Positions 1-64,000 of a stretch of DNA of 64,000 bases are shown in pieces. Numbering within the stretch: position 1 is the first letter of the stretch; every line of letters starts with the position of its first letter. The position numbers were made by a program, and so were the translations under genes. The DNA is from Arenibacter catalasegens. Lineage in GTDB: Bacteria > Bacteroidota > Bacteroidia > Flavobacteriales > Flavobacteriaceae. Location: contig NZ_PHQQ01000026.1 of the NCBI RefSeq assembly GCF_002909235.1, forward strand, positions 1 to 64,000, written 5' to 3'. The notes below the pieces were generated by a model. The model saw only the letters and a program-made list of their open reading frames with translations. It was not told the DNA's origin and did not search any database.

Positions 1-125
1 ATTGCTCGATCCTTCAAAGTGGCGCAAAACGAACCGAAATCCCTCAGGGAAGTGGCGCAGTTTGAACCGAAATCACTGGCGCAATGAAACCGAAACGCCT
101 GGCGCAATTTGGTCCGAAGTATCCA
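1..125. mobile_element. End of an IS21-like insertion element (tandem terminal repeats)
   Basis: Four imperfect direct repeats of the form TGGCGCAnnnnnaaCCGAAa start at 20, 53, 77 and 100, the last one ending in GGTCCGAAGTATCCA at 125. Multiple short repeats inside each end, and a terminus that reads TGGATA from the outside, are the pattern I know from IS21-family elements of Bacteroidota. The transposase and helper genes (istA/istB) would lie to the left, outside the window. The boundary at 125 is inferred from the TATCCA terminus and from the reading frame to the right, which is intact up to that point. Which end of the element this is, and whether a target duplication exists, cannot be seen here. 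Confidence 0.65.
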
Positions 126-204
126 AGCCGAACAAAAACACAAGAAATATTATACTTGTAGTTGAATTTAGTTTTTTAATTAAAACAGTTTTGCTTGTCA
201 TCAT
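126..204 (-). pseudogene. 5' remnant of an exported protein gene cut by the IS21-like element
   Basis: Reading leftwards from tandem ATG codons at 204/201, 26 codons remain before the element boundary. The peptide starts MMTSKTVLIKKLNSTTS and continues into a hydrophobic run (IIFLVFLFG), which looks like the beginning of a signal peptide. It sits about 28 bases downstream of a perfect Bacteroidota -7 element and an AraC-type operator that matches the one in front of the cyclase operon. After the boundary the frame runs through the repeat array without homologous content. The gene was therefore probably a regulated, exported protein whose remainder lies beyond the insertion. Product unknown. 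Confidence 0.5.
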
Positions 205-231
205 TTTATTTTTAATTGTTAAAGTGGAATA

Positions 232-290
232 CAAAGATATCCGGGCTTTTAGCACCTTTAAAGACAACTTTGTGTCAAAAACGGACGAGT
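232..290 (-). promoter_or_regulatory. Promoter with AraC-type direct-repeat operator (copy 1)
   Basis: On the minus strand the -7 element TATCTTTG (232-239) fits TAnnTTTG exactly. Nineteen bases upstream begins a pair of half-sites with a 21-base period: GTTGTCTTTA and CTCGTCCGTT. The upstream portion GTCCGTTTTTGACA is identical to copy 2 at 2409-2422, and the -7 element is at the same distance in both copies. Two helical turns between half-sites, placed where the -33 box would be, is what an AraC-family activator needs. It would drive the gene truncated by the IS element. The binding protein is not proven; the HMA-AraC regulator encoded at 657-1232 is the obvious candidate. Confidence 0.6.
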
Positions 291-394
291 AAAAAAATGA
301 ATTCTAAAAGTGTTAATTTCCCACAGTTATGTTTGATTGCCAGAAACCCAATTTGATATACCAAAGGATATCCATATCTATTTAGACAAAAAAA

Positions 395-414
395 GCCGTC
401 CACTAGTGAACGGC
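395..414 (-). terminator. Rho-independent terminator of the cyclase/AraC/Cys-rich operon
   Basis: GCCGTcCACTAGTGaACGGC forms a hairpin. Read on the minus strand it is followed by a run of T (plus-strand A run at 388-394). It lies 24 bases beyond the stop codon of the Cys-rich peptide gene and so closes the minus-strand operon. The plus-strand side also has a short T-rich tail, so it may work in both directions. Confidence 0.75.
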
Positions 415-438
415 CTTTAAAATTTAATCAAGAGTTGT

Positions 439-561
439 CTAAATGCAATTTGCAGATGTACATGTTGAACCGCAATTGCAATTAACACATTTACAATTTG
501 GATTCCCGCATTTTACATTGTCTGTTTTTTGAGAGCTATTGCTCACTATTGTTGATTTCAT
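439..561 (-). CDS. Cysteine-rich metallothionein-like peptide (40 aa)
   Basis: This short frame encodes 40 residues. The first 17 are Ser/Thr/Asn-rich without cysteine; the rest carries seven cysteines (C18, C23, C25, C28, C30, C34, C39) in the spacing Cx4CxCx2CxCx3Cx4C. It has CxC and CxxC pairs and no histidine or aromatic residues, the composition of a metal-thiolate peptide. There is no signal sequence, so it would act in the cytoplasm, possibly binding Cu(I), Zn or Cd. It is 95 bases downstream of the HMA-AraC regulator on the same strand and is followed by a terminator, so it is probably the last cistron of that operon. No family is recognised with certainty; a metallothionein role is inferred from composition and context. 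Confidence 0.7.
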   Translation of the reverse strand: MKSTIVSNSSQKTDNVKCGNPNCKCVNCNCGSTCTSANCI

Positions 562-656
562 AATTATGTTTTTTATTGTTTTTTAATGAAGTAAAAGTAG
601 CCTTTGCAAGGATGTATTTGTTATACTTCTTTGGGAATTGATTGTATAGTTTTGGG

Positions 657-1232
657 TTAAATCTTGTCAATAGGGAAACGGTGGGCAATACCCATTCCCT
701 TAAAAAAAGTGGGAGTTAAACCAGTAATATTTTTAAACTGTTTTGATAGATGGGCTGCTCCACAATAATTTAGTTCATAGGCAATTTGAGATAATGTCAT
801 TTGGTCATAGGTCAGCAACTCTTTCGCTTTTTCAATGCGCTGTTCAATAAAATAATTCTCAATTGTTCTTCCTTCAACCAATGAGAATAAACTACTCAAG
901 TATGTATACTCATGATGAACGTTCTCGGAGAGGTAAGTGGACAAATTTATTTTTATGGCTTTTTCATCCACTTCATTACGAGCCCTTTTAATTACGAGGT
1001 TTTTAATTTTCTCAATAAGCCGCCCGGTATTATTATCAATAATTTCGAAGCCTAGTGCTTTGAGTTCTTCATTCAGCTGCTCTTTTTCCTTTGTTGAAGG
1101 CGCTATCATTAACCTTATTTCCCCAATACTGACTTTTTGAAAAGGGATTATATTATTTTTTAAAATATTCTCGACAGCAAGTATACAGCGGTTGCAGACC
1201 ATATTTTTAATAAGTAGTGTGGCAGTAATCAT
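657..1232 (-). CDS. AraC-family regulator with N-terminal HMA-like metal-binding domain
   Basis: This 191-residue protein starts like a heavy-metal-associated domain (beta strand, then MVCNRC with C13 and C16 as the CxxC metal site, then a helix and the GFEII strand near residue 62). A linker leads to an AraC-type double helix-turn-helix at roughly 95-180 (LSQIAYELNYCGAAHLSKQFKNITG is split here as LSQIAYELNY and AHLSKQFKNI). The architecture implies a regulator that senses a soft metal ion through the CxxC. It is third in a minus-strand operon after the cyclase-YHS protein and the DUF6010-like protein (9-base gap) and precedes the Cys-rich peptide. A paralogue without the CxxC lies at 31749-32312. 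Metal identity is unknown. Confidence 0.8.
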   Translation of the reverse strand: MITATLLIKNMVCNRCILAVENILKNNIIPFQKVSIGEIRLMIAPSTKEKEQLNEELKALGFEIIDNNTGRLIEKIKNLVIKRARNEVDEKAIKINLSTYLSENVHHEYTYLSSLFSLVEGRTIENYFIEQRIEKAKELLTYDQMTLSQIAYELNYCGAAHLSKQFKNITGLTPTFFKGMGIAHRFPIDKI

Positions 1233-1241
1233 AATACCTAT

Positions 1242-1643
1242 TTATTGGTTAAATCTTTTTATTGTAAACTGGTTGTTGAAGGCTAAAATATAAGCACTAA
1301 CAGTAAAATCAAGTGATGAGCAAAACATATCATAGTTTGGAGGAATCAATCCTGGGTCTGAAAAAAGATTATAGGCAACATCCCAACATCCATGTAGAAA
1401 ATAACCCATAGCAAGTATATGAACACCCTTTTTAATGCCATAATAGGCCAAAAACAGGAACAAAACTGCTTGGAAGGCATTTACCACCAAAGCCTGTATA
1501 TCTGTCCAGACAAAACCTACATAGAGAAATCCAATTCCGGATAGGATAAGCCCATAGACTATTTTTTTGTCCAAATGCTTTACTATGCTAAACAGTAAAA
1601 TAATGAGGAGTCCAGAGGAAATTCCAATAGTGATTGGTATCAT
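1242..1643 (-). CDS. DUF6010-like integral membrane protein
   Basis: The 133-residue protein has about four hydrophobic segments (near 5-20, 30-50, 55-75 and 80-95). The motif GYFLHGCWDVAYN and the preceding LAYYGIKKG resemble the DUF6010 family of small membrane proteins, whose function is not known to me. The ATG at 1643 is 22 bases after the stop of the cyclase gene, and its stop is 9 bases before the HMA-AraC start, so it is embedded in the same transcript. A conserved His-x-x-x-Asp in the HGCWD segment could bind a metal, but that is speculation. Confidence 0.65.
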   Translation of the reverse strand: MIPITIGISSGLLIILLFSIVKHLDKKIVYGLILSGIGFLYVGFVWTDIQALVVNAFQAVLFLFLAYYGIKKGVHILAMGYFLHGCWDVAYNLFSDPGLIPPNYDMFCSSLDFTVSAYILAFNNQFTIKRFNQ

Positions 1644-1665
1644 AGTGTTTGTTTTTTAAATAGAT

Positions 1666-2349
1666 TTAATTAAGAATTAGCTGATTTTCAGATTGATCTA
1701 GCATTTCTGTATAATGAACACTATTGTGGTTCTTATTATATTCTTCGAGACATTGTGTAGAACAAAAATAGAGTTCGTTTTCATTTGGATGATGGATTGC
1801 ATATTGAGGGTTGACGATCAACATACGGCAAATGGGGTCGACAAGAGTGGTCGTTGTTTTTTCGATACTTACTTCATATATTTCTTTTTGGCCATTAATA
1901 TTTTTAAATAGATGACTGCCTTTCGATTTAAATGCACAAATAGATTTATTCGTTAATGATTTTACAAAGTCATCAGAACACCAAAAGGTACCTGCCAGGG
2001 CTTTAGCGGCAATTCTGGACGCCAGATTAACAGTTGATCCAAAATAACTATCCGTCCGGTTCAAAACTTTACCAAAATGTAAGCCCCCATGTATCTGAAG
2101 AAAATTTTCTTCATTTGTTGTGTTGGCCTCTAAATTAAGAGCAGTGGCAAGTAAAAAGTCAGGATAGTCGGAGACGAACATTATTTCATCCCCTGTGCGT
2201 TGGTGCATTTTGCTATCGCCAACTAGGCAATTTTCTGCGATACGTATATATTTGTCAATTAAATCAGCAGCAGAGGTGGCACCATGGGTTTCCGTAAGTG
2301 CGGAATATCCCGATAAATCTGCCATTAGAATAGCTATGTTTTTTTCCAT
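1666..2349 (-). CDS. Class III nucleotide cyclase fused to a YHS metal-binding domain
   Basis: I choose the ATG at 2349 (227 aa), because it is preceded by a perfect -7 element and begins the catalytic fold directly; the frame could be extended upstream to 2424. Residues 1-165 are a class III adenylate/guanylate cyclase domain: metal-binding D11 (MADLSGYS) and D54 (RTGDEIMF), and the transition-state pair N108 and R112 (GSTVNLASRI). The usual substrate-specifying Lys and Asp positions look altered (Gln and Ser), so the product (cAMP or cGMP) is uncertain. Residues 170-205 form a YHS-type domain (DPICRM, then YFCSTQC with C174, C196, C200), which binds soft metals in copper/heavy-metal proteins. 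It is the first gene of the operon ending with the Cys-rich peptide, suggesting metal-modulated signalling. No signal peptide or membrane anchor is visible. Confidence 0.75.
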   Translation of the reverse strand: MEKNIAILMADLSGYSALTETHGATSAADLIDKYIRIAENCLVGDSKMHQRTGDEIMFVSDYPDFLLATALNLEANTTNEENFLQIHGGLHFGKVLNRTDSYFGSTVNLASRIAAKALAGTFWCSDDFVKSLTNKSICAFKSKGSHLFKNINGQKEIYEVSIEKTTTTLVDPICRMLIVNPQYAIHHPNENELYFCSTQCLEEYNKNHNSVHYTEMLDQSENQLILN

Positions 2350-2367
2350 TGTTAATGTTTTATAATA

Positions 2368-2425
2368 CAAATGTATCCTAGAATTTAGGCTGGCAACGGA
2401 CAACAAGATGTCAAAAACGGACAAC
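2368..2425 (-). promoter_or_regulatory. Promoter of the cyclase/HMA-AraC operon with AraC-type operator (copy 2)
   Basis: On the minus strand TACATTTG (2368-2375) matches TAnnTTTG and lies about 19 bases before the ATG at 2349. Nineteen bases upstream of it sit two perfect 10-base direct repeats, GTTGTCCGTT, at 2395-2404 and 2416-2425, i.e. with a 21-base period on one face of the helix. They replace the -33 TTTG box, as expected for an activator-dependent promoter. Copy 1 at 232-290 has the same arrangement. The rest of the gap up to 2679 (about 250 bases) contains no convincing gene; it includes the region before the DMT permease. Confidence 0.65.
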
Positions 2426-2679
2426 CCATTTGTTAATTTAACAGAAGCAAATTTGAAATTGAAATCATCTGGTCAAAGGAAAATAAAAAACCAGCAGCTC
2501 TCGACGCTGTGAAGTAATTTCGCTGCCCTGTCAGGTTTACAGACTTCAGGCAATACGGAATTCTAAAATCATTGAATCTTAGAATTAATACGGCTATTGT
2601 CTTAAGTAAAGGGGAGGTATTCATACCTTTGTGCTTTTAATCCAATGCACTTAGATATTGGTCAAACAATAGCACTATT

Positions 2680-3549
2680 TTGTTGAATATTAAATGGAGT
2701 AAACCATCCGGATTAGATTTTAAAAAAGCAGTGCTTTTTATGGTCATCAGCACCTTTTCATTTGCCTTGATGAATGTTTCCGTAAAATATTTGGCCCGTA
2801 TCCCGACATTTCAGATTGTATTTTTCAGGTGTTTTGGCTCCTTTGTATTGGCAACAACCTTTATTTTGGTCAAAGGGATTCCGATATTGGGTAACAAACG
2901 GAGATTAATGTTGTTAAGAGCTATTCTAGGTTTAACGGCTATGAGTTTGTTTTTTCTTTCCTTAAAACACCTACACGTGGGTACAGCTGTTTCCTTACGT
3001 TATGTGGCCCCTATTTTTGCAGCTATTTTTGCCGTTTTCGTGTTAAAGGAAAAATTAAAAAAAATTCAATGGCTTTTTTTTCTAACTGCTTTTGCAGGGG
3101 TACTGGTTTTAAAAGGATTTGATGGCAATATCAATTCTACAGGACTAACTTTAATCTTAACTGCCTCCGTTTTTAGTGGAATGGTATATGTAGTTATTAG
3201 AAAAATAGGAGTGGCAGACCACCCTGCGGTCGTTGTAAATTATTTTATGTTCGTAGGTACTGTTATTGGGGGACTTTTGGCGATAACCGTATGGGTACAG
3301 CCCACAGGATATGAATGGGCATTTTTACTTATTCTAGGTGTTTTTGGTTTTATGGGGCAATTATATATGACCAAGGCATTTCAAATAGCAAAAACAAATC
3401 TTGTAGCTCCTTTAAAGTACATTGAGGTGATTTTCACTATTTTAATCGGTGTTTTATGGTTCAATGAAGCCTACTCTATTTATAGCTTTATTGGATTATT
3501 TATGATTATCTCAGCCTTGGTATTAAATACCTTGGTGAAAAAGGATTAA
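2680..3549 (+). CDS. EamA/DMT-family permease
   Basis: A 289-residue protein with ten hydrophobic segments in two EamA repeats (about 15-140 and 155-285), the layout of the drug/metabolite transporter superfamily. The first segment contains the typical STFSFALMNVSVKYL signature and the first repeat ends with FAVFVLKEKL, the second with GVLWFNEAY. The frame opens with TTG at 2680 or 2683; no in-frame ATG precedes the first membrane helix, and the next ATG (2740) would cut into it, so a TTG start is favoured but not certain. Substrate unknown. It is followed, on the same strand, by the TPP riboswitch unit 140 bases later, with no sign of co-transcription. Confidence 0.8.
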   Translation: MLNIKWSKPSGLDFKKAVLFMVISTFSFALMNVSVKYLARIPTFQIVFFRCFGSFVLATTFILVKGIPILGNKRRLMLLRAILGLTAMSLFFLSLKHLHVGTAVSLRYVAPIFAAIFAVFVLKEKLKKIQWLFFLTAFAGVLVLKGFDGNINSTGLTLILTASVFSGMVYVVIRKIGVADHPAVVVNYFMFVGTVIGGLLAITVWVQPTGYEWAFLLILGVFGFMGQLYMTKAFQIAKTNLVAPLKYIEVIFTILIGVLWFNEAYSIYSFIGLFMIISALVLNTLVKKD

Positions 3550-3691
3550 GACCTAAGTAACCTTAATTTACTGGCCTTGGCATATCAACTTCTACAGCTG
3601 TTTTTATAGTTGGATTTTCTTCTACAGCGGTTTTTTAAAATTAATTGCTCTAATATGAATATCAAATCACAAATTAGGTTTAGTTTTGTTA

Positions 3692-3787
3692 TTGAAATGG
3701 GGTGCTTGCAATATGGGCGGGCTGAGATGATACCCAGGGGTTTTAACTCTGAACCTGATCCGGATAATGCCGGCGTAGGGATTTTAA
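3692..3787 (+). promoter_or_regulatory. TPP (THI-box) riboswitch
   Basis: The conserved TPP aptamer blocks are all present in order: GGGGTGC at 3699, GGCTGAGATGATACCC at about 3719-3734, ACCTGATCCGGATAATGCC at about 3753-3771, and GGCGTAGGGA ending at 3781. The closing P1 helix is formed by TTGAAAT (3692-3698) and ATTTTAA (3781-3787), with one G-U pair. The element lies 70 bases before a PnuC-family transporter gene, so it should lower expression of that gene and the one after it when thiamine pyrophosphate is plentiful. No long terminator stem is evident between the aptamer and the start, so control may be at translation initiation. Confidence 0.96.
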
Positions 3788-3858
3788 TTCGAGGAAGCAA
3801 TCTAGCTAATCGATACTATCTTCATCTTTCCATTTCATTAACTTAAGTATGGGAATCG

Positions 3859-4461
3859 ATGGAGAATTTTTTTACGCATCTTACCTTGTTGCAAACCTTG
3901 GGAACTGTTTTAGGCGTAACACAGGTTCTGTTGGCACGGAATAACAATATCCATAATTATTTATTTGGGATTGCTTCAATTCTAATCGGTATCTGGGTAC
4001 TTTATCAGTCAAAACTGTATGGAGATATTATACTCCACCTTTATTATCTGGTTATGAGTGTCTATGGTTGGTTTTATTGGAAATTCGGTATACAAAAAGA
4101 AGAAACACCAATTTCTTATGCCAACACCTCGGAACGAATTACGGCAATTGGAATTGTAGTGCTTTGTTTCGCACTTATGTGCTACTGGCTGGTATTTTAC
4201 ACTAATACAGATGTTCCCGTCTGGGATGCAGCCGTAAGCGCCTTTGCATGGGCCGGGATGTGGCTCATGGCCAAAAGAAAGATGGAAAATTGGATCTACC
4301 TAAATATTAGCAATGTCATTGCCATTCCACTTCTCTTCTACAAAGAGCTTTATATATATGGCGGACTTACCATTTTCTTGTTTATAGTGGGGACCTCAGG
4401 ATATTTTAAATGGAGAAAAATAATTATGCATGATACAAATAGACAAACAGCAAGAGCTTAG
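3859..4461 (+). CDS. pnuT: PnuT-like thiamine transporter (PnuC family)
   Basis: The 200-residue membrane protein has about seven hydrophobic segments and the PnuC-family motif YGWFYWKFG near residue 70. PnuC proteins move nicotinamide riboside, riboflavin or thiamine by facilitated diffusion, trapping depends on phosphorylation in the cell. Assignment to thiamine rests on the TPP riboswitch directly upstream, which is the hallmark of the PnuT subgroup. The ATG at 3859 gives a family-typical length. The 3' end overlaps the next gene by 32 bases in another frame, so the two are translated from one message. No thiamine pyrophosphokinase or TonB receptor gene is next to it in this window. Confidence 0.9.
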   Translation: MENFFTHLTLLQTLGTVLGVTQVLLARNNNIHNYLFGIASILIGIWVLYQSKLYGDIILHLYYLVMSVYGWFYWKFGIQKEETPISYANTSERITAIGIVVLCFALMCYWLVFYTNTDVPVWDAAVSAFAWAGMWLMAKRKMENWIYLNISNVIAIPLLFYKELYIYGGLTIFLFIVGTSGYFKWRKIIMHDTNRQTARA

Positions 4462-5449
4462 GAGACTTTGTTCAGGAGTAGAAATATTTTCTAAGGAAGT
4501 TTTGGATTGGATAGGCAAAGAAAACTTATGGAGTATATGGGTCCCTAAAACTTATGGGGGATTGGAGCTGTCCCTTGCCTACGGACTTCATAAGCTGAAG
4601 GAATTGGCTAGGATCGATGCCAGCCTTGGCTGGACGGTTACACTGTGCAGTGGTGCCAACTATTTTATTGGAAACTTTGAGGAGAGTAAAGCCCGTGAGA
4701 TTTTTATAAATTCCAAAGTTCCTGTTTGTTTGGGAGGAAGTGGAGGTGTTTCTGGAACTGCTGTAATATGTGATGATTATTATAGCATATCCGGTAAATG
4801 GGGCTATGCTACCGGAGCTCCTTATCTTACACATTTTACTCTAAATGCCGAAATTATAGAAAACGGAATTAAATTGATAAATGATGATGGTTCACCAAAA
4901 GTGAGGTCATTTGTTATTCCGAAAGATGAGGTCCAGATTATTAAGGATTGGAATACAATGGGACTTAAAGCGTCAGCTACCCATTCTTTTGAAGTGAAGG
5001 ATCGATTGGTTCATAAATCTTGTAGCTTTCTGTATAGCGAGAATTATTTACCTCATTCTATTTTTAAGATTCCATTTGGTCTATTTGCCGATGTAACACT
5101 ATGGATAAACTATATTGGAATGGCCGAACATTTTTTGGAAGAAGCTGTCCTAAGTGTGTCAGATGTGAAAACGATTGAGTTGAAGGGTGTTATTGAGACT
5201 GCCAATCACAATATTTTTACTTACGCTGCGGAGATTGAGAAATCTATTGATGACGGAATGGTTTTTAAAACGGAGTACATTGAACTGATACACAATGAAG
5301 CCGCAAATTCCGTGAAAAGTATTTCCAGGAGTATCATAGAAATTTTTCCTCATTTAGGAGTAATAGCAAGTAGGAATAACCATCAGTTGAACCAAATTTT
5401 TCGTGATTATTTTACAGCGACGCAACATCACATTTTTACAAAAAAATAA
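4430..5449 (+). CDS. Acyl-CoA-dehydrogenase-fold flavoprotein (monooxygenase-like) in the TPP-riboswitch unit
   Basis: A 339-residue protein with an acyl-CoA-dehydrogenase N-terminal domain (LWSIWVPKTYGGLELS near residue 32; IDASLGWTVTLCSGAN near 65) and a middle beta domain (DYYSISGKWGYATGA near 125; WNTMGLKASATHSFEV near 182). These features resemble the DszC/HpaA-type flavin-dependent hydroxylases rather than beta-oxidation dehydrogenases. The C-terminal helical domain is short compared with the usual 380-400 residues. The start lies inside pnuT (32-base overlap), so it is translationally coupled and controlled by the same riboswitch. A role in oxidising thiamine or a thiamine breakdown product is suggested by context only. 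Confidence 0.75.
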   Translation: MIQIDKQQELRRLCSGVEIFSKEVLDWIGKENLWSIWVPKTYGGLELSLAYGLHKLKELARIDASLGWTVTLCSGANYFIGNFEESKAREIFINSKVPVCLGGSGGVSGTAVICDDYYSISGKWGYATGAPYLTHFTLNAEIIENGIKLINDDGSPKVRSFVIPKDEVQIIKDWNTMGLKASATHSFEVKDRLVHKSCSFLYSENYLPHSIFKIPFGLFADVTLWINYIGMAEHFLEEAVLSVSDVKTIELKGVIETANHNIFTYAAEIEKSIDDGMVFKTEYIELIHNEAANSVKSISRSIIEIFPHLGVIASRNNHQLNQIFRDYFTATQHHIFTKK

Positions 5450-5582
5450 GTAAAATTGAACTGGGAGCAACTTATGAAGCCCATCTTAGCTGTGAATTGA
5501 TAAACTGCATTACACCTAGGCAATTCCTTTTCGTAATGGGTAAGATTATTTTTTCGCCCTTTTGCAGGGCATTTGGGATTGG

Positions 5583-7844
5583 TTATAGATTGAACCAGTA
5601 GGTAAGTTTAAAAACCAAAGCCCTATTCTTGCTCGCAAAATTGGCAGGAAAATAATTTTCCGTATAAACTATATAGAAATCCGAAGCTGGTTTATATCGC
5701 CATTGAAACCTAGCATTCAAGTTCATATTGTCCGTTAAATTATTATACTGATAATAACCGGTAAAAAAGAGTTTATCGGTAAAAGTAACATCCAACTTTG
5801 GACCTAAAAGTATTAACTCTGCACTTCCATAGTCTTCGTCCAGTTTTACATTATTATAATCAAAACGCATAGCAATATTTACATAGGGCTGAAAGCGCAT
5901 ATCGAGTTGTCCAGCTATATTTAGATTGGTGCCATTGTAAAATCCACCATACGTAGAATTCACAAGGAAATTCATTTTCCTTGTAGTATTGCTTTGAAAA
6001 GTGGTAGAAATAGTATTCCACCTATATTCCTCTCCATTCAAAAATTTTCGGGCCTCCGCATCGTTCACTGGATTGAAATCAAAAGTTAGTTGTTGAAAAA
6101 CATGTCCGAAATCCAAGCTTAGGTTAGATGAGTTTTTAAACTCAAATGCATATCCTATAGAATATTCCCTGTCCACCATGGTGCCGTCAGGTAAATAGGT
6201 GTCATTTATTCCAGCTTGGGGCCCTGAATATAACAAACTATTGTTCTCTGGGTATAATTTATAAGTCAGCTCGGAATAATAACCCATTTGTCCTGGATAT
6301 ACCATACTTCCCGGTACATAGCCAACTTCGGCATTAAAGTTTTCATTAACAAAAAAGGTCCCCAAATTAGCTAAGAGACTACGATCGGAATACTGAAAAA
6401 ATGCTGAACCTGACATGGTCTTTGCCTTATTTCTATCATCAAAGGATTGAGCTAAAAAGGAACTGTGGTACCATCTATTATCTTTACTTCTTAGCACAAG
6501 GTCGGCATCTATGACCCTATTGTATGTGTTTGGCCTAAGCTGACCTTCCATAGCAGGTCTCCCAAAAATACTCGGATGGTAATATCTTAAGGAATCACTT
6601 TGGGTAACCCCTAAACTTTGCTTGTTCACAAGGGTCATAGAAAAACTGGATTGTTCATGAAACATTCTTTGTACTGTTGCCACAGTGTAGTTTTGGGCAG
6701 GTAGTCCCAATTCCAACATTTTCTTTGTCTGCATATTCATGACCCCTAAGCGCCATTTTTCATTTATTGTACCACTGAGTCTGGCCCCGTACATTATGGG
6801 TACTTTTTGGGAAATTCCGGAGGTATCCTGTATGATGCCTATGCGTCTGGAGAAAAATGGTCTGGCAGAATCAAAACCAGCATTGTCAAAAAGATCGCTA
6901 TTTTCCAAGAAGAATTGTCTTCGTTCGGGGAACCGAAATTCAAACCTGGAGAGATTAAGTATTTGTTCATCAACTTCTATCTGCGAGAAATCTGGGTTTA
7001 CGGTGAGGTCTAAATTCATAGAGGGTGTAATGCCAATCTTGGCATCGAAACCGGTCTGTAGTTCTGAAGAGGATTCAATAGGATCCAGCTCCCTATCTTG
7101 GAATGCCCCACCTGATATATATGGTATGATAGAAATGTTGGTACTGGCCTTGGGAATTGGATCTTCCCATACTAGCTGACCGGCATAGGCAAAGGTGCCC
7201 GTATAGAACTGTCTGGGTGTACGGACCCAGGCCGACTTAATATTTCGTTTTTTATCCAGCCTGTCAAAGGTGACGTTCCACTCCTTAACATCGCTCTTAT
7301 ACTTAAAACTTTTAAATGGGATTGCCAATTCGGCAATCCACTTATCCTTGTAACGAACTACCTTGGAATACCACTTGTTGTCCCAGTATATATTGAAGGC
7401 ATTTTCACCATTTCCTCCACTGGAAACAGTGCCTTCCCTTTGTGCCCCAATGGCGGTAACGTTAAAAAAATACCCGTTAAGTCTGTCGTTGTAAGGCCCA
7501 AAAATAAAGGATACATTGTCGTTTATGGAATACTTGAAATCCCTTCGAAGTGTACTTACAACATCTGGCGTGTCATCATCATAACAGACAAATGATACAT
7601 ATAGAAATTCATCGTTATAGGTCATGCGCCCTTCCGTTTGAAAAGGAGATGGTAAACTATCAACAGGAAAGTTTTGATACCAATTGTCGGCTACGTCGGC
7701 CTCCTTCCAAGCAGTTTCGTCCAAGACGCCATCCAACACAATTTCGCCATGGAATTTTTTAATCTTTAGTTTTGTTCCTGGATGGTTTTGGGTATGTCCT
7801 ACTAAGAATAAAAAAAGTAATGCCAAAAGTAAAGAACACTTCAT
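5583..7844 (-). CDS. CBM9-like/DUF5916 outer-membrane beta-barrel protein
   Basis: A 753-residue protein with a Sec signal peptide (about 1-18, ending VGHTQ). Residues 25-240 form a carbohydrate-binding-family-9-like sandwich (GEIVLDGVLDETAW, later DNVSFIFGPYNDRLNGYFFNVTAIGAQ). From about 245 to the end there is a DUF5916 domain, including the conserved MNLDLTVNPDFSQIE and RRQFFLENSDLF segments, and it ends in amphipathic strands with a final aromatic residue (YWFNL), typical of an outer-membrane barrel. Function is unknown; the family is frequent in Bacteroidota near hydrolases and transport genes. It stands alone between converging and same-strand neighbours. The 277 bases upstream hold no other gene that I can see. 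Confidence 0.85.
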   Translation of the reverse strand: MKCSLLLALLFLFLVGHTQNHPGTKLKIKKFHGEIVLDGVLDETAWKEADVADNWYQNFPVDSLPSPFQTEGRMTYNDEFLYVSFVCYDDDTPDVVSTLRRDFKYSINDNVSFIFGPYNDRLNGYFFNVTAIGAQREGTVSSGGNGENAFNIYWDNKWYSKVVRYKDKWIAELAIPFKSFKYKSDVKEWNVTFDRLDKKRNIKSAWVRTPRQFYTGTFAYAGQLVWEDPIPKASTNISIIPYISGGAFQDRELDPIESSSELQTGFDAKIGITPSMNLDLTVNPDFSQIEVDEQILNLSRFEFRFPERRQFFLENSDLFDNAGFDSARPFFSRRIGIIQDTSGISQKVPIMYGARLSGTINEKWRLGVMNMQTKKMLELGLPAQNYTVATVQRMFHEQSSFSMTLVNKQSLGVTQSDSLRYYHPSIFGRPAMEGQLRPNTYNRVIDADLVLRSKDNRWYHSSFLAQSFDDRNKAKTMSGSAFFQYSDRSLLANLGTFFVNENFNAEVGYVPGSMVYPGQMGYYSELTYKLYPENNSLLYSGPQAGINDTYLPDGTMVDREYSIGYAFEFKNSSNLSLDFGHVFQQLTFDFNPVNDAEARKFLNGEEYRWNTISTTFQSNTTRKMNFLVNSTYGGFYNGTNLNIAGQLDMRFQPYVNIAMRFDYNNVKLDEDYGSAELILLGPKLDVTFTDKLFFTGYYQYNNLTDNMNLNARFQWRYKPASDFYIVYTENYFPANFASKNRALVFKLTYWFNL

Positions 7845-8121
7845 CTATTCCGAATTAATTATGTAATTATCAGACAGTCAGTGTTAAAGATAGGGTATTT
7901 TTGGATATTTTTTTAGTGCATCATTTCCCATTTTTCTTGTGGATATAATAAACTTTAATGAATTGGAAAATCGTTATGAAGGTAATTTTGGTTTTAAAAT
8001 AACTTTTAAGGCCATGAATATATAAAAAGGAAAATAACAACAGTTAGGGGTTAAGTTCAACTGCACTAATTATATCTATTTTGAGGGAAGTTGGCCAATA
8101 ATTTGGACTGAGACAGTATGT

Positions 8122-8805
8122 CTAGATCTTAAAAGTTACAATTCCACAGTCCATTTCAAAGATTTGCCCCGAGATAGAAGTGGCTTTGTCCGATAATAAA
8201 TATTCCGCCATTCCTGCAACTTCCATAGGGTCTAGGAATTTCTTTAATGGATGACGCTCTTTTATGTTTTCGATCATCTTATCATTGCGCAGAAGCTTTG
8301 AGGCCAATTGGGTATCTGTAACTGTTGGGGCAATGGCATTTATGCGTATTGTTGGTGCCAATTCTGCACCCAGGGATTTTACTAAACCCTCAACACCAGA
8401 TTTGGCCGTGGCGATACTGGCGTGGTAAGGCATGCCTAATTTAGAAGCTACCGTACTAAAGAGTAATACCGAGGGCATTTCGCTTTTTTTTAACACGTCC
8501 AAATACTTTTGAATAACCTTTACAGCGCCAATAACATTTATTTCAAAGTCATCCCTAAAGTCCTTTAAACTTAATCGTGCAATAGGTTTTAAATTGATAC
8601 TTCCAGGACAATATACCAAGGCATCCATAGCTGTAATTTCTGGCAACTCGTCCCTGAGGACATCACAATTAAAATGAGTTAAATTAGCGTGGATTTGTTC
8701 TGGCGATGACCTACTAATATTGATTATTTTATGGGAATCAATCAAAGTTCTAACAATTGCATTACCTATTCCTTTGCTACCTCCAATAATGACTATTGTT
8801 TTCAT
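8122..8805 (-). CDS. Short-chain dehydrogenase/reductase lacking the catalytic Tyr
   Basis: A 227-residue Rossmann-fold protein with the cofactor-binding motif GGSKGIG at residues 8-14. In the active-site segment the serine is present (LLFSTVASKLG) but the usual YxxxK reads IATAK (within HASIATAKSGVEG), so the catalytic Tyr appears replaced by Ile while the Lys remains. The C-terminus has the normal SDR ending (SISGQIFEMDCG). It may be a divergent reductase or a non-catalytic member. It follows the small protein at 8817-9086 by 11 bases on the same strand and belongs to the region of the B12-type regulator, where SDRs are common neighbours. Confidence 0.8.
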   Translation of the reverse strand: MKTIVIIGGSKGIGNAIVRTLIDSHKIINISRSSPEQIHANLTHFNCDVLRDELPEITAMDALVYCPGSINLKPIARLSLKDFRDDFEINVIGAVKVIQKYLDVLKKSEMPSVLLFSTVASKLGMPYHASIATAKSGVEGLVKSLGAELAPTIRINAIAPTVTDTQLASKLLRNDKMIENIKERHPLKKFLDPMEVAGMAEYLLSDKATSISGQIFEMDCGIVTFKI

Positions 8806-8816
8806 TTTTGATTATA

Positions 8817-9086
8817 CTATATGTTGGTAACCAGGGGTTTGCCTTTTAACCTTTTTTCTACTTTTCGTTTAATGACGGTTAAGCGTTTCATTATATCCAT
8901 AATATTATTGTCCTTGGTCAGCCTATAAATTTCATTTAAGCTGAGGATCAAGGATTTTGCTTCTCTAGAAATTTCAATTCTGTCGCTAGTTGAAAGCGAT
9001 TTTAGTTTTCTTTGTTCAAATTCTAATGCTTGATTAATAATTTCCATGTTAATAGCCTGTTTTGAATTGTTATTGTTTATAGGCAT
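8817..9086 (-). CDS. Small helical protein of unknown function (89 aa)
   Basis: The 89-residue product is rich in Lys, Glu and Leu and looks fully alpha-helical, with no membrane segment or cysteine. I do not recognise a named family. An internal ATG at residue 14 (position 9047) is an alternative start. It is 11 bases upstream of the SDR gene and so probably shares its transcript. The region before it (9087-9333) contains a structured inverted-repeat element. Confidence 0.55.
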   Translation of the reverse strand: MPINNNNSKQAINMEIINQALEFEQRKLKSLSTSDRIEISREAKSLILSLNEIYRLTKDNNIMDIMKRLTVIKRKVEKRLKGKPLVTNI

Positions 9087-9234
9087 TTAATCGGGATTGC
9101 GCCGTAATGTTAGCTCTTGAAAACCGCATGCTACATTAGCTGCCTAATTACTTGTGCTTGTGCGTTTTCGACTTTACGTATTACTACTTGTAATATATAG
9201 TGCCCAAAGGGCTTTGTTTCCTCATTTTAAGGTT

Positions 9235-9285
9235 TCAGTTGGCGCTGTACACTTTTAAGTGCCAGCCGTGGCTGTATTCAACTGA
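9235..9285. other. Nested inverted repeats (possible three-way junction)
   Basis: The arms TCAGTTG (9235-9241) and CAACTGA (9279-9285) enclose two further hairpins: CACTTTTAAGTG (9250-9261) and AGCC-GT-GGCT (9264-9273). A smaller GCCC-AAA-GGGC hairpin lies just to the left (9202-9212). It sits in a 247-base gap between same-strand genes. It may be a structured transcript region, a terminator complex or a DNA cruciform site; I do not recognise a known RNA class. Confidence 0.3.
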
Positions 9286-9333
9286 GCAATAATTGAATGG
9301 TGTAAGATTTCACAGGCTTAATAAAGATATAAT

Positions 9334-9786
9334 CTATATTATTCTTCCTGTAAATTGGTCATAATTTGATGTACCATAATTTGTTTCATAGCCATATTTT
9401 TGTTCCAACAGCTTATCAAAGAATGCTTTACTATCTTGAAATATTTGATTATCCCTAAATTTAATGTATCGGTTCTGAGCCTGTATACTTAGAAAACTTC
9501 CTTGGTCAATATCCAATTGGTAATATGGAATTACCCAGGTAAAACTCTTATTAACCTTGTTGATTTTAGCAAGGATACCCAACGGACGTAATTCTATATT
9601 TACAAAAGTGGCGTCGAAAGGGGTATTAAGATAAGTGTCCATATTTGAACTGGCTTCTTCTATAATAAGTTGTTTTGAGCCAGTGCCATTCATTTTAAAG
9701 ATTTTGATAAAATTGAATGACTTACCTACCAAATCATTGATTAGGTGTTCAATCTCCCTAGTTTTATATGTGGTATCTAAAATCAT
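9334..9786 (-). CDS. Conserved-looking unknown protein under the CarH-type operator
   Basis: This 150-residue protein has no signal peptide, membrane helix or motif that I recognise. The middle section (IELRPLGILAKINKVNKSFTWVIPYYQLDI is split here as IELRPLGILAKI and FTWVIPYYQLDI) suggests beta strands, the rest mixed helix. The ATG at 9786 is preceded by a -7 element and the inverted-repeat operator described at 9804-9846, which is shared with the DUF2867 gene. It is therefore likely to be a member of the light/B12 regulon. Function unknown. Confidence 0.65.
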   Translation of the reverse strand: MILDTTYKTREIEHLINDLVGKSFNFIKIFKMNGTGSKQLIIEEASSNMDTYLNTPFDATFVNIELRPLGILAKINKVNKSFTWVIPYYQLDIDQGSFLSIQAQNRYIKFRDNQIFQDSKAFFDKLLEQKYGYETNYGTSNYDQFTGRII

Positions 9787-9803
9787 CCTTTACACTAAGT
9801 ATT

Positions 9804-9846
9804 CAAAATTACAAAATGTTTAATGAATTTTAAAATTGATTAAACA
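9804..9846 (-). promoter_or_regulatory. CarH-type operator/promoter A
   Basis: TGTTTAAT (9817-9824) and ATTAAACA (9839-9846) form an inverted repeat with a 14-base spacer, and the spacer itself is the palindrome AATTTTAAAATT flanked by one mismatched base on each side. The whole 30 bases is thus almost perfectly symmetric. On the minus strand TAATTTTG (9804-9811), a perfect -7 element, lies immediately downstream, so a bound protein would cover the -33 region and repress. The same arrangement recurs at 11608-11650. Confidence 0.65.
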
Positions 9847-9889
9847 AAAATGAATTCTATTTTCTTATAACGTTATAAGTATTAACTAT

Positions 9890-11386
9890 TTAAGGCTTGT
9901 TTGGATTAGAAACAAGTTTATTGATAAGACCATTAAAAATAAAGCCATGAAACGGATAAACAAGGTACCAGTACAATCTTCCAGGCAAGCCCTTGGGCCT
10001 AAAAGTGGCCGTTTGTTTAAGGAGCCCATTTTCAATCTTGAATTCGAGCCATGCCTCTCCTGGCAGTTTCATTTCGGCGTATAACAATAGTTTTTTTTCG
10101 GTTTTATCACTAAAAATAACGCGCCAAAAGTCAAGTGCATCACCGGCATCCAATTCTGTTATATTTGTTCTGCCCCGACGAAGGCCTATACCGCCTACCA
10201 TCTTGTCTATATATCCCCTTAATTTCCAAAGAATATTTCCGTAATACCAGCCAGTAGTTCCTCCGATAGACCAAATTTTGTTGATGGTGATCGCCTCATT
10301 CTTAATTTTTCGTTCCTTGTAGTCTTTAAAGCAACCGTACTTGGGAACATTCACGTATTTATAAAGATTACCTTTTAAGTGACCACTGCTTACCATGGAA
10401 TCTTTCCAACTGGATACTATGCTGTTTTGTTCAATTTTCTCAAAAGCCAGTTGTACAGCCTGATTATAAGGTATCGGGTTAACCTCCATAAGCTGATTAA
10501 TGTTACTAGGTCTTCCAACGATTTGGATCCCCATACTATCTACTAGGGTGGTTGCCAGTCTGTAGGAAGTGGAGGTGACGAAATATAGCCAATAAGAGGA
10601 AAGTTTAGGTGTCATAATGGGAACGGTTATGATATAGCGTTTCAATCCCCTTATTTGCGCAAACTCAAGAAGCATTTGCTTATAGGTCAAAATTTCTGGG
10701 CCAAAAATGTCATAGGAGGTATTGTAAAGTTCAATTCTATCCTTAGCTTTTGACAAAAAAGACAAAACATCCCTAACGGCAATGGGTTGAGTTCTAGTAT
10801 TGAGCCATTTTGGAGCTACCATAATGGGTAATTTTTCAACCAAATCCCTAATGATTTCAAAAGAAGAACTTCCGGATCCAACGATTATTCCAGCTTTAAA
10901 AACGGTAAGGTTGTAAGAACTAGAAACTAAAATTTCTTCTACATTTTTACGGGATTTTAAATGTTTAGAAAGTAGTTCTTCATTGGTAATCCCACTGAGA
11001 TAAATTACCTGTCTTATCTGGGTCTTTGCCATAGACCTTTTGAAGTTGGCAGCACAGGCGGCTTCCAATAGCTCAAAATTATCAGAAGAATTAGACATGG
11101 AGTGGATTAGGTAATAGGCCACATCAATATCCGTTGGAATGTTCTTAAGTGTTTCCGATTTTAGAAAATCGACTTCAACAATAGAGATATTCCCGTCATT
11201 GAGGTGAGTACTATCCACTCTTAATTTATCCCTGACCGCACAGACCACATGATGCCCTTCATTGATTAAGATAGGAATTAAACGTTTCCCAATATAACCG
11301 GTCGAACCCGTTACTAGAATTTTTAACCTAGATGTTGCCGCTGATTTTTCTATTGCTTTTATGTTGATTATTCTATCTTTTGACAT
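9890..11386 (-). CDS. SDR/NmrA-like oxidoreductase with C-terminal DUF2867 domain
   Basis: The 498-residue protein has an N-terminal extended-SDR Rossmann domain (KILVTGSTGYIGKRLIPIL at about 22-40; VIYLSGI near 135) and a C-terminal DUF2867 domain (about 320-490; WYYGNILWKLRGYIDKMVGG, ELDAGDALDFWRV, LPGEAWLEF, LPGRLYWYLVYPFHGFIF). Fusions of this kind are regular neighbours of MerR/B12 light regulators and photolyase genes in Bacteroidota and other phyla, though the substrate is unknown. Its promoter copy of the CarH-type operator lies about 225 bases upstream, leaving a long leader that contains three GTAnGTCCTA repeats. Confidence 0.85.
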   Translation of the reverse strand: MSKDRIINIKAIEKSAATSRLKILVTGSTGYIGKRLIPILINEGHHVVCAVRDKLRVDSTHLNDGNISIVEVDFLKSETLKNIPTDIDVAYYLIHSMSNSSDNFELLEAACAANFKRSMAKTQIRQVIYLSGITNEELLSKHLKSRKNVEEILVSSSYNLTVFKAGIIVGSGSSSFEIIRDLVEKLPIMVAPKWLNTRTQPIAVRDVLSFLSKAKDRIELYNTSYDIFGPEILTYKQMLLEFAQIRGLKRYIITVPIMTPKLSSYWLYFVTSTSYRLATTLVDSMGIQIVGRPSNINQLMEVNPIPYNQAVQLAFEKIEQNSIVSSWKDSMVSSGHLKGNLYKYVNVPKYGCFKDYKERKIKNEAITINKIWSIGGTTGWYYGNILWKLRGYIDKMVGGIGLRRGRTNITELDAGDALDFWRVIFSDKTEKKLLLYAEMKLPGEAWLEFKIENGLLKQTATFRPKGLPGRLYWYLVYPFHGFIFNGLINKLVSNPNKP

Positions 11387-11517
11387 GGTATATATTGAGC
11401 TTGTAAAGTCGATCGAGTCTGAAAATATTCAGTTCAGTGGTAATGCCCCAATTTTTATTGGAAAAACGAATACGCAAAATGATTAAAATTATTGAGGTTG
11501 TTTACTTTGGCAAAGGA

Positions 11518-11563
11518 GTAGGTCCTAATTTGGTATTGTCCTAGGTAATGTAAGTATGTCCTA
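11518..11563. repeat. Three short direct repeats in the DUF2867 gene leader
   Basis: GTAGGTCCTA (11518-11527), GTATTGTCCTA (11533-11543) and GTATGTCCTA (11554-11563) are near-copies spaced 15 and 21 bases apart. They lie between operator B and the start of the DUF2867 gene, i.e. in its presumed untranslated leader. They may be a second protein-binding site. No gene is visible in the 506-base gap 11387-11892 on either strand; 11651-11892 shows nothing further. Confidence 0.35.
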
Positions 11564-11607
11564 CTTCCGAATTGTTATCTAATGCTCCTTGGTTTATATT
11601 GTACTGC

Positions 11608-11650
11608 GAAAGATACAAAATGTTTAATCTTTTATTAAAATAATTAAACA
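11608..11650 (-). promoter_or_regulatory. CarH-type operator/promoter B
   Basis: TGTTTAAT (11621-11628) and ATTAAACA (11643-11650) repeat the arms of operator A with the same 14-base spacing, and the flanks ACAAAA and AAAA(A)T are also the same. On the minus strand TATCTTTC (11608-11615) is in the position of the -7 element. It would drive the DUF2867 gene. The spacer is less symmetric than in operator A, which marks the arms as the conserved part. Confidence 0.65.
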
Positions 11651-11892
11651 AAAATTAATACATTATAAATAGGTCATAACTATAAAAATGGAAATTCTTT
11701 ATAGTTTTGGGAATATTCGGACGTCTTAGGCACAGCAATCTAATTACAAACTAAAAAGCAGGTTTCTCAAATAATAATAGCTAATTAGGTTATCGCGGTG
11801 TATTATAAATTCATGTGAATATTCTTCAGTGGCAAGGCAAACTATGAAACCTTGATTAAAATAGTAGGTAATAGGCAATACACCTGTTTTTT

Positions 11893-12792
11893 CTATAGTT
11901 TATCCACTAAATCTTCAATACTGAAAAATGGAAATATGGTATTAGGTAATTCTTTTATATTGATTTCCTTTAACTTTTTCCCTATTATCCAAAGCTCAGT
12001 TTTGAAGTCTATAAGCAAATTGTCATGGAAGTCCTTTAGATATTCGTTAATTTCATCTTTAAAGGGTTTTATAGTAAAATACGAAATAAAAACGATATTG
12101 TCGTACAGTTGTTGTAAATCCCTTAGGCTGGTGGTGGGAATGCTTTGCCCGAGATAAATGGCATAATAACCATGCTTCAAAATTTCATAATTTATATATA
12201 ACAATCCAATTTCATGAATTTCATTATCTGGAAGAAATAGTACAAAGGTTTTGGAAGTATTGGTAGGTGCCTTGATTTGAAGGGCTTCATTATTAACCAA
12301 AATTTTCTGTTTAATTAAGCCAGAAATAAAATGTTCTTGAGATGGAGTTATTGTATCTGTTTGCCATAAAATCCCCAATTCATTTAACAATGGAATAAAA
12401 TATTCATAGAATATTTCTTTAAACGACTTTTCTTTTAGAAGGGTATTGTAGGTATTTAAAAAAAGAGCCTGGTCAAACTTTAGCATGGCCATTTTAAAGG
12501 AATTCATAAAGTGGCCATCAATGTTTTGAGAGTAAACTAAATCTTTTATCAGTTTTGGGATTTGATTTGGATCTAATTCTGAAATTTTGGAAATTTTATA
12601 ACCGTTATTGTAGAGGTAGGTAATATTCAAAAGTTTCTGCACATTTTCAACATCATAATACCTTATGTTAGTGTCTGTCCTATTCGGCTGAAAAAGATTA
12701 TATCGTTTTTCCCATATCCTGATAGTATGGGCCTTTATCCCGGAAAGATTTTCAAGGTCCTTTATACTAAAGACGTTTTTAACAAGATTCAT
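11893..12792 (-). CDS. MerR-family B12-binding light regulator (CarH/LitR-like)
   Basis: This 299-residue protein has a MerR winged-helix domain at 8-75 (FSIKDLENLSGIKAHTIRIW, NIRYYDVENVQKLL), a four-helix segment and a C-terminal cobalamin-binding Rossmann domain. The CarH signature Wx9EH is present exactly (W143, E153, H154), and the B12-ligand motif ExHxxG is at 191-196 with H193 as the expected cobalt ligand. CarH proteins bind adenosylcobalamin, form DNA-binding tetramers in the dark and release DNA when light breaks the Co-C bond. Two identical-armed operators over the promoters of the genes on its downstream side fit a repressor. No photolyase or carotenoid gene is inside the window, so the full regulon cannot be seen. 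Confidence 0.88.
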   Translation of the reverse strand: MNLVKNVFSIKDLENLSGIKAHTIRIWEKRYNLFQPNRTDTNIRYYDVENVQKLLNITYLYNNGYKISKISELDPNQIPKLIKDLVYSQNIDGHFMNSFKMAMLKFDQALFLNTYNTLLKEKSFKEIFYEYFIPLLNELGILWQTDTITPSQEHFISGLIKQKILVNNEALQIKAPTNTSKTFVLFLPDNEIHEIGLLYINYEILKHGYYAIYLGQSIPTTSLRDLQQLYDNIVFISYFTIKPFKDEINEYLKDFHDNLLIDFKTELWIIGKKLKEINIKELPNTIFPFFSIEDLVDKL

Positions 12793-12940
12793 TTATTCCA
12801 TTGATGATTATCCGAAAGTATTCCTTTTATGGCTCATTTCAAAGTTTTAAAAGAAACTCCATATAGCCTGAATTAATTGGGGGGGAGATAATTATGACAA
12901 AAATCGAGGTCTGGGCCACAAGTATACGGAGTTTGAAAAT

Positions 12941-15223
12941 TTGGTGTCATTGGGCCAAATCGTATCTTTAAGGCTGAATAATTATATTTTGAAATCAATT
13001 GCATTAACCATTACTGAAAATAGTAAGGAACTGTTGCAGTTCTTGAAAAGTTCTAATTTTTCAAAGGCCATCCTCATTGGTATTGCCGTTACCCTACCGA
13101 TCGTAGTGGGCATTGGACTTGGGCATTTTGAAATTGGACTGGCACTTTGCTTAGGGGCTTTTTGGAGTTCACCAAGTGATGTCAGTGGAAGTTACCGTCA
13201 CAAAAAGTTTGGAATCCTGTTTTCCGCAGTATTGGTTATGTTGGTGAGCTTTATTGGAGGGTATTTAAAGTTAGAGACTTGGTTTCTGCCCCCTATTTTA
13301 GGGATATTGACCTTTGCTATTGCGTTTATTTCGGTTTATGGGTTTAGGGCCTCCCTCATTAGTTTTTCGGGATTGTTGGCCTTGGTGTTGAGTTTCGCCC
13401 ATGATTCCCAAGAATTGGAAATTTATGAATATGCCCTTTTGGTAGGTGTAGGCGGACTTTGGTATTTGTTGTTGGCAACACTTTGGTACCGTATAAATCC
13501 AAAAGCGCAGACTGAAGAACTTTTTGGTGAAACTTTTGCCCTCACTGCTGAATTTCTTGAAACCCGTGGTAATTTGGTTGGTCCACATGCGGACCGAAAT
13601 GAATTGCAATCCAAATTATACGAAATACAAAGTAAGCTAATTGAGCATCATGAAACCCTGAGGGAAATTTTACTTCTTTCACGTAGAAGTTCAGGTAGAT
13701 CTAATTATCAGGCGAAGCGTCTATTGGTGTTTGTTGAATTGGTGGATATGCTTGAAACTGCCATCGCCAACCCGGTTAATTATGATAAAATGGATGCGCT
13801 TTTTAACCACCACCCTGAATATGTAAAGAGTTTTCAGAAGCTAATCTTCGAAATGTCCCTTCAATTACGTATTATGGCCGAAGTGGGATCCGACCAAAGC
13901 AAATTTCCCAGAAATTCTAAATTGGCAGAATGTTTTGTAAAAGTGAAAGAGGAAGTAGCTTTTTTTAGAATAGAAGGGGAAGCAAAGGATTACGAAGGAT
14001 TTATAATGCTTCAAAACCTGCTGGAATATCAGGAAAAACAATTTGAAAAACTTAAAAAGATAAAATGGCTGCTAGGCAATCCGGATATGGGTTCGGTTGA
14101 TTTAGTAGACCAGGCTGCTTCCAAGAAGTTTATAGTGCACCAGGATTATGACCCCAAACTTTTGCTAAGGAACCTTAGTTTTAAGTCTACCATTTTTAGG
14201 CATTCGTTGCGGTTGGCGGTTACAGTCATGATCGGTTATGCACTGGGCACTTTCTTCGATTTTCAAAACCCCTATTGGATACTTCTAACTATAATCGTAA
14301 TCATGAGACCCAGTTATGGGCTTACCAAATCACGATCAAAGGATAGAATTATTGGAACTCTTGCAGGTTGTGCCATAGCAACGGGTTTTGTATTTATTAT
14401 TCAGAACCCCTATGTGTTTGGTGCATTGGGAGTGGTATCGTTGGTTATAGCCTTTTCAATGGTACAAAAGAATTATAGGGCAGGGGCAACCTTTATAACT
14501 TTGAGCGTTGTGTTTATATACGCCATTATACGCCCAGATGTATTAACAGTTATACAATTCAGATTATTGGATACCTTGATCGGTGCCGGACTTTCTTTTA
14601 TCGCCATGTTGTGGATTTGGCCCGCTTGGGGCTTCATGGAAATTAGACAACAAATAGAAAATAGTGTCAGGGCCAATAGGGAATTCCTTGTCCAAATTGC
14701 CGATTTTTACGAACGCAAAGGAAAAGTAACTACCAACTACAAAGTTTCGCGCAAAGACGCTTTTGTCGAAACTTCCAACCTTAGTTCTGCTTTTCAGCGA
14801 ATGGCACAGGAACCTGTATCCAAACAAAGAAATTTGGATAAAATTTATGAATTGGTAGTGTTGAACCATAGTTTTCTATCGTCCTTGGCTTCATTTAGCA
14901 CCTATATCCAGAACAATCCTACCACTGAAGCGTCGTTAAAGTTCAAAGACTTTATTTCTAATATTGATAAAAATTTGGTGGAAGTACTTTTTGCCCTAAA
15001 TGATTCGAAATCAGGCGATACGTCCATAGACCTTCCAGGGGGCAAAATTTCTAAAGAACAGCTTCCGACTTTTGTACCTAAGAACATTGCGGATTTTCCA
15101 AAGTTGGACATTCAATCGGAGCGGAATCTTCAAGAGGCTCACTTGGTAACAGAGCAATTACAGTGGCTATTTTCCTTAAGTAGAAAAATGTTAATTCTTA
15201 TTAAAAAAAATGACTTGGATTAA
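12941..15223 (+). CDS. FUSC/YccS-family inner-membrane protein
   Basis: A 760-residue protein with two blocks of about five to six membrane helices (about 35-185 and 405-545), each followed by a soluble helical domain, as in YccS/YhfK and fusaric-acid-resistance proteins. The second block has NPYWILLTIIVIMRPSYGLT, the FUSC signature. The family is thought to export aromatic acids or act at the envelope; the substrate is unknown. The start is uncertain: the frame opens at TTG 12941 and GTG 12944 and has no ATG before the first helix. An unrelated short ATG frame behind a G7 tract (12879-12894) overlaps the start. It is followed by a symporter-family gene on the same strand. Confidence 0.85.
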   Translation: MVSLGQIVSLRLNNYILKSIALTITENSKELLQFLKSSNFSKAILIGIAVTLPIVVGIGLGHFEIGLALCLGAFWSSPSDVSGSYRHKKFGILFSAVLVMLVSFIGGYLKLETWFLPPILGILTFAIAFISVYGFRASLISFSGLLALVLSFAHDSQELEIYEYALLVGVGGLWYLLLATLWYRINPKAQTEELFGETFALTAEFLETRGNLVGPHADRNELQSKLYEIQSKLIEHHETLREILLLSRRSSGRSNYQAKRLLVFVELVDMLETAIANPVNYDKMDALFNHHPEYVKSFQKLIFEMSLQLRIMAEVGSDQSKFPRNSKLAECFVKVKEEVAFFRIEGEAKDYEGFIMLQNLLEYQEKQFEKLKKIKWLLGNPDMGSVDLVDQAASKKFIVHQDYDPKLLLRNLSFKSTIFRHSLRLAVTVMIGYALGTFFDFQNPYWILLTIIVIMRPSYGLTKSRSKDRIIGTLAGCAIATGFVFIIQNPYVFGALGVVSLVIAFSMVQKNYRAGATFITLSVVFIYAIIRPDVLTVIQFRLLDTLIGAGLSFIAMLWIWPAWGFMEIRQQIENSVRANREFLVQIADFYERKGKVTTNYKVSRKDAFVETSNLSSAFQRMAQEPVSKQRNLDKIYELVVLNHSFLSSLASFSTYIQNNPTTEASLKFKDFISNIDKNLVEVLFALNDSKSGDTSIDLPGGKISKEQLPTFVPKNIADFPKLDIQSERNLQEAHLVTEQLQWLFSLSRKMLILIKKNDLD

Positions 15224-15376
15224 TATTGAAGGAGTAATCCCTCTTTCATTAAGAAAACTAAAATTGAACATGAAAAGAGCGCTAAATAAATTAATTCTTT
15301 ATGCGAAAACGCAGCGGTTGATTTATGCATTTTTTTTAGTATTCTTATTTTTAGATTAATAAAAATTTTTAGATAA

Positions 15377-16345
15377 ATGAAAATTAAGATTGATGGGTTT
15401 GTCCTATCCATTATAGCTGTTATAGGGATAGCTTATTTTTTTCCGGAATGGGGAACACAAGAAAGTAAAATTCCGATCGATGCGATTAGCGCTATGGGTA
15501 TTTTTTTGATTTTCTTTTTTTACGGGCTTAAATTGAGTCCTTCTAAAATAAAATCAGGGCTAAAAAATTGGAAACTGCATCTGTTAGTTCAGGCTACCAC
15601 GTTTGTTGTTTTTCCACTAATTGTTTTGGCTTTTTATCCATTTTTGAGAAGCGAAGAGGATGGGGTCCTATGGTTGGCCTTCTTTTTTTTAGCAGCTCTA
15701 CCCTCCACAGTTTCGTCCTCAGTGGTTATGGTCTCTATGGCCAAAGGCAATATCCCGGCCGCAATTTTCAATGCTAGTATATCAGGTATAATCGGTATTG
15801 CAATTACGCCACTTTGGATGGGAGTCTTTGTTCAGGATGCTGGGGCAGATTTGGATTTTGCCGAAATTTATACAAAGCTAATAGTACAAATAATTTTACC
15901 GGTAGTATTGGGGATTTTACTTCAGCGTTACCTTGGGGAATTTGCACAGAAATATAATAAGCGGCTTAGCTTGTTTGACAAATCCATTATCCTACTCATT
16001 ATCTACAAAAGTTTTTCAGGGTCGTTTGATGAAAACATATTTAGTTCAGTATCCCTAAAGGATTTATTAGTTCTTTTTATTGCTGTGCTGGTATTGTTTT
16101 ATATAGTGTTCTATTTAACAGGTTTTGTGGCCAAAAAATTGAAATTTAATACGGAAGATCAAATTACGGCTCAATTTTGTGGGACCAAAAAATCCTTGGT
16201 TCACGGTACCGTTTTTTCTAAAATCTTGTTTGGTAATATGGCTTCCATAGGCATTATATTACTGCCTCTTATGATATTCCATGCTACACAGATTTTGATT
16301 TTAAGTATAATTGCCGCTAAACGGGCGAACAGACCCGAGCAATAG
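15377..16345 (+). CDS. Bile acid:sodium symporter family protein (YfeH/SLC10A7-like)
   Basis: The 322-residue protein has nine to ten hydrophobic segments starting at residue 8 and the features of the SBF-like group: FFYGLKLSPSKIKSGLKNWKLH near residue 47, LAALPSTVSSSVVMVSMAKGN near 105, and AQFCGTKKSLVHGTVFSKILFG near 265. These carriers move organic anions or sulfur compounds with sodium; the substrate here is unknown. ATG 15377 gives the family-typical length. It follows the FUSC gene by 153 bases and converges with the sulfatase gene. Confidence 0.88.
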   Translation: MKIKIDGFVLSIIAVIGIAYFFPEWGTQESKIPIDAISAMGIFLIFFFYGLKLSPSKIKSGLKNWKLHLLVQATTFVVFPLIVLAFYPFLRSEEDGVLWLAFFFLAALPSTVSSSVVMVSMAKGNIPAAIFNASISGIIGIAITPLWMGVFVQDAGADLDFAEIYTKLIVQIILPVVLGILLQRYLGEFAQKYNKRLSLFDKSIILLIIYKSFSGSFDENIFSSVSLKDLLVLFIAVLVLFYIVFYLTGFVAKKLKFNTEDQITAQFCGTKKSLVHGTVFSKILFGNMASIGIILLPLMIFHATQILILSIIAAKRANRPEQ

Positions 16346-16424
16346 AAATTGCTTGCCCAAGTTCTGCGTAAAACTACAATTGATTAATCTCCAAAAGGCA
16401 ATCGCTAAGTTTTGCTGCAGCTAT

Positions 16425-17846
16425 TTATTCTATATCTGCCAGTTGGTCTTTTCCCTTTACCATTTTCGATTGATGCTCATTTACCATAGCATTGATTTCG
16501 GTAATGATTTCTGGATGACTGGCCCCTAAATCGAAGTTTTCCGATGGGTCCACATTTAAATTGTACAATAGTGGTGGATTATGTACTTCCTTTTTGCCAA
16601 ACTGACCATAGGAACCCTCCGTAATAAAATGCGCTTTGTAATCTCCAAGTCGGGCCGCATACAACTGTGTTCCCCTATAGTAGAAGACACCTTCTCTTGG
16701 AGATGGTTCGCCTCCTAATAAGGTGCCACTTAGGTCAAAACCATCCATAATCCTGTCCTTGGGCATTGGTACACCGGCCAGGGCACTAAAGGTGGAGAAA
16801 AGGTCCATAGTGGTGCCCAATTCGGTTACCACGGCAGGTTTAATATTCGTTGGTGACCAAAAAATACAAGGTTCGCGCATGCCACCTTCCCAAGTCATAC
16901 CTTTGCCGGCCTTTAGTAATCCTGCACTTCCACCATTAATCCCATAGGAAAGCCAAGGGCCGTTGTCCGAAGTAAAGACGACAATGGTGTTCTTGTCCAA
17001 TCCTTCTTCCTTTAAGGTGGCAATTATTTGGCCTATGCCATAATCAATTTCCTCAATCACATCACCATAAATTCCCCTTTCACTTTTGCCCAAAAAGTCC
17101 TTTGAGGCAAATAGGGGTATGTGGGGCAGATTGTGGGCCAAATAAATAAAGAAAGGGTTGTTCTTGTTTTTTTTGATGTAAGTTATAGCCTCTTCCGCAT
17201 ATCTTTTCGTGATGGTATTTTGATTGGCGGGTCTTTCAATAATTTCGGTATTCCTCATTAAGGGAACATTAAAATTTTCTGTAGCTAAATTTCCTCTGGC
17301 CTCTTTGAATTCTGCCCATTCTCCTACAAAATCCATGTCGTTGGAGTAGGGGATGCCAAAATAATAATCAAAACCATTGTTGGTGGGCAGGTATTCTTCC
17401 TTATGTCCTAAATGCCACTTGCCTATACAGGCGGAATTATATCCAGCTTTCTTCAGTTGCTCTGCCAAGGTTATCTCGGAGCTTGGTAAACCATATTTAG
17501 AGTTTGGAAACAACACTCTTTTTGTATCACTTGCCATTCCGCTTCTTACGGGTAACCGTCCTGTTAATAAGGCTGCCCTGCTAGGCGTACAGACACTGGC
17601 CCCTACGTAAAAATTGGTCCACTTTTGACCTTCGGCAGCCATTTGATCCAGATGCGGAGTTTTAATGGTAGGGTGGCCATAGGTTCCTAGGTCCCCATAC
17701 CCCAAATCATCCGCAAAGATAATAATGAAATTAGGGGTTTTGCCTAAGTCTTCTTGGCTCCAGCTATTGCTGTAAAACGAGGCAACGAACAAAATGGTCA
17801 TTAGAATTCTAAGAATGTGATTTGTTGCGGGTTTGGGTTTGATCAT
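16425..17846 (-). CDS. S1-family sulfatase (arylsulfatase)
   Basis: A 473-residue exported sulfatase. A signal peptide spans about 12-30 (ends SNSWSQ). The metal-binding pair D46-D47 is in [11 protein letters not shown], and the formylglycine consensus CTPSR starts at C86 followed by AALLTGRLP, so the enzyme depends on maturation by a formylglycine-generating enzyme or anSME. Later active-site segments are GKWHLGH (about 142) and FTSDNGPW (about 298). The enzyme hydrolyses sulfate esters in the periplasm. A marine polysaccharide is a plausible substrate, but no glycoside hydrolase, SusC or SusD gene is adjacent, so this is not a classic utilisation locus. Confidence 0.92.
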
Positions 17847-17921
17847 GGAACTATCTATTGATTATAAGGGATGGAAGGTAATAAAAAAAATATTTTAATT
17901 ATTTGTGTAAACAATCTTTGT

Positions 17922-19004
17922 TCAAAATAGATGATCTAGTCGATTTTTGGTAATGGCTTGGTTAGAAATTTCACCCAATAACCTGACTCCGTCAATAAGT
18001 TTTTCAAATCGAGGATCCTGAGTAACCCCTTTTTTGTAACGGTAGTATATTTGTTGAATAATCACTGCTATTTTGAATAATCCATAAACATAGTAAAAAA
18101 CAATATTGTTTACTTCCCGTCCACTTTTAAGCGTGTATTGCTGAACCAATTCTTCCCGAGATAGGTTTCCAAGCAGATTTGTAGGTGTAAGGTTCAATAC
18201 TTTCATAAAATCGGGATCGTTGGGATTTACCCAATAACCCAGAGTGGTGCCCAAATCCATTAAGGGATTTCCTATCGTGGCCATTTCCCAGTCCAGTACA
18301 GCCTTTACCTGAGTCCAATCTTGAGGGTCCAACACTAAATTGTCATATTTAAAGTCGTTATGGATCAAGGTATAGCTTTTTGGTTCTTTTGGCATATTCT
18401 CTTCTAACCAATTTGCAGCTGCTTCAATTTTCGGTACAAGGTCGGTTTTGGATTTGAAATATCGTTTGGTCCAACCATCAACCTGACGCTCCATATACCC
18501 TTCAGGTTTACCAAAATCGTCCAAGCCAATTTCCTTAATGTCCAGCTGGTGCAGGTCTACCAAGGTATCTACAAAATTGTTTGATATGCCCAGCATTAGT
18601 TCTGGATCGGGAAGCATAGCAGCAGGCATTTTCGCTCTTAAGATAACACCTTCCACCCGTTCCATGAGGTAGAAGGGGCAGCCTAGGATGCTTTCATCTT
18701 CACAATAAAGGATTGGAGTGGGTACTTTACCATAATTTGGTTTTAAGGCGGTTAAAATGTCGTATTCACGCTTCATATCGTGACCAGATTTTATATTGGC
18801 CCCAATGGGCGGTCTTCGCAAAACATACTCCATATTGCCGAATTGCACCAAATAGGTCAGGTTGGAATAACCACTTGGGAATTGGGATATCTTTAATTCC
18901 CCATCGACGGACAAGTATTGCTCTAAATAGGATTGCAAATTATTCATTTGCAATTCTTCACCTTTGCGGACGGTTGCTGATTTATCGTTCCAAGTATTCA
19001 CCAT
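17922..19004 (-). CDS. Acyl-CoA-linked phosphotransferase (ACAD10/11 kinase-like, LvaA-like)
   Basis: The 360-residue protein has an aminoglycoside-phosphotransferase-type kinase fold. Visible motifs are the N-lobe (ISQFPSGYSNLTYLV; YVLRRPP), the catalytic loop LIHNDFKYDNLVLD (about 213-226) and the metal motif VLDWEMATIGNPLMDLG (about 238-254). In mammals this domain is fused to a dehydrogenase in ACAD10/11, and in Pseudomonas LvaA phosphorylates 4-hydroxyacyl-CoA. The next gene upstream encodes the matching dehydrogenase. I keep the first ATG (19004) because the TVRKGEEL segment is a regular start feature of the family. It is the last gene of a five-gene minus-strand operon. Confidence 0.85.
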   Translation of the reverse strand: MVNTWNDKSATVRKGEELQMNNLQSYLEQYLSVDGELKISQFPSGYSNLTYLVQFGNMEYVLRRPPIGANIKSGHDMKREYDILTALKPNYGKVPTPILYCEDESILGCPFYLMERVEGVILRAKMPAAMLPDPELMLGISNNFVDTLVDLHQLDIKEIGLDDFGKPEGYMERQVDGWTKRYFKSKTDLVPKIEAAANWLEENMPKEPKSYTLIHNDFKYDNLVLDPQDWTQVKAVLDWEMATIGNPLMDLGTTLGYWVNPNDPDFMKVLNLTPTNLLGNLSREELVQQYTLKSGREVNNIVFYYVYGLFKIAVIIQQIYYRYKKGVTQDPRFEKLIDGVRLLGEISNQAITKNRLDHLF

Positions 19005-19052
19005 GGTTATTGGTTTTTTTAGACCAAGCAGGTTATTTGAACCTATTGGTTC

Positions 19053-20231
19053 TTATGTTCTATATTCTTTCAGAATCTGTCTGGCCAAACTGCTTTTGTG
19101 TACCTCGTCCGCACCGTCATAAATTCGGGCAGCGCGTTCGTGTCTGTAATAGAAAGACAAAATGGTATCGTCCGTAAGGCCTAGGGCTCCATGCACCTGG
19201 ATAGCCCGATCTACTACATTCTGAAGCACGTTGGCGCAATAGAATTTTATTACGGATATCTCTTTTCTTGTTTTGTAGGCCCCTTGTGTATCAATTTTTT
19301 TTGCCGCATCCTGAATCAACAATCGGGCAGCATTAATTTCGGCCCTGGATTCGGCAATCCAGTTTTGAACGGTCTGTTTATCTGCCAATGTTTTACCATG
19401 GGCCAATTCCCTAGAAACGGCACGTTTGCACATTAGATCAAAAGAGCGCTCGCAAATCCCCATCCATCGCATGCAATGGTGAATGCGTCCTGGACCTAAT
19501 CGGTTTTGGGCAATGGTAAATCCTCCGCCTTCGGCACCAAGTAAATTTGATTGTGGGACTATGACATCCTGGAATTTAATTTCGGAATGACTTTCCCACC
19601 CACTACCGGAATGGCCCATAACGGATATGTTTCGAACCATTTTCACGCCTGCACCATCTGTTGGCACAATTATCTGACTAGCTTTTTTGTGGGCATCTGT
19701 AGCATCGGGATTTGTGACCAACATAACAATGGCAAAAGCTGCACCATCAAAGCCAGTGGTAAACCATTTATGACCATTTATAATGTAATTGCCTTCTTTT
19801 TTATATGCCATTGTACCCATATTTACCGGATTGGAGCCAGCATAGTTGGGTTCGGTCATGGCAAAACAACTTCTAATGTCTCCTGCTAAAAGTGGGAAAA
19901 GGTATTTTTCTTTTTGTTCCTTGGTGCCAAACTCGATCAATATTTCCATGTTGCCAGCGTCTGGTGCCTGACAATTAAAGCTGTAATGTCCATAGGGACT
20001 AGCCCCTAGGATTTCACTGATTTCTCCGTGCTCGGAATTTGTAAGTCCTAAGCCACCGTATTCTTCAGGAATCTGTGGCAGCCAAAGGCCCAGCGTTTTT
20101 ACTTTTTTGCGAAGTTCATTCAGTTTTGGTAATTTTTCCTCCCAACTGCAATTTAAAATCCATGGTTCCAAGGGAAACAATTCTTCTTGAACAAAGACTC
20201 TGATGTTGCTTTTTATATCTTCGAAATTCAT
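19053..20231 (-). CDS. Acyl-CoA dehydrogenase (ACAD10/11-like)
   Basis: A 392-residue flavoprotein with all three acyl-CoA dehydrogenase domains: N-terminal helices (LGLWLPQIPEEYGGLGL near 50), a middle beta domain (CFAMTEPNYAGSNPVNM near 133; INGHKWFTTG near 167) and a C-terminal helical domain (AIQVHGALGLTDDTILSFYYRHERAARIYDGADEVHKSSLAR region, about 340-385). The mixture of an extended FAD loop and HERAARIYDGADEVH ending resembles the ACAD10/11 subgroup. With the kinase 48 bases downstream it would oxidise or eliminate a phosphorylated hydroxyacyl-CoA to an enoyl-CoA. Cytoplasmic; part of the operon 17922-23345. Confidence 0.88.
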   Translation of the reverse strand: MNFEDIKSNIRVFVQEELFPLEPWILNCSWEEKLPKLNELRKKVKTLGLWLPQIPEEYGGLGLTNSEHGEISEILGASPYGHYSFNCQAPDAGNMEILIEFGTKEQKEKYLFPLLAGDIRSCFAMTEPNYAGSNPVNMGTMAYKKEGNYIINGHKWFTTGFDGAAFAIVMLVTNPDATDAHKKASQIIVPTDGAGVKMVRNISVMGHSGSGWESHSEIKFQDVIVPQSNLLGAEGGGFTIAQNRLGPGRIHHCMRWMGICERSFDLMCKRAVSRELAHGKTLADKQTVQNWIAESRAEINAARLLIQDAAKKIDTQGAYKTRKEISVIKFYCANVLQNVVDRAIQVHGALGLTDDTILSFYYRHERAARIYDGADEVHKSSLARQILKEYRT

Positions 20232-20323
20232 GGCACTTTTATTTTTTTTGGAAGCTTCTATCTACAGGAAAAACCAGCTTAGGATATTTTATTTGTAGTC
20301 ACTGGATCTCTATTGCAACACTA

Positions 20324-21658
20324 CTATTTGCCAATAAATTTGGCTGGACGTTTTTCCAAAAAAGCACTTACACCTTCTGCAAAATCGTGACTTCCAAAAG
20401 TGGTAACTTGTTTGTCTGCCTCAAAAGCTATCGTTTCATATAAATCATGGCCCATGGCATAGAACATATCTTCTTTGGTAATACCTACTGCTAGGGTTGG
20501 GCGTTTAGCCAATTCATGGGCCCAAGTTTTAGTGGTCGAAAGCAAATCGGTATCATTTTCAACTAATTTATTCGTTAGGCCAAGGCTTAAGCACTCCTGC
20601 GCCCTTACTTTTTTTCCTTCCACCGCTATCTGCAGGGCTTTACTATATCCTACTTGTCTGGCCAAAAGCCAGCTTCCTCCACCGTCAGGACCCAAACCTA
20701 TATTTACAAAGGCATATAATAAGGCACTGCTTTCAGACATTACCCTAAAATCACAGGCCAAGGCAATAGAAGCCCCTACACCTGCAGCAGTTCCGTTTAT
20801 TGCTCCAATAATGGGCTTACGAAGTGTAAAAAGAGTGCGCATTAAAGGTAGGTAGGTTTTAGTAATATAGGCACGGCCTTCTTCAGGGGTAATTTGACCG
20901 AAGACAGCCATATCGGCACCGGCACAAAACCCTTTTCCTGCACCAGTAATTACTACGGCACGGATGTCATCATCTTTGCGGATTAGGTTAATGGCGTCTG
21001 TAATCCCGTTTACCACATCATCGGTAACCGCATTGTACCTTTCGGGCCTATTGAGGGTTATAATTCCGATGTCACCTTCTTTTTCAAATAGAACGGTATT
21101 GTTATGGTTTTTTTGGATGTTCTTGGTAGTTTCCTTTTTGATTGGGGAATCTTCTTGCTTTCTATTTGGATTACAATAGACTTGAGCTATAAATTCGGCA
21201 ACACAGGCCGGTTTTTCTTCTCCTTTTAACTCAAAGACTAACTTTAATTTGTATTTGCCACCACCTTCAAATGGAGTAAATTCAAGTAAGGAAACACGGG
21301 CCCTTAATAGGGAACCTACTAGTGTGGCATTCATAAATCGCACTTTGTCCAAACCGTAATTTACTCCCATGGCAACGTCCTGTACTTTGAAGGTTTCATA
21401 ACAGAATTTTGAAGCCAAGGATAGGACTAGAAAGCCATGTGCTACCGTTTTTTTGTAGGGTGAGTATTTTGCAGATTTTTCGGGATCTATATGTATCCAT
21501 TGGTTGTCGTCCGTCGTTCTGGCAAAGGTATCGATCATTTCTTGGGTTATGGTCATCCAATTGGATAATCCCAGCTCCTTATTTAGGTAATGATTCAAAT
21601 CTGATAGATGTGGAATTTCTGTGGAATATGCCTTGTCTATTACTCTTTCTTCAGCCAT
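20324..21658 (-). CDS. MaoC hydratase-crotonase fusion protein
   Basis: The 444-residue protein joins two acyl-CoA domains. Residues 1-165 are a MaoC-type hot-dog hydratase (TTDDNQWIHIDPEKSAKYSP near 48-67, with the Asp and His of the active site; VAHGFLVLSLASK). After a charged linker (about 168-186), residues 188-444 are a crotonase (VITGAGKGFCAGADM; AAGVGASIALACDFRV). The two catalytic Glu positions of classic enoyl-CoA hydratase are Ser and Asn-like, whereas GLGPDGGGSWLL carries an Asp at the position used in PaaG-type isomerases. So the C-terminal half is more likely an enoyl-CoA isomerase and the N-terminal half the hydratase. It is third in the operon, between an SDR and the dehydrogenase. 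Confidence 0.85.
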   Translation of the reverse strand: MAEERVIDKAYSTEIPHLSDLNHYLNKELGLSNWMTITQEMIDTFARTTDDNQWIHIDPEKSAKYSPYKKTVAHGFLVLSLASKFCYETFKVQDVAMGVNYGLDKVRFMNATLVGSLLRARVSLLEFTPFEGGGKYKLKLVFELKGEEKPACVAEFIAQVYCNPNRKQEDSPIKKETTKNIQKNHNNTVLFEKEGDIGIITLNRPERYNAVTDDVVNGITDAINLIRKDDDIRAVVITGAGKGFCAGADMAVFGQITPEEGRAYITKTYLPLMRTLFTLRKPIIGAINGTAAGVGASIALACDFRVMSESSALLYAFVNIGLGPDGGGSWLLARQVGYSKALQIAVEGKKVRAQECLSLGLTNKLVENDTDLLSTTKTWAHELAKRPTLAVGITKEDMFYAMGHDLYETIAFEADKQVTTFGSHDFAEGVSAFLEKRPAKFIGK

Positions 21659-21723
21659 TTTTTATGTATTAAATCTAGAAAAAATTCTTTTATTTGATTG
21701 AAATGCATGGTTTTATGCGATTG

Positions 21724-22512
21724 TTAATTGAATCCACCAGCTATCATATGGCCTCCATCAGCAGTAAATACCGAACCTGTACAATAACTAGATGCGTCTG
21801 AAGCCAAAAAGCACGCCAAACCGGCCATTTCATCTGGTAGTGCCATTCTTCCACTGGGTAAATCACGGGTTACTTGGTCCAATATTTTTTCATTCTGCCA
21901 TAAGGCCGAACTAAATTTAGTCTTGATCAGGCCTGGGCAGATGGCATTGGAACGGATTCCAAATTTACCCCATTCCACAGCTTGGGATTTGGACAGCATG
22001 ATTACGGCCGCTTTGCTTACACTATATAATCCCAATCCAGCACTTGGTTTCATTCCCTCTACGGAAGCTATATTGATGATACTTCCGCCTCCTCTTTTTT
22101 TCATGATGGGATAACAATGATTGGCCAATAGGAAGGGAGCCTTAACATTTATGTCCATTATCTTATCAAATAGGATATGGTCCATAGTGTCCAAAGTTCC
22201 ATAAAACGGATTAGTAGCAGCGTTGTTCACCAATATGTCAATACCTCCATATGCTTTGACAGTTTGCTCTATTAAATTTTGCACTTGTTTTTCATCACCA
22301 ACATGGCAGGCTATTCCTTTGGCTTCAAATCCATCTGTTTTTAAACTATTGGCAACGTCGTCAACAGCTTCTTGGCTGCGAGAACTAACGATGACCTTTG
22401 CACCATATTCGGCCAGACCTCTGGCTATTGATTCACCAATTCCCTTGCTCGCTCCCGTAACAATGGCCACTTTGTCCTTTAAATCGAATTTTTGCTTTAT
22501 TCTTGTTGTCAT
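21724..22512 (-). CDS. Short-chain dehydrogenase/reductase (acyl-CoA operon)
   Basis: A classical SDR of 262 residues with cofactor motif TGASKGIG (about 19-26), NNAA (about 97), catalytic Ser in INIASVEG and YSVSK for the Tyr/Lys pair (about 162-166). The C-terminal segment ends in VFTADGGHMIAGGF. The sequence type resembles the DHRS4/LvaD-like reductases, so it may act on a keto or hydroxyacyl intermediate of the pathway. It lies 65 bases before the MaoC-crotonase gene and 89 bases after the next SDR on the same strand. Confidence 0.85.
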   Translation of the reverse strand: MTTRIKQKFDLKDKVAIVTGASKGIGESIARGLAEYGAKVIVSSRSQEAVDDVANSLKTDGFEAKGIACHVGDEKQVQNLIEQTVKAYGGIDILVNNAATNPFYGTLDTMDHILFDKIMDINVKAPFLLANHCYPIMKKRGGGSIINIASVEGMKPSAGLGLYSVSKAAVIMLSKSQAVEWGKFGIRSNAICPGLIKTKFSSALWQNEKILDQVTRDLPSGRMALPDEMAGLACFLASDASSYCTGSVFTADGGHMIAGGFN

Positions 22513-22601
22513 GATGGTTGCTTTTGGAGGGAAATGTGTAATATATTTAATTAAAGAATAGAATCTGGAACTTCTCGATTCCTAGGTCTTTTGCAATTCT
22601 A

Positions 22602-23345
22602 CTACACGGGCATGGCACCACCATTGGCGTGCAAGGTGTGTCCACTTATAAACCCAGCTTCTTTGGAGGCCAGGAAGAGATAAGCGTTACCCATATCTTC
22701 TGGGGTACCTATTCTACCCACTGGTATGGTGGAAATACCTGCCTGAATAACATCTTCCGGCATGGAATCGGTCATTTCAGTTTTTATAAATCCAGGTGCT
22801 ACCGCATTAACGGTAATATTGTATTTTCCTACTTCCCTGCATAAGGAGTGGGTAAACCCCACTATTGCAGCCTTACTTGCGCTATAATTGGTTTGTCCAA
22901 AGGCGCCTTGGAAGGCATTTATGGAAGATGCAGAAATGATCCGCCCATAATTGGCCTCCTTCATATGAGGTACTACCGCTTTAGCAGTGATGTAAAGGGA
23001 ATCTACATTAACCCGCATAACCTGGTCCCATTCCTCACGGCTCATTTTCAAAATAGAACGGTCACGAATAATTCCCGCGTTGTTGATCAGGATATCTATT
23101 TTTCCATAATCGCTTATAATTTTGGTAACGGCATTGTCAACGGATTCTTGGTCAGTTACATCTACGTTTTGATAGAATATTTTGCCACCGGCCTTTGTAA
23201 TGTTCTCTGCGGTTTGTTGGCCATTTTGTAAAACATCCCATAGGGCTACGGTGGCCCCTTCATTACAAAAGACCTTACAGACTCCTTCACCAATTCCTCT
23301 TGCCCCGCCTGTAACGATTACTACCTGTCCCTCTAGTTTTTTCAT
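22602..23345 (-). CDS. FabG-like 3-oxoacyl reductase / hydroxyacyl-CoA dehydrogenase
   Basis: The 247-residue SDR has TGGARGIGEG (about 12-21), NNAGI (about 88), the catalytic Ser in ISASSINAFQG and the YSASK Tyr/Lys pair (about 154-158), and the C-terminal ISGHTLHANGG ending. It is closest in type to FabG/PhaB acetoacetyl-CoA reductases. As the first gene of the operon 17922-23345 it may supply the 3-keto/3-hydroxy step for the acyl-CoA substrates. The ATG at 23345 is preceded by AT-rich DNA without a clear SD. Confidence 0.85.
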   Translation of the reverse strand: MKKLEGQVVIVTGGARGIGEGVCKVFCNEGATVALWDVLQNGQQTAENITKAGGKIFYQNVDVTDQESVDNAVTKIISDYGKIDILINNAGIIRDRSILKMSREEWDQVMRVNVDSLYITAKAVVPHMKEANYGRIISASSINAFQGAFGQTNYSASKAAIVGFTHSLCREVGKYNITVNAVAPGFIKTEMTDSMPEDVIQAGISTIPVGRIGTPEDMGNAYLFLASKEAGFISGHTLHANGGAMPV

Positions 23346-23535
23346 GTTTAATAAAAATTTGAATGATTTTAATTCAGTAATTTAAAAAACTTTGAAGACA
23401 AACTCTAATGAAGGAACAAGTATTATTGTTAGAATAACAACTACTGGAATACGTTCTTGCGATTTGGGGAATTTTAACTCCTGAAAAAAGAATATCTACC
23501 TAATAGGTTGTGACAGAGCAGCGGGAGGTAAAAAG

Positions 23536-23565
23536 AATCCTATTATTAATGTGGATAGTAGGATT
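23536..23565 (-). terminator. Possible second hairpin terminator
   Basis: AATCCTATTAT and ATAGTAGGATT form an 11-base stem with one wobble position and a nine-base loop. On the minus strand it is followed by a short T-rich stretch. It would back up the stronger terminator at 23664-23701. The rest of 23346-23535 shows no gene. Confidence 0.35.
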
Positions 23566-23663
23566 TAAGATACCTATAAACTATGTGATGGTAAATGGGC
23601 AAGGGAAGGCAATAATTTATGTAATTTTTTTTAGGCGGTTTCACTAAACGCTCATAAAACAAG

Positions 23664-23701
23664 AATACCCTAGATATCAAAGAATTTGACTCTAGGGTAT
23701 T
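23664..23701 (-). terminator. Terminator of the beta-barrel protein gene
   Basis: AATACCCTAGA (23664-23674) and TCTAGGGTATT (23691-23701) form a perfect 11-base stem with a 16-base loop, 23 bases after the stop codon of the minus-strand gene at 23724. A T-rich stretch follows on the minus strand. Confidence 0.7.
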
Positions 23702-23723
23702 TATTAATTGGAAAAGATCCAGA

Positions 23724-24227
23724 TTAAAACTGATATCGTAATCCCAGTGCAATATCTAGACCTAAATCGTTATTGTTGTAACGTTCATCGCCAAAAGCTA
23801 TTTCTGGTCTAAAGTCTAAAGATATTAGTAACGGGATGTCAAAATTGTATTCAATACCTATATCACCTGCGCCAAACACAAAAGTATCAGTATAATCATT
23901 ACCGTCATTAAAGTTTTTATTATCATTAAAACTATAGGATCCAACGCCACCGCCAAGACCAACATACCAATTAAAACCATTTTCAATGTTCCATACCCAC
24001 TGGTGTAAGCCGGCAAGCTTAAAGCCATCATAATTCTTGCCATCTCTCCAACCTAGATCCACTTCTAGTCTATGGGTAGTGCTTAAACGTGCCTGATAGG
24101 AAATTTCACCACCAAATCCGTCATTGTCTCCAAGTCTTAATCCTAAAGCATTTTGGGAAATGGATTGGGCGTTGGCCGCAACAATAGTCAGTGTTAAAAC
24201 TGTAAGTAAACTCAATATTTTTTTCAT
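23724..24227 (-). CDS. Small outer-membrane beta-barrel protein
   Basis: A 167-residue protein with a clear signal peptide (1-20, cleavage after ANA) and alternating amphipathic strands rich in Gly, Asp and aromatic residues (LGLRLGDNDGFGGEISYQA; WYVGLGGGVGSYSF; LGLDIALGLRYQF with terminal Phe). This is the pattern of an eight-stranded outer-membrane barrel of the OmpA/OprF-like beta-barrel type found in Bacteroidota. Function unknown. It is a single-gene unit with its own terminator, transcribed divergently from the AsmA-like gene. Confidence 0.8.
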   Translation of the reverse strand: MKKILSLLTVLTLTIVAANAQSISQNALGLRLGDNDGFGGEISYQARLSTTHRLEVDLGWRDGKNYDGFKLAGLHQWVWNIENGFNWYVGLGGGVGSYSFNDNKNFNDGNDYTDTFVFGAGDIGIEYNFDIPLLISLDFRPEIAFGDERYNNNDLGLDIALGLRYQF

Positions 24228-24420
24228 AATTATGTTTGATTAAATTTAACTGCAAGATTAGTGAAAATTCGGCTTCAATAAGTCCTCCATCCAACCAAAT
24301 TATAACTCATTAGATGAAATTGAAATTTATTGTTTAATTCAGTCAATTTTAAATTTTGTTGGACCAATTAATAATGTTTAAAGTTCGAATTTTGTTGTCA
24401 ATGGTACTTTACTCCAAAAC

Positions 24421-25992
24421 ATGACAATCCACATTTTAAAAAACAGATCATTTAGAATAATTGCTATCGTGATGGCAATGATTTTATTGATAATTGTAAT
24501 CTTGCAATTCGGAGCCAAAAGGTATATTGTGAATTTGCTTAACGTAAAAATACCCGATCACATTCACTTGGGTTATAAGCAAATGGGGGTTAATGTGTTG
24601 GCGGGTTCCATTGAATTACGGGATGTTATTTTGGAATTGAGAGATAAGGGTACTGGAGATAAACATTTAGAATTGCGTTCGGAGATGCTAAATTTGGATG
24701 GCCTTGGATATCTAAATTATTTATTTGGAAATACCTTTAGCCTCAATGAAATTAAATTATTACGTCCAAAAGTAAATTACTACCCTGGTCAATTATCTAC
24801 AAAACATGACACCATTAGGACAAAAGGCTTTGTAATGGAAACTGTTTTATCTATAGCCAACTTGGCCATTGTGGATGGGGAATTCCAGGTAATTGAAAAA
24901 GGTGCGGATTCTTTAGATTTTTTGGTGGAGAAGGTGAATTTATTTGTCGAGAATTTAAAAACGGACCAAGATTTTATTGGAAGGAAAATACCGTTCTCTT
25001 TTGGCGACTACAACTTGAGTACAGGTAAATTATTTGTAGATCTCGGACCCTTTGAAGCTTTAACAGTACGGGGAGTAAGCATACAAAATAAAGATGTGCA
25101 ATTAAATAATCTATCCTTGAGCTCAAAATACAATAAGGTTGCCCTTTCCAGGGAATTGGACAAAGAACATGACTATATAGATTTGGAGATTCCTCAGGTT
25201 AAATTGTCAAAAATGGATTTCGGATTTAATTCGGACCAATTTTATCTAAGGACCAATCTGGTACAAATCCATAACCCGACACTGTTTCTATACCGCGATA
25301 AGTTGATTCAAGATGATTGGGAGCAAAAAAAGTTATATAGCCGAATGTTACGAGAGTTGCCCATAGATTTGGATATTTCTGAGGTCGATATTGCCAATGG
25401 TCATATAACATATGCGGAATTGGTTGAAAAGGGAACTACAGCAGGAGAGCTTGTGTTTTCTGATTTAAATGCAACTTTGAACAACATTTCAAATACCTAT
25501 GAAAATATTGAGGAGACCAAGATAGAAGCAAGAGCCAAACTTATGGGGAAGGCCCAAATTCAGCTCCGTTGGAATTTTGACACCAGTAAAGAGAACGATG
25601 CATTTTATATCTCAGGGGAAGTTAAGGATTTTGATTCAGAGAGCTTTAATCAATTCCTGCAATCGAATCTTCGAGCTAAGGCTGAAGGGGATATAAAAGA
25701 GCTTTATTTTACGATTAGTGGGGATGCTATAAGTGCTAGCGGGGATATGAAAATGAAGTATGAAGATTTTCACTTTAAAGTCTTGAAAAAAGATAGATTG
25801 GGAGTGAATAAATTATTGACATTTGTTGGAAATATGTTTACAAACGATGGTTCTAAAACAGATGCTATGGGCTATAGGCATGGGGAGATTTTCGCAAAAA
25901 GGGATGGGACCAAATCGTTCTTTAATTATTTATGGCTCAATGTCAAGGATGGTATTGTAAATACACTTACAGGAGACGGCAAAAAAGAATAG
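24421..25992 (+). CDS. AsmA-like / DUF748-type envelope protein
   Basis: A 523-residue protein with one N-terminal membrane helix (about 10-30) and a long beta-rich periplasmic part without cysteines. Repeated short strands (VNVLAGSIELRDVILEL; EIKLLRPKVNYYPGQ; ADIANGHITYAELV-like) match the style of AsmA/DUF748 proteins, which form lipid-transport bridges or control outer-membrane assembly. The length is shorter than most AsmA paralogues. The assignment is from overall character, not from a unique motif. It is a lone gene, 190 bases from the divergent barrel gene. Confidence 0.6.
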   Translation: MTIHILKNRSFRIIAIVMAMILLIIVILQFGAKRYIVNLLNVKIPDHIHLGYKQMGVNVLAGSIELRDVILELRDKGTGDKHLELRSEMLNLDGLGYLNYLFGNTFSLNEIKLLRPKVNYYPGQLSTKHDTIRTKGFVMETVLSIANLAIVDGEFQVIEKGADSLDFLVEKVNLFVENLKTDQDFIGRKIPFSFGDYNLSTGKLFVDLGPFEALTVRGVSIQNKDVQLNNLSLSSKYNKVALSRELDKEHDYIDLEIPQVKLSKMDFGFNSDQFYLRTNLVQIHNPTLFLYRDKLIQDDWEQKKLYSRMLRELPIDLDISEVDIANGHITYAELVEKGTTAGELVFSDLNATLNNISNTYENIEETKIEARAKLMGKAQIQLRWNFDTSKENDAFYISGEVKDFDSESFNQFLQSNLRAKAEGDIKELYFTISGDAISASGDMKMKYEDFHFKVLKKDRLGVNKLLTFVGNMFTNDGSKTDAMGYRHGEIFAKRDGTKSFFNYLWLNVKDGIVNTLTGDGKKE

Positions 25993-26267
25993 TTTTTCAG
26001 GACTAAACGGATAACTTTTAAAATTGCAGGTACATTCCAGTTTTTAGTTTTCGAATAACTTTTGATTATGCAGAAGCCCCAATCCCTAAGACCCTGGGAA
26101 CAGAAATGGGAGTAAAATAAGGCGTAGAAATGGCTAGATTTATGCAGGAGGTCCATATGGATTTATCACAGTTCAAATTTAATTGAGCAAAAGAAAAAAT
26201 GGTTCAAATCAACGTTTCCAACCCATGGGTCTTAACTTGTTATTATTAATAAAAATTAAAAATTATT

Positions 26268-26759
26268 ATGAAAACAACACAGACCGATATCGGAATTAAG
26301 AAAGATAATAGAAAGGCCGTAGTAGAAATGCTCCGTAAACTTTTAGCGGACGAATATCTGTTGTATACCAAACTAAGAAATGCACACTGGAATGTGGAAG
26401 GAATCGATTTCCATACCAAGCATGTCTTTTTTGAGGAAGAATACAACAAAATAGAAGAAATCGTTGATGAAGTAGCGGAGCGTATTCGTATGTTGGGGTT
26501 TTATTCCCCGGGGACATTAAATGAGTTTTTAGAACTTTCCCATTTGGAGGATAAAAGTCCAAAAAAGAATGATAGCGCTAGCTTAATGGAGGGTTTGTTA
26601 AAGGACCATACGACTATTATACAGTTTATTAGAAAAAGTATTGGGGAGAATGCAGAAGAACACAATGATGAGGGAACTGCTGATTTTATTACTGGAATAA
26701 TGCAGTTACATGAGCAGATGTCTTGGATGCTAAGGGCTTCCTTAAAAACATTTGTGTAG
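26268..26759 (+). CDS. dps: Dps-family ferritin-like DNA-protection protein
   Basis: The 163-residue protein has the four-helix Dps fold. The inter-subunit ferroxidase ligands are visible in AHWNVEGIDFHTKHVFFEEEY (about 39-59), with the His, the second His 12 residues on and the acidic EEE cluster; the second helix pair has the typical GILKDHTTIIQFIRK-type sequence. Dps dodecamers oxidise and store iron using hydrogen peroxide and shield DNA. The ATG at 26268 follows an AT-rich leader and the gene has a strong terminator, so it is monocistronic. The 275 bases before it contain no other gene. Confidence 0.93.
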   Translation: MKTTQTDIGIKKDNRKAVVEMLRKLLADEYLLYTKLRNAHWNVEGIDFHTKHVFFEEEYNKIEEIVDEVAERIRMLGFYSPGTLNEFLELSHLEDKSPKKNDSASLMEGLLKDHTTIIQFIRKSIGENAEEHNDEGTADFITGIMQLHEQMSWMLRASLKTFV

Positions 26760-26788
26760 AATAATTTTATTTATCACTACTATTGGGA

Positions 26789-26820
26789 ACGGCAAGAATG
26801 AAAATTCTTGCCGTTTTTTT
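26789..26820 (+). terminator. Terminator of dps
   Basis: ACGGCAAGAAT and ATTCTTGCCGT form an 11-base perfect stem with a four-base loop, followed by seven T (26814-26820). It is 29 bases after the dps stop codon. Confidence 0.92.
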
Positions 26821-26970
26821 AATGCAAATCTTAATGCTCTTATGTACGCCCATGCCTATATCAATGATAATTTAGAGCCCGGTCATAGCATTTGGTTGGC
26901 TATGATTTTTCATTGGCGCTAATGGCTGTAATAACTTGACTTTCGATAGTATTTTTTACTGATCGGAAAT

Positions 26971-26996
26971 AAAAAAACCAGCCGATATGACTGGTT
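26971..26996 (-). terminator. Terminator of the AraC gene at 27022
   Basis: AACCAG (26976-26981) and CTGGTT (26991-26996) pair. On the minus strand the stem is followed by seven T (plus-strand A run 26971-26977). It lies 25 bases beyond the stop of the AraC-family gene. Confidence 0.8.
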
Positions 26997-27021
26997 GTTG
27001 AGAGACGTATCAAACTATATA

Positions 27022-28053
27022 TTATGCTGTTACAGCTATCGGATTTTGGTGGTCCTGATAGTATTTGGGACTACAATTATACTTTTCCTTAAATATCTTA
27101 GAGAAATAACTCCTGCTAGTCAAGCCTACACTATAGACAATTTCAGAAATATTGAGATCCGAGGTTTTAATAAGATGTTCTGCAGTTTCAATCCTTGTGT
27201 TCCTTATGTAGTCTGTTACTGTCCTATCAAATAACAACTTAAAACCTTCTTGTAGCTTTGCGGGTGAAAGGCCTGTTTTTGAGCTTAGATATTTTAGGCT
27301 ATATTGAATTTCTGGATAATTTTTTATAAAATTGGCCATTTCCTTAATATCCTCTATCTCCTCTTTGTTCATTGATCCAAAATTATTTTTTACATTTTTC
27401 TTGTCTTCTTTATGTTGTTGAATCTCCATAGCCAATATGAGGTGCACTATACCCTGGATAAGTAGGTTTCTTACCAATCCCTTTTGGGTAATGGCCTCCA
27501 ATTCCTGCATTCTCTCTGCAATTTGTAAATTAAAGGACCCTGTATAAGCAAAAGTTTCACAATCTTTCTTAGGCATAAAAGTCTTTAATATTTGCCTTTG
27601 TAATAGGTCGCCCCCTTCATTATCTGAGGTAACCTTATGGGTGTCCACCATAATGTTGGAAATCTTAACGTTTACGTTTGCTTCAAAGAATAAGGTGGTG
27701 TCCTTGCTGGGGTCACATGAGAAAATTCCCGTCTGAAACTGATTCAATAGTCTTTTTTCTCCCTTTATTCCAAAACTATGGGTTACTTTTCCTTTTGCAC
27801 AGTACATAAAATGGATAGGATTGGAGACAGGCATATTGTTGATGATAACGGTATCCTCGTTAAAAACAAGGTCGAATTCCATAAAGGATAAATTGTTCTT
27901 AAATGATATGCCTCTAATTTCTCCACGAACAAATTTATTGTCAAGTATTAGATTATATTCCTGTGGACGAGTAACCAGATTACCTCCTAAATCTTGCTGT
28001 AACTGATTAAATATGTTGTCTATATTATTCGATTTTAGATATACTATTTTCAT
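27022..28053 (-). CDS. AraC-family transcriptional regulator
   Basis: A 343-residue regulator with a cupin-like N-terminal half (about 30-150, including FMYCAKGKVTHSF) and a C-terminal AraC double helix-turn-helix at about 240-338 (LSSKTGLSPAKLQEGFKLLF; ISEIVYSVGLTSRSYFSKIFKEKY). The layout resembles ligand-sensing regulators such as those for siderophores or sugars, but no ligand is evident. It is closed by its own terminator. Downstream targets are not evident; the small DUF5670-like gene is 25 bases upstream on the same strand and may be co-transcribed. Confidence 0.85.
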   Translation of the reverse strand: MKIVYLKSNNIDNIFNQLQQDLGGNLVTRPQEYNLILDNKFVRGEIRGISFKNNLSFMEFDLVFNEDTVIINNMPVSNPIHFMYCAKGKVTHSFGIKGEKRLLNQFQTGIFSCDPSKDTTLFFEANVNVKISNIMVDTHKVTSDNEGGDLLQRQILKTFMPKKDCETFAYTGSFNLQIAERMQELEAITQKGLVRNLLIQGIVHLILAMEIQQHKEDKKNVKNNFGSMNKEEIEDIKEMANFIKNYPEIQYSLKYLSSKTGLSPAKLQEGFKLLFDRTVTDYIRNTRIETAEHLIKTSDLNISEIVYSVGLTSRSYFSKIFKEKYNCSPKYYQDHQNPIAVTA

Positions 28054-28078
28054 GGTTCTGTGTTTTAAATTAAATGCT

Positions 28079-28225
28079 TTATTTTTCTCTTATTACCTTT
28101 GTAATAAATAATACTACAGCCGTCAGTAGGAAAAAATGTATTTTAATCCCCATGTCGTACACGAATAATCCAATGGCCCAGATAATGAGCATTATTAAGG
28201 CTGAAATAATCAACGTTTTGGACAT
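28079..28225 (-). CDS. Small membrane protein, lmo0937/DUF5670-like (48 aa)
   Basis: From the ATG at 28225 the product is 48 residues with two hydrophobic helices (LIISALIMLIIWAIGLFVY and IHFFLLTAVVLFIT), the layout of the DUF5670/lmo0937 group of stress-associated membrane peptides. A longer reading (start 28297, 72 aa) adds 24 polar residues that the family lacks and overlaps the small frame upstream. It lies 25 bases before the AraC gene on the same strand. Confidence 0.6.
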   Translation of the reverse strand: MSKTLIISALIMLIIWAIGLFVYDMGIKIHFFLLTAVVLFITKVIREK

Positions 28226-28283
28226 TACGTGCATTTGGTAACTACAAAGACTTTCATAGCCATTGTACAAATTAGATTGAATC

Positions 28284-28430
28284 TTAGTCTGATTCAATGT
28301 TATTGTTGGTCATTCCCAAGATGAAATTTTCAGGTAAATCGTTATTCGTTTTAGAGTTGGAATCCAAAGTCCAACTTTTACCAACTTTAGAATACAAATT
28401 CAAAGAAAATTGCGATACTGACTTTTTCAT
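28284..28430 (-). CDS. Possible small protein (48 aa), unknown
   Basis: An ATG-initiated frame of 48 codons starting MKKSVSQFSLNLYSKVGKS and ending in an Asn-rich tail (GMTNNNIESD). It is hydrophilic, without cysteine or membrane helix. It lies 58 bases upstream of the DUF5670-like start on the same strand, consistent with a shared transcript. No homologue is recognised and the evidence for expression is limited to start, length and position. The 267 bases upstream (28431-28697) show no gene. Confidence 0.35.
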   Translation of the reverse strand: MKKSVSQFSLNLYSKVGKSWTLDSNSKTNNDLPENFILGMTNNNIESD

Positions 28431-28697
28431 GGTAGTTGTCTTTATATGTTAATTTCTGTGTTGTACAAATTTCGATATAGACGGATGCTTTTCTGTTATA
28501 CAATTTTTAAATTCTGTTATATAATTCTACGAAAAAGGAACGTTTTTAGTTAATACGACAGTTATTTTGTGGTTTGAACCAATGTTTTTGGAAATTAAAT
28601 ATTAAGGAAGGAGGGGGGATTGGAGTATTCCGGATGTAGTTTTAGGGAACTAATAGAGAGAATCCGTTAGTACTAGGGAAAAAGAAGCCAGTGCAAT

Positions 28698-31277
28698 TTA
28701 GGCGGGTAAATAAATGTAAAAAATAGCTCCCTTATTGGGTTCACCCTTAGCCACGATATGCCCTTTGTGCTTATTAACTATTTTCTTGCAGATTGCCAAA
28801 CCAATACCTGAACCCGAATATTCATTTTTGTAGTGTAGGCGAAGGAAAAGTTCAAATATCTTATCGGCATTCTTCTGGTCAAAACCAATACCGTTGTCCT
28901 CGATTGATATACAGTAATATTGTTTGGCCTTTTTATGGAAATCATCTGTAATTTGGTTGCGTTCCAGTTTTACACAGTCGATTTTAATTTGAGGCCTTTG
29001 TTGTAAACTGTGATATTTGACCGAATTTGAAATTAGGTTATTAAAGAGTTGTTCTAATTGGAATGGAACCCCACTTATCTCGGGTAGGTCTCCAATTATG
29101 ATTTCCATTCCTGTTTCTTTAATTGGGGCTTCAAGATCTTCCAGAACCTTTTCTAAAACAAGGTTCAGGTCTACCAATAAATAATCCTTTTTGGTAATAT
29201 TTAATCGGGAATAGGATAAAAGATATTTAATAAGAGTCTGCATCCTGTTGGCTGACGATCTTATTTTATCTAGATACTCTTCTTCCTGTTTGGAAAAATT
29301 ATTGGAACTGCTATCTGATATCCGGGAAATAAATAACTGTATCTTTCTCAATGGTTCCTGTAAGTCATGACTAGCAACTCTATTAAAGGATTCCAGCTCC
29401 TTATTGGAATGCTTCAGTTCTAGATTTTTATCTTTTAATTTTTGTTCGTTTTTAAGCTCTTTGGTTATATCTTTTACTACCCCTATAAATTCGCTTTGTA
29501 GGAAGTGCCCTGTATTCTGAAGGTATTTAACTTTCCCAGTTTTTGTGATGATACGGTAAACAAAATTACTAATTACATTATCCTCTAGAGCCAATTTTAC
29601 TTTCTCGTCATAAATCTTAAGGTCTTTTGGATGAATATAAGGTCTATAGTTTTCAGGGGTGAGTTTGAACTCGTTGAGTTCGCATTCCAACAGTCGATAA
29701 AAATTATCGGACATGTGCGACTCCATATTTTTGATGTTCAAACGATAGCTGCCAATTTTTGCTTCTGCTTCAGCATCGTTCAAAATGGAATTCTGAACCA
29801 TTAATTGTTCATTAAGCTCCAACAGCCGCTGTTTCGTAGTTACAATTTGGGTAATGTCATAAGAAGTGAGGGTAATGCCGTTATGTAATTTGTTTAAGGT
29901 AGTATGTATCCAAACAGGCTTTCCTTTCAATACATACTGAGTTTCATGGGTTTCTATAATTCCTGTGTCAGCACATTTTACCATTAGGTCGTACAATCCG
30001 GATGAATGTACAAAAGGATAGATTTTAGAGATTGAATTACCGATGACCTCACTTGTCAATTTTCCAGTAAGGTTTTCGCTTTCTTTGTTGGTAAACAAAT
30101 ATTTAAAATCTATTACATTTCCTTCGGCATCGCGCTCCGTGTTTAAGTGGCTAACCGTGTTGCTTGTACTTTCAAGAACGTTGTTCAAGAATGCTGTGGT
30201 TTCTTCAAGTTGTTTGTTTTGTGATTCTAATTTTTCGTTCAAGACTTTCAAGTTCAGAGAATGTAGCCTCTCCGAGGTGGTATCGGTGGAGGTGGTTAGG
30301 ACTCCGTTCTCCATTTTTACTGCGGTGGTTTTAAACCAAAAGGAATTTCCGCCATAATCAAATAACTTTTCAAATTTTCTAGGAGCTCCTTCTTTTATAA
30401 CAGCTGCTAGTTCTTCAAAAATACCATTCTCAAAATTTATGGGAATGAGCTCCGACATTTTTTTATGAGCTATCTTATTTGGTTTTTTCCCCAATACGGC
30501 CTCTATTTGTTCGTTGGTAAACTCGATGTTAAAATCCTTGATTTTACCTGATGCATCATAAATGGGCAAGAAATAGCTGATAATGTTGTCTGTGCTGGCA
30601 AGAATGTTATGCATGAATTTTTCTGCAGTAGCCTTTTTCCTGCGTTGTGCATTAATCTGCAAATAGGAAATAACGAATATAAACAAGGCGAAAATACCCA
30701 ACAATAGTGTCGTTATAGGGGTAAAAAAGATTTGTGATCTATAGTTCTTCGTTCGTTGTGCAAGCTGCAACTGAATTTCTCGTTGCATTTGATTTTCAAG
30801 CAAGTTTAATTGGGTAACAGCACTGGAGACATCCGCTATTTTTTTTTGATCACTTTTGGAATAAGTTAATTTTTGGTAGGGGATTTGTGACATGACCCTA
30901 AGGGCCTGGTAAAGGCTATCCTGCCAATAGCTTACCTTGAGAAGCGTTTTTTGTTGTGCAGGATTATGGCCTGTGAGTTCTTTTAATTTTCTATAAGACG
31001 CCAATACCTCGGGTTTGTAAACTTCAAAGGTGGATATCCCCAAGGTATCCTGTAGCAATACGTTTTTGAATTCCGTAGATTGCATTTGGTCATAGTAAGA
31101 AAAAAGCTGGTTTATTTCCTTATTGATCTGCAAAGTTTTGGAAACCCAGTCTGCTGATTTACCTAGCCGTAAAACCTGTTTGTAACTAACACTCCCAATG
31201 AACATTAATAGGGCAACGGCCAAGATAAGCAGGACCGTAAAAAATTTTGATGAAGAAGCCAACTTTTTTAATGTCAT
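28698..31277 (-). CDS. Multi-PAS membrane histidine kinase
   Basis: An 859-residue sensor kinase. A first membrane helix (about 13-32), a roughly 150-residue helical extracytoplasmic region of CHASE3 type (Gln/Lys-rich helices) and a second helix (about 186-207) are followed by three PAS-like domains (about 220-340, 360-480, 495-620). The phosphoacceptor is H637 in SHDLQEPLRKIQLF, and the ATPase domain has LISNSVKYH (N box), EDNGIGFDQK and GSGIGLAICKKIV near the C-terminus. The kinase is last in an operon after a stand-alone receiver (12-base gap) and an AraC/HMA-like regulator. The signal is unknown. Confidence 0.9.
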   Translation of the reverse strand: MTLKKLASSSKFFTVLLILAVALLMFIGSVSYKQVLRLGKSADWVSKTLQINKEINQLFSYYDQMQSTEFKNVLLQDTLGISTFEVYKPEVLASYRKLKELTGHNPAQQKTLLKVSYWQDSLYQALRVMSQIPYQKLTYSKSDQKKIADVSSAVTQLNLLENQMQREIQLQLAQRTKNYRSQIFFTPITTLLLGIFALFIFVISYLQINAQRRKKATAEKFMHNILASTDNIISYFLPIYDASGKIKDFNIEFTNEQIEAVLGKKPNKIAHKKMSELIPINFENGIFEELAAVIKEGAPRKFEKLFDYGGNSFWFKTTAVKMENGVLTTSTDTTSERLHSLNLKVLNEKLESQNKQLEETTAFLNNVLESTSNTVSHLNTERDAEGNVIDFKYLFTNKESENLTGKLTSEVIGNSISKIYPFVHSSGLYDLMVKCADTGIIETHETQYVLKGKPVWIHTTLNKLHNGITLTSYDITQIVTTKQRLLELNEQLMVQNSILNDAEAEAKIGSYRLNIKNMESHMSDNFYRLLECELNEFKLTPENYRPYIHPKDLKIYDEKVKLALEDNVISNFVYRIITKTGKVKYLQNTGHFLQSEFIGVVKDITKELKNEQKLKDKNLELKHSNKELESFNRVASHDLQEPLRKIQLFISRISDSSSNNFSKQEEEYLDKIRSSANRMQTLIKYLLSYSRLNITKKDYLLVDLNLVLEKVLEDLEAPIKETGMEIIIGDLPEISGVPFQLEQLFNNLISNSVKYHSLQQRPQIKIDCVKLERNQITDDFHKKAKQYYCISIEDNGIGFDQKNADKIFELFLRLHYKNEYSGSGIGLAICKKIVNKHKGHIVAKGEPNKGAIFYIYLPA

Positions 31278-31289
31278 ACTGTTAGACCT

Positions 31290-31736
31290 TTAGATCCGTA
31301 ATAAAAAATTATCCCTGTTTAAAGCTGAGGTGTGGTATTGCCAATTTAACTGTAAAACTTTGTCTATTGCATTTTTAAGCCCTCCAAAACTGTTTGGTTT
31401 GTTAATGTAGATATTGGCCCCGTTTATAAAAGTCTCTTCAATATCGGCTTCTGAGGAAGACGTGGAATAGATGGCGACCATTAGCTCCTTTAGGCAGGGG
31501 TTGTTTCTAATTTCATTGAGACATTGCATTCCATTTTTGATAGGCATGTTCAAATCCAGAAATATAATTTGTGGTAATAGCACATCGGGCAAGATCAAGT
31601 ATTCCATTAATTCTTGGCCATTGTTGAATAATGATAGATTGGTCTTAATCTTAATTTCTTCTATAGCCTCCTTAAACAACATTCGGTCATCTTCATCATC
31701 ATCGGCCAGGGCAATATACATGGTATGTAAAGGCAT
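31290..31736 (-). CDS. Single-domain response regulator
   Basis: A 148-residue receiver domain without output domain. The acidic pocket is D12-D13-D14, the phosphoacceptor D61 in FLDLNMP, followed by the conserved Ser/Thr in YSTSSSE and Lys in INKPNSFGG. This is the Rcp1-type receiver often paired with hybrid-less PAS kinases. It sits 12 bases before the kinase gene and 12 bases after the AraC-type gene, so the three form one transcript and probably one signalling path. An ATG five codons later is an alternative start. Confidence 0.9.
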   Translation of the reverse strand: MPLHTMYIALADDDEDDRMLFKEAIEEIKIKTNLSLFNNGQELMEYLILPDVLLPQIIFLDLNMPIKNGMQCLNEIRNNPCLKELMVAIYSTSSSEADIEETFINGANIYINKPNSFGGLKNAIDKVLQLNWQYHTSALNRDNFLLRI

Positions 31737-31748
31737 AGTTTTGTTTGG

Positions 31749-32312
31749 TTATTCTTGGGTTAAGGCTCTTTCTTTTCGTTTCTGAATTATTTTCAGAAAT
31801 GTAGAGGGGGTTAGGCCAGTAGTTTTCTTGAATTGGGCAGATAAATGGGCCACACTGCTATAATTAAGTTTGAAAGCTATTTCTGTTAGGGTTGAATTAT
31901 TTTGACTAATTAGGTTTTTTGCAAAATCTATTTTTTTTAAAATCACAAAATTCTCGATGGAGGAATAGGTAGTTTCCGAGAAGATTGAAGATAAATAAGT
32001 ATAAGTATAATCCAATTTTTCGGAAAGATATGTAGAGAAATTATAGCGTTTGGGAATTTCTTCATGATGAATCCATTCCGTAACGGTATCCTTTATGCGC
32101 TGAACTAAGGCCACTTGTTGATCATCCATAATTTCTATGCCATAATTGCCCAATATATTGGCCATTTTCTCTTCTTCATTTCTTGTAGGTGGTCTGTTAA
32201 ATTCAACTTCTCCTACGCCATGTATCGTATAATCTAATCCTAGGATGTCCAATTGTTCACGCAAAACAGTTTTGCAGATAGCATTAAAATCGAACTTTAG
32301 ATAAACTCTCAT
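31749..32312 (-). CDS. AraC-family regulator with degenerate HMA-like N-terminus
   Basis: I start at ATG 32312 (187 aa); the frame can open earlier only with TTG. The protein is a paralogue of the HMA-AraC regulator at 657-1232: both have an HMA-like first 65 residues, the shared stretches NFSTYLSEKL/INLSTYLSENV, YTYLSS and the double helix-turn-helix (LTEIAFKLNYSSVAHLSAQFKKTTG region, about 135-180). Here the metal-binding CxxC is lost; only one cysteine remains in that loop (FNAICK). It is first in the operon with the receiver and histidine kinase, so it may have become a phosphorelay output regulator. Confidence 0.8.
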   Translation of the reverse strand: MRVYLKFDFNAICKTVLREQLDILGLDYTIHGVGEVEFNRPPTRNEEEKMANILGNYGIEIMDDQQVALVQRIKDTVTEWIHHEEIPKRYNFSTYLSEKLDYTYTYLSSIFSETTYSSIENFVILKKIDFAKNLISQNNSTLTEIAFKLNYSSVAHLSAQFKKTTGLTPSTFLKIIQKRKERALTQE

Positions 32313-32650
32313 CAATGGTTTATTATCACGGGTTATAATGGCCAATTCCAGTCCTATAAAAGTAATTGAATTGGACGTATAAACAAAGATGATAATTTTT
32401 TGATATGCAAGAAAATTCCTAAACTATTCTTTTATAAACAGATTCCCTGTTCTAGGTCTTTTGGTTTAATGTATGAGGCACTTTTAAAATTCAATTCCAT
32501 ATATCATTAAGTACCTACTTGTGCCCGTGTATGTTCACAAGTGAGGTTGGTTAAAATCCATTTACCTTAGTACAAATTGTCTATAACCGATTTTTATGCA
32601 TCTATTATTTTATAGTGCTTAAGGATATGCGATTCTTATTTAAAATTAAA
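32313..32650. other. Gap upstream of the AraC/receiver/kinase operon
   Basis: No gene is visible on either strand. The stretch should contain the minus-strand promoter of the operon, but I see no perfect TAnnTTTG box. An inverted repeat ACTTGTG (about 32517-32523) / CACAAGT (32538-32544) is present without a T tract. Confidence 0.3.
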
Positions 32651-32685
32651 AAACGGACAAGGTCCAGATAGGAAAATGTCCGTTT
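32651..32685 (-). terminator. Terminator of the small lipoprotein gene
   Basis: AAACGGACA (32651-32659) and TGTCCGTTT (32677-32685) form a nine-base perfect stem; on the minus strand it is followed by T-rich sequence. It lies 32 bases after the stop of the lipoprotein gene. Confidence 0.75.
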
Positions 32686-32717
32686 AGTATAAATTTAAAC
32701 CAATGATTATAGGTTAT

Positions 32718-32909
32718 TTAATTGTCGTCCGTGGCATCATCTATTTCATCCCCAATTTCTTCCACGCCTTCCTTAATGCCATCGCCTACCTCTTCTACTC
32801 CTTCTTTGATTTTTTCTCCGGCAGTTTTATCTTCCCTGCAGCCATTCAATGCTGAAAAGGAAATGGTGAATAATAGTGTGAATGCAAGATATAATAACGA
32901 TTTTCTCAT
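32718..32909 (-). CDS. Small acidic lipoprotein
   Basis: A 63-residue precursor with a signal peptide and a lipobox-like LNGC (C24 would be lipidated after cleavage). The mature part is short and very acidic, with a tandem repeat of the type KEGVEEVGDGI / KEGVEEIGDEI, likely an amphipathic helix. Such small repeats occur in entericidin-like and stress-associated lipoproteins. No function is known to me. It stands 79 bases downstream of the DUF1328 gene on the same strand, in a cluster of envelope and stress genes. Confidence 0.75.
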   Translation of the reverse strand: MRKSLLYLAFTLLFTISFSALNGCREDKTAGEKIKEGVEEVGDGIKEGVEEIGDEIDDATDDN

Positions 32910-32987
32910 GTCTATGTAGTTTTTAGATTAATATAATTGTACTAGTTTAAATACCATAGGTTGATTTATGGTGTATGGTTCTATCTT

Positions 32988-33149
32988 TTAAATTTTGCTT
33001 CTTCCCGTAAATAAAGAGATTACAAATAGTATTAAGAAAATAAAAAATAGGATTTTAGCAATACTTGCAGCTCCTGCTGCTATCCCGCCGAATCCAAAAA
33101 TCGCGGCTATTATTGCTAAAATTACGAATGTGACTGTCCAACGTAACAT
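32988..33149 (-). CDS. DUF1328-family small membrane protein (YtjA-like)
   Basis: The 53-residue frame on the minus strand starts [20 protein letters not shown] and continues [19 protein letters not shown], which is the DUF1328 pattern (two membrane helices around a GFGGIA...GIAK core). Members are small inner-membrane proteins often induced under stress; the function is not known. Start ATG at 33149 and stop at 32988. It is followed on the same strand by the small lipoprotein gene. Confidence 0.9.
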
Positions 33150-33475
33150 AGTGTATGTTTTTAAGGTTAATATTATGGGCCATTTTCATTGCCCTATATA
33201 CAAATGTCCAAGTTTTTTCCCGGGTTTATTTGTCGTATCCAGTTAATGTTTAACTCAGATAGATGTGATTTCCGAATGTGTAATGCGTTAATAATTAGCA
33301 AGTTCATTTTCTTATTTGAATTGCAGTTAATTGATTTTTCAGCATTGCATTCGGGTTGTTCCTAACCTTTTTATGGGTAATTAGCTATTGCTAGGTGGGG
33401 GAGCTTTGGTCTAACTTTTTTTGAAAGGATAAATAAAACCGGGACTGGGTTCACATATGGTAGCCAATGACTTTA
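33150..33475. other. Intergenic region without visible gene
   Basis: About 326 bases between the SRAP-like gene and the DUF1328 gene, both on the minus strand. It must contain the DUF1328 promoter. I see no coding frame, RNA gene or strong terminator. Confidence 0.3.
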
Positions 33476-34213
33476 CTATAAGGAAAGTAACTCAATTCCA
33501 TGTTTGAGAATCATTCCAGTTGGCGCGGCCTCATAGTATACAGGTTCTAACATAGAGGCGTATGATATATTGTTTTTAAAGAATTCTTTTGAAATAGGGT
33601 GGGCTATGAGCTTGAAGTTAGGGGTAGCATTTAAAAGATTTTGGATTTCTTTTTCATTTAAATCTTTCGCTAGCCATGAACTGCTTAATTCTTTTGGAAG
33701 CATCATGGGTACGGTTCCATCTATATTCTGAACCGTTTTTAGGTTGTGGTGGGTGTGTGTTGTTATTATAGAGCAGGTTAAGAATCCATCGTCCAATTTA
33801 TTGTATATACCTGTTAAGCAAAATGGTAATCCGGAGGCTCTGTGAAAATAGTAGGGATATAGAATTCCATCGATTAAGTAGGATGTAAAAAATCCAGTAA
33901 CGGGGATTAAGCACCTTCTTTGCATTAGGGCACTGGAATACCAGGAGGGGTTGTTCATGGAGTTAATATTGAGGTTTAAGGAATTGAAGATATCCTGGAA
34001 TACATTCCAATCATCCCTATAGCCTTCTGGCAATAGTCCCCAAATAGCCGGAACGAGTAATTCTTCTTCCTCCATGGTTATTATAGGAATGGTTACTTCG
34101 TCCAAACCGTTGATCAACACCTGTTTACCAAATAAATCAGGGTATTTAAAGCGCCTATTAAATTCTTTTTCCAATGTTAACCTACTAGCTGTATTGGATA
34201 GTTTGTGATACAT
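33476..34213 (-). CDS. SRAP (YedK/HMCES)-fold protein without catalytic residues
   Basis: The 245-residue protein has the SRAP fold: IWGLLPEGYRDDW near 57, the conserved RRCLIPVTGFF near 98, SGLPFCLTGIYNKLDDGFLTCSIITTHTH region near 126-155 and VPMMLPKELSSSWL near 168-180. SRAP enzymes form a thiazolidine crosslink to abasic sites through Cys2 and use Glu and His in the active site. Here the N-terminus reads MYHKLSNT instead of MCY.., the GFYEW motif is GFFTSY, and the expected His before RMP is missing (IDGTVPMML). So it should be unable to crosslink abasic DNA as the family does. It may bind DNA only, or be a decaying paralogue. Confidence 0.8.
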   Translation of the reverse strand: MYHKLSNTASRLTLEKEFNRRFKYPDLFGKQVLINGLDEVTIPIITMEEEELLVPAIWGLLPEGYRDDWNVFQDIFNSLNLNINSMNNPSWYSSALMQRRCLIPVTGFFTSYLIDGILYPYYFHRASGLPFCLTGIYNKLDDGFLTCSIITTHTHHNLKTVQNIDGTVPMMLPKELSSSWLAKDLNEKEIQNLLNATPNFKLIAHPISKEFFKNNISYASMLEPVYYEAAPTGMILKHGIELLSL

Positions 34214-34317
34214 AAAAATAAATTAAGTAAAATCTAATCTTCACGGGAACTTTCGTTTCGCAAAAACAATTAATTAACAACATACTAAAATCCTTTATGT
34301 TAAAAGTCAAAAATGAA

Positions 34318-34338
34318 AGAGGATGCCAACCATCCTCT
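34318..34338 (-). terminator. Terminator of the DUF2383 gene
   Basis: AGAGGATG (34318-34325) and CATCCTCT (34331-34338) form an eight-base stem with a five-base loop; a T-rich stretch follows on the minus strand. It is 25 bases beyond the stop codon at 34364. Confidence 0.7.
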
Positions 34339-34363
34339 TAACGAACAGGATTATTGCTGTAGA

Positions 34364-34813
34364 TTAACTTAAATCTTCCAAGCGTTTTACTTGGTTCAAA
34401 TCTGCTTGAATTTGGTTCATTTGTTGCGTTAAAAGGGTAGCTGTACTAGGAGGTAGATCTGTTTCCGAGAGTACCTCCCTATATTCCTGTACAGACGCTT
34501 TTTCTCCTCTAATGGCCTCCTCCAGCATTGCTTCATCGTCGTCCGCTGAAAAAAGGGCCTTAACGTCCATCCATGTTCTATGCAACGCAGCCGTTACACT
34601 TCCATCTTCTTCCCATTTTTGACCTAAATTAGTGATTTCACTTTTCAGTGCCGATCCAAAAGTATTTCTTTCAGTACTTTTTTTAACGAAGAAGGATTTT
34701 AGATAAGGATTTTCCGTATTGTCCAAAGCCTTTTTATATCCCTTTTCGGCATCGTAGGTTTTTTCTAAAAGATCATTTAATTTTTCACCTATTGTATCAG
34801 TGTATGTCCTCAT
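34364..34813 (-). CDS. PA2169/DUF2383-family four-helix-bundle protein
   Basis: From the ATG at 34813 the product is 149 residues (the frame is open upstream to 34867, but the family start is MRTYTDTIGEKLNDLLEKTYDAEKGY in split form MRTYTDTIGEKLND...). It is an all-helical ferritin-like bundle with ALHRTWMDVKALFSADDDEA and EAIRGEKASVQEYRE, typical of DUF2383 proteins. They are common stress-associated small proteins in Bacteroidota, with unknown activity. It is a single gene with its own terminator. Confidence 0.85.
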   Translation of the reverse strand: MRTYTDTIGEKLNDLLEKTYDAEKGYKKALDNTENPYLKSFFVKKSTERNTFGSALKSEITNLGQKWEEDGSVTAALHRTWMDVKALFSADDDEAMLEEAIRGEKASVQEYREVLSETDLPPSTATLLTQQMNQIQADLNQVKRLEDLS

Positions 34814-35137
34814 TTTATATGTGATTTTAAAAGTTAGCGAAAGTTTTTTTATTGATGTCTTCCGCATAGCATCTTATGGCCCAAAGTTAATAGGTTGTTA
34901 AGTAGCGTATTAACCCTAAAAAATATAATTTTTGTCACATCCATTTAGTTTTCTTTAGGAGGTGTTTTTTTCTTCACCCTTAAATTAGGTGTTTACAAAT
35001 AAGCCCTAGGTAGCTAAAAATCTATTGTATGATGAATTATGGAAGTTCATTAATGCATTGCAGGTGATTCTTGCATATGTTTCGCAAAAGGAAAGGAAAT
35101 TCTAGTCGTAAAAGAATCTTTTATTTTTGGAAAAACA
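34814..35137. other. Intergenic region without visible gene
   Basis: About 324 bases between two minus-strand genes; the promoter of the DUF2383 gene must lie here. I see no coding frame or RNA gene. Confidence 0.3.
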
Positions 35138-36010
35138 TTAGCTTTTCTTCATAAAATCTTTAGGAAAATCCAATGTACGGATGGGAAAAGGAATGTTGAT
35201 TCCATTTTGGTCAAATGCTTTTTTAATGGCTATCATAGCAATGGTTTTGGCTTTTAATACTTCTAAGGATGAAGTGGATTTAATCCAAAACCTTGTTTCA
35301 AAATTAATGGAGCTATCCCCGAATTCGGTATAAAGAAAAATTACTTCTTTAGCATTTTCTATATTGTCAAAATTGGACGTAATGGTTTTGCATACCAATT
35401 CACGAACAAATTCCAGGTCTGAAGAATAGGCGACACCACAGCTAAGAATTACACGGGATTGGGATGTGGTGGAAAAGTTTCTTATGGGGTTCTCTAATAC
35501 CAATTTATTAGGAATGTAGACCAAATTGTTATCCGATTGTTTAATGGTAACTGCTCGCAAATCTATATCGACCACCTCGCCTTCATAATTGTTACTTTCT
35601 ATCCAATCCCCAAATTTAATGTGTTTTATGTAGGACAGTACTATGCCCGAATATGTGTTGGCCAATGCGCCTTGCAAGGCAAGCCCTACCGCCAGACCAG
35701 CAACTCCGGCACCTGCCAAAATAGTATTCAGGGTTTTGCTTAAATCTAAAATACCAAGTACTAAAAATAATCCCGTTAGAATTACCAAAATTGACAATAA
35801 TTTGGCAATAACTTTTTTCATGGATTTTTGTAAATTGCTATTTCCAAGTAGCTTCCATGTTATTTTGGCGACATATTTTGCAAGTATAATAACGATTATA
35901 AATACTACCAGTGCTAGAATTATGTTGGGTAAATTCACTATTAAACCATCTACCCAGGAAGACAGTCTGTTAATCATATCACCCCAAGCCTTGTCAATAT
36001 TAAAAATCAT
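35138..36010 (-). CDS. MscS-family mechanosensitive channel
   Basis: A 290-residue channel with three membrane helices (about 25-50, 65-85, 90-115) and the pore-lining third helix rich in Gly and Ala (ILAGAGVAGLAVGLALQGALANTYSGI region, about 98-122). The beta domain follows (IKFGDWIE; GEVVDIDLRAVTIKQSDNNLVYIPNKLVLENPIRNF region, about 143-180) and the C-terminal alpha/beta domain ends IPFPIRTLDF. These channels open upon osmotic downshock. It is a single gene; the divergent neighbour is 36500. Confidence 0.93.
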   Translation of the reverse strand: MIFNIDKAWGDMINRLSSWVDGLIVNLPNIILALVVFIIVIILAKYVAKITWKLLGNSNLQKSMKKVIAKLLSILVILTGLFLVLGILDLSKTLNTILAGAGVAGLAVGLALQGALANTYSGIVLSYIKHIKFGDWIESNNYEGEVVDIDLRAVTIKQSDNNLVYIPNKLVLENPIRNFSTTSQSRVILSCGVAYSSDLEFVRELVCKTITSNFDNIENAKEVIFLYTEFGDSSINFETRFWIKSTSSLEVLKAKTIAMIAIKKAFDQNGINIPFPIRTLDFPKDFMKKS

Positions 36011-36499
36011 AGGTGTATTTTTTTAATCATTGGTTCAGAAGTTAAGAAGATTTTTTTGATTCCCTCCAACGGAGCGGAAATATCCTGAATTATTGGGATA
36101 CAATGTTATAAAAATGGTTCCGACGTTTTTAGCTATCGGAACCATTCATTTACAACCAACCAAACCATCTTATCGTGACTTACTTTTGTAGTTTAAAGTA
36201 ATTCACAGAAGAATACTTTTATTACATTTTCCTAAATGTCCCCCGAAATTCAGGTTTTTCTAATTGCCAAATCGAAGTAGGCAATTTCTTTTCTTTAAAA
36301 CAAATTTATCCAAGATTGTAAAAATAACTGTGCTCTATTCTAATTATTATTAGCTCTTATGCAAAGTAGCTGCCATTTTGGGGAATTGAAATAAGTTATA
36401 TTTCATTTGTTTTCAATCATATGTGATACTATTTCTTGGCATTGGGCTACTCGCAAAAAAGGGATTTACTACCTTTAAAGAACTCGTAAATTGGGCAAT
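36011..36499. other. 489-base gap between divergent MscS and DUF2254 genes, with a strong hairpin
   Basis: The gap contains a perfect 11-base stem, AATGGTTCCGA (36113-36123) and TCGGAACCATT (36136-36146), with a 12-base loop. It follows no annotated gene on either strand, so it may belong to an unannotated small transcript or to the leader of mscS. I see no reading frame longer than about 20 codons with an ATG near it. The rest shows nothing that I recognise. Confidence 0.4.
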
Positions 36500-37783
36500 A
36501 TGTGGAGATCGGCTATTAAAATATTGAAGACGCTTTATAGTAAGGTGTTACAGAGTATAGCCTTTTATCCAGTGCTCATTTCTTTCGGATTTTTTCTTTT
36601 GGCCTTTATAGTATTGGAATTGGAAAGTTTGGAGTTGGCCAAAAACTTGAAAGAGAAAGTACCCTATTTATTTATAGAAGATTATGAAACGGCTCGGTCC
36701 ATATTAACAACTTTAATTGGAGGAATTCTTTCATTAACAGTATTTAGTTTTACTATGGTTATGGTAGTACTAAGCCAAGCCTCGGCCAATTTTTCGCCAA
36801 GATTATTGCCAAGTTTAATTTCCAATAGAAAGCATCAATTAATTCTGGGTGTGTATATAGGTACATTATTGTACTGTATCATAATTCTGATAGTTCTGGG
36901 CGCTCATGGAATAGACACCCATTCGGTGGGGTTTTCAACTATGTTGGCGGCAATTTCAGCAGTGTTTTGTATAGGCTTATTTGTATATTTTATCCATAGC
37001 ATTTCGGTATCCATTCAAATTCAAAATATAATTGATAATATTTTTCGGTCCAGTTCAAGACATTTAGATAAGGAGTATGAGGATTTTAATTCTTTAAAAG
37101 TGGGTCTTCAAAAATTAAGAATGGACAATTTTGAAACTATTTATTCCCATAAGTCTGGCTATTTTAGAGGATTTGATGCCTCATTGTTAAGTGATTCCTT
37201 GGTTGAGCATGGCCATCATTTAGAAATACTGCCTTATGTTGGGCAACATTTATGGGAAGGTATGCCAATCATTAAGGTTCAGAATTCGCTCGAGGATGGA
37301 GATTTGGAAGACTTGTTACTGTGTATAAATATCTCCAGTAATAGAAATGATCAAAGTAGGGGTATCGACGGATTTATAAAATTGATGGAAATTGCGGTCA
37401 AAGCTATGTCGCCGGGAATAAACGATCCAGGAACAGCTATTGATGCTATTAATAAATTGGCGCCTTTGCTCATAAAGATCATGAGGTTTCCGAATAAAAC
37501 TTCCAATTCGTTGAAGGGAGGTAAGATTATTCTTGTTCGAAATAACATTACTGCCAAGGAATTATTACAAATTATTGTACAGCCTATCAGGTTGTATGCC
37601 AACAAGGATAGCTCAGTGGTTCTTGCTCTTTTGGGAGCTTTGAAATATATAGCACAGGATTCACAAATTTCAACAGAAAGTAGGGAGGAAGTTACAAAGG
37701 AATTGGAAGCCTTGAAAATGGATGTAGAGGGTAACATCGATAATAAATACGATCGGGAAAAAATTTTAACATTGTTTAATTAG
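36500..37783 (+). CDS. DUF2254 integral membrane protein
   Basis: I choose ATG 36500 (427 aa); the frame also opens with TTG nine bases earlier. The N-terminal half has four membrane helices (about 15-35, 60-85, 105-130, 140-165), with the family motif SLTVFSFTMVMVVLSQASANFSPRLL in the second region. The C-terminal half is soluble (GYFRGFD near 220; LEDGDLEDLLLCIN; AMSPGINDPGTAIDAINKL near 305). The family function is unknown. It is followed by an aldehyde dehydrogenase on the same strand 96 bases later. Confidence 0.88.
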   Translation: MWRSAIKILKTLYSKVLQSIAFYPVLISFGFFLLAFIVLELESLELAKNLKEKVPYLFIEDYETARSILTTLIGGILSLTVFSFTMVMVVLSQASANFSPRLLPSLISNRKHQLILGVYIGTLLYCIIILIVLGAHGIDTHSVGFSTMLAAISAVFCIGLFVYFIHSISVSIQIQNIIDNIFRSSSRHLDKEYEDFNSLKVGLQKLRMDNFETIYSHKSGYFRGFDASLLSDSLVEHGHHLEILPYVGQHLWEGMPIIKVQNSLEDGDLEDLLLCINISSNRNDQSRGIDGFIKLMEIAVKAMSPGINDPGTAIDAINKLAPLLIKIMRFPNKTSNSLKGGKIILVRNNITAKELLQIIVQPIRLYANKDSSVVLALLGALKYIAQDSQISTESREEVTKELEALKMDVEGNIDNKYDREKILTLFN

Positions 37784-37879
37784 TGTAGGTGGTATTCAAG
37801 GTGGATACCCTTTGTCGCTGTTATATGGTGTTGAAAAATAAATGTAGTTCAGGAACTTTAACTTTAAAATCGAAACAAT

Positions 37880-39241
37880 ATGGAATATATAGAATCAGTA
37901 AACCCATATAATGGTAAGGCGTTGGAAAAATATAACACGTTTTCAGATCGGGATATTAAAACAGTATTGGATAAGGCCGAGCTTGTATTTCAAAGTTGGA
38001 AAAATGAAAGTGTGGAACATAGGTCTGGACTTTTAAAAAATTTAGGAAAAGCTTTGCTGAAAAATAAAGAAGTTTATGCCCAATTGATGACCAAAGAAAT
38101 GGGGAAGCCCATAAGCCAAGGTCTAGCGGAAATTGAAAAATGCGCATGGGCCTGTGATTTTTATGCTAAAAATGCGGTTCAATTTCTGGCCGATGACCTT
38201 ATAGATACAGAGGCGGAAGAAAGTTTTATAAGTTATGACCCTATCGGTTGTGTATTGGCCATTATGCCATGGAACTTCCCTTTTTGGCAGGTTATCCGCT
38301 TTGCGGCGCCCACGCTCACAGCTGGTAATACTGTGATCTTGAAACATGCAAGCAATGTTCCTGGCTGTGGCATGGCACTTCAAGAATTATTTAAAACGGC
38401 AGGTTATCCAGAGGGTAGTTTTCAGTTTATCCTAGCGGACCATAAGCAGCTTGAATCCATAATAGGTAATTCTGTTGTCCAGGGTGTCACCTTAACGGGG
38501 AGTGAGAAAGCAGGAAGGGCAATAGCTGCTCAGGCGGGTAAGCATTTAAAAAAATCTGTTATGGAACTAGGAGGTAATAATGCTTGTATTGTTTGGGAAG
38601 ATGCCGATATGGATACCTATATGGATACCATGGTAATGGCCCGAATGCAGAATACGGGACAAAGCTGCATTGCGGCAAAAAGATTTATAGTGTTAGAAGC
38701 TATTTATGATGAGTTTATAATGAAATTTCGCAATAAAATCCAGACCCTGAAATCCGGAGATCCAATGGATAAACAAACTGATATAGGGGTAATGGCCAAA
38801 GAGGATCTTGCAGCAACCTTGGCCAAGCAAGTACAGGATTCGATTAATAAAGGGGCTAAAGTTTTATATGGTAATAACAGGAACGGGGCCTACTATGAGC
38901 CTACAATACTTACAGATGTTGTTCCCGGGATGCCGGCATTTGATGAGGAGTTATTTGGCCCAGTAGCGGCTATCGTAAAAGCAAAAGATAGGACCGAAGC
39001 CATTGCTTTGGCCGCGAACTCCAAATTTGGCCTTGGCTCCATGCTATTTACAGAGGATATAGAATCGGCAAGAGAAATAATTGGAGAAATACCCGATGGG
39101 GCATTTTTCATAAATGAAATGGTAAAGTCGGACCCCAGATTGCCTTTTGGGGGCACTAAAGCATCAGGATATGGCAGGGAACTGTCTATGGAAGGGATGT
39201 TGGAGTTTGTGAACAAAAAGACCGTTTACATTAAAATATAG
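37880..39241 (+). CDS. NAD(P)-dependent succinate-semialdehyde dehydrogenase-like aldehyde dehydrogenase
   Basis: The 453-residue aldehyde dehydrogenase has the catalytic Cys263 (NTGQSCIAAKR), general base E229 (MELGGNN) and the oxyanion/cofactor segment MPWNFPFWQ (about 128). Its length and the VMARMQNTGQSCIAAKRF core are typical of the SSADH/Sad branch, so succinate semialdehyde or another short semialdehyde is the likely substrate, oxidised to the acid. No GABA transaminase gene is adjacent. ATG 37880 is the natural start. Confidence 0.87.
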   Translation: MEYIESVNPYNGKALEKYNTFSDRDIKTVLDKAELVFQSWKNESVEHRSGLLKNLGKALLKNKEVYAQLMTKEMGKPISQGLAEIEKCAWACDFYAKNAVQFLADDLIDTEAEESFISYDPIGCVLAIMPWNFPFWQVIRFAAPTLTAGNTVILKHASNVPGCGMALQELFKTAGYPEGSFQFILADHKQLESIIGNSVVQGVTLTGSEKAGRAIAAQAGKHLKKSVMELGGNNACIVWEDADMDTYMDTMVMARMQNTGQSCIAAKRFIVLEAIYDEFIMKFRNKIQTLKSGDPMDKQTDIGVMAKEDLAATLAKQVQDSINKGAKVLYGNNRNGAYYEPTILTDVVPGMPAFDEELFGPVAAIVKAKDRTEAIALAANSKFGLGSMLFTEDIESAREIIGEIPDGAFFINEMVKSDPRLPFGGTKASGYGRELSMEGMLEFVNKKTVYIKI

Positions 39242-39296
39242 CGTAGAAAGAGACCTTTTTTCAAAGCATTTGGATTATGTGAAATACTTGGACAAA

Positions 39297-39986
39297 TTAA
39301 ATCCAGAACTTGCGTTTCATTCTATAGAATCCTATGATAAAACAGAGATACATTAAAATAATCAACGTTAGGTGGAATCTTCTAAAATGTACAAATTCGT
39401 TTAATTGGTTTAAATAATTATAAAATCGGGAAGCTTTAATGGGGGTATATCCTACATAAAAAATTAGCAGACCAATGCTTATCCATTTAATACCTGTATA
39501 TCTATAATCCAATTTTTTTGATACATGGCGGTGTTCCCAGAAAAACAGAATTATGCATATCAAAATTATGAGTGCACCCGTCAAATAGCTATATATCTGG
39601 GATTCCAATTTAAAGTTTTGAAAAAAAAGATTTATAAAGGAAATGATCAGAAATAATATTCCACAATATAAGATATAGTTTTTGTACTTTTTACTTTCTA
39701 TATAACTCCAATACACAAAAAAAAAGTAGATAAAGAACACTAAATTGTAAATATTATAAATAATTACATTGTGATTAACAATAGTAGTAAAAATGGAAAT
39801 ATGGAACACTTCGTAGTTCTTTGTAAAATAACCTAATAATTCCGTTAAGAAGGTATACATTAAAAGAACGGGAAAATACTTTAAAGGACTGCTGTAATAT
39901 TTAGGATACCTTATTAATGCCATTAATAAGGCTACCGCATAGAGAGGCTCACTGGCATTCTCTAAAATAGTATCCAATACTTCCAT
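39297..39986 (-). CDS. Seven-helix membrane protein of unknown function
   Basis: A 229-residue protein with about seven hydrophobic segments and short charged loops, rich in Tyr, Phe and Ile (e.g. IIYNIYNLVFFIYFFFVYW). It has no signal peptide and no motif that I can tie to a function; the layout is of the kind seen in many Flavobacteriia between two-component genes. It begins 30 bases after the lipoprotein gene on the same strand, so the two may be co-transcribed. Confidence 0.65.
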   Translation of the reverse strand: MEVLDTILENASEPLYAVALLMALIRYPKYYSSPLKYFPVLLMYTFLTELLGYFTKNYEVFHISIFTTIVNHNVIIYNIYNLVFFIYFFFVYWSYIESKKYKNYILYCGILFLIISFINLFFQNFKLESQIYSYLTGALIILICIILFFWEHRHVSKKLDYRYTGIKWISIGLLIFYVGYTPIKASRFYNYLNQLNEFVHFRRFHLTLIILMYLCFIIGFYRMKRKFWI

Positions 39987-40016
39987 TTTTACTTTGATTT
40001 GGGTTTATGAGCTATG

Positions 40017-40709
40017 TTAATCTTCGTGGTAGGGTGGAGGTACCATATTGGCCTCGTTTAAAACAAGACTTTTGTTTTTAACATAGTACGGGGCGGGGGA
40101 GGCCGTTGGCATAAAAGAAGCCTCGGATTTGGGTTTTCCCGACTGTTGCCTGTCCATGTCTCCATCTTTTTTGGGTTCCAGATTATCGGTAAGTAATACG
40201 GGAACATTGGTGCCATCGTCTTCTTCCCTTATATAAAATCCGTATTCTCGATCATTCTTATCCTTGACGGCAGGGATGATGAAAAATGAATTTTGTTTTG
40301 GATGTTTTATTTCCCGACCATCTTCAAAAGATTTTTTATCTGGATAATTTGAAAAATAAAAACGTAGGGAAGAAATCTTCACATCTGCCTTTTTTGCCTC
40401 CTGCTCAATATAGTGCATGTATTCCTTAATGGTATTGTAATCATAATATCCAAACCGGGCCACGTCAAATTTTTTCTCCGGTGCAAGTTCATTTTCGTAT
40501 TGTTCAATTAGGCTAACCCGGCGTTCACCGTATGCGTTGTACATAGTTTTTGCTTGGTCTACGGTAACGATCTGTTTGGGAGCTTCAATTTCCTTGGGTT
40601 CAGGTTCTTGAACAGGCGGTTTTTCTTTTTTTTGTTCACAGGACATTAGGCCAAAAACAACTACGGCTCCGAAGCATAATTTGGGATAAATTCTTTTTAG
40701 ATTTTTCAT
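40017..40709 (-). CDS. Lipoprotein of unknown function
   Basis: A 230-residue precursor with lipobox GLMSC (C24), followed by a Pro/Glu/Lys-rich linker (about 26-45) and a mixed domain (about 50-165) with no recognised motif. The C-terminal 60 residues are again low complexity (Pro, Ser, Lys). It is expected to be membrane-anchored on the periplasmic side or on the surface. It is upstream of the membrane protein at 39297 on the same strand. Confidence 0.7.
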   Translation of the reverse strand: MKNLKRIYPKLCFGAVVVFGLMSCEQKKEKPPVQEPEPKEIEAPKQIVTVDQAKTMYNAYGERRVSLIEQYENELAPEKKFDVARFGYYDYNTIKEYMHYIEQEAKKADVKISSLRFYFSNYPDKKSFEDGREIKHPKQNSFFIIPAVKDKNDREYGFYIREEDDGTNVPVLLTDNLEPKKDGDMDRQQSGKPKSEASFMPTASPAPYYVKNKSLVLNEANMVPPPYHED

Positions 40710-40874
40710 AAGTTAAATTTTTACAGTTAATGTTATTAAAAATAAAATTTTAGAGGTAAGAGTATTGGGGGAAAACTCTTGTTAAATTATATGTTAAATT
40801 AATGAATATTGTACATCTAAAAAAATGACATTATGAAATAAGTTGATTTTTATGGTTAGAATTGAAAACAAAAA

Positions 40875-40908
40875 AAATCCCATTTGGCTTTTCAACCAAA
40901 TGGGATTT
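40875..40908 (-). terminator. Terminator of rho
   Basis: AAATCCCATTTGG (40875-40887) and CCAAATGGGATTT (40896-40908) form a 13-base perfect stem with an eight-base loop; T-rich sequence follows on the minus strand (plus-strand A run 40867-40877). It is 41 bases beyond the rho stop codon. Confidence 0.9.
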
Positions 40909-40948
40909 TAAACTTTTTCCCATTTTATGGGAATAGTGCAATTATAAT

Positions 40949-42646
40949 TTATTGATTCATGGTCAACAAAAACTCTTCGTTGTTCTTGGTTTGCCTAAAT
41001 CTCTGTTCAATGAATTCCATAGCTTCTACAGGATTCATATCTGCCAAGTACTTTCTCATGATCCACATTCTTTGAATGGTGTTTTCATCCAATAAAAGAT
41101 CATCACGTCTTGTACTCGAAGATGTAAGGTCTATAGCAGGGAATATTCTACGATTGGATATTTTTCTATCCAATTGCAATTCCATATTACCTGTTCCTTT
41201 GAACTCTTCAAAGATTACTTCATCCATTTTAGAACCGGTTTCGGTAAGTGCAGTTGCAATAATAGTTAAGGAACCTCCGCCTTCAATATTACGTGCAGCA
41301 CCAAAGAAACGTTTTGGTTTGTGAAGTGCATTGGCATCCACACCACCACTCAATACCTTTCCTGAAGCTGGTTGTACCGTATTGTAGGCACGTGCCAGAC
41401 GAGTAATGGAATCCAATAGGATAACCACATCGTGTCCACATTCTACCAAACGTTTTGCTTTTTCCAAAACAATATTGGCAACCCGAACATGTTCTGTAGC
41501 TTCCTTGTCAAATGTAGAGGCAACAACCTCACCACGAACATTACGCTGCATGTCCGTAACTTCTTCTGGGCGTTCATCTATCAAAAGAATAATTTGGTAA
41601 ACTTCAGGATGATTGGCGGCAATACCATTGGCAATATCCTTTAAGAGCATCGTCTTACCAGTTTTAGGCTGGGAAACGATCATGCCCCTTTGTCCTTTTC
41701 CGATAGGGGAGAATAAATCTATTATTCTCGTGGAAATGGTACTTTGCCTTTCGGCAAGGTTAAATTTTTCTTGAGGGAATAATGGGGTTAAATGTTCAAA
41801 AGATACCCTGTCCCTAACAATTTGAGGGTCAATCCCGTTTATTTTATTCACTTTAATAAGCGGAAAATACTTTTCACCTTCTTTTGGCGGACGTACATTC
41901 CCAAGTACGGTATCCCCAGTTTTTAGTCCAAATAATCTTATTTGGGATTGGGATACATAAATATCATCTGGAGAAGAAAGGTAGTTGTAATCCGAAGATC
42001 TTAAAAATCCGTACCCATCCTGCATAATATCCAGAACACCTTCACTTTCAATAATACTGTCGAACTCAAATTCAGGTTCTTTGTATTTATTTTTCAGGTC
42101 CTTATCAAAATTACTGTTGATTTTGTCAACGCTACTTTTTTGATGGTGTGGATTTTTTTTATGCTGAGGTTTGTTAGGTTGTGGCGTATTCTGTTGTACT
42201 GCATTTTGTTGAGGCGCAGCCTTCTGAAACTCTTTTTTAGCCGGAACGGGTTTATTGTGCTGGCGAGGTTTTCTTTCGGGTTTGCTATCCTCTTTCTTGT
42301 CTTCTTTATTTTCCTCAACTGTCGCGGGTATTTCTTCCTGCGAGGTAGTTTTTTCTATTATTTCTATAGGTTTTGTCTCTGGTATGTTAACCACTGGAGA
42401 CTTCACGGTAGCTGGCTTAGATTTGTCACTAGCTATTCTAGACCTCTTGGGCTTGGAAGTGGTGCTGTCCTCTGTAGCTATCTCGGTTATTTCTTGGACA
42501 ATTTTGGGATTGGATGCTTGTACATCCAAAATTTGATATACCAAATCTAGCTTTTTTAAAGTTTTAAACTTGGCAACATTAAGGCCCTGGGCTATTTCCT
42601 GAAGCTCAGGAAGCTTTTTTGATTTTAAATCTGAAATCTCAAACAT
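40949..42646 (-). CDS. rho: Transcription termination factor Rho with Bacteroidota-type insertion
   Basis: A 565-residue Rho. Residues 1-45 are the N-terminal helical Rho_N domain ([20 protein letters not shown]); residues about 55-185 are a low-complexity insertion rich in Lys, Pro, Gln and Glu ([36 protein letters not shown]), which is typical of Bacteroidota and may add RNA affinity. The RNA-binding cold-shock domain follows ([31 protein letters not shown]), then the ATPase core with Walker A (SQPKTGKT, about 330) and [13 protein letters not shown] (about 415). Single-gene unit with its own terminator. Confidence 0.97.
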
Positions 42647-42842
42647 TAAGTTTTGAATAAATTATACTTATTACGAAAATATGAAGTGTATGTTGTTCTT
42701 GTTATGGATAAAAAAGAGAATGAAATCCCCTGTTGGTAAGTAATCTGACTTATAACGTAGCAATATTACAAATTATTTTCAATATTTAGGTGATAATTTT
42801 TAAAAAGACGCTTATTTTTGCTTCTCAATTGTATTTAAAAGC

Positions 42843-43253
42843 ATGATTCAAAGAATTCAGACACTTTATTTAATCGTAGTTATACTATTAGGGGCGGTTG
42901 TACCGTTTTTTATGAATCTATGGTCTGATGCTGCTGGAAAAGAAATATTCGCTGAAAACGAGGTTTTCGTTTCCATTGCTTTTTATATTGTTGCAGTTCT
43001 TGGACTGGTAGCTATAGTTTTATTTAAGAATAGACAAAATCAATTTGTAGTAAACAGGTTGAATATGATATTGAATCTTTTTTTACTAGGATTTTTCGTT
43101 TACCGATCACTAAACTTATCCGGAGAAACTATTGTTTCTGAGAAGGGTATTGGGATGCTGATTCCTGTATTTTCTATCGTTTTTTTAGTCCTGGCCAACA
43201 GGGCAATAAAAAAGGATGAAGATCTTGTAAAATCTGTGGATCGTTTACGTTAA
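42843..43253 (+). CDS. DUF4293-family membrane protein
   Basis: The 136-residue protein has four membrane helices and starts MIQRIQTLYL, the conserved DUF4293 N-terminus. The family is restricted to Bacteroidota and of unknown function; it is found next to rho in many genomes, as here (divergent). ATG 42843 is preceded by an AT-rich promoter region, and a strong terminator follows. Confidence 0.92.
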   Translation: MIQRIQTLYLIVVILLGAVVPFFMNLWSDAAGKEIFAENEVFVSIAFYIVAVLGLVAIVLFKNRQNQFVVNRLNMILNLFLLGFFVYRSLNLSGETIVSEKGIGMLIPVFSIVFLVLANRAIKKDEDLVKSVDRLR

Positions 43254-43282
43254 ACCTAACATCTTAGTAGTATTAGTGCGTG

Positions 43283-43308
43283 AACCCGGGGTAGTGCCCG
43301 GGTTTTTT
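43283..43308 (+). terminator. Terminator of the DUF4293 gene
   Basis: AACCCGGG (43283-43290) and CCCGGGTT (43297-43304) form an eight-base GC-rich stem with a six-base loop, followed by a T run to 43308. It is 30 bases after the stop codon. Confidence 0.92.
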
Positions 43309-43431
43309 ATTGGTGAATATCTGTTTTAAAAAGTTGCCTTGCCACGAATTTAAAGCAGTTGGATGAACTAATTCCGCTTTTTCTGCGGGATATAATGTTT
43401 AATTCTTTAGGGTCATAGAGCCCCCTAGTAA

Positions 43432-43929
43432 TTATCCTCTTTTCCCTAGCTCAATGATTTCCAAATCCTTAATGTTCTCTTGGTCTATAGCAAACCGCAA
43501 CATAGTCCGTATTTGATGAAAACCGTGTATACCACAAGCACCTGGGTTCATATGTAGAAGATTTAACTTTTTGTCCCACATTACCTTTAGGATATGTGAG
43601 TGTCCGGAGATAAAGAGCTTAGGGGGATTTTTTTTTATCTCCTCTCTAATCCGTACATTATATTTATTGGGATATCCTCCAATATGGGTTATCCAGACAT
43701 CAACATCCTCACATTTGAATCTGTTGTCCAAAGGGTATTCCAATTGGATCTTATGATCATCAATATTTCCGTAGACTCCTTTTACCGGCTTTATTTTTTG
43801 TAGGGTATCCATTACCTCAAAATTGCCAATGTCCCCTGCATGCCAAACTTCATCTGCTGCCTTGGCGTATTTTAGGATTTTTTCGTCCATATGGCCATGG
43901 GTATCGGATAGCAAGAGTATTTTTTTCAT
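43432..43929 (-). CDS. YfcE/MJ0936-type metallophosphoesterase
   Basis: The 165-residue protein has all the motifs of the calcineurin-like family: DTHGH at about 9-13, HAGDIGN at about 30-36, GNIDDH at about 54-59, THIGG at about 81-85 and GHSHI at about 108-112. These enzymes are phosphodiesterases that need two metal ions; the physiological substrate here is unknown. Cytoplasmic. It is divergent from truA. Confidence 0.93.
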   Translation of the reverse strand: MKKILLLSDTHGHMDEKILKYAKAADEVWHAGDIGNFEVMDTLQKIKPVKGVYGNIDDHKIQLEYPLDNRFKCEDVDVWITHIGGYPNKYNVRIREEIKKNPPKLFISGHSHILKVMWDKKLNLLHMNPGACGIHGFHQIRTMLRFAIDQENIKDLEIIELGKRG

Positions 43930-44116
43930 AAGGCACTGTAGAAAATTAAGGCTGGTTGAATGCTAGGTTTAATTATTGGGATTGTTAAACTGGTCTAGCC
44001 AAAAACATAATTACATGTGTGCAAAACTACAATTTCATCTTGGTAAAACATTTTCACAAGCTGTTTTTCTCCATCAGAACAAGTATCTTTGCCAATTACA
44101 AAACTAAAGCATTCAT

Positions 44117-44869
44117 TTGAGATATTTCGTTCAATTTTCTTATAAAGGCAAGGCATATCACGGTTGGCAAAAGCAACCCAATGCGATAACCGTTCAGGAG
44201 GTTTTGGAACATGCCTTTTCCTTGATCTTGCAGGAACCTGTGTCCTTGACGGGGGCGGGGAGGACGGACTCAGGGGTCCATGCCAAGGTAATGTTCGCAC
44301 ATTTTGATGTTAAAGAACTTTTTAACAGTACAGAATTACTTTACCGTTTAAACGCTTTTCTGCCTGAAGATATCGCTGTAATAGCAATTGTTAAGGTTCC
44401 TGAAGACGCACATGCACGCTTTGATGCTTTGGAACGTATATACGAATACTGGGTAGAACAAGATAAGAATCCGTTTTTGGCGGATGAGGCCTATTATGTG
44501 AAATATCCGTTAAATATAGAGCAGATGAACCAAGCGGCTGCTATTTTAGTGGAACATAAGGATTTTGAATGTTTTTCAAAGTCCCATACCGATGTAAAAA
44601 CCTATCTATGCGATGTTAGAAAGGCCTTATGGGTAAAAGAGGGTAGCAAGTTGATTTTTACCATTAGCGCCGATAGATTTTTGCGCAATATGGTACGTGC
44701 TATTGTTGGGACTCTTTTAGATGTTGGTATGGGTAAATCTTCCCTGACGGACATAGAGTCTATTCTGGCCAGTAAGGATAGGTGCAATGCTGGGGTATCG
44801 GTGCCCGCAAAAGGATTATATTTGACAGCGATAAAATATCCAAAAAATATTATTGATCACAATGGATAA
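44117..44869 (+). CDS. truA: tRNA pseudouridine(38-40) synthase
   Basis: The 250-residue enzyme has the TruA signature with catalytic D51 in GAGRTDSGVHA, the C-terminal FLRNMVRAIVG motif (about 195) and the FSKSHTDVKTYLC-type insert. It converts uridine to pseudouridine at positions 38-40 of tRNA anticodon stem-loops. Its stop overlaps the start of the ABC exporter gene by eight bases, so the two are translationally coupled. Confidence 0.96.
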   Translation: MRYFVQFSYKGKAYHGWQKQPNAITVQEVLEHAFSLILQEPVSLTGAGRTDSGVHAKVMFAHFDVKELFNSTELLYRLNAFLPEDIAVIAIVKVPEDAHARFDALERIYEYWVEQDKNPFLADEAYYVKYPLNIEQMNQAAAILVEHKDFECFSKSHTDVKTYLCDVRKALWVKEGSKLIFTISADRFLRNMVRAIVGTLLDVGMGKSSLTDIESILASKDRCNAGVSVPAKGLYLTAIKYPKNIIDHNG

Positions 44870-46628
44870 GGATACAGGAAAAGCATTTGATTATAGATTG
44901 TTTAAGCGTTTGCTCAGACATGTTAGACCATATAAATTAACCTTTTACGGTGTTGCCGTAGCGGCGATCCTACTATCTGGTTTTGCTGTGCTTACCCCTA
45001 TTTTGGTGGGTGAGATCGTGGATAGCGCCATTACCGACAAGGATGGTCAAAAATTATTGACCTTGACCCTTGCCATGGTAGGTGTTTTATTAGGGGAAGT
45101 TTTAAGTCAGTTATATTTTAATTATTATGCCAACTGGCTGGGGGAATCGGTTATTAAGGATATTCGTATAAAGTTGTTTAATCACCTTATGGGGTTTAAG
45201 ATGAAGTATTACGACAATTCTTCCATAGGACTATTGGTCACACGTGCTGTGACCGATATGCAAAGAATTGGAGAGATTTTTAGTGAAGGATTCTTTGTAA
45301 TTGTATCCGACCTACTAAAGATGTTGGTGGTAGCCATAGTAATGCTCGTTGCTAATTGGAAGCTATCCTTAATCGTATTTGCAGTTCTACCCATTATCCT
45401 GTATGCTACAAGATTGTTTCAAAAAGCGATGAAGGTGGCTTTTATTGAGGTTAGGACACAGGTTTCCAATCTAAATTCATTTGTACAGGAACGTATTACC
45501 GGGATGAAAATAGTACAGCTTTTTACAAGAGAGGAAATAGAAAAGGAAAAATTTAGGGAAATTAATGAGAAACACCAAAATGCATGGTTAAAAACAGTGT
45601 GGTACAACTCCATCTTTTTTCCTGTCGCTGAAATCGTTTCATCCATTACGGTAGGTTTGATTGTTTGGTACGGTGGATTGCAGAATGTTGCCAGTATTAA
45701 CCAAGAGGAATACGGGACCATTTTCATGTTTATATTGCTATCCAGTATGTTGTTCCGGCCACTGCGTCAAATAGCGGATAAGTTTAATACCCTACAAATG
45801 GGGATGGTAGCTGCCAATAGGGTATTTAAAATTTTGGATACGGACAGTAACATTCAAGATATAGGAACTATAGATAAGGAAAGTATAAAAGGGGATATTG
45901 AATTTAACAACGTGCGTTTCGGTTATTTGGAAAATGAAGAAGTGCTGCACGGAATTTCCTTTAAAGTTAAGGCGGGAGAGACAATTGCCATAGTAGGGGC
46001 AACAGGTGCGGGAAAATCCACTATAATTAATTTATTAAATCGTTTCTACGAAATTAATTCTGGTGCTATTTTAATCGATGGAATCAATATAACAGACTAC
46101 AAATTAAACTCTTTAAGATCTAAAATTGCCGTGGTGTTGCAGGATGTATTCCTATTTGCCGATACCATTGCCAATAATATTTCTCTTAAGAATGATGCTA
46201 TAACTATAGAGCTTATGGAGCAGGCTGCAAAGCAGATAGGGGTTCATGAGTTTATTTCCAGTCTTCCTGGGGGTTATACCTACAATATTAAGGAAAGAGG
46301 GACTATGCTTTCTAGTGGTCAGCGTCAGTTGATAGCTTTTTTAAGGGCATATGTAAGTAATCCCAGCATTCTGGTTTTGGATGAGGCTACTTCCTCAGTA
46401 GATACCTATTCCGAACAGTTGATACAACGCGCCACAGAAAAAATTACCGAGGGGCGTACTTCCATTATTATCGCCCATCGTTTGGCAACGATTAAAAAGG
46501 CCGATAAAATATTGGTAATGCAGGACGGATTAATCGTGGAGACAGGAACACATAAAGAGCTATTAAAGCAAAAAGGGTACTACCAAAATCTGTATGAAGC
46601 GCAATTTTTAGCAGAAGAGGTGGCGTAA
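44862..46628 (+). CDS. MsbA-like ABC exporter (permease-ATPase half transporter)
   Basis: I start at ATG 44862 (588 aa); the frame also opens nine bases earlier with TTG. Residues 1-335 form the six-helix membrane domain, residues 345-588 the ATPase: Walker A GATGAGKST (about 383), Q-loop VVLQDVFLF, signature LSSGQRQL (about 480), Walker B ILVLDEATSSVD, and switch His in IIIAHRLATI. Type IV exporters of this group flip lipids or export drugs and peptides. It overlaps truA by eight bases, an arrangement conserved in many Bacteroidota. Substrate not determined. Confidence 0.92.
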   Translation: MDKDTGKAFDYRLFKRLLRHVRPYKLTFYGVAVAAILLSGFAVLTPILVGEIVDSAITDKDGQKLLTLTLAMVGVLLGEVLSQLYFNYYANWLGESVIKDIRIKLFNHLMGFKMKYYDNSSIGLLVTRAVTDMQRIGEIFSEGFFVIVSDLLKMLVVAIVMLVANWKLSLIVFAVLPIILYATRLFQKAMKVAFIEVRTQVSNLNSFVQERITGMKIVQLFTREEIEKEKFREINEKHQNAWLKTVWYNSIFFPVAEIVSSITVGLIVWYGGLQNVASINQEEYGTIFMFILLSSMLFRPLRQIADKFNTLQMGMVAANRVFKILDTDSNIQDIGTIDKESIKGDIEFNNVRFGYLENEEVLHGISFKVKAGETIAIVGATGAGKSTIINLLNRFYEINSGAILIDGINITDYKLNSLRSKIAVVLQDVFLFADTIANNISLKNDAITIELMEQAAKQIGVHEFISSLPGGYTYNIKERGTMLSSGQRQLIAFLRAYVSNPSILVLDEATSSVDTYSEQLIQRATEKITEGRTSIIIAHRLATIKKADKILVMQDGLIVETGTHKELLKQKGYYQNLYEAQFLAEEVA

Positions 46629-46650
46629 GTTTAGAATATCTGGTAAGGGA

Positions 46651-47436
46651 TTAGTGCAGATCCGATTTTATTAAATTGCCCAGTTCCGTTAAATCTTTAA
46701 AAAGTACAAATTCCCCATTTTTAATATAGGAGATAATACCGGTTTCCTCGCTCACAATAATGGATAGGGAATCGGTCTTTTCGGTAATGCCAACGGCAGC
46801 CCTATGCCTTAATCCAAAACGCAACGGTATGGAACGTTCATTAGAAACTGGAAGAATTACCCGTGTAGCTACTATAAAATTATCTTCAATAACTATAGCG
46901 CCATCATGTAAGGGGCTATTCTTATAAAAAATACTTTCAAGGATTGGCTGGGTGATTTCTATATACATCTTATCACCGCTAGACTTTACGAAGTCCAAGG
47001 AATTATTTCTTGCAATAACAATAAGAGCACCCGTTTTGGTGCTTCCCATTCTTTCACATGCTGCTATAATTGCATCTACATTAGTGCCTATGGTTAGTCC
47101 GTCTTCTTTTAGAAATTTAAAGTGTTTTAGAAAGTTGCGTTTGGAAGCAAAATTGGTAGATCCTACCATTAACAAAAATTTTCTAATTTCCTGTTGGAAA
47201 ACAATGATAAGGGCAATTAGTCCCACTTGCATAAAACCACCTACCATACTACTTATCATTTTCATATCCAGGACTTCGGTCAACTTCCAAAATGCCCAAA
47301 CAATGACAATACCAATAAAAATATTAATGGCCACTGTTCCGCGCACCAATTGGTATACATAATACAGGAGTACAGCCACCAAAAAGATGTCTATGATATC
47401 CGTAACACTAAAATCTAAGAAGTTTAAAAAATCCAA
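46651..47436 (-). CDS. cdaA: Diadenylate cyclase CdaA (c-di-AMP synthase)
   Basis: A 261-residue protein with three N-terminal membrane helices (about 15-80) and a DAC/DisA_N domain (about 95-250). The catalytic DGA motif (SPLHDGAIVI, about 176-185) and the RHR motif (GLRHRAAVGI, about 210-219) are both intact. The enzyme makes c-di-AMP from two ATP and controls potassium and osmolyte balance. It is next to folP on the same strand (113-base gap), a neighbourhood seen in many Bacteroidota, and convergent with the ABC exporter gene. Confidence 0.96.
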   Translation of the reverse strand: MDFLNFLDFSVTDIIDIFLVAVLLYYVYQLVRGTVAINIFIGIVIVWAFWKLTEVLDMKMISSMVGGFMQVGLIALIIVFQQEIRKFLLMVGSTNFASKRNFLKHFKFLKEDGLTIGTNVDAIIAACERMGSTKTGALIVIARNNSLDFVKSSGDKMYIEITQPILESIFYKNSPLHDGAIVIEDNFIVATRVILPVSNERSIPLRFGLRHRAAVGITEKTDSLSIIVSEETGIISYIKNGEFVLFKDLTELGNLIKSDLH

Positions 47437-47549
47437 TCCTGTGGTTTTGGTAAAAATAGGAAATAAGCTATAACCGCATATTAATTTATAAAAAATGTTT
47501 TAGTCCAATTTTAAACAAATTTCCTTTTGATCAATAATTCAATTATTTC

Positions 47550-48386
47550 TTAAAGCGTATGGGGTGCATTAATGGCTTTATATATTCGAATGCACTCCAT
47601 TGCTTCCTTAACATCATGAACCCTCAGTATATGTGAGCCATTAGTCAATACATACATATGTAAGGCCGTGCTTCCGTTCAAGGCATTTGAAGCAGTGGTA
47701 TCCAGTAATTTGTAAATCATGGACTTTCTACTGATACCAGTCAATATGGGTAGTTCCAGGGAGTGCAATAAATTAATTTTTTTTAGAATTTCATAGTTCT
47801 GTGCCAAGGTTTTTGCGAAACCAAAGCCGGGGTCAACAATAATATCGTTAATGCCGAAGGTCCTTGCCAAGGCTACTTTTTCGGAAAAATAATAAAGTAT
47901 ATCTCCCAGAAGGTCTCTATAATTGGTTTTATCCTGCATGTTACTGGGGATACCTTTCATATGCATCATAATATACGGTGCGCGGTGCTGCCCAACTATG
48001 GATAACATATTCAAATCTAGATTTCCCGCGGATATATCGTTGATTATAGCAGCCCCAAGGGTAAGACATTCATCGGCAACCCTGCTTCTAAAGGTGTCTA
48101 TAGATAAAAGGATGTCGGGGAAGGTCTTGAGCAATAGTTTTACAATCGGAATAATTCTTGTCAACTCTTCTTCCTCATCTACATGGTCTGCACCTGGTCT
48201 TGAACTATAAGCTCCAACATCTATAAAGGTTGCGCCATTGTCCAACATGGTATTTACTTGGGCGATAATGTCGGTTTCACTCTTATATTTGCCACCATCA
48301 TAAAACGAATCAGGAGTTATATTGAGTATGCCCATGACTCTTGGGGTACTTAAATCCAATAAATTTCCTTTACAGTTAATAGTCAT
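47550..48386 (-). CDS. folP: Dihydropteroate synthase
   Basis: The 278-residue TIM-barrel enzyme has the pterin-site signature VMGILNITPDSFYDGGKY (about 17-34), the second signature FIDVGAYSSRPGA (about 54-66), and DINDISAGNLD- and DPGFGFAKT-type segments. It condenses dihydropterin pyrophosphate with p-aminobenzoate in folate synthesis. The divergent gene encodes the DUF1599 protein, with a 108-base intergenic region. Confidence 0.96.
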   Translation of the reverse strand: MTINCKGNLLDLSTPRVMGILNITPDSFYDGGKYKSETDIIAQVNTMLDNGATFIDVGAYSSRPGADHVDEEEELTRIIPIVKLLLKTFPDILLSIDTFRSRVADECLTLGAAIINDISAGNLDLNMLSIVGQHRAPYIMMHMKGIPSNMQDKTNYRDLLGDILYYFSEKVALARTFGINDIIVDPGFGFAKTLAQNYEILKKINLLHSLELPILTGISRKSMIYKLLDTTASNALNGSTALHMYVLTNGSHILRVHDVKEAMECIRIYKAINAPHTL

Positions 48387-48494
48387 GATTTTTATAAGAT
48401 AAAAGGTCGTAAAACTTTGGGAATTTAAGTTTAAACCTCGATTTTTGAATAGTTTAAAATTTTAAGCGAAATTTACACAAATTAGAAAGATTAA

Positions 48495-49043
48495 ATGCAT
48501 AATACTTCCGAGCAATACAATGCCGTCATTAAAATTTGTAGGGACCTTTTCCTGAAAAAAATGCAAGATTACGGCAGTGCATGGCGAATTTTAAGGCTTC
48601 CATCACTTACTGATCAGATATATATTAAGGCACAGCGCATAAGAAGTTTGCAGGAAAATGAGGTACGCAAGATAGATGAGGATGAGATTTCTGAATTTAT
48701 CGGAATTATTAATTATTCCATTATGGCCTTGATACAAATCGAAAAAGGCATTGTTGATCAACCAGATCTTTCTCCTTCCGATGCGGTGGCCTTGTTTGAT
48801 AGGCATATTTCCATTACCAAAACCTTGATGGAAAACAAGAACCATGACTACGGGGAAGCTTGGAGGGAGATGAGGGTAAGTTCGCTAACAGATTTGATTT
48901 TGCAAAAGTTGTTGCGCGTTAAGCAGATAGAGGATAATAAAGGGAAAACATTGGTCAGTGAAGGGATAGACGCCAACTATCAAGATATGATCAACTATGC
49001 CGTATTTGCAATGATACATTTAGGAAAAGAAACAGAATCCTAG
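48495..49043 (+). CDS. DUF1599-family nucleotide-pyrophosphohydrolase-like protein
   Basis: A 182-residue all-helical protein with two tandem copies of one motif: KKMQDYGSAWRILRLPSLTDQI near residue 21 (split as KKMQDYGSAWRILR and PSLTDQI) and NKNHDYGEAWREMRVSSLTDLI near residue 116 (NKNHDYGEAWREM). This duplication is the hallmark of DUF1599, a Bacteroidota family related in style to MazG-like NTP pyrophosphatases. The function is unknown. It opens a plus-strand run that continues with the DoxX-like gene, tpiA and prmA. Confidence 0.9.
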   Translation: MHNTSEQYNAVIKICRDLFLKKMQDYGSAWRILRLPSLTDQIYIKAQRIRSLQENEVRKIDEDEISEFIGIINYSIMALIQIEKGIVDQPDLSPSDAVALFDRHISITKTLMENKNHDYGEAWREMRVSSLTDLILQKLLRVKQIEDNKGKTLVSEGIDANYQDMINYAVFAMIHLGKETES

Positions 49044-49167
49044 AATTCCATTTTAATATATTGGAAACTGAACGGTGTGTTAACATGAAATTTATTTATT
49101 TAAGAAAAGGATAAAATTTCAAGTCCAATTTGGATTTGGATTCACAAATAGAGAATTGAATTAGAAT

Positions 49168-50265
49168 ATGAAATATATAGTGGCATTGTGCCGAATTATA
49201 GTCGGCTTTTTATTTATTATCAGTGGGTTAATTAAATTAAATGATCCAGTTGGATTTTCCTTTAAACTGGAGGAATATTTTAGTCCTGGAGTCCTTGATT
49301 TGGGTTTTTTGATGCCCTATGCCTTGGGGATTTCTATTTTTGTTGTAATACTGGAGGTATTGCTGGGCGTTATGCTTTTAATAGGTTTTCGAGTTAAATT
49401 TACACTATGGAGTCTACTTTTGATGATTGTGTTTTTCACCTTCCTTACCTTTTATTCTGCCTATTTCAATAAAGTTACCGATTGTGGTTGTTTTGGCGAT
49501 GCAATAAAATTAACACCTTGGGAATCCTTTACCAAGGATATAATTTTATTGGCGCTTATCATAATACTATTTTTGGGGGCAAAATTTATTAAATCCCCTT
49601 TCGGGGATAAAGGCCAAAGACTTATTGTTGGTGTTGGTTTATTGGTTAGTACTATCTTTGCCTATTATGTACTTAAACACTTACCGGTAATAGATTTTAG
49701 GCCCTATAAAATTGGAGCCAATATAGAAGAAGGCATGAGCGTTCCTGAAAATGCACCGGTTGCCATTTTCGATTATAGTTGGAAGTTTAGTGTAGACGGA
49801 GAAGAAAAAGTAGTGGTGACCAATGGAGATTACCCAACTGTAGATGGCGAGTTTATAGGTGTGGATACTAAGGAAATTCAAAAGGGATACGAGCCCCCCA
49901 TACATGATTTTGCCATTGAGCGGGAGGGGGAAGATTTTACGGCTTCCATGTTACAAGAGCCTAAATTGGTCATGGTGATTGCCTATGATCTGGCAAAGAG
50001 CCAATACAGTGTTTTTAGTGAAGTAAAAACGGTTACGGATAAGGCAATAAAAAACGGGTATAAGGTTATTGGAATGTCCGCTTCCGGTCCGGAGTATACC
50101 CAAAAAATGAAAAAGGAATATCAATTGGGTTTCGATTTTTATTTTACGGATGAAACCACATTGAAAACGATCGTACGGTCCAATCCGGGCGTCTTGGTTT
50201 TAGAGAATGGTACAATCATCCAAAAAGTACATTACAATGACTTGGAGGATTTAAAGTTTGAATAG
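49168..50265 (+). CDS. BT_3928-type DoxX-like membrane protein
   Basis: A 365-residue protein with an N-terminal DoxX/MauE-like domain (four to five helices, about 1-170; RIIVGFLFIISGLIKLNDP at the start and the cysteine motif TDCGCFGDAIKLTPWESF near 104-121). The C-terminal part (about 190-365) is a soluble domain resembling a thioredoxin-like fold without a CxxC. The Bacteroidota family (BT_3928) is well conserved between the DUF1599 and tpiA genes, as here. The CGCFG motif suggests redox or thiol handling. Function unproven. Confidence 0.87.
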   Translation: MKYIVALCRIIVGFLFIISGLIKLNDPVGFSFKLEEYFSPGVLDLGFLMPYALGISIFVVILEVLLGVMLLIGFRVKFTLWSLLLMIVFFTFLTFYSAYFNKVTDCGCFGDAIKLTPWESFTKDIILLALIIILFLGAKFIKSPFGDKGQRLIVGVGLLVSTIFAYYVLKHLPVIDFRPYKIGANIEEGMSVPENAPVAIFDYSWKFSVDGEEKVVVTNGDYPTVDGEFIGVDTKEIQKGYEPPIHDFAIEREGEDFTASMLQEPKLVMVIAYDLAKSQYSVFSEVKTVTDKAIKNGYKVIGMSASGPEYTQKMKKEYQLGFDFYFTDETTLKTIVRSNPGVLVLENGTIIQKVHYNDLEDLKFE

Positions 50266-50344
50266 TTGGAATAGGCATTTGTCTGAAAATAAAAGGCAGA
50301 AGACCTTGATTAAGGAAAAGAGAACAATATAAATTAGATTTAAA

Positions 50345-51097
50345 ATGAGAAGTAAAATAGTTGCAGGAAATTGGAAAATGAACAAGAATTTAGGGGAAAC
50401 GGAAGTGTTGTTGGCAGAACTTTCCGCTAAACTTCCGGATACTAAGGCAGAAGTAATGGTGGCACCAACTTTTGTGAATTTGTCCGCAGCAGTCGACAAC
50501 TTGAAATCGTCCTCCATCGAGGTTATTGCCCAGAACATGCATTTTGCTGAAAATGGAGCTTATACCGGTGAAATTTCGGCCAATATGCTTTTGAGTATTG
50601 GTATAGAGACCGTTATTATTGGGCATTCTGAAAGAAGGGCCTATTTTGGGGAGACGGATGAAATTTTATCTAAAAAGGTAGTAGCTGCCTTGGCAAATAA
50701 CATGAGGGTAATGTTTTGCTTTGGGGAGGAATTGGAAGATCGTAAGTCTGGAAATCATTTTAAAGTAGTGGAAAGCCAATTAAAAAATGCGCTATTGTCT
50801 TTGGATGCTTCTAGCTGGAATAAAATTATATTGGCCTATGAGCCTGTTTGGGCAATAGGCACGGGAGAAACTGCTTCCCCGGAACAAGCACAGGAAATGC
50901 ATGCGTTTATTCGTAATACAATAACCAATGCCTATGACGCAGGCATAGCTAATAATGTTTCCATACTTTACGGAGGTAGTGTAAAACCTAACAATGCCGT
51001 TGAGATTTTCTCTAAACCGGATGTAGACGGTGGTCTAATAGGGGGAGCCGCTTTAGTTGCTGATGACTTTATTGCTATAATTAAAGCATTAGCGTAA
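50345..51097 (+). CDS. tpiA: Triosephosphate isomerase
   Basis: The 250-residue enzyme has N9 and K11 in GNWKMNK, the catalytic His in VIIGHSERR (about 96), the catalytic Glu in AYEPVWAIGTG (about 168) and the phosphate-binding YGGSVKP and GGLIGGAAL loops. It interconverts dihydroxyacetone phosphate and glyceraldehyde 3-phosphate. It is 79 bases after the DoxX-like gene and is closed by a terminator. Confidence 0.98.
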   Translation: MRSKIVAGNWKMNKNLGETEVLLAELSAKLPDTKAEVMVAPTFVNLSAAVDNLKSSSIEVIAQNMHFAENGAYTGEISANMLLSIGIETVIIGHSERRAYFGETDEILSKKVVAALANNMRVMFCFGEELEDRKSGNHFKVVESQLKNALLSLDASSWNKIILAYEPVWAIGTGETASPEQAQEMHAFIRNTITNAYDAGIANNVSILYGGSVKPNNAVEIFSKPDVDGGLIGGAALVADDFIAIIKALA

Positions 51098-51171
51098 AGA
51101 AAAATACATTATATCAAGTTCTGTTGAAAATCACTTTTTTGAGGTTTTTGTACATTAAAATAATTTAAAAG

Positions 51172-51199
51172 ACCCGTTGATAATTCAACGGGTTCTTTT
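51172..51199 (+). terminator. Terminator of tpiA
   Basis: ACCCGTTGA (51172-51180) and TCAACGGGT (51185-51193) form a nine-base perfect stem with a four-base loop, followed by TCTTTT. It is 75 bases after the tpiA stop and 38 bases before prmA. Confidence 0.9.
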
Positions 51200-51236
51200 C
51201 CTCTAATAGGGTATCCAACTAGCTAATTTTAATAAA

Positions 51237-52073
51237 ATGTCGAATTCTATATATATTGAGTATAATTTTAAGGTAGATCCTCTTCAACCCGCCTCAGATA
51301 TCCTGATAGCGGAATTGGGAGAGGTGCAATTTGAAAGTTTCGTGGAAACAGAAGATGGGGTTCAAGCATATATAAAAAAGGAAGATTGGAATCCCAATAT
51401 TTTGGATGACTTACAGATTCTTGAAAATCCATTGTTTAATATTGATTATGATTTTTTGGAGATAGAACAAGAGAACTGGAACGCTACATGGGAAAGTAAT
51501 TTTAATCCTATTCAGGTGGGTGATCAGTGCGTTGTTAGAGCGCCTTTTCACGATAAACCCAAAGTGGAATATGATATTATTATAGAACCCAAAATGAGTT
51601 TTGGTACAGGGCATCATGAAACTACCCATATGATGTTACAGCATATTTTGGATCATGACTTTAATGGTAAATCTGTCTTGGACATGGGGAGTGGAACCGG
51701 GGTTTTAGCTATTTTGGCAGCAATGAAGGGGGCGATTAATATAGATGCCATAGATATTGATAACTGGTGCTACCTTAATGCTCAAGAAAATATTGAACGG
51801 AATAATTGTGGCCATATCAATGTTTTTGAAGGTACCGCAGAATTACTGTTGGATCAAAAATACGACATTATCATAGCCAATATAAATAGGAACATATTGT
51901 TGGAAGATATTCCGGCCTATGTAAAATGCCTTAAAAAAGGTGGAATTATGTTCCTGAGTGGCTTTTATGTACAGGATATACCCCAGATTACTGAAAGATG
52001 TACGGAAGAAGGGTTAAAATTTGAAAAAAACCTTGAAAAGAATAATTGGGTTGCTGTAAAATATGTATTTTAG
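51237..52073 (+). CDS. prmA: Ribosomal protein L11 methyltransferase
   Basis: The 278-residue protein has an N-terminal substrate-recognition domain and a SAM-dependent methyltransferase domain with motif I DMGSGTGVLAILAA (about 144-157), and PKMSFGTGHHETTHMM (about 119-134), the PrmA signature. The late motif is IIIANINRNILLEDI. It methylates L11. The clpS gene begins 21 bases after its stop, so the two are probably one transcript. Confidence 0.96.
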   Translation: MSNSIYIEYNFKVDPLQPASDILIAELGEVQFESFVETEDGVQAYIKKEDWNPNILDDLQILENPLFNIDYDFLEIEQENWNATWESNFNPIQVGDQCVVRAPFHDKPKVEYDIIIEPKMSFGTGHHETTHMMLQHILDHDFNGKSVLDMGSGTGVLAILAAMKGAINIDAIDIDNWCYLNAQENIERNNCGHINVFEGTAELLLDQKYDIIIANINRNILLEDIPAYVKCLKKGGIMFLSGFYVQDIPQITERCTEEGLKFEKNLEKNNWVAVKYVF

Positions 52074-52094
52074 AAGGTATTAAAATTGAATTCT

Positions 52095-52370
52095 ATGAGT
52101 ACCAAAGAAAAAGTCTCGGAAGAATTGCTTTTGGAAGAGGAGACGCTAAAACAAAATGAGATTGTTTTGTTCAATGATGAGGTTAATACTTTTGATCACG
52201 TTATTGAAACATTAATTATGGCCTGTGACCATACTCCGGAGCAGGCGGAGCAATGCTCCTTAATTGTCCATTACAATGGAAAATGTACGGTTAAAACAGG
52301 GGAGTATAACGATTTGGAACCTAGATGTAGTAAGCTTCTGAATGCGGGATTAAGTGCTGAAATTGTTTAA
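52095..52370 (+). CDS. clpS: ATP-dependent Clp protease adaptor ClpS
   Basis: From ATG 52095 the adaptor has 91 residues. The core motifs are VLFNDEVNTFDHVIETL (about 24-40), the helix with ACDHTPEQAEQCSLIVHYNGKC (split as ACDHTPEQAEQCSLIVH and YNGKC) and the terminal segment. ClpS hands N-end-rule substrates to ClpA/ClpC. The N-terminal extension (about 20 residues) is the flexible tail. It follows prmA closely. Confidence 0.95.
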   Translation: MSTKEKVSEELLLEEETLKQNEIVLFNDEVNTFDHVIETLIMACDHTPEQAEQCSLIVHYNGKCTVKTGEYNDLEPRCSKLLNAGLSAEIV

Positions 52371-52533
52371 GCAGAGAATAGCTTCATAAGCCCGTACTTC
52401 TATATTGAAACAAGCCAACTGCCTTTTAAGTTAAGGACTGGTTAGTTTCTTATGATTAATTTCACCAAACTTTAGGTTGTTCCTTAGTGGTAAATTTTCG
52501 ATCTGAATTTTTGTTGAAGGGGGAGGTTTTGTC

Positions 52534-52947
52534 TTAATTAGGCAATTTGTTCTGTAGTAAGCCGTAGGTAAAGGTTCCCAATAAGGCGCCTGCAATGACT
52601 ATTAACATACTAAAAATACCAGTGCCTACCAAAATGTACATAGGTCCAGGGCAGGCTCCTGCCAATGCCCATCCAAATCCAAAGATGGTGCCCCCAAGTA
52701 TATATCTTGCAACCCCCTTATCCTTCGGTACCAGATCAATGGCTTCGCCTTCAATACTTTTTATCTTGTATTTCTTAAATACCCATATAAATAGTATGCC
52801 TAGAAATACCGCAGAGCCAATAATTCCGTACATATGAAAAGATTGAAACTTGAACATTTCATAGATACGATACCATGATACTGCTTCCGATTTAACCAGA
52901 ACAATACCAAAGAAGATACCTACTAACAAGAATTTTAAGAATTTCAT
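52534..52947 (-). CDS. YeeE/YedE-family transporter half (DUF6691)
   Basis: The 137-residue membrane protein has four hydrophobic segments, with the motif GFGWALAGACPGPMYILVGTG (about 92-112; here as GFGWALAGACPGPMY), where the Cys is the likely thiosulfate/sulfur relay residue. These half-size proteins work with a second half encoded next door (53083-53646) to carry sulfur compounds such as thiosulfate. It lies 135 bases downstream of its partner on the same strand. Confidence 0.87.
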   Translation of the reverse strand: MKFLKFLLVGIFFGIVLVKSEAVSWYRIYEMFKFQSFHMYGIIGSAVFLGILFIWVFKKYKIKSIEGEAIDLVPKDKGVARYILGGTIFGFGWALAGACPGPMYILVGTGIFSMLIVIAGALLGTFTYGLLQNKLPN

Positions 52948-53082
52948 TTTTTTTATGTTATATACTTTTCGCTGAGAACAATTTCTGCAGCCCGAAGCTT
53001 ATTATTAATTGATTGCCGTTATTATTATTTTTGAATTGAATATTTTGCCATCACGTGGACGGTGTAAATCTCGCGATTCGGT

Positions 53083-53646
53083 TTATGACCCAAAAATGAG
53101 GGGTAAAATAAAGAAGGTCATTATGAGTCCCCCTATAAAAAAACCGATTACAGCTATAAGCGAGGGCAATTGTAGGTTGCTTAAGCCAGTAATGGCATGG
53201 CCCGAGGTACATCCTCCGGCATACCTGGTTCCAAAGCCTACTAAAAATCCAGCAATGACCAAGATTGATAACCCTTTTATGCTCAACACATTTTCCCAAC
53301 TATAAATCTCAGGGGGTAGGAGTGATTCTCCAACCTCAGTAAACCCCAAAGTATTTAAATCGGAAATGGTTTCACTGCTCAAAGCAATTGCCGAACCATC
53401 CGACAAAAATTGGGTTGCTATAAATCCACCAATAATTGCACCTAGAACAACGGTCAGGTTCCAGCGTTGGGACTTCCAGTCGATCTTGAAATAGTCTGAA
53501 TATTTTCCAGCACCACCAATAGAGCAAAGTGTTTGTAAGTTGGACGACATACCAAATGTTTTTCCAAAATAGACCAGTAATAACATTGTTAGAGCGATCA
53601 AAGGCCCAGAAACATACCATGGCCATGGTTGAAGTATATATTCCAT
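53083..53646 (-). CDS. YeeE/YedE-family transporter half
   Basis: The 187-residue membrane protein has about five hydrophobic segments and the motif GTRYAGGCTSGHAITGLSNLQ (about 140-160; split as GTRYAGGCTSGHAITG), the characteristic cysteine signature of YeeE/YedE. It is the partner of the DUF6691 gene 135 bases downstream. Together they correspond to one full-length sulfur-transport permease. The stretch LQTLCSIGGAGKYSDYF (about 37-53) is also a family feature. Confidence 0.9.
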   Translation of the reverse strand: MEYILQPWPWYVSGPLIALTMLLLVYFGKTFGMSSNLQTLCSIGGAGKYSDYFKIDWKSQRWNLTVVLGAIIGGFIATQFLSDGSAIALSSETISDLNTLGFTEVGESLLPPEIYSWENVLSIKGLSILVIAGFLVGFGTRYAGGCTSGHAITGLSNLQLPSLIAVIGFFIGGLIMTFFILPLIFGS

Positions 53647-53738
53647 ATGATTTAATTAATTTGCAAAGATAGTACTATCTGAAAATCTATATGTAATAAT
53701 TGTTACACAAGACTTTTGGAGGGGAATATGGATTATTA

Positions 53739-55796
53739 TTAGTTAAGTACGATCTCATCTACAAATAACCAGCTTTTGCCTCCTGGGTTAGGATGCCAGG
53801 AAGGATTCTTAAGTTGACTCATTACTTCTACTTTTACAAAATTGGATTTCGTAGGTGGTATGTTGAGGTCAAAAAATTGGAATTTGGTATCTGAATTGGG
53901 GCGTTCAGTCCTTATTTTTTCTGTATGTACTAATTTAAAGTTGCTGCCATCAGTGGAGACCCATATCTTAAAGCCTACAGGGTAGAAGATCCATTTCTCC
54001 GGTGAAGAAAATGCGCCTATGGATACCGAGGAAATCAATTCTTCCTTTTTGAGTTTTAGGGTTGCTGCAAAACTACTCCCTTCATAACCGATCCAATTTC
54101 CATCAACAAAATTAATAGACCCCCTTTTTAGATCTATTAAGGTTTTTCCTCCATTACCCTTGTATTTGTCGTTGGGTTTATTGTTTAGGGTTATGGAACT
54201 TGGAAGAATGTTCGATTTTTTAAAACTGACGGTTTTTACTGGACTTAATGCCCATCCTTTTTTAAAGCTAACGGCTTTGATCTGGGCCGATTTGTCGAGT
54301 ACAATAGGGCTATTATATTTTATGGAAGTAGTGTCCGGTTCGGACCCATCCAGAGTGTAATAGAGGTCAACTCCCTTAAAGAAATAATCTAAGGTTACTT
54401 CGATGGAATCCGTAAAAAAATCGGTATCTGCAATTATGGAAGGTGGTTCCAAGCTCGACGGAGTAAAGAGGTCTTCATCTAAACTTACGACCGTAACAGC
54501 CAGATGTTTACTGCTGTAGCCCTCCAAGGCTTCCTTCGTGATTTTGGAATTCCATGGATATAAAGTTTTTAAACTGGAAAGGGTGTTTAATTGTTCCAAA
54601 CCCTGGTCAGTTATTTCGGTACCGTATATATTTAGTGACTCCAAGTGTTTTAAATCACTTAATGTTTGCATGGACTTGTCTGTTATCAACGTATTTTGCA
54701 ATTGCAATTTGGTGAGATTATTAAATGAAGCTAAATAGGAAGAAATAGTATCATTAAAATTTGAGTTACTCAAATTGAGTTCAACAATATTCTCTGCATA
54801 CTTTTTTAAGACCCTAAGATTACTTTTTCCTAAATCTTTAAGACCGGACAAGTTTACTATCAATAATGGATTGTTTGCAGCCAATTTTGTAATAACAGGG
54901 CCATTTATGTTTATGGTAGCCAACCAATCCTCTGAAACTATTTCCACTTCTTTCGCAATAAGGGCCCTTGTAGAGGTGTCCTCTTCCAATGAATTTAGAA
55001 TAGCACTGATTTTCTCCGTTTTGTCCAATGTCCCAGCAACGCAATCAAAGCAGTTTTCATGCCCGATCCACCATTCCAACAATTCAATTTCTTGAGCAGT
55101 AAGTTGAACTTTACCCTTTGGCGGCATATGGTCCTCGTCTTCCATAGGTAGTTTAATGTGATGTGTTAAACTAGGTAATTCACCCTCTTTGGCCTCTAAA
55201 ATACTTCCTGAGTCACCACCAATAAGGAGCTGCGCTTTGTTGGTCATAATTAAGCCTCCCTTAATTTTATTGGGATTGTGGCAACTTACGCACTTATTAT
55301 CCAGAATTGGCTTTACAATATCGTTGAAAACGAGTGCCTTGTTAACGTCAGTAATAACAATTTTTTTGGTTTCTTTATTATTAAAAAGGTAGTCTTCGCC
55401 ATGGGTCATGCTCCCCCCAAAATGTCCGGTTAAGCTTAAGAGCCCAATTACTGCTATAAATAGAGGCAGATAAATAGCTTTGGACCAGGCTCTAGGATAT
55501 TTCTTAATAAGATAGAGCAAGGTGGCGCCAACGGCCAAACCTACCGCCATCCAGCGATGTCTGAATAATAAGGTCTCATCATAACCTCCATCTTCCCCCA
55601 ATAACCAACCGCTACCTACTGATAATATCGTGGTCAATGATGCTATTGCAAGGGCAAATGTAATTATGTTGTATTCTGTTCCGGAAGCTTTTTTTCTAAA
55701 GTAGAGTTCCATTAGAAAAGCCAATACAAGTATGCCAATGGGCAAATGGACCAATAGGGGGTGAAGGCGCCCAATGTTTATTATCTGTAGTATCAT
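53739..55796 (-). CDS. Composite membrane-anchored cytochrome/LRR/chitobiase-like/F5-8C protein
   Basis: A 685-residue multi-domain protein. Residues 1-130 carry about four membrane helices of DUF2231 type (GRLHPLLVHLPIGILVLAFL). A c-type cytochrome motif CVSCH follows at 169-173 in a PSCyt1-like domain (VKPILDNK; MPPKGKVQLTAQEIELLEWW). About 300-430 are leucine-rich repeats (NLSNSNFND; NLTKLQLQNTLITD; LESLNIYGTEITD). About 450-520 resemble a chitobiase C-terminal domain (YYTLDGSEPDTTS), and about 530-685 resemble an F5/8 type C domain. The extracytoplasmic part likely binds heme and a polymer or protein. It is third in the operon after DUF1501 and PSCyt1/DUF1553 genes. Confidence 0.82.
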   Translation of the reverse strand: MILQIINIGRLHPLLVHLPIGILVLAFLMELYFRKKASGTEYNIITFALAIASLTTILSVGSGWLLGEDGGYDETLLFRHRWMAVGLAVGATLLYLIKKYPRAWSKAIYLPLFIAVIGLLSLTGHFGGSMTHGEDYLFNNKETKKIVITDVNKALVFNDIVKPILDNKCVSCHNPNKIKGGLIMTNKAQLLIGGDSGSILEAKEGELPSLTHHIKLPMEDEDHMPPKGKVQLTAQEIELLEWWIGHENCFDCVAGTLDKTEKISAILNSLEEDTSTRALIAKEVEIVSEDWLATININGPVITKLAANNPLLIVNLSGLKDLGKSNLRVLKKYAENIVELNLSNSNFNDTISSYLASFNNLTKLQLQNTLITDKSMQTLSDLKHLESLNIYGTEITDQGLEQLNTLSSLKTLYPWNSKITKEALEGYSSKHLAVTVVSLDEDLFTPSSLEPPSIIADTDFFTDSIEVTLDYFFKGVDLYYTLDGSEPDTTSIKYNSPIVLDKSAQIKAVSFKKGWALSPVKTVSFKKSNILPSSITLNNKPNDKYKGNGGKTLIDLKRGSINFVDGNWIGYEGSSFAATLKLKKEELISSVSIGAFSSPEKWIFYPVGFKIWVSTDGSNFKLVHTEKIRTERPNSDTKFQFFDLNIPPTKSNFVKVEVMSQLKNPSWHPNPGGKSWLFVDEIVLN

Positions 55797-55956
55797 TTAT
55801 TCTATCAATATTTCATATAGGAACATCCGGAGCGGGGTGTCCTTACCTTGGTCTATTTTGTGTTATTTTCTTATGTTTCTACCAATAAATTTCAAAGGCC
55901 TTTCAACCGTTAACATGAAACCCTTTAAACATATTGTTGAATTATCCCATTTGAAA

Positions 55957-57450
55957 TTAGGTCAAAATATCTTTTACAATGTGTCCCTCTACATCTGTTA
56001 ATCTAAACCTTCTTCCTTGGTACTTATACGTTAATTTTTCATGGTCTATGCCCAATAAATGAAGCATTGTAGCCTGGAAATCGTGGACATGGACCGGGTC
56101 TTTGACAATGTTGTATCCAAAATCATCCGTTTCCCCATAAACAATCCCCGGTTTAATTCCACCACCTGCCATCCAAATAGTGAAAGATCTTGGATGATGG
56201 TCCCTGCCGTAGTTGGTATCGGTTAAAAGTCCTTGAGAATAATTGGTCCTTCCAAATTCCCCTCCCCAAACCACCAGGGTGTCTTCCAATAATCCACGCT
56301 GCTTGAGGTCTGCTACCAGAGCGGCTGAGGCTTGGTCTACATCTTTTGCCTGTTTAGCAATTGCCCCTGGAAGATTGTCGTGTTGATCCCAACCCATGTG
56401 GTATAACTGGATAAAACGCACGTCCTGTTCCGCCAATCTTCTTGCCAATAGGCAATTGGCAGCATAGGTACCCGGAATTTTGGCTTCGGGTCCATACATT
56501 TCATAGATATAATCGGGCTCTTTGGTTGTATCCATGACATTTGGGACGGATGTTTGCATCCTATATGCCATTTCGTATTGGGCAATTCTGCTTTTAATTT
56601 CGGGGTCGCCTGATTCCTGATAATGTTTATCGTTTAATGCTGCTAGATTGTCCAGCATTTCACGTTTAACCTCTTTGGTAATGCCTTTTGGGTCATTCAA
56701 ATATAATACGGGGTCTTTGGCGGCTCTAAATTGCACTCCCTGATGAAGGGAATGTAAAAAGCCGTTGCCCCATAATCTGGTGTATAGTGGCTGTCCATTT
56801 GGTCTTCCAGTACCTCGGGACAATAAAACGGTAAAGGCTGGGAGGTTTTCATTTTCACTGCCCAGACCATAGCTCAACCAAGATCCTATACTGGGTCTTC
56901 CAGGTTGTTGGGAACCTGTTTGAAAAAATGTAACTGCCGGGTCATGATTGATAGCCTCGGTATACATCGACTTTATGATGCAGAGTTCATCTACCATTTT
57001 CGCTGTATATGGAAGAATGTCACTTATATGGGTGCCATTTTTGCCATGTTGACTAAAGTTATGCAAGGAACCTACCAATGGGAATGTGTCCTGTCCAGCG
57101 GTCATGCCAGTAAGACGCTGCCCGTTTCTAATAGATTCCGGGAGGTCTTCACCTCGTCTTTGGTTCAGCAAAGGTTTATAATCAAAAAGTTCCAATTGAG
57201 ACGGTCCGCCACTTTGAAACAGATATATTACCCTTTTAATTTTGGCAGGATGATGAAGGGAATTTAAGATGCCCTTTACTCCGTTTAAACTATCATCCTT
57301 GGTAAGTATACCATTTTTATCTTTTCTAAATAGGTTTGCACCCAATAAGGAGGCCAACGCTACACCACCCACGCCTAGGGCTGTTTTGCCCAAAAATGAT
57401 CGTCGATTTAATATCAACGACCTTTCCTCTATAATTTTTTTCTCACTCAT
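55957..57450 (-). CDS. DUF1501 protein with Tat signal
   Basis: The 497-residue protein starts with a Tat-like signal (NRRSFLGKTALGVGGVALASLLGA region, about 15-38). The rest is a DUF1501 domain of alkaline-phosphatase/sulfatase-like type (YLFQSGGPSQLELFDYKP near 76; HHPRSFTIWMAGGG near 415; VHDFQATMLHLLGIDHEKLTYKYQGRRFRLTDV near the end, family ending). These proteins nearly always pair with PSCyt1/DUF1549/DUF1553 proteins, as here: it begins two bases after the stop of that gene. Enzymatic activity is unproven. Confidence 0.92.
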   Translation of the reverse strand: MSEKKIIEERSLILNRRSFLGKTALGVGGVALASLLGANLFRKDKNGILTKDDSLNGVKGILNSLHHPAKIKRVIYLFQSGGPSQLELFDYKPLLNQRRGEDLPESIRNGQRLTGMTAGQDTFPLVGSLHNFSQHGKNGTHISDILPYTAKMVDELCIIKSMYTEAINHDPAVTFFQTGSQQPGRPSIGSWLSYGLGSENENLPAFTVLLSRGTGRPNGQPLYTRLWGNGFLHSLHQGVQFRAAKDPVLYLNDPKGITKEVKREMLDNLAALNDKHYQESGDPEIKSRIAQYEMAYRMQTSVPNVMDTTKEPDYIYEMYGPEAKIPGTYAANCLLARRLAEQDVRFIQLYHMGWDQHDNLPGAIAKQAKDVDQASAALVADLKQRGLLEDTLVVWGGEFGRTNYSQGLLTDTNYGRDHHPRSFTIWMAGGGIKPGIVYGETDDFGYNIVKDPVHVHDFQATMLHLLGIDHEKLTYKYQGRRFRLTDVEGHIVKDILT

Positions 57451-57452
57451 AA

Positions 57453-59825
57453 TCAGCCTCTAGTTATAGTTTCATCCAAGTTTAAAATGGTGTGCGCGGT
57501 TAAGGCCAATGCGGCCAATTGGCTTTCCGAAATGTTTTTATCCATTTCAAAGGCACCAATGGACAAGTATTCTTGGGCCTCGATTCCTTCTCCTTCGACC
57601 TTTAGGAGCATACTGGAATAATAATTGTTCAACATAGTCAATTCTTCCTCATCCGGAGCTCTAGATGTGGCCAGCTTAAAAATATAGCTAATCTGGTCAC
57701 TGGTTTCTTTATGGCGATCAATGGCATTTTTGGCAAGTATTCTCGCTGCCTCTATAATTTGAGGGTCGTTAAGCAATACTAGAGCCTGTAAGGGTGTGTT
57801 GGTCTCTTGGCGTTTTACTGAACAAAGATCTCTAGATGCTGCATCAAAAGTCATCATACTGGGAGGTGGAACCGTTCTTTTCCAAAAAGTGTACAGACTT
57901 TTTCTGTAAAGGTCTTTCCCGGTACTTGTAATGTATGTGGCCGTACTTCCACCACCACCACCTGTAGTGGCTTCCCAAATACCAGCTGGTTGATAAGGTT
58001 TAACACTTGGTCCTCCTACTTCCCTGTTGAGCAATCCACTAATTTTCAAGGCTTGATCCCTAATTAATTCTGCCGTAAGTCTTAATCTTGGGGCACGAGC
58101 CAAAAGTTGGTTTTCAGGATCTAATTCTAGTAATTCTTTGGAAACGGTAGTACTCTGTTGATAGGTTGCCGAAAGGGCAATGTATTTGAAAATCTTTCTA
58201 GCGTCCCAACCTTCATTTCTGAATTTAATGGCCAGGTAGTCCAATAATTCCGGATGTGTAGGGAGAGAACCTTGATTGCCAAAATCAAACGAAGAGGCAA
58301 CTAGTCCACTACCGAACATACGCTGCCAGAACCTATTCACCGTAACCCTAGCTGTTAATGGATTGTCTTTATGAAACAACCATTTTGCCAAGCCCAATCG
58401 GTTTTTAGGATAGTCCTCAGGAAAAGGGAGAATGGACTCGGGTGTGTTTGGGTATACCTGTGTTGTAGGTTGGTCATAGACGCCCCTGTTCAGTATATAA
58501 GAAGGTCTTATTTCCTCCATCTCGTTCATAACCATGACAGGAACTTCCTTCATGTTGGATTTTTGTAGTTGTACAAAACTCAATACGCCATTTTTTTCCT
58601 TTTCCGTTATGGTCATAAAAGGCTTAGGAATTTTACCGGCACCTCCAGGAGTCAGCCCAAGTTCATCAATATTGTTGAAAAAGCTAAACAGTTCAAAATG
58701 GTTTTTTTGACTTATAGGGTCATATTTGTGGTCATGACATCGGGCACATTCAAAAGTAAGTCCTAAAAAAGCAGTACCAAAGGTCACGGCTCTATCCTCT
58801 ACATACTCAATGCGGTATTCTTCCGGAATAACTCCACCTTCAAAGGTAATCTTGTGGTTCCTATTGAAACCTGTGGCAAGAATCTGTTCTGCATTGGCAT
58901 TGGGAAGTAGATCTCCTGCCAATTGATAGGTAACAAATTGGTCATAGGGCATATTTTCCTTAAAGGCGTGAATAACCCAATCCCGCCAAGGCCACATAAT
59001 GCGTTCAAAATCGTCTTGGTATCCATGAGTGTCCGCGTAGCGGGCGATATCCATCCATTCAGAAGACATATGCTCTGCATAGTCCATTGTATTTAAAAGG
59101 GAGTCTATAATTACTTCATAGGCATTAGGGGAATTGTCTTTTGCGAAACCTTCAATTTGCTCCACACTTGGAGGTAGTCCTGTAAGGTCATAAAATACAC
59201 GGCGAAGCAATTTCTCTTTTGAAGCTTTTTCATTGGGCTCCAATCCATTTTGTTCCAGTTTTGATAAAACAAATTGGTCAATTTCATTTTGAACCCAAGT
59301 CGTGTTGTTCGTTTTTGGTAGTTTGGGTGTTACAGGAGCAATAAATGCCCAATGAGTCTTAAATTCAGCACCCTGGTCTATCCATTTTTTTAAGATTTCC
59401 TTTTCATATTCACTAAGGATTAGGTTGGATTCTGGCGGAGGCATCATCAGTGATTCATCTTTGGTGAATATCCGATTAACCAGTTCACTTTTTTTAACAT
59501 CGCCAGGTACAATGGCGTAATGGTCTTTATTTTTTCCCAATGCGGTATAAGCGTCTTCGGCAGTGTTCAATGAAAGCCCGCCCTCAATGGCATTTTTGTC
59601 AGGGCCATGGCATTTGAAACATCTATCCGAAAGAATTGGTTTTACATCAAAAGTAAAGTCAATTTTATCTGGAACCTTACCTTTAAATTTATTGCTGCTG
59701 GTTGTTGCCGATGTTGGTCCTCCGCTATTACAGCCTACTGCAAATAAGACCAGAATTACAACCAATAGTGTACAAGTCCCAGTTTGGAACCATGTAGAGG
59801 AATATTTAGGGAAATTAACAGACAT
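57453..59825 (-). CDS. PSCyt1/DUF1549/DUF1553 cytochrome-domain lipoprotein
   Basis: The 790-residue protein has a membrane/lipoprotein N-terminus (FAVGC, C32) and a PSCyt1 cytochrome c motif CFKCH at 69-73. DUF1549 follows (FYDLTGLPPSVEQ near 212; EWMDIARYADTHGYQDDFER region near 262) and DUF1553 ends the protein (NPLTARVTVNRFWQRMFGSGLV near 498; DRCFK-type conserved CARCHDHKYDPI with a second CxxCH near 362-366). Two CxxCH sites mean it may bind two hemes. It is first of three co-directional genes, two bases before DUF1501. The family is typical of Planctomycetes but also found in Bacteroidota that use sulfated or complex polymers. Confidence 0.92.
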   Translation of the reverse strand: MSVNFPKYSSTWFQTGTCTLLVVILVLFAVGCNSGGPTSATTSSNKFKGKVPDKIDFTFDVKPILSDRCFKCHGPDKNAIEGGLSLNTAEDAYTALGKNKDHYAIVPGDVKKSELVNRIFTKDESLMMPPPESNLILSEYEKEILKKWIDQGAEFKTHWAFIAPVTPKLPKTNNTTWVQNEIDQFVLSKLEQNGLEPNEKASKEKLLRRVFYDLTGLPPSVEQIEGFAKDNSPNAYEVIIDSLLNTMDYAEHMSSEWMDIARYADTHGYQDDFERIMWPWRDWVIHAFKENMPYDQFVTYQLAGDLLPNANAEQILATGFNRNHKITFEGGVIPEEYRIEYVEDRAVTFGTAFLGLTFECARCHDHKYDPISQKNHFELFSFFNNIDELGLTPGGAGKIPKPFMTITEKEKNGVLSFVQLQKSNMKEVPVMVMNEMEEIRPSYILNRGVYDQPTTQVYPNTPESILPFPEDYPKNRLGLAKWLFHKDNPLTARVTVNRFWQRMFGSGLVASSFDFGNQGSLPTHPELLDYLAIKFRNEGWDARKIFKYIALSATYQQSTTVSKELLELDPENQLLARAPRLRLTAELIRDQALKISGLLNREVGGPSVKPYQPAGIWEATTGGGGGSTATYITSTGKDLYRKSLYTFWKRTVPPPSMMTFDAASRDLCSVKRQETNTPLQALVLLNDPQIIEAARILAKNAIDRHKETSDQISYIFKLATSRAPDEEELTMLNNYYSSMLLKVEGEGIEAQEYLSIGAFEMDKNISESQLAALALTAHTILNLDETITRG

Positions 59826-59954
59826 TGGACTTTTAATAAAATAATACCTTCTAAATTAAGGTCTTTATATTTATTTAACAGTAAATTTCGACAAATGACT
59901 ATTAAGGGAGGCTAAATGCTGTTAAAAAAAGGGATTAAGCGTAATAACGACATT

Positions 59955-60671
59955 TTATTCTAAATTCTCATCTAGAATTTTACTTTTAACGTCGTTTAGA
60001 TAGCTTCGGCCAATGGTGTATCTTATACCTTGCACTTCTACGCTGTTACCTTCAATAGCTTCGATTTTATCAATTGCTATGGTGTAGGACCTGTGAATTC
60101 TTATAAATTTATCCGAGGGGAGTTCTTCAGTAAAACTGCTCAGGGTTCTATGAATAATATATTTATTGGCTTTTGTCTTTATCCTGATGTAGTCCTTAAG
60201 ACTTTCTATGACGATAATGTCGTCCAAATAAATTTTTTGTAATTTTTTCTTATCGACCTTTACAAAAATGCTCTGATTGTCATTGGTGCTGTGTGCTTCG
60301 TTTTTAGAAAACCCCTCCTTTAAGTTTATTATTCTGTGGACTGTTTTTAAAAATCTGGGAAAAGGAATGGGTTTTACCAAGTAATCTATTGCCTCCAATT
60401 CAAAACTTTTAAGGGCAAAGTCTTCGTGGGCGGTCGTCATTACCACCATAGCTTTTGAGTTTATACTGCCCAGGAGATCCAGGCCGTTCATGATGGGCAT
60501 ATTGATGTCCAAGAATATAATGTCTACCTCATTCCTCTGCAAAAAAGTGGAAGCGTCAATGGCATTGGTGAAGGTCTGTACCAAGGCCAATTCTTTAATT
60601 TGTTCTACGTAGTTTTTTAATATATTGATTGCCAGAGGTTCATCGTCAATTATTATTGCCTTAAAACTCAT
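59955..60671 (-). CDS. LytTR-family response regulator
   Basis: The 238-residue regulator has a receiver domain (acidic pair D9-D10, phosphoacceptor D55 in FLDINMPIMNG, K in YLVKPIP) and a C-terminal LytTR DNA-binding domain (about 135-235: IIVIESLKDYIRIKT; RIHRSYTIAIDKIEAIEGNSVE region). It overlaps the kinase gene by one base (TAATG-type junction), so the pair is co-translated. It may control the nearby PSCyt operon or the symporter; the target is not visible. Confidence 0.94.
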   Translation of the reverse strand: MSFKAIIIDDEPLAINILKNYVEQIKELALVQTFTNAIDASTFLQRNEVDIIFLDINMPIMNGLDLLGSINSKAMVVMTTAHEDFALKSFELEAIDYLVKPIPFPRFLKTVHRIINLKEGFSKNEAHSTNDNQSIFVKVDKKKLQKIYLDDIIVIESLKDYIRIKTKANKYIIHRTLSSFTEELPSDKFIRIHRSYTIAIDKIEAIEGNSVEVQGIRYTIGRSYLNDVKSKILDENLE

Positions 60672-61750
60672 TATACTTTTAATTTAAGAATAACATTAAA
60701 CATTTTGTCCTTTTCAAAGATAGAAAGATTATAATCTTTTGGTTCGTATCCCAATTCCAATCGTTTTTTTACATTGGAAAGTCCAATTCCATAATCTCGT
60801 TTTAATAATTTATTATTTTTCTTAGAAGTTACATTATTACGGACTTCAAAATTTAGGATATCGTCCACTACTTCCAAATTTATTTTAATATACATATTGC
60901 CTATATTTTTACTGGCACCATGTTTAAAGCAATTTTCAATAAAGGGCATTAAAAGCATTGGGGCAATTTTTTTTTCTTCGATATCTCCCTTAATATTCAA
61001 ATCAATTTTCAGGGAATTGTCAAACCGAATACGTTCCAAATCGACATAATTTTGGATGCATTCTATTTCTTTAGTCAAATCTTGATATGGTTTATCCGTA
61101 GCATATAACAAGTACCGCATTAACTCTGATAACCTAAGTACAATCTCTGGAGCTCGGTCCGATTTTTCTAAAGTTAGGGAATATATATTATTTAGTGTAT
61201 TAAAGAAAAAATGAGGGGATACTTGAGATCTAAGGAATTTCAATTCCGTTGTCAGTTGCCTTTTTTCCAATTCATGTAATTTGCTGTTTTCATTTAGCCA
61301 ATCCACCGTAATTTTTATAGCAGTTACAAAAGACATCACATAAAGTTCGCCCAACATAGTGACAATGGCATAATTTAAAGTAAGGCTTTCCACGTCCCCT
61401 GCTTCTGGCATTACATTATTACTAACTAAATAATAGGTAAGGTTGAATTTTATTATAAGTCCAATAAACAATGTGGCAAGTAATAAAACAGTATAAGTGA
61501 AATATCGTTTGGTATATACAAATTTGGGCATTAAAAAATAAATATTGAAATATGCCAGTGCCATATGTATGGGGAATCCCAATAAATTGGTTTTAACGGC
61601 ATAGACAAAATCCTGATGTATATTTCCCCAACGAAAAATATTGAAAAGTATATAAACGGCCCAAAAAATGATATGGTGCTTGTAATTGATGTTAAATTCA
61701 CCAGAGTTATTTTCACCTAGTATTTTATGATTCAGCTTATTAATTTGCAT
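60671..61750 (-). CDS. LytS-type sensor histidine kinase
   Basis: A 359-residue kinase with four membrane helices (about 25-155) and a His_kinase (PF06580) domain with phosphoacceptor His in SQVSPHFFFNTLNNIYSL (about 183), followed by an ATPase domain (MPFIENCFKHGASKN near 268; YGIGLSNVKKRLELGY near 322). It has no extracellular sensor domain, so the membrane part or a partner protein provides the signal. It is followed immediately by the LytTR regulator gene. The divergent neighbour is a sodium:solute symporter. Confidence 0.93.
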   Translation of the reverse strand: MQINKLNHKILGENNSGEFNINYKHHIIFWAVYILFNIFRWGNIHQDFVYAVKTNLLGFPIHMALAYFNIYFLMPKFVYTKRYFTYTVLLLATLFIGLIIKFNLTYYLVSNNVMPEAGDVESLTLNYAIVTMLGELYVMSFVTAIKITVDWLNENSKLHELEKRQLTTELKFLRSQVSPHFFFNTLNNIYSLTLEKSDRAPEIVLRLSELMRYLLYATDKPYQDLTKEIECIQNYVDLERIRFDNSLKIDLNIKGDIEEKKIAPMLLMPFIENCFKHGASKNIGNMYIKINLEVVDDILNFEVRNNVTSKKNNKLLKRDYGIGLSNVKKRLELGYEPKDYNLSIFEKDKMFNVILKLKV

Positions 61751-62061
61751 AGGTGTTGATTACAGTCTTTAATTCTAAAAATAGACGTTTGACTTTACGG
61801 GTTGGTTGTTGGTCTAAATTTATTCTCCTTCCTCAAAAAAAATTAAATATTTAATTATATTAAGTAGAACTCACTAATTATTTTTTTGAGTAACTTCTAA
61901 ATTTTGGCTGCACAGCCATGAAAATTTGGGGAAATTATAAAAAAAATAAGAGTAGATGTCTATTGTGGCTAAAAATCATAAGGCTATGGCCTTTTTTTAA
62001 CCTAAATAGGCGGAAATTTCTGATTGGCGGACTATTTTCTACAACTCTAAAATATAATTTG
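61751..62061. other. Divergent intergenic region between kinase and symporter
   Basis: About 311 bases with a long AT-rich inverted repeat: CTCAAAAAAAATTA (61832-61845) and TAATTATTTTTTTGAG (61875-61890). It may be a bidirectional terminator-like structure or an AT-rich operator. In-frame codons upstream of the symporter (from ATG 61918) are probably not translated as part of the carrier. No other gene is seen. Confidence 0.35.
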
Positions 62062-63939
62062 ATGAACGTAATTGATGTGGCGATTATTATTGCCTATATA
62101 GTGCTTACCCTCTTTGTTGGAATATGGGTTTCGAAAAAAGCATCCAAGGGACTCAAATCTTATTTTTTAGGAGGGAACAATATAAAATGGTACTATCTGG
62201 GGCTCAGCAATGGTTCTGGTATGTTCGATGTTTCCGGTACGGCTTGGATGGTAGGTATTCTCTTTTTGTATGGCGTAAAAAGCTTTATGTTCATGTGGCT
62301 CTGGCCAATTTGGAACCAGATTTTTGTGATGATGTTTTTGGCGGTCTGGATCCGTAGATCTAATATTATGACCGGTTCGGAGTGGATACTTACTCGCTTT
62401 GGGGATGATAGGGCCGGGAGGGCTTCCCATATTATAGTTGCTGTATTTGCCATTGTAGCTGCCGTAGGCTTTATTGCTTATTTCTTTGAAGGGGTAGGTA
62501 AATTTTTGACCATTATCCTACCTTGGGATATGACCATGCATTTAGGAGAGATGGTTTTGCTGACCTCGGAGCAGTCGTATGCCATGATCATCATATTTTT
62601 GACAACGATTTATACCATAAAAGGCGGGATGTTCTCCGTAGTAGCCACGGAAGTGCTTCAATATATCATCATGGTAATTGCTGGAATTCTTGTAGCAGGT
62701 TATGCTTTTTTTGCTTTTACCGATGCAGAGATCAATTCCGTGATAAGCACGGAGTGGAAAAATGTATTTTTTGGTTGGGAATTGGGTACCCATTGGGATA
62801 GGGATTTTGATGCATTTAATAAATTGATAGACTCGGAGGGTTATAAGATGTTTGGGGCATTAATAGGTATGACCCTTTTTAAGGGCTTTTTTGCCAGTAT
62901 TGCAGGCCCTACTCCCAGTTACGACCTTCAAAGAATATTGTCTACACGGTCAGTGAAAGAGGCGGCCTATATGAGTGGGTTTACCAATTTGGTGTTGTTT
63001 ATTCCAAGGTATTTGCTGATTTCTGGGATTGTTGTAATTGCCTTGGTGGTGCTTGCGCCGGAAATGATTGGGAATCCTGGGCTTACTGGAGCGGAGCTCG
63101 AGGTTTTACTGCCCAAGGTAATCAACTTTCACGTGCCGGTTGGGATAAAGGGATTGCTGTTGGCTGGGTTACTTGCTGCCTTTATGTCCACCTTTTCTGC
63201 CTTTGTAAATGCCGGTCCAGCGTATTTGGTGAATGATATTTATAAGAAGTATTTTAAGCCGGAAGCATCGCATCAACATTATATTAAGGCGAGTCATATA
63301 GCCTCATTTTTGGTAGTAATTTTGGGTGTTTTTATGGGATTTTTTGCAGATTCCATCAATTCGCTGACGCTTTGGATTACAAGTGCATTGTTCGGGGGTT
63401 ATGTTGCTGCAAATTTTATAAAATGGATTTGGTGGCGATTTAACGGCTGGGGGTATTTTTGGGGTATGTTGTCCGGGTTAATTATTGCTTCGTTACAATT
63501 TGTATTGGATAACAATAAGGGCAATTTTACGGAAGGCACCTTACTGTACGATCTTTCCCATGTCCATGCCATTTATCTTTTTCCTATTATTTTTGGAGTC
63601 TCTCTATTGGGTTCTTTTTTGGGAACCTATTTTAGCCCAGCGACCGATAAGGAAGTTTTAAAATCTTTTTACAAAAATGTAAAACCATGGGGTTGGTGGA
63701 ATCCGATATATAAGGAATTAAAGGAGGAAGATCCCACATTTGAAAAAAACAATGAATTTTGGTGGGATATGATGAACTGTGCAGTGGGGGTAATTTGGCA
63801 ATCCAGTATGATCGTACTCCCTATTTATTTTATGATTAGAGATTACCCTAAGGCTATTATTGCATTGGTCGTCTTTGGTATCACCTCGACAATTTTAAAA
63901 TTTACCTGGTTGGATAAAGTTCGAAAAATACCGAATTAG
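62062..63939 (+). CDS. Sodium:solute symporter (SSS family)
   Basis: From ATG 62062 the carrier has 625 residues with about 13 membrane helices. The first helix begins right after the start (MNVIDVAIIIAYIVLTLFVGIWV), which is why I prefer it over the ATG 48 codons earlier. Motifs include KSYFLGGNNIKWYYLGLSNG (about 30-49; here as SYFLGGNNIKWYYLG), the SSS segment LPWDMTMHLG, and IGMTLFKGFFASIAGPTPSYDLQRIL region (about 270-295). The substrate is unknown; sugars, anions or short organic acids are typical. It is divergent from the LytS/LytTR pair, which may control it. The last 61 bases of the window (63940-64000) hold no gene. Confidence 0.9.
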   Translation: MNVIDVAIIIAYIVLTLFVGIWVSKKASKGLKSYFLGGNNIKWYYLGLSNGSGMFDVSGTAWMVGILFLYGVKSFMFMWLWPIWNQIFVMMFLAVWIRRSNIMTGSEWILTRFGDDRAGRASHIIVAVFAIVAAVGFIAYFFEGVGKFLTIILPWDMTMHLGEMVLLTSEQSYAMIIIFLTTIYTIKGGMFSVVATEVLQYIIMVIAGILVAGYAFFAFTDAEINSVISTEWKNVFFGWELGTHWDRDFDAFNKLIDSEGYKMFGALIGMTLFKGFFASIAGPTPSYDLQRILSTRSVKEAAYMSGFTNLVLFIPRYLLISGIVVIALVVLAPEMIGNPGLTGAELEVLLPKVINFHVPVGIKGLLLAGLLAAFMSTFSAFVNAGPAYLVNDIYKKYFKPEASHQHYIKASHIASFLVVILGVFMGFFADSINSLTLWITSALFGGYVAANFIKWIWWRFNGWGYFWGMLSGLIIASLQFVLDNNKGNFTEGTLLYDLSHVHAIYLFPIIFGVSLLGSFLGTYFSPATDKEVLKSFYKNVKPWGWWNPIYKELKEEDPTFEKNNEFWWDMMNCAVGVIWQSSMIVLPIYFMIRDYPKAIIALVVFGITSTILKFTWLDKVRKIPN

Positions 63940-64000
63940 AATTAAATTGATGAGTTCCTTGGTCTAAATTATAGATCGATTAAATTAGAGAGAAAATAAG

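Follow-up and report, generated by a model that had tools for sequence, protein, structure and literature searches.

The window analysed here, a 64,000-nt stretch of Arenibacter catalasegens DNA, contains near its left end two promoters with the same tandem operator, one ahead of an operon that encodes an AraC-type regulator with an N-terminal HMA-like domain (HMA-AraC) and the other ahead of a gene split by an IS21-type element (Table 1). Which regulator acts on this operator, termed type I below? The first-pass annotation assigned it to HMA-AraC. This assignment is probably wrong, and comparison with related genomes indicates that type I most likely belongs to GLX, a neighbouring regulator encoded just beyond the window.

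Site A consists of two identical half-sites (GTTGTCCGTT-N11-GTTGTCCGTT), and this pattern matches once in the window and in none of 100 dinucleotide shuffles. Site B has the same register (CTCGTCCGTT-N11-GTTGTCTTTA), but its second half-site is weak and fits the consensus more poorly, so the initial description of site B holds for the register and overstates its second half. Sites A and B are the only two places in the 5.45-Mb Arenibacter genome where the 14-mer GTCCGTTTTTGACA is found. The sharing of an operator and of its spacing to the −7 box by the two promoters is thus real. Both sites are direct repeats with a 21-bp period, about two helical turns, at a fixed spacing from the promoter, which is the class II layout of AraC/XylS regulators; the description of an AraC-type tandem close upstream of TAnnTTTG, common to the HMA-AraC operon and the IS-split gene, thus stands. 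Both boxes match the σABfr −7 consensus TAnnTTTG of Bacteroidota promoters (PMC7366714), and the same report notes for Flavobacterium johnsoniae that no −33 motif could be identified.

Table 1 Coordinates of operators, promoter boxes, genes and other elements in the window.
Feature	Position	Strand	Remarks
IS21-type element end	1–125	.	Repeated AACCGAAAT...GGCGCA; boundary approximate
5′ end of gene behind site B	126–204	−	Approximate; rest presumably on contig C1
−7 box of site B	232–239	−	TATCTTTG, 19 nt downstream of site B
Site B, type I operator	259–289	−	CTCGTCCGTTTTTGACACAAAGTTGTCTTTA
Intrinsic-terminator-like hairpin	391–418	−	Closes operon
40-aa Cys-rich peptide	439–561	−	Metallothionein-like by composition only
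−7 box behind type II operator	592–599	−	TACTTTTA
Type II operator	621–646	−	TACAA-N7-CCAAAG-N3-TATAA; proposed for HMA-AraC
HMA-AraC regulator	657–1232	−	HMA-like domain at the N-terminus, carrying an invariant NMVCxRC; AraC HTH at the C-terminus
DUF6010 protein	1242–1643	−	PF19473, 70.8 bits
Guanylate_cyc-domain protein, 227 aa	1666–2349	−	First gene of operon behind site A; PF00211, 29.5 bits
−7 box of site A	2368–2375	−	TACATTTG, 19 nt downstream of site A
Site A, type I operator	2395–2425	−	GTTGTCCGTTTTTGACATCTTGTTGTCCGTT; two half-sites, 21-bp period

A scan of the genome and its relatives for such half-sites followed by a −7 box had been proposed as a check, and the pattern does recur. 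A position weight matrix (PWM) built from 21 sites, which replaced an earlier 17-site PWM and for which loci L260–L274 were left out, gave 55 type I sites at ≥20 bits in the collected Bacteroidota loci after removal of identical sites (22 equal to training sites and 33 others). A TAnnTTT box follows at 19 nt in 36 sites and at 20 nt in another 3; in 12 the box is [CG]AnnTTT at 19–20 nt, and the remaining 4, one of them a truncated duplicate of another site, have no box. The corresponding counts for the 33 non-training sites are 18, 2, 10 and 3. The TAnnTTT background is 181 in 54,800 random positions. The top score in a reversed-sequence control (1.53 Mb) was 14.7 bits, although this control is lenient for some loci because they were chosen for holding the pattern. 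Within the TGnC of half-sites 1 and 2, G is present in 55/55 and 53/55 sites and C in 54/55 and 55/55, respectively. The sites precede genes for GLX, multicopper oxidase, esterase, an HMA protein and RND efflux. Small ORFs are found behind several of them. The exact 14-mer is present in 4 of 18 Arenibacter genomes, and with one mismatch allowed it has 54 matches there against 59 in the control orientation, so the mismatched form is no specific marker. Likewise, a one-mismatch scan of 395 genomes of the phylum detected type I in three (G000, G131 and G308) at 6 sites, against 5 in the control orientation, so single matches of this kind are weak and too few for a profile alone.

Contig C1, which is not joined to that of the window, appears to adjoin its left end. 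It carries istB and the transposase C-terminus of the IS21-type element (L192:188–1683) and the PF00756 esterase part of the gene behind site B (L192:1790–2521). The gene for GLX, a DJ-1/PfpI-AraC protein, is located about 3 kb inside C1, downstream of the IS21-split esterase, and has upstream of it a third, weaker type I copy, site C (L192:2979; 26.4 bits, 19 nt, TACCTTTA). The domain order of GLX is DJ-1_PfpI (PF01965, 61.8 bits) followed by the AraC HTH (PF12833, 50.6 bits; PF00165, 48.9 bits). Its best NCBIfam model is FtrA (NF006902), an identity that we rejected, as the score of 169.2 bits compares with a curated cut-off of 425. A plasmid search for GLX returned 49 records, every one below 60% identity.

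The distribution of the operator follows GLX. Among 23 genomes with HMA-AraC, type I (≤1 mismatch) is present in 9 of the 10 that carry GLX at ≥68% identity and in 1 of the 13 that do not (Fisher p = 1.1e-4, kinship uncorrected); without the motif-picked genomes G131, G308 and G504, the counts are 7/8 and 0/12 (p = 1.0e-4, kinship uncorrected). As none of the examined genomes was shown to carry GLX and lack HMA-AraC, the presence of one gene is in part confounded with that of the other. In GLX genomes found irrespective of the motif, type I sites of ≥20 bits are present in 9 of 11 readable loci and start ≤90 nt upstream of GLX in 7 of the 11, and tblastn did not find HMA-AraC in the 3.9-kb GLX loci. 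Several genomes depart from this pattern: G943 has GLX and no type I site in the locus, G874 (GLX at 49%) reaches 11.4 bits only, and G499 and G147 have a diverged version only.

These data bear on the original reading, in which HMA-AraC binds A and B and so activates the esterase as well as the HMA-AraC operon. The position of site A in front of the HMA-AraC operon agrees with it, as do the TGT-like half-sites and the geometry common to the operators of both regulators (see below). G131, a 100% complete genome in one contig, also still fits that reading: it keeps HMA-AraC and two type I sites, and no GLX orthologue was found in it (best hit 26%). The 12 GLX-negative HMA-AraC genomes without the motif speak against it, since their HMA-AraC proteins have the same or similar recognition helices.

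The residues predicted to confer specificity separate the two proteins. In AdpA, Arg-262 and Arg-266 contact the target DNA (PMC8994273), of which G2 and C4 of TGGC matter (PMC4021200). By alignment to AdpA 3w6v, both arginines are present in 40 of 40 GLX homologues and in none of 133 HMA-AraC proteins. Upstream of more distant GLX homologues (41–52% identity), repeats of the form TGGC...TGTC...TGGC were found in L201, L203 and L204 and partially in L202 and L271, all by visual inspection and with scores too low for the PWM cut-off; no upstream repeat was seen in L205 and L206. TGGC occurs only upstream of such distant homologues. The arginine pair, together with sites at the GLX genes themselves, fits direct binding by GLX and makes it very unlikely that a third regulator binds type I while GLX co-occurs merely as a member of its regulon, even though such a regulator would explain the G131 sites, which are adjoined by another AraC gene (L193:4861–5724).

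HMA-AraC, in turn, is proposed to have a conserved operator of its own, distinct from type I. The HMA-domain call, a sequence match to HMA domains with CxxC, rests on profile matching of N-termini: a profile of 28 sequences matches ATP7B, CopA and CopZ chains (best E 2.9e-8, ATP7B), and the Pfam HMA model gave no match with the window's HMA-AraC protein taken by itself. The type II consensus, TRYAA-N7-CCAAAR-N3-YRYAA, has the geometry of type I, and its proximal half-site starts 26 nt from the −7 box in the window and 27 nt in most of the relatives compared. In the window it stands before the gene for the Cys-rich peptide, which has no Pfam or NCBIfam match, including no known metallothionein family; in relatives it usually follows the HMA-AraC gene, often ahead of a copper-ATPase-like gene. 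With a score set after the sites were seen and related genomes counted separately, type II (≥15) follows 115 of 146 HMA-AraC hits at a downstream distance of no more than 350 nt, a set that includes repeated loci and four distant AraC proteins (20–40% identity) perhaps lacking the HMA domain, compared to 72 of 2920 shuffles. When ≤2 mismatches were allowed, a mis-spaced control with N6 instead of N7 had matches in 15 of the 395 genomes, none of them exact. The core varies with the HMA-AraC helix: NN goes with CCAAAA (41/41) and TS with CCAAAG (20/22). The copA count covered 29 of 60 loci (L052–L112, L060 left out); the regulator was recovered in 28 of the 29, the next gene is P-type ATPase-like by its N-terminus in 27 of these 28, and all three neighbour genes tested passed the copper-ATPase NCBIfam cut-off.

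Considering (i) the absence of the motif from most GLX-negative genomes, (ii) its presence at GLX loci, and (iii) the separate operator of HMA-AraC across the family, the data largely correspond to an outcome that the first-pass annotation had itself named as contrary to its reading, a motif widespread without association to HMA-AraC genes. As none of the 133 HMA-AraC proteins has the full arginine pair either, we regard activation of A and B by HMA-AraC as unlikely. A shared use of type I, by separate dimers or a mixed pair through which the operon would integrate two signals, is highly improbable: in many genomes the two genes do lie at one locus, and the 21-bp period and the distance to the −7 box are the same for both operators, yet the half-sites and recognition helices differ and type I is also present at GLX loci in whose vicinity HMA-AraC was not detected.

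Combining these comparisons, we propose, with a probability of roughly three in four, that GLX activates the promoters of sites A (the HMA-AraC operon), B (the IS21-split esterase) and C, and that HMA-AraC activates a metal-defence promoter via type II. The three sites would be class-II-type activator sites of the AdpA-like GLX, two monomers of which would occupy the pair of TGTC half-sites at their 21-bp spacing. The proximal half-site ends about where a −33 element would be. GLX would recruit RNA polymerase to TAnnTTTG and thereby drive expression of the cyclase-DUF6010-HMA-AraC operon together with the esterase gene and its own. With its copper-chaperone-like N-terminus and copper as its presumed signal, HMA-AraC would then bind 621–646 and activate the gene for the Cys-rich peptide.

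We also lean, if only slightly, towards a broader scheme with two layers. In it, HMA-AraC would sense copper in the cytosol of many Bacteroidota and act directly, via TRYAA-N7-CCAAAR, as activator of copA-type ATPases and Cys-rich peptides. GLX would form a second layer, restricted to some lineages, that captured a share of the same targets (multicopper oxidase, esterase) by replacement of type II sites with type I sites and brought HMA-AraC itself under GLX control. The GLX layer would then be a case of regulon rewiring, with the multicopper oxidase and esterase under one operator type or the other depending on the genome, and the locus cautions that the nearest regulator gene may not own an operator. 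For Bizionia argentinensis (Bacteroidota), a genome-based account of copper homeostasis reports MerR and CopY-type proteins that lack the known copper sites and puts forward, as possible regulators, two ArsR-SmtB proteins in which two cysteines are conserved; the word AraC is absent from its main text (PMC11213822). HMA-AraC, with a predicted operator before copA, is a further testable candidate for a copper regulator. Titles and abstract beginnings in the open-licence PMC literature yielded no paper on either operator.

Among known systems, AdpA of Streptomyces, with its DJ-1/PfpI dimerisation domain and AraC HTH, shares the domain order of GLX. The AdpA arginines themselves read G2 and C4; both are conserved in GLX, and G2 and C4 of TGnC are nearly invariant in type I. 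The proposed GLX sites, TGTCYGTWW, nonetheless depart from the AdpA consensus TGGCSNGWWY (TGTCYG versus TGGCSNG). Furthermore, type I is a tandem of 21-bp period whose distance to the −7 box hardly varies, and GLX belongs to another phylum and has predicted targets that are metal-related.

A 21-bp period is also found at XylS/Pm and AraC I1–I2, class II systems in which, as in type I, direct repeats adjoin the upstream promoter element. Two 15-bp repeats are described for XylS/Pm (PMC5481539). Here, however, the promoter is the Bacteroidota TAnnTTTG, and the boxes and regulators are different.

For HMA-AraC, the comparison systems are CueR/CopA and other cytosolic copper-sensor circuits. As in these, a copper P-type ATPase gene is a frequent neighbour of the predicted sensor gene across the broad HMA-AraC family, but the protein combines the AraC type with an HMA sensor domain and is not a MerR, CsoR or CopY protein.

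The first-pass annotation placed one AraC-type operator design at two promoters of the window, here sites A and B. Its positions agree with ours, and a TAnnTTTG box (the −7 element of Bacteroidota) lies 19 nt from each site; the perfect repeat that it described for site A stands, and site B shares the layout but has a weaker second half. The site A repeat occurs once in the window and in none of 100 shuffles, and the 14-mer common to A and B has no third place in the genome. Defined as TGTCYGTWWNTGACA-N6-TGTC, this type I operator was found again with its −7 distance in Ferruginibacter, Chitinophagaceae and other Bacteroidota loci. In the loci analysed, some of which were chosen for containing the pattern, 55 non-identical sites scored at least 20 bits with a 21-site weight matrix, for which the top score in 1.53 Mb of reversed sequence was 14.7 bits. 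TAnnTTT follows at exactly 19 nt in 36 of them and at 20 nt in 3, [CG]AnnTTT at 19–20 nt in 12, and neither form in 4; the corresponding counts for the 33 sites outside the training set are 18, 2, 10 and 3. A and B are real, conserved regulatory sites, and the AraC-type class-II reading is upheld.

Features of the window discussed in the text
Feature	Position	Strand	Description
Site B	259-289		layout as site A, second half weaker
Duplicated segment	391-660		copy on contig C19
Type II operator	621-646	minus	TACAA-N7-CCAAAG-N3-TATAA; downstream of HMA-AraC gene, before Cys-rich peptide
HMA-AraC	657-1232	minus	HMA-like N-terminal domain, AraC HTH
DUF6010	1242-1643		
Site A	2395-2425	minus	perfect 10-bp direct repeat, 21-bp period
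TPP riboswitch	3688-3798	plus	Rfam RF00059, 58.1 bits (gathering 54.3)
Transporter gene	3859-4461		NMN_transporter family (PF04973)
Second AraC-type regulator	31797-32222	minus	42% identical to HMA-AraC residues 34-177

Genes found directly 3′ of type I sites include those for GLX (a DJ-1/PfpI-AraC protein), multicopper oxidase, esterase (also in relatives, L041 and L198), an HMA-domain protein and small proteins, as well as the cyclase-DUF6010-HMA-AraC operon and an operon for TolC/RND efflux. DUF6010, a 116–119-aa protein, DUF2147 and ORFs of 62–79 aa recur in the loci L194, L195, L197 and L198. Elsewhere in the window, a TPP riboswitch precedes an NMN_transporter-family gene, which suggests that the latter encodes a thiamine-related transporter.

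The GLX gene of this genome lies outside the window, whose left edge is a terminus of contig C19; it is on contig C1. That contig begins within an IS21 element, with istB and the C-terminus of a transposase, followed by part of a PF00756 esterase gene, a second Cys-rich peptide gene, the type I site C and the gene of the 304-aa GLX. We take the esterase part as the remainder of the gene that site B precedes and infer that C19 and C1 adjoin; in A. echinorum (L033) the HMA-AraC, peptide and GLX genes stand in a row. C19 and C1 (L192:2620-2925) each carry a copy of a segment that runs from the HMA-AraC 3′ end over the type II operator and the Cys-rich peptide gene to the terminator, and these two copies flanking the esterase gene are a partial duplication.

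The proposal that HMA-AraC binds A and B was not borne out: type I sites appear to track GLX, and HMA-AraC has a separate predicted operator. Among 23 genomes carrying HMA-AraC, type I sites (at most 1 mismatch) occur in 9 of 10 with GLX (at least 68% identity) versus 1 of 13 without (Fisher p 1.1e-4, related genomes counted singly). Leaving out G131, G308 and G504, which were chosen for having the motif, the counts are 7/8 and 0/12 (p 1.0e-4, counted likewise). Between the groups with and without GLX, the recognition helices of HMA-AraC are identical or similar, and L039 (with type I) and L042 (without type I) share one second helix. In G488, three type I sites, one below the 1-mismatch grade, lie on the GLX-bearing contig C17, and none is present at the HMA-AraC locus L035.

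A motif-independent search of 234 genomes from the family to which G489 belongs found GLX in 13, 12 of them new and 11 with readable upstream DNA. Nine of these 11 GLX loci carry a type I site of at least 20 bits, which starts at most 90 nt upstream of GLX in 7/11; tblastn gave no HMA-AraC match in these loci, each at most 3.9 kb long. No type I site was found at the GLX locus of G943, and the best score at that of G874 was only 11.4 bits. By eye, as low-scoring matches, GLX homologues at 41–52% identity have related TGGC...TGTC...TGGC repeats ahead of their own gene in L201, L203 and L204, and less complete ones in L202 and L271; related repeats were not seen upstream of the homologues in L205 and L206. 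GLX occurs in 9/395 genomes of the class (E 1e-60 or better), HMA-AraC in 116/395 (E 1e-40 or better). GLX, not HMA-AraC, is most likely the type I regulator, with a probability of roughly three in four, lowered slightly because part of the loci were chosen by motif.

HMA-AraC itself is linked to the type II operator (TRYAA-N7-CCAAAR-N3-YRYAA). In the window its −7 box lies 26 nt after the proximal half-site start; in most relatives compared this distance is 27 nt, equal to that of type I. Type II scores of at least 15 occur within 350 nt downstream of 115/146 HMA-AraC tblastn matches and upstream of 10 (related genomes counted separately, some loci repeated), with 72/2920 shuffled sequences positive. 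The operator lies upstream instead in L037, L038 and L042, and is present in loci of GLX-less genomes (e.g. L042, L045, L049, L050, L051). In CCAAAR, the final base varies with residues of the HMA-AraC recognition helix (NN, A in 41/41; TS, G in 20/22), a correlation confounded with kinship. In the broader family, TACAA-N7-CCAAAA-N3-CACAA with a −7-like CAAnTTTG is often found just after the HMA-AraC gene (L052-L112). By its N-terminus, the next gene is P-type ATPase-like in 27/28 examined loci of this broader family, starting 79–113 nt past the HMA-AraC stop in 25/28 and farther in two; all three tested exceeded the copper-ATPase cut-off. The N-terminal domain matches copper-transporter HMA domains by profile. 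HMA-AraC is therefore probably a sensor, presumably of copper, with its own predicted, family-wide operator. No type II site above threshold was found downstream of the second AraC-type regulator of the window.

The complete genome G131 speaks against GLX as the type I regulator: it has HMA-AraC and two type I sites (L193, 6503 and 8738), and no GLX orthologue was found (best match 26%). A recent loss of GLX may account for this, or type I may be served there by a different regulator, either a nearby cupin-AraC protein or a distant DJ-1/PfpI-AraC protein (L255), the latter with the same arginine pair as GLX. From the opposite side, the association is weakened by G943 and G499/G147. No genome among those examined has GLX and is shown without HMA-AraC.

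The genome of L049 is without GLX, and in this locus both the multicopper oxidase and the esterase carry type II sites, with a weaker one at the oxidase in L050; in L041 both carry type I sites. This distribution suggests that targets passed from HMA-AraC to GLX.

The best solved match for the DNA-binding region of GLX is that of AdpA, whose Arg-262 and Arg-266 are described as direct target contacts (PMC8994273). Equivalents of both arginines are present in 40/40 GLX homologues and 0/133 HMA-AraC proteins. In the AdpA site TGGCSNGWWY, G at position 2 and C at position 4 are reported as important (PMC4021200); in the two half-sites of type I the corresponding G is found in 55/55 and 53/55, and the C in 54/55 and 55/55.
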